From: Clostridiales bacterium
GTDB lineage: Bacteria > Bacillota > Clostridia > Saccharofermentanales > Saccharofermentanaceae
DNA: 22,331 nt
NCBI GenBank assembly: GCA_003543635.1
Contig: DNAE01000080.1
Location: forward strand, 1-22,331
Direction of reading: 5' to 3'
Of this stretch, positions 1 through 22,331 are shown piece by piece. The position numbers and the translations under genes were made by a program. The notes beneath the pieces are model-generated. The model saw only the letters and a list, made by a program, of their open reading frames with translations, made no database searches and was not told the origin of the DNA. The stretch's first letter is position 1, and each line of letters opens with the position of its first letter.

Positions 1-278
1 ACGGGAAGGCCATGGGTATCCCAGCCTGCCTTAAAGGAGACTGCCTCGCCCTTCATGGAGTGGAATCTCGGGATGACATCCTTGATGACACGAGTCTTGA
101 TATGACCGATGTGCGGCTTTCCGTTGGCCGTCGGAGGTCCGTCGTAAAGGGTAAATGTGGGAGCTCCGTCCTTGGGATCCTTAAGGGACCTCTTGTAGAT
201 ATTGTTTTCCTTCCAGAAAGAGAGGATCTCCTTCTCCCTCTCCGTAAAGTTCATATCGGTCGATACTTTCTTATACAT
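1..278 (-). CDS. ileS: Isoleucyl-tRNA synthetase, N-terminal part (cut by left window edge)
   Basis: Class Ia aminoacyl-tRNA synthetase that charges tRNA-Ile with isoleucine in the cytoplasm. The 92 visible residues start [19 protein letters not shown] and contain the family signature [19 protein letters not shown], which includes the ATP-binding HIGH motif, and then WDTHGLP at the window edge. This order and spacing are typical of bacterial IleS N-termini and separate it from ValRS and LeuRS. The start at 278 follows the SD-like GGAAGGTGAG. The gene has its own promoter (314-343), so it can be transcribed independently of the HD-domain gene 69 bases upstream. I see no T-box leader, which many Firmicute ileS genes have, and there is no room for one. 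The rest of the gene lies outside the window. Confidence 0.95.
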
Positions 279-313
279 AAATCGTCTCACCTTCCGAAAA
301 ATACTGACTGTTT

Positions 314-343
314 ATTATAATAATTAAAGAAGTTCAAAGTCAA
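314..343 (-). promoter_or_regulatory. Sigma-A-type promoter of ileS
   Basis: On the minus strand TTGACT (338-343), an 18-base spacer and TATAAT (314-319) lie just upstream of ileS. The -35 box is five bases beyond the stop codon of the preceding HD-domain gene. Predicted transcription would start near 307, giving a leader of about 30 bases before the ATG. Confidence 0.75.
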
Positions 344-347
344 GATT

Positions 348-941
348 TTACATCCTTGACTCGATAATGAACGCCGACTCCATATCCGCCGTGTGGATGG
401 CGCAGACCGCCGGAAAATGAGCCGCCGCCTTGGAGAACGGATCGTTGTTCCCGTCGCTTTCCCTTCCCATGTGGAATCTTATCATTGCATATTCCTCGGG
501 GGAGATCCTGATGCAGCTCTGGATTATGTAGCAGGACTTGTCGCCGTGACCTATGGGGAGCTTATCCTCGACACCCCATTCTTCCACCTCCTGCCATTGT
601 CCGTCGATCTTCTTGTTCCTCTTCTGGATCTTATAGAAATTCGCCTTACAGATATCGTGGAGCAGTGCGGTTATTATCACCGTGTCCTCCTTGATGTCGA
701 TGAGACCGCTATCGGTCTTTGCCTTAAGTCTCTCATAGACGTTGAGGGAATGCCTGGCAAGGCCTCCCCTGCAGTGGAGATGGTACTTCGTTGATGCGGG
801 AGCCGTGAAGAAATCCGTCTGCTCCAGCCAGGCCACCAGCTTATCTATCCCCTTCCTTTCCGTGGAAAGAAGGAGCGATATGATCCTCTCCCTGTTAGCC
901 TGTATTTCCTCTTCAGTAATGGTAAATGCGGATTCAGCCAT
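348..941 (-). CDS. HD-domain hydrolase (YhaM-like HD family), 197 aa
   Basis: Small cytoplasmic HD-superfamily metal-dependent phosphohydrolase. From the chosen start the metal-binding pattern is visible: RHSLNVYERL with His64, ALLHDICKANF with His95-Asp96, a GHGDKS segment with His132, FHMG with His157 and a late Asp186 in HTADMES. This resembles the HD domain of YhaM-like 3'-5' exoribonucleases, but no OB-fold is present, so the substrate (nucleotide or nucleic acid) cannot be named. A longer reading frame extends to 995. I chose ATG 941 because an AGGAGG lies at the right distance upstream and the extension would lie inside the neighbouring pseudouridine synthase. The gene overlaps the end of that synthase by 8 bases, indicating translational coupling. 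Confidence 0.85.
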   Translation of the reverse strand: MAESAFTITEEEIQANRERIISLLLSTERKGIDKLVAWLEQTDFFTAPASTKYHLHCRGGLARHSLNVYERLKAKTDSGLIDIKEDTVIITALLHDICKANFYKIQKRNKKIDGQWQEVEEWGVEDKLPIGHGDKSCYIIQSCIRISPEEYAMIRFHMGRESDGNNDPFSKAAAHFPAVCAIHTADMESAFIIESRM

Positions 942-1650
942 TCTTTTCCTCCTTGAACAGATCCCAGGGACTGTCGTCCTTGACGGGTATCTCAAATCTC
1001 AATCGTTCATGTGTGACCGGGTGTTCGAAGCCCAGCATATAGGACTGGAGGCATATGTTATGTCCGTCCCGGAAGAGCCTGTCCCCGTATTTCCTGTCGC
1101 CCAAAAGTGTATGTCCGGCATTGGACATCTGACATCTTATCTGATGAAACCTTCCCGTTTCAAGCCTGATATCCACCAGGGATACATCTTTTCCATTATA
1201 TGTCCCTTCAGCGGTCACCCGGTAATCCAGGATAGCCTTTTTATCGGCATTACAGCTGATGCCGTTCTTTATGACCGCCCTGAAGCCCTGATCTGTCTTG
1301 ACCTTGCGGATGATGTCCTCGAGCCGCCCTTCCTTTTCGGCGAAAAGTCCGCTGACCACCGCTCTGTACCTCTTGGAAGTCTTTCCCGATCTGATCTGCT
1401 CTGACAGCCTGGAAGCCGCCTTATCGGTCCTTGCAAAGACCATGACCCCCTCCACGTTCCGGTCGAGCCTGTGAACAAGCCCCAGATAGACATTTCCCGG
1501 CTTGTTATACTTCACCTTGAGATATTCCCGAAGCAGGCCGAGCATGTCGGGAGCATCAGTCCCGTCGGCCTGGGACAGGATCCCCGCGGGTTTTACCGCG
1601 ACTATCACATGGTTATCTTCGTAGATGATCTCCGGGGTCATCTGTGCCAT
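934..1650 (-). CDS. RluA-family rRNA/tRNA pseudouridine synthase, 238 aa
   Basis: Converts specific uridines in structured RNA to pseudouridine. The catalytic motif is HRLDRNVEGVMVFART (residues 60-75), with the nucleophilic Asp at about residue 63. The later segments KRYRAVVSG, LETGRFHQIRCQMS and HTLLGDRKYG are standard for the RluA family. There is no N-terminal S4 domain, so it is a short single-domain member like RluA/TruC; the RNA target cannot be deduced. Two starts are possible: ATG 1650, or ATG 1641 (MTPEIIYED), which forms an ATGA overlap with the stop of the upstream methyltransferase gene. Neither has a strong SD, so translation probably relies on coupling. The third gene of a packed minus-strand run. 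Confidence 0.9.
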   Translation of the reverse strand: MAQMTPEIIYEDNHVIVAVKPAGILSQADGTDAPDMLGLLREYLKVKYNKPGNVYLGLVHRLDRNVEGVMVFARTDKAASRLSEQIRSGKTSKRYRAVVSGLFAEKEGRLEDIIRKVKTDQGFRAVIKNGISCNADKKAILDYRVTAEGTYNGKDVSLVDIRLETGRFHQIRCQMSNAGHTLLGDRKYGDRLFRDGHNICLQSYMLGFEHPVTHERLRFEIPVKDDSPWDLFKEEKNG

Positions 1651-2522
1651 CTCGCAGTCTGACCGCAGGGCAACATGATACCCATATCCTTTACGGGGAG
1701 AGCCAGTTCATCCGTATCCACCCTGCCCTTGAACCTGGAAGCGACGGTGAGCTCCAGGACATTGCCCACGGCGGAGGCCTGAAGCTCCGTGGCGTAGGAA
1801 CTTATCACGAAGAACAGGGGATCGTCAGACAACAAAAGCGAGCAACGCTCCACGAATTCGTAAAGGGATCTTTCTATCTCCCAAAGCTCACCCGTGGGGC
1901 CCCTTCCGTACTTGGGCGGATCCATGATGATACCGTCGTACTTGCGTCCCCTTCTGATCTCCCTTTCCACGAACTTTCTGCAATCCTCGGCTATGAAGCG
2001 AACATAGGATCCCGAAAGTCCCGACAGCTCGATGTTCTCCTTGGCACGGCTTATCATACCCTTGGAGGAATCCACGTGCACCACCTCATGGGCACCGTGG
2101 GCCGCGGCGGCACAGGTAGCACCGCCCGTATAAGCGAAAAGGTTAAGGACCTTGATATCCTCCTTTCCTGATGCTGCCGCATCGGAAATGATCTTCCCGA
2201 AGAAATCCCAGTTGGCCGCCTGCTCCGGGAACAGTCCCGTGTGCTTGAAGGAAGTTGGTTCTATAATGAAACCCAGCTTTTTGCCCAGGGAATCATAGGA
2301 GATCTCCCACTTGGAGGGCATGGAACGGAGCTTGCTCCAGGATCCTCCCCCGGTGCTGCTCCTGTTATATACGGCATTGGGCGAATATCTGTCATCTTCC
2401 GGGAAGGGCCAGACCGCCTGGGGATCGGGACGAAGAAGGACCACGTCTCCCCATCTTTCCAGCTTTCTGCCGTCTCCTGCCAGGAGAACTTCAAAATCCT
2501 TCCATTTATCAGCTTTAAACAA
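1638..2522 (-). CDS. Class I SAM-dependent methyltransferase (COG1092/RlmI-like)
   Basis: Cytoplasmic S-adenosylmethionine-dependent methyltransferase, probably acting on RNA. The SAM-binding motif is LNLFAYTGGATCAAAA (about 126-140), followed by an acidic EDC at about 179-181 and a catalytic-type MDPPKYGRGP (about 200-209). An N-terminal beta-rich region (1-90) precedes the Rossmann core. This is the layout of COG1092 proteins related to RlmI/RlmK, but this 294-residue protein lacks the PUA domain seen in RlmI, so the substrate is uncertain. The start codon is TTG at 2522: the sequence GGGAGG lies five bases upstream and no in-frame ATG fits as well. It begins 10 bases after the lipoprotein stop and overlaps the next gene by 4 or 13 bases depending on that gene's start. 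Confidence 0.88.
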   Translation of the reverse strand: MFKADKWKDFEVLLAGDGRKLERWGDVVLLRPDPQAVWPFPEDDRYSPNAVYNRSSTGGGSWSKLRSMPSKWEISYDSLGKKLGFIIEPTSFKHTGLFPEQAANWDFFGKIISDAAASGKEDIKVLNLFAYTGGATCAAAAHGAHEVVHVDSSKGMISRAKENIELSGLSGSYVRFIAEDCRKFVEREIRRGRKYDGIIMDPPKYGRGPTGELWEIERSLYEFVERCSLLLSDDPLFFVISSYATELQASAVGNVLELTVASRFKGRVDTDELALPVKDMGIMLPCGQTARWHR

Positions 2523-2532
2523 TGCAGCCTCC

Positions 2533-3414
2533 CTAGTTAACGTTCGCCGTAGCCGAACTTGCTATTATCTGGTCACCGTATCTTAATTCCACCTCGTAGG
2601 ATCCCGCCGGGAAATCCCCGCCGCCTTGGGACTCGAAATCAAACATGGCGGAAACATCACCGTTCAACGTGACTTCCCTTGTATCAACGACGTCTCCGTC
2701 CTTCAGAAGGTCAGCTTCAAAGGTCATGCTCATGGGTCTGTTGAAATAGAATACAGCCTGGAGAACGGATACTGACGTAAATAACGTATTGGAAGCGGGA
2801 TTGCCCGTGAGGTAGTCATACCATACGGAATCCACGTAGACCGACTCAACGAACGCTTCGTTTATGTTGATGGGATTACCCTCTTCGTCCAGTACGCAGA
2901 AAGAGGAATAGCCGTCGAAGAATGCCTTCTCCAACTCTTTCATATCCTCGATCTTCCAGTTGCGCTCGTCATCCCTCTTAAGTGTGAAGCTCAGGGATCT
3001 GTCGGATGCCTCTCCTGACCTTATATAGTCTTCGATCTCCTCCGTCGTGCCCACGAGAAGTCCGTCCGAAGATACGGTATAGACATCCCGGAATACGACT
3101 ATGGCAGTAGCCTTAGTCCTCTTGTCGTTCAATTTGATGCTGTCGATCTCGTAGGAATAATCCGAGAACACGTCAAGGGCAATCTCCTTCTGCTCATCCG
3201 TAAGGGCAGAGATGTAACCTTCATCCACATTGTTTTCTTCCAGAAACGACACGGGATCCGATACGAACGAGTCCATCTGAGCCGTTACCTCATCCGTCAC
3301 CTTCTCCTTAACTACCTTGCGAAGATAGTCCGAACACCCCGAAGACATTATCGATACGGCTAATACGAGGGTCGCCGCAACTGATCTCTTGAAGATATCC
3401 GTTTTTCTTATCAT
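2533..3414 (-). CDS. Putative lipoprotein A, module-sharing family, 293 aa
   Basis: Unknown function; predicted membrane-anchored lipoprotein on the outer face of the cell. The N-terminus MIRKTDIFKR is basic, followed by a hydrophobic stretch and a lipobox-like MSSGC with the acylated Cys at residue 27. Residues 28-165 form a charged helical or mixed region (DEVTAQMDSF, LTDEQKEIALDVF). The C-terminal part (about 193-293) has VDSVWYDYLTG, then beta-strand-like segments, and ends FPAGSYEVELRYGDQIIASS. This ending parallels the endings of the two neighbouring lipoproteins, so I treat it as a divergent copy of the same module. A GGAGG lies eight bases before ATG 3414. It is separated from lipoprotein B by a strong terminator and is followed by the methyltransferase gene, so it belongs to a different transcript. 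Confidence 0.8.
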   Translation of the reverse strand: MIRKTDIFKRSVAATLVLAVSIMSSGCSDYLRKVVKEKVTDEVTAQMDSFVSDPVSFLEENNVDEGYISALTDEQKEIALDVFSDYSYEIDSIKLNDKRTKATAIVVFRDVYTVSSDGLLVGTTEEIEDYIRSGEASDRSLSFTLKRDDERNWKIEDMKELEKAFFDGYSSFCVLDEEGNPININEAFVESVYVDSVWYDYLTGNPASNTLFTSVSVLQAVFYFNRPMSMTFEADLLKDGDVVDTREVTLNGDVSAMFDFESQGGGDFPAGSYEVELRYGDQIIASSATANVN

Positions 3415-3444
3415 TTACCGTTCCTCCGTTCATATACAACGGTA

Positions 3445-3450
3445 ATTATA
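3445..3450 (-). promoter_or_regulatory. Possible -10 box of lipoprotein A transcript
   Basis: TATAAT on the minus strand, 30 bases before the start codon at 3414. The hexamer 17 bases further upstream is only TGGTTT, inside the end of the terminator. The promoter is therefore weak or needs an activator, or the gene depends on read-through from the lipoprotein B operon. Confidence 0.35.
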
Positions 3451-3464
3451 TTATTTTCACGAAC

Positions 3465-3499
3465 AAAAAACCACCGCCCCGGATGAACCGGAGCGGCGG
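3465..3499 (-). terminator. Rho-independent terminator of the lipoprotein C-B operon
   Basis: On the minus strand a 12-base-pair GC-rich stem (3488-3499 with 3471-3482, two G-U pairs, loop TTCAT) is followed by TTTTTTG. It lies 30 bases after the stop of lipoprotein B. Confidence 0.9.
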
Positions 3500-3528
3500 A
3501 ATGCTTAGCAATTACAAGAAAGCTGTCA

Positions 3529-4419
3529 TCAATCCATTGTATTTTCTACTACACAGCTGTTTTCTGCAATAACGTTACCATTGAGGTCGTAGAAAACGAT
3601 GCGGTACGTATCTGCAGGCATATACCACCAGCTGGAATCATAGTTGGGAAGATCGCTTGCATAGAAGTATGCCTCGATGTAGGCACCGGAATCGGTCTTA
3701 TCGGGGCTTGTGTAAACAAGGTTAGTACCGCCGTTGTTATATACTTCATAGTAGAACTCCCAAGTTATGTCGTAGCTCTGGCCTTCAGCTGTGGGTATGA
3801 TATCGAGCTCGATATCGGAAGTATCAGTGTAATGGCCCTCGTCATCATCCCACCACCATTCAGTGTGATCCACCAGGGATACAAGAGAAGATGAGAAGGG
3901 GAAATCGACGTCTGCGAGTTCCTGATAGAAGTCCTCTGCAAAATCATCGGGATTCGTGATGACCCACTCGTCCTTCTTGTTGAGGGAGAACTCAAGGGTG
4001 ATCTCCATCTCGATCTTGTCCTCTGAATCGTCGAGAAGGTCTTCAAACTCATCCACATCCTCGGGCTCCTCATCAAGGGCTGCCTCATAATCGGGAAGTG
4101 AGATGGTGTAAGTAACCTTACCCTTCTTATCCTTTGTCTTACACTCGGGCTTACCTGCCTCGAATGTGGCCCTGGAAATGATGGCATCAACGGGCTCATT
4201 CTCAGCGGCATAAGCGGAGAGCGCCTCATCAGCATCGTCCTCGTCATCGCAAAGGTCGATCATGTCCTCGATCCCCCTCTCGAGAGCGGCCTCAAGGAAC
4301 TCGTCGCCGACCTTGATGCAATTCTCTCCGGCCTTGTCGAAGAGAGAGCATCCTGCTGCACTTGCAACTACTGAGAGTGCAAGGAGAGCGGACATTGTCA
4401 TCTTAACTGTCTTTTTCAT
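3529..4419 (-). CDS. Putative lipoprotein B, module-sharing family, 296 aa
   Basis: Unknown function; predicted lipoprotein. MKKTVKMTMS plus a hydrophobic stretch leads to a VASAAGC lipobox with Cys24. Residues 25-175 are very acidic and helical (DKAGENCIKVGDEFLEAALE), ending in KKDEWVITNPDDF, the pattern of the NTF2-like/DUF4878-type domains found in many Firmicute lipoproteins. Residues about 187-296 form the shared module: TEWWWDDDEGHYTDTSDIEL, a FYYEVYNNGG strand, a YASDLPNYDSSWW segment, and MPADTYRIVFYDLNGNVIA near the end. Start ATG 4419 has AAGGAG seven bases upstream. It lies 26 bases downstream of lipoprotein C, so the two are cotranscribed; the terminator follows. Confidence 0.85.
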   Translation of the reverse strand: MKKTVKMTMSALLALSVVASAAGCSLFDKAGENCIKVGDEFLEAALERGIEDMIDLCDDEDDADEALSAYAAENEPVDAIISRATFEAGKPECKTKDKKGKVTYTISLPDYEAALDEEPEDVDEFEDLLDDSEDKIEMEITLEFSLNKKDEWVITNPDDFAEDFYQELADVDFPFSSSLVSLVDHTEWWWDDDEGHYTDTSDIELDIIPTAEGQSYDITWEFYYEVYNNGGTNLVYTSPDKTDSGAYIEAYFYASDLPNYDSSWWYMPADTYRIVFYDLNGNVIAENSCVVENTMD

Positions 4420-4445
4420 AACATAACTCCTTTTAAATTAATTAA

Positions 4446-5849
4446 TTATTCAACATTTATTGTTGCAGCCATGAGCATCGTAGAATGGGAAGCATCATAA
4501 ATGAGAAGCAGGTAGGAACCCGCAGGAGAAGGTGCAGCGAGGTCGTAATCGATGTCATAGTAAGCAGCATTAGAATATACGGTGGGAGCGATGGTGTTAG
4601 AGAAATCAGCGGTGGTTCCGATATCATCGAACATTCCGTCTGCACTGTAGTAGTACTCGAAGTAAATGGTGTCGGTCAAAGAAGGATCTACCTCAATGGA
4701 GTAAGCAATAGTCTCGACACTCGTATTATATCCGATGGCACCGTAGGAATCGACGATGGACCAGGATCCGCTGGAGTAATCCCACCAACCTGCGGAAAGA
4801 GAACCGTCTTCCTTTCTGAGGATGTTATCCACGAAGGTCTGATCGAAGTAGACCGTGCTGTCATTATCGTCTGTTTCAACGATGTCCATATCACCGGATA
4901 AGATAACATCATCGGGATCGGATACGGGATCGGATGCGGCGGGAACTTCTGTGGCAGCAGCCGTCTCTACGGCAGTTACGGTAACGGTAGCCGTATCGGA
5001 AGCAAGCTCATTACCGTTCTCATCGTAGAATGTGATCTTATAAGAACCTGCAGGGAGGCACCAGTTATCGTCAAGGACCGCACCCTCGTCAGAACCGTAG
5101 ATACCCCAATTCTCTCCGCTCTCACTTGTGTAGACAAGCTCACCATTGTACTCAACGGTATAGTAAATACCGGAATAGTCAACGGTATAGTCGTTGAAGT
5201 TCAGGTCAAGCTCGATGGATGAAGTATTCGTATAATTACCCTCATCATCTTCAGCCCACCACCACTCGGTACCGGAGATGGCACCGGCAAGGTCAACGGG
5301 GAACTCATACGTCTCGAAATAGAAATCGTAGACATCAGCAAGATCGTCTGTGTTGTTTACAAGCCACTCCTCGTCAACAAGCTCGAAGTCAGCCTTGAAC
5401 TCGTAATCCTTTGTGGCATCGGAGCTTTCGATGGCATCGATGAAAGTCTCGGGATCCACCATGACTTCGTCATCCTCCATGAGAGCCTCATAGTCAACAA
5501 GAGTAAAGACGATGGTAACCTCACCCTCGCCGTCCTTTGTGGATGCTTCAAGGGACTCCTCGTCGATCTCGTATGTCATCGTACCGAGGATGGCATTTAC
5601 GATGTCCTCGTCATAATCTGTAAAGAAGAGATCTCCGCCAAGCGTCGTATCAATGGCTTCAGCCGTATCATCGTCGAGATCATTGGAAAGATCCTTGATT
5701 GCTTTAGCGTCAGCATCGCATACTGCCTTTGCATATTCGTCAGCTGCTTCCATAACCTGCTCGCCCGCCTTATCGGCACAGGAAGCGAGGCTGAGAGCAA
5801 CGGAAGAAGCAACAACTGCTGATACAAGCTTCTTAGTTACGTTTTTCAT
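4446..5849 (-). CDS. Putative lipoprotein C with two copies of the shared module, 467 aa
   Basis: Unknown function; first gene of the lipoprotein operon. A signal of MKNVTKKLVSAVVASSVALS leads to the lipobox LASC (Cys24). Residues 25-185 resemble the N-terminal half of lipoprotein B (DKAGEQVMEAADEYAKAV, then EEWLVNNTDDLADVYDFY). Module 1 (about 194-292) reads TEWWWAEDDEGNYTNTSSIEL, then VEYNGELVYTS and CLPAGSYKITFYDENGNELA. An Ala/Thr/Pro/Asp linker (292-330) leads to module 2 (about 354-467) with AGWWDYSSGSW, a YFEYYYSADG strand and a SPAGSYLLLIYDAS ending. AAGGAG precedes ATG 5849. The protein is strongly acidic and has few Arg or Lys after the signal, as expected for an extracytoplasmic protein. 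It is transcribed divergently from a two-component system, which may control it. Confidence 0.85.
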   Translation of the reverse strand: MKNVTKKLVSAVVASSVALSLASCADKAGEQVMEAADEYAKAVCDADAKAIKDLSNDLDDDTAEAIDTTLGGDLFFTDYDEDIVNAILGTMTYEIDEESLEASTKDGEGEVTIVFTLVDYEALMEDDEVMVDPETFIDAIESSDATKDYEFKADFELVDEEWLVNNTDDLADVYDFYFETYEFPVDLAGAISGTEWWWAEDDEGNYTNTSSIELDLNFNDYTVDYSGIYYTVEYNGELVYTSESGENWGIYGSDEGAVLDDNWCLPAGSYKITFYDENGNELASDTATVTVTAVETAAATEVPAASDPVSDPDDVILSGDMDIVETDDNDSTVYFDQTFVDNILRKEDGSLSAGWWDYSSGSWSIVDSYGAIGYNTSVETIAYSIEVDPSLTDTIYFEYYYSADGMFDDIGTTADFSNTIAPTVYSNAAYYDIDYDLAAPSPAGSYLLLIYDASHSTMLMAATINVE

Positions 5850-5878
5850 TATCGTTCTCCTTATTCAAAGAAATTAGC

Positions 5879-5894
5879 ACATAAGCGCGTATGT
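5879..5894. promoter_or_regulatory. Palindrome over predicted transcription start; candidate operator
   Basis: ACATAAGCGCGTATGT pairs with its reverse complement at 7 of 8 positions. It abuts the downstream edge of the lipoprotein C -10 box, so it would cover the transcription start (near 5888). This is a classic repressor position. The binding protein is unknown. Confidence 0.45.
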
Positions 5895-5923
5895 ATTATA
5901 CACCCAGCAAAATTAAGATACAA
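5895..5923 (-). promoter_or_regulatory. Promoter of the lipoprotein C-B operon
   Basis: On the minus strand TTGTAT (5918-5923), a 17-base spacer and TATAAT (5895-5900). The leader to ATG 5849 is about 40 bases and contains AAGGAGA. Confidence 0.7.
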
Positions 5924-5970
5924 ATTATAAAAATTCCTCATTTATGTCACAATTCGGACAAGATTTATTA

Positions 5971-5976
5971 TATAAT
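5971..5976 (+). promoter_or_regulatory. -10 box of the two-component operon
   Basis: TATAAT lies 40 bases before the start codon at 6017. No good -35 box is seen at 16-18 bases upstream (CACAAT or TCACAA). This suggests a weak or activator-dependent promoter, possibly autoregulated by the response regulator. Confidence 0.5.
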
Positions 5977-6016
5977 GGAATGGATTTTGTTTAACCATCG
6001 ATCAAGGAGAATAGAA

Positions 6017-6706
6017 ATGTCACAGATCCCTCATATCCTCATTTGTGATGACGACCCGATCGTTCATGAATCACTGCGCCTCTATATAGAGAATGAGCAC
6101 TATTCCCACTCCGACGCCTACGACGGCGCCGAGTCATTACGGAAAGTTGAAGAAGACAAGCCGGATCTTATCCTTCTCGATGTTATGATGCCCGAGATGA
6201 GCGGTCTCGACGTATGCCGCGAGATAAGGAAGAACCATCAGACCCCCATCATCATCCTCACCGCTAAGGGTGAGGAGATCGACAGAGTCCTCGGTCTGGA
6301 ACTGGGCGCGGACGACTATATAGTCAAGCCCTTCTCCCCCAGGGAAGTTATCGCCAGGATCAAGGCGGTCCTTCGAAGGACCGGTGAACCCGCGGAATCC
6401 TCCGCAGTCTTAAGATTCGACGGACTCGAGATCAATATGGACAACTATACCGTTAAATCCAAGGGTGAGGTCATTCCCTTCACCCCCAAGGAAGTTGAGA
6501 TACTCCACCTCCTGGCCTCCCATCCGGGTCAGGTAATGGGAAGGGATCAGATCCTGGGCCTCGTATGGGGCAACGACTATTCGGGAGATCCCCGTACGGT
6601 GGACACCCACATCAAGAGGATCAGACAGAAGATATCATTCCCCGGCGCCTCCTGGAGCATCCAGACAGTCTACAGCGTAGGATATAAGTTTGAGGTTACG
6701 GGATGA
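6017..6706 (+). CDS. OmpR/PhoB-family response regulator, 229 aa
   Basis: Cytoplasmic DNA-binding partner of the sensor kinase encoded next. The receiver domain (about 5-120) shows the acidic pocket ICDDDP, the phospho-acceptor Asp55 in LLDVMMPEMSG, Thr82 in LTAKGEE and Lys104 in YIVKPFSPRE. The winged-helix domain (about 130-229) has FTPKEVEILHLLASHPGQV, a recognition helix around RTVDTHIKRIRQKI and the VYSVGYKF wing. I chose ATG 6017 because AAGGAGA lies six bases upstream. The open frame begins at 5891, but the extra 42 residues have no receiver homology and would cover the promoter. The stop overlaps the kinase start as ATGA, so the pair is translationally coupled. The targets may include the divergent lipoprotein operon; that is inference from position. 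Confidence 0.93.
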   Translation: MSQIPHILICDDDPIVHESLRLYIENEHYSHSDAYDGAESLRKVEEDKPDLILLDVMMPEMSGLDVCREIRKNHQTPIIILTAKGEEIDRVLGLELGADDYIVKPFSPREVIARIKAVLRRTGEPAESSAVLRFDGLEINMDNYTVKSKGEVIPFTPKEVEILHLLASHPGQVMGRDQILGLVWGNDYSGDPRTVDTHIKRIRQKISFPGASWSIQTVYSVGYKFEVTG

Positions 6707-8502
6707 TACGAAGCAGCAACAGTTCTCTCCTTCGAAGAACAGTTGTACTCGTATTAGGCGCTCTTGCAGCCTCTGTAGCCTTCTCTACCCTTGCTTTCGT
6801 CATTGCGGGAAGAAATGCCGCCTTTAACGAAGAGGTCAACAACATCTTCGACCAGACAGGCAAAGCCGCGGTGCTGGTGGAGGAATTCGGAAGGTCCGAT
6901 TCCGAGCAGTTATCGTTTTTCCTCGAGAACATCTCCGAGATAACGGGTACCCGTTTCCGTCTGACGAAGACAAACGGAGATGTGATCTCCCCCCTTTTCT
7001 CCCTGGATGAATCCGACCTTTACTACACGGAAAAGGCCAAGGAAGTCCTGGTCTACGATCCCGAAGAGAAATACAGTCTCAAAATTATCGAAGAAGACGG
7101 TCCCATGCATAATGTGATGCTCACCAGATTCAACATCACCCTGGATGACGGTGACTTCTGCCTTCTCTCCATATCCGAGATCGACGAGATGAGCGACGTC
7201 ATATCCCAGTACGTTAACATCCTCCTCCTCTCCACCCTGGCTGCCGCCCTCACCATGATCGTTCCCGTCGTGCTGGTGGTTACGAGGATCGTAAGGCCCA
7301 TACAGGAGATCAATGAGATCGCAAAGGATTACGGAAAAGGAAACTACGAGCTTCGTGCCGACGAGGATTACTCCGGCGAGGTCGGAGAGCTTGCCACCTC
7401 CTTCAACACCATGGCGGATAAGCTCTCAAAATCCATCAACGACCTTACCCAGGAGAGAAACAGGCTCGAAGATATCGTCAATGTCAGCACCGAGGGCATC
7501 GTTCTTTTCGATGAGAACGGTAACATCACCGTCACCAACGATACCATAAAGACCCTTTTCTCCAGGGTTCCCAAGAAGAACCTGTTCACCGAGAAGCTCC
7601 AGCTCATCCCCTTCGACGAAGTCTGGACGAACGTGGACGAATGTATAGCCGAGAACGAGACAAAGGATTTCCTCATTGAAGGTCCCGACTATGCTTACCA
7701 TGTGACCATCCTCCCCAAAACGGATCCCGACGACCCCGACAAGTGTTCCGGCGCCACGGGATTCGTAAGGGATATAACGGAGGAATCGAAGCTCGAGAGG
7801 ACAAGGAAGGACTATGTTGCCAACATATCCCATGAATTGCGTACCCCTCTGCAGACCCTCCGGGGACTTATCGAGCCCCTGGCAGACGGCATGGTAAAGA
7901 ACGAGGAGGACCGCCAGAGATATTACAACATCATCCTCAATGAGACCCTCCGGCTTTCCAGGCTCATCGACGACATGTTGGAGCTTTCCAAGCTCCAGTC
8001 CAGGACCCTGGCCTTCAAGACATATCCCTTCGATATCAATAACCTTCTCTCCGAATTCGAGACGAAGATGCTCCCCGTCATGAAGGAGGCAAAGATAAAG
8101 TTCAAGGTCATGTTCAATACGGGTAAGCTCCCCACCGTGATCGGAAACCCCGACAGAGTCGAGCAGATCCTGGTTATCCTGCTGGACAATGCCAAGAAGT
8201 ATACCCCCGCCGAAGGATCCATAACGATCCATTCCGAGTATAACGAGATGATAAACAAGGTCATGATCTCCGTAAGCGATACGGGGCAAGGCATCCACGA
8301 ATACGATATCAATCACATCTTCGACCGTTTCTTCAAGGCCGACCGTGCCAGGGGCAAGAAGGGCACCGGTCTGGGCCTTGCCATCGCCAAGGAGCTCCTC
8401 ACCTACATGGGCGAGGACATCACCGTGGAGAGCGAATACGGCAAGGGCACGACCTTCACCTTCACCTTGAAGCGCGCCGAGACGAATGCCACCTGGTACT
8501 GA
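6703..8502 (+). CDS. Membrane sensor histidine kinase (HAMP-PAS-HisKA-HATPase), 599 aa
   Basis: Transmembrane sensor that autophosphorylates and passes phosphate to the regulator encoded just before it. Transmembrane segment 1 (about 13-36) and segment 2 (about 171-195) flank an extracytoplasmic sensor of about 135 residues. A HAMP domain follows (RIVRPIQEINEIA to about 250), then a PAS domain (about 255-365, with TEGIVLFDENGNI). The HisKA domain has NISHELRTPL with phospho-accepting His377. The ATPase has the N box LLDNAKKY (Asn496), DTGQG, the F box FDRFFKAD and GTGLGLA. This is the PhoR/WalK-like architecture. The stimulus is unknown; the adjacent lipoprotein operon hints at an envelope role. 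Confidence 0.93.
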   Translation: MIRSSNSSLLRRTVVLVLGALAASVAFSTLAFVIAGRNAAFNEEVNNIFDQTGKAAVLVEEFGRSDSEQLSFFLENISEITGTRFRLTKTNGDVISPLFSLDESDLYYTEKAKEVLVYDPEEKYSLKIIEEDGPMHNVMLTRFNITLDDGDFCLLSISEIDEMSDVISQYVNILLLSTLAAALTMIVPVVLVVTRIVRPIQEINEIAKDYGKGNYELRADEDYSGEVGELATSFNTMADKLSKSINDLTQERNRLEDIVNVSTEGIVLFDENGNITVTNDTIKTLFSRVPKKNLFTEKLQLIPFDEVWTNVDECIAENETKDFLIEGPDYAYHVTILPKTDPDDPDKCSGATGFVRDITEESKLERTRKDYVANISHELRTPLQTLRGLIEPLADGMVKNEEDRQRYYNIILNETLRLSRLIDDMLELSKLQSRTLAFKTYPFDINNLLSEFETKMLPVMKEAKIKFKVMFNTGKLPTVIGNPDRVEQILVILLDNAKKYTPAEGSITIHSEYNEMINKVMISVSDTGQGIHEYDINHIFDRFFKADRARGKKGTGLGLAIAKELLTYMGEDITVESEYGKGTTFTFTLKRAETNATWY

Positions 8503-8503
8503 T

Positions 8504-9205
8504 ATGGCGGAAACGGAAAGCGTAAGGCTCAACAAGTATATTGCGTCCTCGGGTTTCTGTTCCAGGCGCGAGGCGGATTCCTATATCGAGAACGGAAAGG
8601 TCACCGTAAACGGAGTTAAGGCGGATCTCGGGACCCGGGTCTTCCCCGGCGATTCCGTGGCCGTTGAGGGGCGTGAGGTCGTTCCCAAGGACGACAAGAT
8701 CTATCTGGCACTCCATAAGCCCCTGGGCATAACCTGCACCACGGATACAAGGGATCCGGATAATATAATAGACTATATAGGATATAAGGAGCGGATCTTC
8801 CCCATCGGGAGACTGGATAAGAATTCCTCGGGACTCATCCTCCTTACCAACGACGGTGATTCAGTCAATAAACTCCTTCGAGCCGAGTTCGGTCACGAGA
8901 AGGAATACGAGGTCAGGACCGACCGCAAGATCGGCGCGGACTTCAAGGAGAAAATGGAGAAAGGCATCCCCCTGGACGGTAAGATCACTCTCCCCTGCAC
9001 CGTTACGGTCACGGGCAACCACACCTTCAGGATAATCCTCAAGCAGGGCCTTAACAGGCAGATAAGACGTATGTGCGAATATCTGGGCTACCGGGTGGTA
9101 AAGCTGCGCAGGATAAGGTTCAGGAATATAAAGCTCGACGGGATCAAATACGGGGAATACCGACTGCTCACCAAAAGGGAGATCGATGATCTCCTTAACC
9201 CTTGA
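8504..9205 (+). CDS. rluF: RluF/RluB-type 23S rRNA pseudouridine synthase, 233 aa
   Basis: Isomerises a uridine in 23S rRNA. An N-terminal S4 RNA-binding domain (VRLNKYIASSGFCSRREADSY) is followed by the RsuA-type catalytic domain. The latter has LHKPLGITCTT, NIIDYIGYKERIFPIGRLDK (catalytic Asp105) and LKQGLNRQIRRM. The NIIDYIGYKERIFPIGRLDK stretch is closest to RluF as I know it. Start: ATG 8504 begins one base after the kinase stop; ATG 8486, overlapping the kinase gene, is the alternative. Neither has a strong SD, so translation is probably coupled to the kinase. The gene overlaps the end of the convergent GH2 gene by 11 bases and shows no terminator. Confidence 0.88.
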   Translation: MAETESVRLNKYIASSGFCSRREADSYIENGKVTVNGVKADLGTRVFPGDSVAVEGREVVPKDDKIYLALHKPLGITCTTDTRDPDNIIDYIGYKERIFPIGRLDKNSSGLILLTNDGDSVNKLLRAEFGHEKEYEVRTDRKIGADFKEKMEKGIPLDGKITLPCTVTVTGNHTFRIILKQGLNRQIRRMCEYLGYRVVKLRRIRFRNIKLDGIKYGEYRLLTKREIDDLLNP

Positions 9206-12200
9206 TGAGCTTAAGCTCGAAGGTCTCCTTATAAGCCACGTTCTTCCTGAGGGGAAGTGAAGATACATTATTTCCCGTTCTCTCGATCTCCTTTGAACAG
9301 AAATCAATGAAAAGCTCGCAGGAATCGTTTCTCATGAGAAGCTCCTCGTGAAGATACTCGTTCATCTGCTCAGGGGTGAACGGAAGGACCGTGAAATCAA
9401 ACCTGTCGTATCCCTGACGATCGGGAAGTCTCGTAAACCTCAGGATATCACCCTTGCCGGAGTAAAGCTGCATGGTCTTCGTATCAGCGTGGGAGCTGTT
9501 CTCGGAAGGTCTTGCATAGGGATGGTATATCTTGTCGGCGCCGGCGGTGAAAAGGCCGAGTCTCGTGGCTAGCTTTCTGTCGTAGTAGGACTCTCCGGGG
9601 CCCCTTCCGTACCAGGTGCAGAGCATATCATCCTTAACGATGGGTACACGGAGTCCGTAACGGACCATATCGTACCTGGGTGTAAAGGACAGGGTGATCC
9701 TCAAGGTATCCGCCGCGGGGATCTCATAGGCCAGGATCACCTCATCCTTCATGGCGAAGGACTTATATCTCGAGATAAAGGAGAACACGTTGTTCTTGAC
9801 TCCGTAGGAGGCACCCGTGAACTTAAGGGATTTCTGTATCTCCTCGTAGTCGCTCTCCTTGGAGAATATGGTCTTGGCCAGCACGAAGCTCCTGTCTGTT
9901 CTGTCGATATTGGAAGGACACCTGTAGAAGCTGGGCAGGAAGCCGCCCATGAGGAAGTCGCTCTCCCCTATCTTGATCTTTCCGACGGTACCCTTTGCCC
10001 TGTCGAAGACGATCTTCATATTATCGTTGCCCACCGTGATATTTCCGGGCAAGGCATATACTTCATATTCGTTGATGAGCTCGGTGACGTTGATCTCCGG
10101 CTCCGCGGGAGCAGCGGCCACAAGGGATGTATCCTCCATCACCTCCGTAAGGCCGTCATTTGACACTTCACCCTCGGGAAGAGCCTTTACTTCAACGCCC
10201 GAACCCAGCATGGGATCATTAGAAATAGCGACGGGATTACCGCACTCCTCGGACAGAACATCCTGATAGAAGGCGATCTCAAAGCCCTCGTTGGCATAAT
10301 ATGTATCATTTGCAAGCTTAAGGCTTATATCAAATACGATCTCATGGGACAGGAGATTCATATACATCTCGATGAGCTCGGGCTTTCCGTTTGCCCAACC
10401 GTCGCTAAGATATCTGTTAGGATCTATGGGGAACTTGAGGGTCCTGGTTCCGTAGGGTTCTATCTCGGGGATGTTACCCTTGCCGCTCATGACGGGATTA
10501 CCGCCGAGGAGGATCCTCCACTCCAGCACAAGATCCGATGTGTACGCAAAGGGATGAAGATTGCGCAGGGTCAGGTGCATGGGATCGTCCTGGGACGCGA
10601 AGATGCTTATGTCGCTGCACTGCTTCCTGATATCCAGGTAAATGGGATGGGGCTCCCTGTCTGCACTGACGATACCCTGACCTATACTGCTGTTCTCCTT
10701 CTGCTTACCTCCCACGAGATCCGCATGGTGGATCCACTTATATTCTGCAGTATCGTCGGGGAACCTGGTCCTGCCGGGTACGGTATCGAAGATATTATTG
10801 CCTGTCTTGTTCTTGTCAAAAAGATTCTTTCTGTCAAGGCAGAGGTCCTGCCAGGGTCCGAAGACAAGTCCGGCATCGCCGGGCATTGGAGACATATCCG
10901 TGACCTTGAGTTCCGTATCCTTTGAAACATACCAGGGTCTCGTATCATCGATGGTCTTGAGTTCGGCCTTGATCTTACCGCCCTTCGAGGCATCGAATCC
11001 GTAGGATCCCATTCCCCACATGATCACCGATGGATGCACCATGGCACTTTCCACGTAATCGTGCATAAGGTTCATGTCGCTTTCCGCGATAACATAGATA
11101 CCGTACTGGTCACAAAGGTTAAGGAAATCGTCGCTCAAGGGGAATCCCTGACCGATGACTCCGTTGATCCCGCAACGCTTCATCAGCATGATGTCATGCC
11201 TGTATGTCTCCATGGGCACCGTAATGCCGCTCATGGGGTCGAACTCGAAGTATCTTACGAGCTTCAAGGTCTCAGGTCTGTCGTTGATATGGAACTTGTC
11301 CATCATTATCTCGGTGGAACGGAATCCGAACCTTCTCTTCTTGGCACAGATGACGCCTCCCCGGGAATCGGTCAGCTCCAATACCAGGTCGTACTGGACG
11401 GGAGTTGCATCGGACCACTGGAGTACATCCAGGGCGACAAACTCCGCAGCATCCCTTATGGTCTCATGGGAATCCACGGTGCCTCCGGGAGCCGACTGCA
11501 TATTGAGCTTGGCGTAGGGCATCTTATAGGGATCGTATTCGGATCTCGCCTCCACCACGGATACATTTATCTTATATGGCATGACGTAGTCCGTATGGTT
11601 CCTGATATTGAAATCAGCCTTAACAAGGTAATCTCCCCTGGAGACCTTGGCGAGGCTCTGCTTCTCGGAAGCGGTATCCACCGTCAGCTGATTAACGTAA
11701 GCCGCGGGGACGTTGGAAAGCCTGATATGAAGGTTTGATATCTCGAGCAAAGGCTCGGCGACCACGAATACGGGTCTGAATATTCCGGAGAAACCATAGT
11801 TCATGATCTCCCTCTTGATCTTTCCGTTCCTGTCCCTGTCCCATCTGTTAACAAGGATAGCCAGCTGATTGACGCCGGGCTTTGCGGAATTGGAGATCAG
11901 AAGTCTCTTATGGGTCATTACGGAATGGGATTCCGTCTGAAGCTGTCCGTTGAGATATACATTGAAGCTTCCGCATATGCCGGATACTTCAAGATAAAGG
12001 GCCCTGTCGATATCCTCCTCGGAGAATACGATGCTGGTCCTGTATATACCGACCTCGTCGGAATCGGAATCCGTGGAATGGAGGAGCAGCTTATCGCTGA
12101 TGGACTCCTCTCCCCTCTTTGCTATCTTATCCAGTTCCTCGGGATAGTTATAGAGGAGATTTTGGGGCAGACCGTATCCTTCCGTCTGCCAAGTGGAAGG

Positions 12201-12416
12201 TACATTGATGATATCCCATTCGGAATCATCGAAGGAACGGGATTCAAATCCGAAGGGTATCTCGCTCTCGGACTTGGCAAGGAAGAACTTCCAACCCGTA
12301 AGCTCCCTTTTATACGGGGATTCCACTGCTCCGAATTCGGGAAGTTCCCTTTCCTTATATATTGAATCAAATGATCCGTACGGCAGGAAGCCGTCATTGG
12401 CATATTCGAACTTCAT
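9195..12416 (-). CDS. LacZ-like GH2 protein lacking active-site residues, 1073 aa
   Basis: Cytoplasmic (no signal peptide) member of the GH2 beta-galactosidase fold. Domain 1 (about 35-220) has DEVGIYRTS, VYLNGQ and NYGFSGIFRPVFVV. A linking beta domain (220-370) leads to a shortened barrel (about 370-570). The segment ADREPHPIYLDIRKQ (585-599) begins the next beta domain. The C-terminal Bgal_small_N domain (about 790-1073) is well kept: FYRCPSNIDRTDR, TWYGRGPGESYYDRK, HPYARPSENS. The catalytic motifs are altered: RHEHHP is RYFEFDP (388-394), SHYPN is QGFPLS, DEANIETHG is AESDMNLMHD (444-453), GNESG is GSYGF (470-474), and no EYAHAMGN equivalent exists. I infer it does not hydrolyse beta-galactosides by the GH2 mechanism. 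GGAAGGTC precedes ATG 12416. It is monocistronic and convergent with rluF. Confidence 0.85.
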   Translation of the reverse strand: MKFEYANDGFLPYGSFDSIYKERELPEFGAVESPYKRELTGWKFFLAKSESEIPFGFESRSFDDSEWDIINVPSTWQTEGYGLPQNLLYNYPEELDKIAKRGEESISDKLLLHSTDSDSDEVGIYRTSIVFSEEDIDRALYLEVSGICGSFNVYLNGQLQTESHSVMTHKRLLISNSAKPGVNQLAILVNRWDRDRNGKIKREIMNYGFSGIFRPVFVVAEPLLEISNLHIRLSNVPAAYVNQLTVDTASEKQSLAKVSRGDYLVKADFNIRNHTDYVMPYKINVSVVEARSEYDPYKMPYAKLNMQSAPGGTVDSHETIRDAAEFVALDVLQWSDATPVQYDLVLELTDSRGGVICAKKRRFGFRSTEIMMDKFHINDRPETLKLVRYFEFDPMSGITVPMETYRHDIMLMKRCGINGVIGQGFPLSDDFLNLCDQYGIYVIAESDMNLMHDYVESAMVHPSVIMWGMGSYGFDASKGGKIKAELKTIDDTRPWYVSKDTELKVTDMSPMPGDAGLVFGPWQDLCLDRKNLFDKNKTGNNIFDTVPGRTRFPDDTAEYKWIHHADLVGGKQKENSSIGQGIVSADREPHPIYLDIRKQCSDISIFASQDDPMHLTLRNLHPFAYTSDLVLEWRILLGGNPVMSGKGNIPEIEPYGTRTLKFPIDPNRYLSDGWANGKPELIEMYMNLLSHEIVFDISLKLANDTYYANEGFEIAFYQDVLSEECGNPVAISNDPMLGSGVEVKALPEGEVSNDGLTEVMEDTSLVAAAPAEPEINVTELINEYEVYALPGNITVGNDNMKIVFDRAKGTVGKIKIGESDFLMGGFLPSFYRCPSNIDRTDRSFVLAKTIFSKESDYEEIQKSLKFTGASYGVKNNVFSFISRYKSFAMKDEVILAYEIPAADTLRITLSFTPRYDMVRYGLRVPIVKDDMLCTWYGRGPGESYYDRKLATRLGLFTAGADKIYHPYARPSENSSHADTKTMQLYSGKGDILRFTRLPDRQGYDRFDFTVLPFTPEQMNEYLHEELLMRNDSCELFIDFCSKEIERTGNNVSSLPLRKNVAYKETFELKLIKG

Positions 12417-12444
12417 TATGACCTTCCGTTTTTCATAATTATAT

Positions 12445-12473
12445 ATTTTATATTAGCAGATATTTTCCGTCAA
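12445..12473 (-). promoter_or_regulatory. Promoter of the GH2-like gene
   Basis: On the minus strand TTGACG (12468-12473), a 17-base spacer and TAAAAT (12445-12450), each one mismatch from consensus. A TATAAT closer to the gene has no matching -35. The region between this promoter and the hppA terminator holds nothing else I recognise. Confidence 0.65.
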
Positions 12474-12532
12474 AAGATTTCCGTGTTGTTACATCTTATT
12501 AGGCAATAATTCGGTAATTGATCCGGAGACGT

Positions 12533-12562
12533 AAAGGGGGCCGTCAAATGAAGACGGCCCCC
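12533..12562 (-). terminator. Terminator hairpin downstream of hppA
   Basis: A perfect 10-base-pair stem GGGGGCCGTC/GACGGCCCCC (12553-12562 with 12536-12545) and a 7-base loop lie 22 bases after the hppA stop. The following T run is short (TTT), so termination may be incomplete or assisted. Confidence 0.75.
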
Positions 12563-12584
12563 GGAGTCTTTATGTGTAAGTTCC

Positions 12585-14726
12585 TTACTTAAACAAGCTG
12601 ATGTTCCTGATGATGGGTGCTAAGGTATTGGCAACCGTGGACATCATCTTGATGAAGATATCAAGGGCAACGCCCACCACATCCTTACGGGTATCACCGA
12701 TGGTATCACCGGTAACGGATGCCTTGTGTGCGGCAGATCCCTTGCTGTGTCCCTCCAGCTGTTCGCTCTCGATGTACTTCTTGGCGTTATCGAAGGCACC
12801 GCCGGAGTTACCCATGAAGATGGCTCTGGGGATGGCTACGATGGTCGCGCCCACAAGAAGTCCGCCGACAAACTGAACGCCGAACATGAGACCGCCCACG
12901 ATGGGGATAACGATGGCAAGAAGAGACGGAACTACCATTCTCTTGATAGCCTCACGGGTGGCCATCTCGATCATCATGTTGTAATCGGGCTTAGCCTTAC
13001 CTGCCAGTACTTCATCCGTCATCTGCTTATCGCCCACGTCAGCCATGAGCTTTGCGGCATCGATGGTGTTGTCGGTGAGCATTGCGCAGAAATACTCGAC
13101 CAGAGCGCCGCCGATGAGACCGCCGGCAACAACTACGAAGGACGCGAAATTAAGAGTGAGCTCGGCGCCGACATCGGAATAGTTACCAACATAAGCAACT
13201 ATAAGGGATACGGTGGCGAAGGCAGCGGATCCGATGGCAAAGCCCTTACCGATGGCAGCCGTCGTGTTACCTACGGCATCGAGCTTATCGGTGATCTGAC
13301 GTACCTCCGGAGGAAGGTGGCATGCCTCTGAAAGACCGCCGGCATTGTCGGCGATGGGTCCGAATGCATCGATGGAGACCGTTGCGCCTACGAAGGCGAG
13401 CATTCCGAGGGCGGATACGGCAATACCGTAGATACCGCAGATAAATCCGGAAATAACGAGGGCAACACCGATGATAAGGATCGGGAAAAGACAGGATCTG
13501 GAACCGATGGCATCACCCTTCGTTACTACGAAGGCCTCTCCCTCGGGGCAGATCTCGGCGAGCTCCCTGGTGGGAGTATATTCCGTTGAAGTGTAGTACT
13601 CGGTGATCATACCGATGGCGACACCGCTGACGATACCGCAGATGGAGGAGATCCAGGGGGATACCCATCCGAACTTGAATTCATCGTAAAGATCGAGCTT
13701 ACCGAAAAGGAGATAGCAGGCAGCTCCGCCGAGGATGACGGTGACACCGGCGGAGATCCAGGTGGCAAGGTCGAGTTCCTTGGAAGGATTGTCGCTCATC
13801 TTCTTGAAGTTGGCGATACCGAGTCCGATAAGGCATCCGATAAGGCCTGCGCAGGCAAGGATTATCGGGAAGATGATGGTGGCATTGAATGTCGTCTCGG
13901 AGATAGCCTCATTCTCCGCATGGATGGCCGTCTGATAAAGGGTAACGGCGATCATGATGGTTGCGGACATGGTGGCAACAAAGCTCTCCAGCAAGTCGGA
14001 GCAGTTACCTGCGATGTCGTTAACGTTATCACCGATAAAGTCGGCGATGGTGTTGGGGATACGGCTGTCATCCTCGGGGAGATCATGACGGATCTTGCCC
14101 AGGATATCGGAAGAGATATCGGCAGCCTTCGTGTAGTTACCACCGGCAACACGGTTGAACATGGCAACGATGGAGCAACCGAGGGAATAGGTGGAGATCC
14201 TCATGATGGTGGGATTACACTGGAGATTTATAAGGACTCCTGATCCCGTGGCATCGTGCTTAACGCCGCTGATGAGAAGGATGCAGACAAGTCCGAGCAT
14301 ACCGAAGGCCTGAACTGCCAGACCGCTTATTGATCCGCCGCAAAGGGCCACCTTGACCGTCTCTCCGATGGAGAGAGTCTCACGGGCCTTGTTGGATGTA
14401 CGGACATTTGCATAGGTTGCGGACCTCATACCGAGAACACATACGGCGGAACTCATGGCAGCACCCACGATGAACGTGATACCCGAAGTTTTCTCGATGA
14501 AGAGCGTGAAGATAAGAGCCAGGGCCGCAACAACGGCTATGATGCCCTTAAATTCGGTCTTGAGGAACGTAACAGAACCGGAACGGATTATCCCGGACAG
14601 TTCGATCATGTCAGGCGTACCTTCGGGCATCTTCTTGATGCGGTAGAAGTTCGCCATTATGTATACCATGGCAAGCACGCATACACTTAACACGACCACT
14701 AAAACGATAGTGTTATTACTGAACAT
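12585..14726 (-). CDS. hppA: K+-dependent membrane pyrophosphatase, probably Na+-translocating, 713 aa
   Basis: Integral membrane pump coupling hydrolysis of pyrophosphate to export of Na+ and/or H+. Length and the roughly 16 hydrophobic segments fit the family. Catalytic Asp and Lys positions are present: KAADISSDILGK (Asp203, Asp207, Lys211), PEDD (217-220) and IADFIGDNVND (Asp229, 233, 237). DLLESF (244-249) carries the gate Asp/Glu pair that aligns with Asp243/Glu246 of the Thermotoga maritima Na+ pump. GNTTAAIGKG (486-495) has the Ala and Gly that mark K+-dependent enzymes. C-terminal KKYIESEQ and HKASVTGDTIGDTRKD are also typical. Residues between the catalytic Asps differ from the usual DVGADLVGKVE and DNVGDNVGD. 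ATG 14726 has AGGAGG four to five bases upstream. It is transcribed alone. Confidence 0.93.
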   Translation of the reverse strand: MFSNNTIVLVVVLSVCVLAMVYIMANFYRIKKMPEGTPDMIELSGIIRSGSVTFLKTEFKGIIAVVAALALIFTLFIEKTSGITFIVGAAMSSAVCVLGMRSATYANVRTSNKARETLSIGETVKVALCGGSISGLAVQAFGMLGLVCILLISGVKHDATGSGVLINLQCNPTIMRISTYSLGCSIVAMFNRVAGGNYTKAADISSDILGKIRHDLPEDDSRIPNTIADFIGDNVNDIAGNCSDLLESFVATMSATIMIAVTLYQTAIHAENEAISETTFNATIIFPIILACAGLIGCLIGLGIANFKKMSDNPSKELDLATWISAGVTVILGGAACYLLFGKLDLYDEFKFGWVSPWISSICGIVSGVAIGMITEYYTSTEYTPTRELAEICPEGEAFVVTKGDAIGSRSCLFPILIIGVALVISGFICGIYGIAVSALGMLAFVGATVSIDAFGPIADNAGGLSEACHLPPEVRQITDKLDAVGNTTAAIGKGFAIGSAAFATVSLIVAYVGNYSDVGAELTLNFASFVVVAGGLIGGALVEYFCAMLTDNTIDAAKLMADVGDKQMTDEVLAGKAKPDYNMMIEMATREAIKRMVVPSLLAIVIPIVGGLMFGVQFVGGLLVGATIVAIPRAIFMGNSGGAFDNAKKYIESEQLEGHSKGSAAHKASVTGDTIGDTRKDVVGVALDIFIKMMSTVANTLAPIIRNISLFK

Positions 14727-14785
14727 TCAACCCTCCTGTAAAGTAATGTTGGAATAAGTACTTTATTCTTTATAAAGCCAATGGG

Positions 14786-14794
14786 ATTATAACA
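14786..14794 (-). promoter_or_regulatory. Extended -10 promoter of hppA
   Basis: TGTTATAAT on the minus strand fits the extended -10 pattern TGnTATAAT. The -35 region is poor, as expected for that class. The perfect palindrome CTTTATAAAG (14768-14777) lies at the start of the predicted leader; its role is unknown. Confidence 0.65.
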
Positions 14795-14877
14795 TACCAT
14801 CCGCATGCTTTTGGACAGATTATTTAAAAAATCCGTCGATTTTTGCTTTTTACTTGGATAATTTGAACTATCAGGCA

Positions 14878-14906
14878 TGGATTATTCCCAGTCTTGTATA
14901 TATACT
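14878..14906 (+). promoter_or_regulatory. Promoter of GH3 gene, placed for a leaderless transcript
   Basis: TGGATT (14878-14883, weak), a 17-base spacer and TATACT (14901-14906, five of six bases). Only six bases separate the -10 box from ATG 14913, so transcription would start at or next to the start codon. Upstream, AAAAATC-CGTC-GATTTTT (14827-14844) is a perfect AT-rich inverted repeat. Confidence 0.5.
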
Positions 14907-14912
14907 GTTTAC

Positions 14913-16817
14913 ATGAAACGGAAAACCATGACCACATTGATCTCTTTGACACTTATTGCAGCCCTCACGGCATGCAATACCCCCACGGTAACCGAAGAGA
15001 CGGAAACTTCCCTTATCCCTTCCGAAACGGAAAATACCACGGATGTCGCAGTCACAGAGAGCGCTGCACCTGCGGAAGTCACCGTATCCGTCGATTACGA
15101 AGGCATGACAGCTGAACAGATAGTATCCTGCCTTACCCTGGAGCAGAAGGCATCCCAGATGGTACAGGGTGCCGTCTATTGCCTCGACCCCGACCAGATG
15201 CAGGAGTCCTGCTACGGATCGGTGCTCTCCACCTACGGCATCTGGCCCGCCATGAGCGCCGACCAATGGAGAGATCTCGTCACCGATTACCAGGAGGCGG
15301 CAATGGATTCCGAAGCCGGTATCCCCTTCATCTACGGAAACGACTCCGTCCACGGAGTAAACACCGCTTCGGGATGCGTGATATTCCCCCAGAACATCAA
15401 TATGGGGGCCGCGAACGATCCCGAACTAACGGAAGAATACGGAGCCCTTGTGGGAAGTGATATGATCTACACGGGCATGATATGGAACTTCGGTCCCGTG
15501 GTGACCTCCTCCATGGATCCCCGCTGGGGCAGGACCTATGAATGCTATTCCACGGATCTTACCCGCATCACTCCCCTTGCGGTCTCTTATATCACGGGAC
15601 TCCAATCCCAGGGTGTGATGGCTTGTGCCAAGCACTTCTTCGGAGAGGGAGACGTCGCCTACGGCACGGGCGAGGGGGATTTCATTATCGACAGGGGTGA
15701 TGCTGCCATCTCCGACGAGAGAGCCGCGGAACTGCTTGATGTTTACAGACAGGTAGTGGATGCGGGAGTCCTCTCCGTCATGGTATCCCACTGTTCAGTG
15801 AACGGGGTCAAGATGCACGAGAACGGAGATTATATAAGCATCCTGAAGAACGATCTGGGATTCGAGGGCATAGTCATCTCAGACTGGAATTCCATACACA
15901 ATACCTCCGGGGCGACCTTGAAAGATCAGGTCATAAACGCGGTAAACGCCGGTATCGACATGTTCATGGAGGAGCAGACCCACGAGGATGTCCGTGACTA
16001 TATCATCGAAGGCGTTGAGGAGGGTTTGATCCCCGAGGAAAGGATCGACGACGCAGTCACCAGGATCATCAACGTCAAGTTGCAGCTCGGTCTTTTCGAC
16101 GATCCGTTTCTTGAGGAGCTCACCCCCGCCTACGACTGGAACAGCGACAGATCCCGGGAGGTGGCAAGGCAGCTTGCAGCCGAGAGCTACGTTCCCCTCA
16201 AGCTCACCTCCGATTACACCCTTCAGGGAAAGAGGATATTCGTAACGGGACCCGCCTCCGACGACACGGGAGTTCTTTGCGGAGGATGGACCTACACCTG
16301 GCAGGGCTCCTCTGATGCTGATAATTGGGATATGGAGTGGTGTCCCGATTGTAATACCATCCTGGATGCTCTTCAGGAAAATGCCGATGCCTGCGGCTAT
16401 GAGATAGTCACCGACCCCGAGGAGATCTCATCCTGCGACATGGTGCTCCTTTGCGTGGGAGAATACCCCTATTCCGAGTGGTACGGCGACACCGAGGATC
16501 TTTCCATAACGGGAGATCATGCCCTTGAAGGAAACGCGGAAGCCATAGAGCTTGCCGCATCATCGGGCCTTCCCGTGACCACCCTCATAGTGGCGGGCAG
16601 GAACGTCCTCATAAATGACTATCTCTCCGATTGGGATAACGTTATAATGTGCTATCTGCCCGGATCCGAGGGCGGAAATGCCGTATTTGATGTATTGAGC
16701 GGAAACGTTCCCTTAAGCGGCACCCTTCCCATGCCCTACTACTCCTCCCTCGAGGATCTGGAAAGCGGCAACATAATGTGGGATGTGGGCTTTACTGCGG
16801 CTCCCGGGAATTCTTAA
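14913..16817 (+). CDS. Secreted GH3 beta-glucosidase/exo-glucanase lipoprotein, 634 aa
   Basis: Extracellular exo-acting glycoside hydrolase, probably releasing glucose from beta-glucans or cellodextrins. A basic n-region MKRKTM and hydrophobic stretch lead to the lipobox LTAC (Cys21), then a Thr/Glu-rich linker (22-60). The GH3 barrel (about 70-400) shows IPFIYGNDSVHG, MDPRWGRTYECYS, CAKHFFGEGD and GIVISDWNSI with the nucleophile Asp324. The second domain (about 420-634) has GGWTYTWQG and VGEYPYSEWYGD, where Glu517 or Glu522 should be the acid/base, as in barley exoglucanase ExoI, which it resembles more than BglX. I chose ATG 14913 to give a lipoprotein signal; the frame could also start at 14877 or 14928. 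No SD is visible at any of them. The 3' end overlaps convergent nudC by 26 bases. Confidence 0.88.
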   Translation: MKRKTMTTLISLTLIAALTACNTPTVTEETETSLIPSETENTTDVAVTESAAPAEVTVSVDYEGMTAEQIVSCLTLEQKASQMVQGAVYCLDPDQMQESCYGSVLSTYGIWPAMSADQWRDLVTDYQEAAMDSEAGIPFIYGNDSVHGVNTASGCVIFPQNINMGAANDPELTEEYGALVGSDMIYTGMIWNFGPVVTSSMDPRWGRTYECYSTDLTRITPLAVSYITGLQSQGVMACAKHFFGEGDVAYGTGEGDFIIDRGDAAISDERAAELLDVYRQVVDAGVLSVMVSHCSVNGVKMHENGDYISILKNDLGFEGIVISDWNSIHNTSGATLKDQVINAVNAGIDMFMEEQTHEDVRDYIIEGVEEGLIPEERIDDAVTRIINVKLQLGLFDDPFLEELTPAYDWNSDRSREVARQLAAESYVPLKLTSDYTLQGKRIFVTGPASDDTGVLCGGWTYTWQGSSDADNWDMEWCPDCNTILDALQENADACGYEIVTDPEEISSCDMVLLCVGEYPYSEWYGDTEDLSITGDHALEGNAEAIELAASSGLPVTTLIVAGRNVLINDYLSDWDNVIMCYLPGSEGGNAVFDVLSGNVPLSGTLPMPYYSSLEDLESGNIMWDVGFTAAPGNS

Positions 16818-17622
16818 ACAACGTCATCATCTCATTGGTAAGACTCATATCGTCGGGTTGGAGTTCCACTTCGGCCCGACTTTTCCATTCTGCGACGGAT
16901 AATTCCTGCTCGTCCATATGGATATGGGGGTCCCCGTCCAGTTCGCAGAAGAAACCCGCCAGGATATCATCGGCAACGCCCCAGGGCTGGGATCTGTAAT
17001 AGCGGATGTTCCTGACCTTTAATCCGGTCTCCTCCATGACTTCCCTGGAAACGGTCTGTTCCAAAGTCTCGCCTATCTCCGTGAAGCCCGCCACCAGGGC
17101 ATAGTACCCGGGGCCTCTTCCGTTATATTTTGTAACCAGTATCTTATCCCTTTCCCTGTCGATGACGGCGACGATAACGGCGGGCACCACCCTGGGATAG
17201 ATGATATGTCCGCAGGAGGTGCAGATAAGAGCCCTTTCGTTCTCGCTCCTCACCGTCTCATTTCCGCAGTGACCGCAGTATCTGTTGTTCTTATACCAGG
17301 AATCCAGCTGCTTGGCGGTAAAGGCGGTAAAGAGCTCCTCCTTTGTGATGTTGTCGCTCCTTCTAAGCTCACGGATCTTCCTGTAGCAAAGACCGTCCTT
17401 ATATTCCAAAGTCTCGTCCAAAGCAAGAAATACCTTCGTATCGTCCAGTTTCAGTATATAGATCAGCTTATCGGGGATCTTCACCAGGTCAGTAAGTCTC
17501 GGGAGCCTTGTTCCGTAAAGAAGTCCGTCACGGGTGAAATGGATAAGGATGGAATCCTTATCGGGGACGGCATAATAGTCAAATGAGTTATCAAGTCTAT
17601 GTGGTTCAATATCCTGTATCAT
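16792..17622 (-). CDS. nudC: NAD(H) pyrophosphatase / RNA decapping Nudix hydrolase, 276 aa
   Basis: Splits NADH or NAD+ to NMN(H) and AMP, and in known NudC proteins removes NAD caps from RNA. A variable N-terminal domain (1-110) precedes a four-Cys zinc ribbon, CGHCG (Cys116, 119) and CTSCG (Cys134, 137). The Nudix box is complete (Gly179, Glu185, then REVMEETGL at 193-201). The family-specific SQPW (211-214) follows, though the usual SQPWPFP is SQPWGVA here. A C-terminal extension ends at an overlap with the convergent GH3 gene. The start at 17622 lacks any SD; the -10 box is seven bases before ATG, suggesting a leaderless transcript. No alternative ATG with an SD is near. Confidence 0.92.
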   Translation of the reverse strand: MIQDIEPHRLDNSFDYYAVPDKDSILIHFTRDGLLYGTRLPRLTDLVKIPDKLIYILKLDDTKVFLALDETLEYKDGLCYRKIRELRRSDNITKEELFTAFTAKQLDSWYKNNRYCGHCGNETVRSENERALICTSCGHIIYPRVVPAVIVAVIDRERDKILVTKYNGRGPGYYALVAGFTEIGETLEQTVSREVMEETGLKVRNIRYYRSQPWGVADDILAGFFCELDGDPHIHMDEQELSVAEWKSRAEVELQPDDMSLTNEMMTLFKNSREPQ

Positions 17623-17629
17623 GGGTAAG

Positions 17630-17658
17630 ATTATATAAAAGGGATCATCCTAAGACAA
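17630..17658 (-). promoter_or_regulatory. Promoter of nudC, placed for a leaderless transcript
   Basis: On the minus strand TTGTCT (17653-17658), a 17-base spacer and TATAAT (17630-17635), then CTTACCC and ATG. Transcription is predicted to begin at or beside the A of the start codon. The -35 box sits in the loop of the upstream terminator-like hairpin. Confidence 0.65.
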
Positions 17659-17668
17659 TCCCTCTTAT
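17636..17668 (-). terminator. Probable terminator of the adhesin gene
   Basis: On the minus strand AAGAGGGAT and ATCCCTTTT form a 9-base-pair stem (one G-U pair) around a 12-base loop that can pair further. The T run is part of the 3' arm (CCCTTTTA). It lies about 12 bases after the adhesin stop. It is weaker than the 3465-3499 terminator. Confidence 0.5.
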
Positions 17669-17680
17669 ATGCTCCTTACT

Positions 17681-20600
17681 CTAGATATCCTTTCTCCTTT
17701 GCTTCATGTAACAGATAAGTACCGCTACGGAGGATACGGATACCAGTATCCCCGCTATAAGGTTTCCTGACCCCCAGGACTCTCCCGTCCCGGGAAGCTC
17801 CTTAGATACTCCCGATACCACGGGCTCGGGGCGTGTAATTGTCACGGTCTGATCCGAGTCATTAATATCCGTGTGGTGCCCCACCTGCTTTCCGTCCCTG
17901 TACATATATTCGAAGCACACGATATCCTTTCCCCGGAGATCCTTCACGTCAACGTCGAAGAACACGGAGATCTGCCCGCTCTGATCCTCGGCGGTGAATA
18001 TCACCTGCGTCCTGATATCATTGCCTTCAGAGTCCTTAAGGACCTCCCCCGTCTCCTTATCCCTGAGTTCGCCTTGAAGTTCGTATTCCATGCCGACGAT
18101 AAGTCCCTTATAGGAGACCACGTCCTCCAATGTCACGATCCCTTCGGGAAGGAGTTCGGTCTTCCCCGTTTCCTTCTCCCCCAGTGTGGTCCCGATCACG
18201 GTACCTTCGTTGAGGAAAAGTCCCCTCACGCCGTCTATCTGGGTATAAGTATCGTTTCCGACGATTATCTCAGAGAGCTCCGCCGTTACGGAGAATGCAT
18301 ACCAATTGGGATCTGTCTCGTATCCCTCCGGGGCGATCTCCTCTCTGACTATATAGTTCTGTCTGGGGATATCCTCCAGGCGGTAGCATCCGTCGCCGTC
18401 CTCATCCTCCACGGATCCGTAGAACACATCGATCCCCTCACTATAGGTACAGTCGGCATTCACATCGATATAGACACTGAACACCGCCCCCGGGAGCAGG
18501 ATATCCGTATCCTTTCCGTCGCACTTCACGATCGTAAGGGCTCCCGTGGCATCATTGGCAACACCCGTGAAGCCCGGATCTTCTATATCCACGGTCTCAC
18601 CGTCCGTCCTGATGCTGAAGGGATACGTGTTATTGCTCCTGTTAAAGCCGGGAGGCGCCACCGTCTCCTCCACTATGTAGTCTCCCCAGGGCAGATCCCT
18701 GAGATAGTACTCTCCGACGTTCTCCTCCCTCATGGTGCCCACCACGTTGCCCTGCAGGTCGAAAACGGTAAACACCGCACCCGACAGCCTGTTATCGGGA
18801 TAGAGCTCGTCTATCTTGGTGATGTGGACGGTTCCCCTGCAATAGTTTCCGATGGTAACGTTAAGATACTCCATGTTTAAGGTATCAACATCCGGGGTTA
18901 TGGTGACCGGAGTGACATTCCCGCCTTCTGCCGCCGAGAAGCCCTCGGGGGATACCGTTTCCAGGATGAGATAATCACCGGCCCGCAGTCCCCCGTCCGT
19001 CACATATACGGGATCGCCGTTATCGTCCGTGGTCTCCACGAAGGATACGGAGGATCTGACATCGATATCGGGATCTAAGACACCATCGGAATCCACGTCC
19101 TCGTAAAGCTCGAATACGGCTCCCGAGAGAAGGTGGTCCGGGTCGTCCCCGTCGCACTTACGGATCCTGATCAGGGCCTTATAGGGCTGATCGGCAAAGG
19201 ACACCTCGTAGAGCATGCCCTTTTCCACGTCAACGGAGATGCACTCCTCGGAAAGAAGATAGTTTTCCGGGGCCTCCGCTTCCGCGATCAGGTAACTTCC
19301 CGCACCGAGCCCTTCGAAAACAACAACGCCGTCGTTGTCGTCGTCACTGATCCTGGTGAACTCAGATCTCTCTTCCCCGTCAACGATCCCGTTTCCGTTT
19401 ATATCCGCATATATGTCAAAGACGGCACCGGGGACCAGCTCCCCGTTCTCACCGTCCACCTTGGAGACGCTTACGGAGGCCTTGATGATATTAATGGCGG
19501 TTATCTCCGTACTGTAAGACGGAGAGGCGGATGTCAGATGTACCCTCTTTATTCCGTTTCCCGCCGTCCCTCCGACGAACCGCACTTCGTTATACTCGGG
19601 GTACTGTTCCTCAATGTCGTACCATCCGTAGGGAAGTCCCGTTATATCCACCGTTCCGTCCTCACCGGTAACATATGTACCCATGAATACCCTTACGGCG
19701 GAGGCGGAATCGAATCTGACCTCATTTCCCCTGTAGTAAAGATCGAAGGCGATGCCTGATACAACTCCCTCCTCGGATACCTTACGGATCTTGAGATCAG
19801 CTTGTTTCCTTATATTCTCGCAGCTTATCGTGACCACCTGATCCTCGGCGTCTTCCACGCTGATGTCCCTGTAAAAGTATGTTCCGTCCGAGGAAAGGGT
19901 GAAGCCCTCAGGAACGTCGTAGGTGTAGGAAGCATCCCCGGTCTCACCGGTCACGGGATCGATATAGACCGAATCGGGGATATATTCCACGATCCTGTAG
20001 TCCCCCGCGGGAAGTCTTTCAATGGTCTCGACCTCATTTTCGCCCAGATCCCAGAGGACGGGACAGCCTTCTCCCCGTTCTCCTGTGGTGGAGGTCTCTC
20101 CCCTTGCGACAAGGGAACCTCCCGATGTACGCAGTTCAAAGGAGATATCTGCACTATCGCCGTCGGTACCGGTGACCTTTAATACCCTAAGGGAATTCGT
20201 AAGTTCCTCGTTTACCACCTGAAGATCCCTGTCTCCGTCGATGACGAAGGATGTCTCGTAGGAATTGTCCCCTATCCTTGTCCATCCCGAGAGGTTTAAG
20301 GATACATATGTGATGGAAGATCCGTCCTCCAGGTCCATGCTCTCCTCCTCCCAGGTCTCCGTCAGGACATATTGACCGAAGGGCAGTCCGGTAACATCGA
20401 AGTCCCAGGAAACGGATCCGTCAGACGAAGTATCGCCCGTAGCCACAAGTCGGTCCGGAGAGCTTATCTTCCCGTCGGAATCCGAATCCAGGTAGAGTTT
20501 AAACGTGACGGTCCCGGGATCGAAGGTATCTCCCTCGGGGATGTCTTTACTTACCTCTACACCGCCCTGTTGCCTGATGTTCTCGGCCCTAAGGGTGATA

Positions 20601-22006
20601 TCCTGTCCGCCGTCGATCAGGATATCCGTATAAAATCCGCCCTCGGTCTTCGTCCACCCCTCCGGGGTATCGTATGTATAAGGGATCTTGTACCCGTCCC
20701 TGAGTGTCAGATATGTCTCGGGGACCTGTTCCGTTACCCTGTAATTTCCGGGAACAAGTTCCAATACCCTGTCTCCGTCTTCGAACACAAGATCTCCGTT
20801 CCCGTCGGTGGTCCCCTCAAAGGATCCGTTGCCATCCAGGCTTTCCACCGTAAAGCTTATGCCGGATACGACATCGCCGTCGGAGGACGCGGTCTTCTGC
20901 AGCGAGAAGGTACCCATGCTCTTCTCAAAGGCCACCCAGGAGGTTATTCCGTAAAATCCCCCGCCGCTTACCGCCACGGCCTGGAGATTATCCTCATCAT
21001 CTCCGTCTCCGTATATCCCGTCGTCGTAGATCCTGATATCTCCCCGTCCCCTGAGGTTAGACCGAAGTCTCATGGTTATATTATCGGGATCCGCCGAAGG
21101 GTCGAACCATATCTCAATGGTATCCCCGGATATGCTGTAACTGACCAGTCCCGGATCGAGCTCCTGATCCGTTCCCGCTCCCACGAAGAAATCGATATCC
21201 GTGAAGTCGTAGTCGGAAATATCCTCATTCAGGTCCTCCAGCTTCACATATCCGTTTGATCCCACCTCCCACACGGGAGCCGAGGATCTGTACATGGAGG
21301 AGAAGGAAGGTCTCGGGCGCCCGTAGGAGCTGCCGCGTCCCGTTGCGGGATCGTAGGTATTATCCGAGAAGACCCGGTTCTCGATCTTGTGGTACCAGTA
21401 GTCACACCTTAAATGGAACTCATGCTCCTCCTCATCCTGGTAATCTGGATCTCCGAATATGGTGAGGGCGACATTGGCGGCGCCGGTCCCATGGGTACCG
21501 CCGTAGTAGTCCCTCTCCCCCACTATGACCTCCCAGATAAGTATCTGGGTGGCAACGGCATAGTACAGGTTATCCTCAGGATCCTCGGGATCTCCCGTCC
21601 CGAGTTCCCGGGCACTTCCTTCGCCGTCGCAGTAGTATCCTCCGCCGTATCCGTAAAAGAGGATCCTCTGGAGTGTTTCCTTCTCCTCCTCGGCGGTCAT
21701 CTGCCCCGTTCCCGAGAGGAGAGCGTCCGCATCCTTGAGATCAAGGGTGTCATTGTCGCTCCTGTGGCGTCCGGGCTCCAGGCAGTAACCGATGTTATCT
21801 TCCCCGTCTATGTCGAAAAAATACATCATGTCACCCTCGTGGTGTTCCCAGCCCCCGTTATAGGTAACGGTCTCATGCCAGTGGGGCAGTTCGTACCCGA
21901 TGACCCGGGAATCCGATGCGGAAACATCACGCCGGATCGTCAAGGGCAGGAGATTTGCCGCCACGAGAACGCAGGCCGTTAATATCTTCGGTATCTTGAT
22001 CTTCAT
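17681..22006 (-). CDS. LPXTG adhesin: thioester domain, eight CnaB modules, T-Q ester-bond domain, 1441 aa
   Basis: Sortase-anchored surface protein predicted to bind covalently to a target. Signal peptide 1-30 (VSA/SD cleavage). The thioester domain (about 35-330) has Cys75 in GYCLEPG and Gln154 in ATQILIWE, the pair that forms the reactive internal thioester. Eight CnaB/SpaA-like modules follow, at about 367-478, 481-600, 603-733, 736-841, 842-943, 944-1056, 1057-1151 and 1155-1268. Most have an N-terminal Lys (such as VSKVDG, ITKIDE), a central Glu (LILETVSPEGF, IVEETVAPPGF) and a C-terminal Asn for isopeptide bonds. A VaFE/T-Q ester-bond domain (1269-1390) starts GTTLGEKE and ends DINDSDQTVTI (Gln1386). 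LPGTG (1404-1408), a hydrophobic helix and KQRRKDI complete the anchor. Several modules carry EF-hand-like Asp loops. The start ATG 22006 has an AAGGGGGTGA-like SD that overlaps the stop of the upstream gene. Confidence 0.92.
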   Translation of the reverse strand: MKIKIPKILTACVLVAANLLPLTIRRDVSASDSRVIGYELPHWHETVTYNGGWEHHEGDMMYFFDIDGEDNIGYCLEPGRHRSDNDTLDLKDADALLSGTGQMTAEEEKETLQRILFYGYGGGYYCDGEGSARELGTGDPEDPEDNLYYAVATQILIWEVIVGERDYYGGTHGTGAANVALTIFGDPDYQDEEEHEFHLRCDYWYHKIENRVFSDNTYDPATGRGSSYGRPRPSFSSMYRSSAPVWEVGSNGYVKLEDLNEDISDYDFTDIDFFVGAGTDQELDPGLVSYSISGDTIEIWFDPSADPDNITMRLRSNLRGRGDIRIYDDGIYGDGDDEDNLQAVAVSGGGFYGITSWVAFEKSMGTFSLQKTASSDGDVVSGISFTVESLDGNGSFEGTTDGNGDLVFEDGDRVLELVPGNYRVTEQVPETYLTLRDGYKIPYTYDTPEGWTKTEGGFYTDILIDGGQDITLRAENIRQQGGVEVSKDIPEGDTFDPGTVTFKLYLDSDSDGKISSPDRLVATGDTSSDGSVSWDFDVTGLPFGQYVLTETWEEESMDLEDGSSITYVSLNLSGWTRIGDNSYETSFVIDGDRDLQVVNEELTNSLRVLKVTGTDGDSADISFELRTSGGSLVARGETSTTGERGEGCPVLWDLGENEVETIERLPAGDYRIVEYIPDSVYIDPVTGETGDASYTYDVPEGFTLSSDGTYFYRDISVEDAEDQVVTISCENIRKQADLKIRKVSEEGVVSGIAFDLYYRGNEVRFDSASAVRVFMGTYVTGEDGTVDITGLPYGWYDIEEQYPEYNEVRFVGGTAGNGIKRVHLTSASPSYSTEITAINIIKASVSVSKVDGENGELVPGAVFDIYADINGNGIVDGEERSEFTRISDDDNDGVVVFEGLGAGSYLIAEAEAPENYLLSEECISVDVEKGMLYEVSFADQPYKALIRIRKCDGDDPDHLLSGAVFELYEDVDSDGVLDPDIDVRSSVSFVETTDDNGDPVYVTDGGLRAGDYLILETVSPEGFSAAEGGNVTPVTITPDVDTLNMEYLNVTIGNYCRGTVHITKIDELYPDNRLSGAVFTVFDLQGNVVGTMREENVGEYYLRDLPWGDYIVEETVAPPGFNRSNNTYPFSIRTDGETVDIEDPGFTGVANDATGALTIVKCDGKDTDILLPGAVFSVYIDVNADCTYSEGIDVFYGSVEDEDGDGCYRLEDIPRQNYIVREEIAPEGYETDPNWYAFSVTAELSEIIVGNDTYTQIDGVRGLFLNEGTVIGTTLGEKETGKTELLPEGIVTLEDVVSYKGLIVGMEYELQGELRDKETGEVLKDSEGNDIRTQVIFTAEDQSGQISVFFDVDVKDLRGKDIVCFEYMYRDGKQVGHHTDINDSDQTVTITRPEPVVSGVSKELPGTGESWGSGNLIAGILVSVSSVAVLICYMKQRRKDI

Positions 22007-22018
22007 ATATTCACCCCC

Positions 22019-22331
22019 TTATCCCCTCTGTTCCCTTGTCATGGGGAAGATCCTTCGGGAGGATCTGCTGTAGAGATACACACCGTCGGAAAGCCTTTCC
22101 CTCTCGTTTACATGATCGTTGCAGATCTCCTCGGCAAAGTAGAACAGAAATCCGATATCCGTGTTCTCGTTGGCCTTTAAGATGATCACTTCATCCGTTG
22201 AGGGCATGACCATCAAAAGATCACTGTCCAGATCGTCAGACAGATCGTGGAGGACCTCCTCGTACAGGATCCCCGATGCCCCGAAATGCTTTATCCTGTT
22301 GGAAAGAAGCCAGAACTTCACGGATTCGTCG
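22019..22331 (-). CDS. DUF5688-type protein, C-terminal part (cut by right window edge)
   Basis: Function unknown. The visible 103 residues run to the window edge without a start codon that need be used; a GTG at 22321 is in frame, but coding continues beyond it. The pattern FWLLSNRIKHFGASGILYEE, then LLMVMPSTDEVIILK, EICNDHVNERERLSDGVYLY and a short basic tail matches the C-terminal end of DUF5688 proteins as I recall them (LTNK..YGA..iLY, ILPSSvHEvI, VN..qV..EE.LS..VY). I see no secretion signal in this part. Its stop at 22019-22021 lies inside the SD of the adhesin gene 12 bases away, so the two genes are very probably one transcript. Confidence 0.7.
   Translation of the reverse strand, partial: DESVKFWLLSNRIKHFGASGILYEEVLHDLSDDLDSDLLMVMPSTDEVIILKANENTDIGFLFYFAEEICNDHVNERERLSDGVYLYSRSSRRIFPMTREQRG

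Follow-up and report, generated by a model that had tools for sequence, protein, structure and literature searches.

What becomes of a LacZ-type protein in which every catalytic position has been lost? The question is raised by a stretch of 22,331 nucleotides of Clostridiales DNA (the window), in which a sequence-only reading had noticed a continuous 1073-residue frame with well-kept GH2 flanking domains. The frame does encode a full-length LacZ-type protein (Table 1), with the domain architecture and fold of GH2 LacZ-type beta-galactosidases: Pfam recognizes Bgal_small_N (2e-34) and the GH2 barrel (3.4e-20, with a best stretch of residues 370-448 only), LacZ_4 and the GH2 sugar-binding domain both exceed their cut-offs, and the GH2 immunoglobulin-like domain falls under its own. 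No NCBIfam equivalog reached its cut-off with this protein, the top model, LacZ-type Bga2A, scoring 305 bits against 999. The stretch first remarked on, 10677-11255, lies in the barrel of this frame. The start codon is conserved (M1 in 99% of 86 aligned rows). Promoter-like sites of the grade found upstream number 5 in the region against 4.7 expected, a count that matches chance, so that only its location supports the site listed in Table 1; the hairpin further upstream is absent from the list produced by a terminator scan. At the other end the gene and rsuA share 11 bases of their 3' ends (9195-9205). PADLOC gave no defence-system match, and no RNA element or tRNA was found in the window.

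Table 1. Positions in the window of the pseudoenzyme gene, its flanking features and its altered segments.
Feature	Position	Strand	Remarks
RsuA-type pseudouridine synthase	8486..9205	+	convergent with the pseudoenzyme gene; conserved neighbour
LacZ-type GH2 pseudoenzyme, 1073 aa	9195..12416	-	N-terminal sugar-binding domain, GH2 domain, remodelled barrel, LacZ_4, Bgal_small_N
Remodelled barrel, residues 384-600	10617..11267	-	DSSP, predicted model against intact control P0228
Insertion after beta8, residues 527-591	10644..10838	-	about 24 residues longer than control
GLVFGPWQDLC, residues 516-526	10839..10871	-	aligns with LacZ beta8 GGFVWDWVDQ
alpha4 to beta8, residues 488-515	10872..10955	-	28 residues against 90 in control
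GSYGF, residues 470-474	10995..11009	-	aligns with LacZ GNESG
AESDMNLMHD, residues 444-453	11058..11087	-	aligns with LacZ DEANIETHG
QGFPLS, residues 423-428	11133..11150	-	aligns with LacZ SHYPN
RYFEFDP, residues 388-394	11235..11255	-	aligns with LacZ RHEHHP
Likely ribosome-binding site GGAAGG	12422..12427	-	5 bases 5' of ATG; sequence read
Promoter-like TTGACG-17-TAAAAT, 10/12	12445..12473	-	sequence scan
GC-rich hairpin and short T run	12536..12562	-	between H+-pyrophosphatase gene and pseudoenzyme gene; by eye

The four motif replacements from which the loss of the active site had first been read were upheld by alignment with E. coli LacZ and intact relatives. Individual residues were scored in 162 members (P0001-P0120 and P0168-P0209, from protein searches each giving its best 120 matches). 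Carboxylates at both catalytic positions were looked for by alignment: the column of the acid/base E461, which is Y472 in the window protein, holds Tyr (114), Leu (15), Asp (9), Phe (8) or other residues and Glu in none of the 162 members listed, and the column of the nucleophile E537 is a gap in every one of them, as are those of Y503, H540 and the Mg ligand H418. Among the same matches listed, the Na/sugar ligand D201 (M205 in the window protein) is never Asp, W568 is always Gly (G520), Y389 always stands in place of R356, and the H391 column keeps His in 36/162, the window protein having Gly; the Mg ligand E416 is N449 in the window protein. A motif scan flagged two members, P0175 and P0034, whose matches (residues 863 and 829) fall in the C-terminal part, away from the site. 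The protein is a clear LacZ homologue that has lost its catalytic residues, that is, a pseudoenzyme.

Predicted models, compared with that of the intact P0228 modelled in the same way, suggest how the barrel was altered. About 62 residues of the control, comprising alpha6-beta7-alpha7, the unit with the nucleophile, are absent; beta6 is reduced to DMSPMP within residues 488-515; and the beta3-alpha3 loop is 1 residue long against 19 in the control, its Mg-ligand loop gone. Neither a beta6 nor a beta7 strand appears in the model, which hence lacks a complete (beta/alpha)8 barrel, and the nucleophile strand seen in the modelled control is missing. The absence of EYAHAMGN noted earlier is borne out by the gap in all 162 members listed. 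A barrel about 27 residues shorter than that of LacZ had been noted with it; by the models the loss goes further, to some 62 residues plus the Mg-ligand loop. Together the models support excision of alpha6-beta7-alpha7, a cut Mg-ligand loop, an incomplete barrel and a new insertion after beta8, the last predicted with pLDDT 62-81.

Of the 115 genomes of the window's family, 113 carry the gene, usually once per genome and at 31-82% identity, and all five genera are represented. Most member records are MAGs from rumen or gut under the name Clostridiales; besides these there are a single Saccharofermentans sp. and Ruminococcaceae bacterium R-25 (P0104). At 1e-60, the 73 other genomes of the order gave no match and 391 genomes sampled from the class gave 14, of which 11, above 1400 bits, are from the window's genus and the remaining three, at 209-214 bits and with partial model coverage, lie in the range of ordinary LacZ scores; spread beyond the family was accordingly set aside. 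The two genomes without the gene differ in what they tell. G021, of the window's genus and 90% complete, has RR-HK-rsuA intact and then another gene, so that true loss is likely and the gene not strictly essential; in G065 (78% complete) nothing matches rsuA closely, which leaves the locus unreadable. At L110 (G021:C5), positions 9632-9645, the pseudoenzyme gene is missing exactly at its place in relatives. In G011 and G107 it is split over two frames, on one contig each.

Selection on the gene is strong, the barrel included. Overall dN/dS was 0.041-0.097 in the 14 closest pairs; the barrel alone gave 0.016-0.072 and the remainder 0.036-0.098. Pairs with the window protein were left out, their synonymous sites being saturated. 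Such low ratios in a gene present family-wide are those of a pseudoenzyme clade kept by selection and not of a pseudogene, as had been argued from the clean scaffold. Decay, or an alignment artefact hiding an active enzyme, would need to accommodate these ratios and the long open frames of most of the 113 genomes. In its favour, nine of the 162 members listed have Asp in the acid/base column, and in a first alignment 121 of the 148 rows had a Glu from the insertion under E537; broader alignments and the models did not sustain that placement, the nucleophile strand itself being absent from them. We find this explanation scarcely credible.

Since nearly all sampled members of the family keep the gene under strong selection, it probably has a job other than cutting sugars. 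A non-catalytic role, be it sugar-binding, regulatory or structural, had been proposed at the outset; selection agrees with such a role, and of its three forms the data favour sugar binding in the old pocket least. The mean entropy of 17 pocket positions, 1.77, equals that of the whole protein (1.76) and compares with 1.58 for the barrel, and 2106 of 10,000 random barrel sets were equally or more variable; in 20 LacZ-type outgroup rows pocket entropy was 0.65 against 1.96. Pocket variability at the protein average, combined with low dN/dS, indicates that catalytic constraint was lost and the fold retained, and a pocket without special conservation speaks against simple retained sugar binding. 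At three of the 17 positions a new residue has become fixed (Y89 in 85/86, Y389 and G520 in 86/86), so the pocket is not wholly free of constraint. Could the protein still bind sugar in the old pocket and serve, in the manner of a lectin, as a sensor or carrier, the way YKL-39 does among chitinase relatives? The interdomain segments 73-84, 828-839, 935-946 and 965-976, whose LacZ counterparts we take to border the active site, are among the most conserved. Passages of PMC7828330 provide the precedent of sugar-binding pseudoglycosidases. Against this stand the pocket entropies and the loss from the window protein of D201, E416, H418, N460, E461, Y503, H540 and W568, and we regard retained sugar binding as unlikely.

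Conservation points instead to another part of the barrel: as far as the alignment tells, new or retained invariants cluster at beta8 and its insertion. Among the matches listed, G520, W522, D524 and C526 of beta8 and H563 and D566 of the insertion are each found in 162/162 members, Q580 in 161 and H590 and C600 in 160. Of the 20 outgroups all have D566, D524 is also conserved, and W522 is found in 75%, H590 in 55%, C526 in 5% and H563 in 0%; because D524, D566 and W522 are conserved outside the clade too, only part of the beta8 site is new. These residues could be imagined to serve a new chemistry, with Cys526, His563 and Asp566 (and His590 and Cys600) around beta8 as its catalytic groups. 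The near-absence of C526 and H563 from the outgroups suits such an enzyme; the presence of D566 in 20/20 outgroups and of H590 in over half does not, nor does the acidic complement of the barrel, where nine positions are acidic in at least 90% of members, only one of them (D379, 93%) is missing from the outgroups, and no new strictly conserved acid pair was found among members. We think a new enzyme activity quite improbable.

Might the protein instead be an inactive subunit whose task is to stabilize an active glycosidase or to regulate it? Candidates for the active partner would be the GH3 encoded beside it in other genera and an intact GH2 of some 800 residues. The genome of the window does encode a shorter GH2, of 801 residues, with catalytic motifs intact, and in 5 of 24 loci (L057-L061) a co-directional GH3-like gene lies directly upstream, at gaps of 107-176 bp. 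Yet the neighbour varies by genus, the GH3 of the window is a divergent secreted lipoprotein, and upstream gaps of 84-580 bp in 24/24 loci suggest a separate transcript. HppA-like genes lie upstream in the window and in 8 of 25 loci. An operon with the H+-pyrophosphatase or with GH3 was considered and rejected: neighbours differ at the remaining loci, so there is no fixed partner. A role as such a subunit appears very improbable. On the other side, tblastn of window genes at 25 loci placed rsuA beside the gene in 13, from four genera (g1, g17, g18 and g20), and the gene elsewhere, not with rsuA, in 11 loci of g1; from the fifth genus, contig L053 breaks off and contig L096 keeps HK-RR adjoining the gene. 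This pattern fits vertical descent with later moves within g1.

Two other places in the window drew our attention. At 17681-22006 (-) lies a gene for a 1441-residue surface protein that combines a thioester domain with six SpaA stretches and a T-Q ester-bond domain and ends in an LPGTG-like motif and a hydrophobic tail; it looks, from these features, like a thioester adhesin. At 2533-5849 (-), by a two-component system, are three adjacent lipoprotein-like genes, at least two of them mutually related by grouping; that at 2533-3414 had no Pfam match.

The proposed pseudoenzyme clade was recovered in a tree from non-barrel columns, in which the window's clade is monophyletic (10 rows, 100/100) and stands apart from another degenerate LacZ clade, which belongs to a sister family (f3) in the same order (P0121-P0130, L045, L073-L080 and others). 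Like the window's clade this one has LacZ domains and has lost the catalytic motifs; unlike it, it has different residues around the site, adjoins, at 7 of 8 loci, a pnp-like gene (nearby in the eighth) and nests (11 rows, 100/99) among intact LacZs of its own family, L081 being its sister (100/99), then L083 (100/100). The names pnp and rpsO at these loci are presumptive. Its barrel is known by sequence alone, and the G-x-x-x-G-x-W change at beta8 occurs in part of its rows and not in others. Without the near intact relatives, a common origin of the two clades was not rejected (p 0.369, 45-row tree); with the near intact f3 LacZs it was (AU p 1.7e-6, 39-row tree, quick method). Both tree sets contain long branches, so we gave the second test more weight without taking it as certain. 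As for the other GH2 matches listed, 80 of 114 pass a strict motif scan and 34 fail; the aligned rows among the failures keep both Glu except P0212 and P0276, and the 20 "active" outgroup rows are imperfect in that P0212 has Gln at the acid/base place. P0276 is a single LacZ-type protein with neither catalytic Glu.

Our preferred reading, to which we give a probability of about 0.65, is that one family of rumen Clostridia has this LacZ-type GH2 pseudoenzyme among its core genes. The protein descends from LacZ and has kept the multidomain scaffold under purifying selection while losing both catalytic glutamates. A LacZ ancestor would have lost the catalytic pair and the nucleophile-bearing barrel unit; an insertion after beta8 and a remodelled beta8 side, in which G520, W522, D524, C526, H563 and D566 are invariant, would have been acquired; a partner or ligand may be bound by this side and not by the old sugar pocket; and the protein may be a cytosolic scaffold or regulator without catalytic function. 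Taken jointly, the absence of beta-galactoside hydrolysis and such a cytosolic role exerted through the beta8 side are probable. Much more tentatively, LacZ may have been converted independently into a non-catalytic core protein in two sister families, the nucleophile unit being cut out whole and a new invariant site arising on the opened side for a new and widely required cytosolic job, perhaps with a new ligand site or chemistry.

LacZ is among the best-studied enzymes, and here a lineage has kept its scaffold of about 1000 residues family-wide minus the nucleophile unit. The clade illustrates how much of a TIM-barrel enzyme can be removed with the rest still under selection, amounts to a natural experiment on the uses of a LacZ scaffold freed from catalysis and, with the second degenerate clade, makes repeated LacZ conversion a testable question. 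Sources annotate some members as beta-galactosidase/beta-glucuronidase or GH2 TIM barrel; rumen lactase or GH2 counts made by domain alone therefore take in a protein that very probably has no cutting activity.

The nearest enzymes of known type, E. coli LacZ, Thermotoga LacZ 6sd0 and Arthrobacter 32cB, have the catalytic Glu pair and the Mg/Na ligands, of which the window protein has neither; they also have alpha6-beta7-alpha7, whereas the window protein is predicted to lack this segment and to carry a new insertion after beta8. Among the papers listed by searches of the open-access (PMC) literature, none dealt with a GH2 pseudoenzyme from bacteria. Inactive glycosidase homologues with a biological effect are described, in part of PMC6549527, for beetle GH28, as an insect gut digestive multigene family with active paralogues, unlike the GH2 protein of the window. 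Parts of PMC7828330 present pseudoglycosidases that bind sugars, glycans or proteins: GH18 YKL-39, GH1-like klotho and GH33-like CyRPA. As in the window protein, the glycosidase fold has there outlasted catalysis; by the same account those proteins belong to other GH families and hosts, whereas that of the window is bacterial, presumably cytosolic, and the product of a family-wide core gene with a cut barrel.
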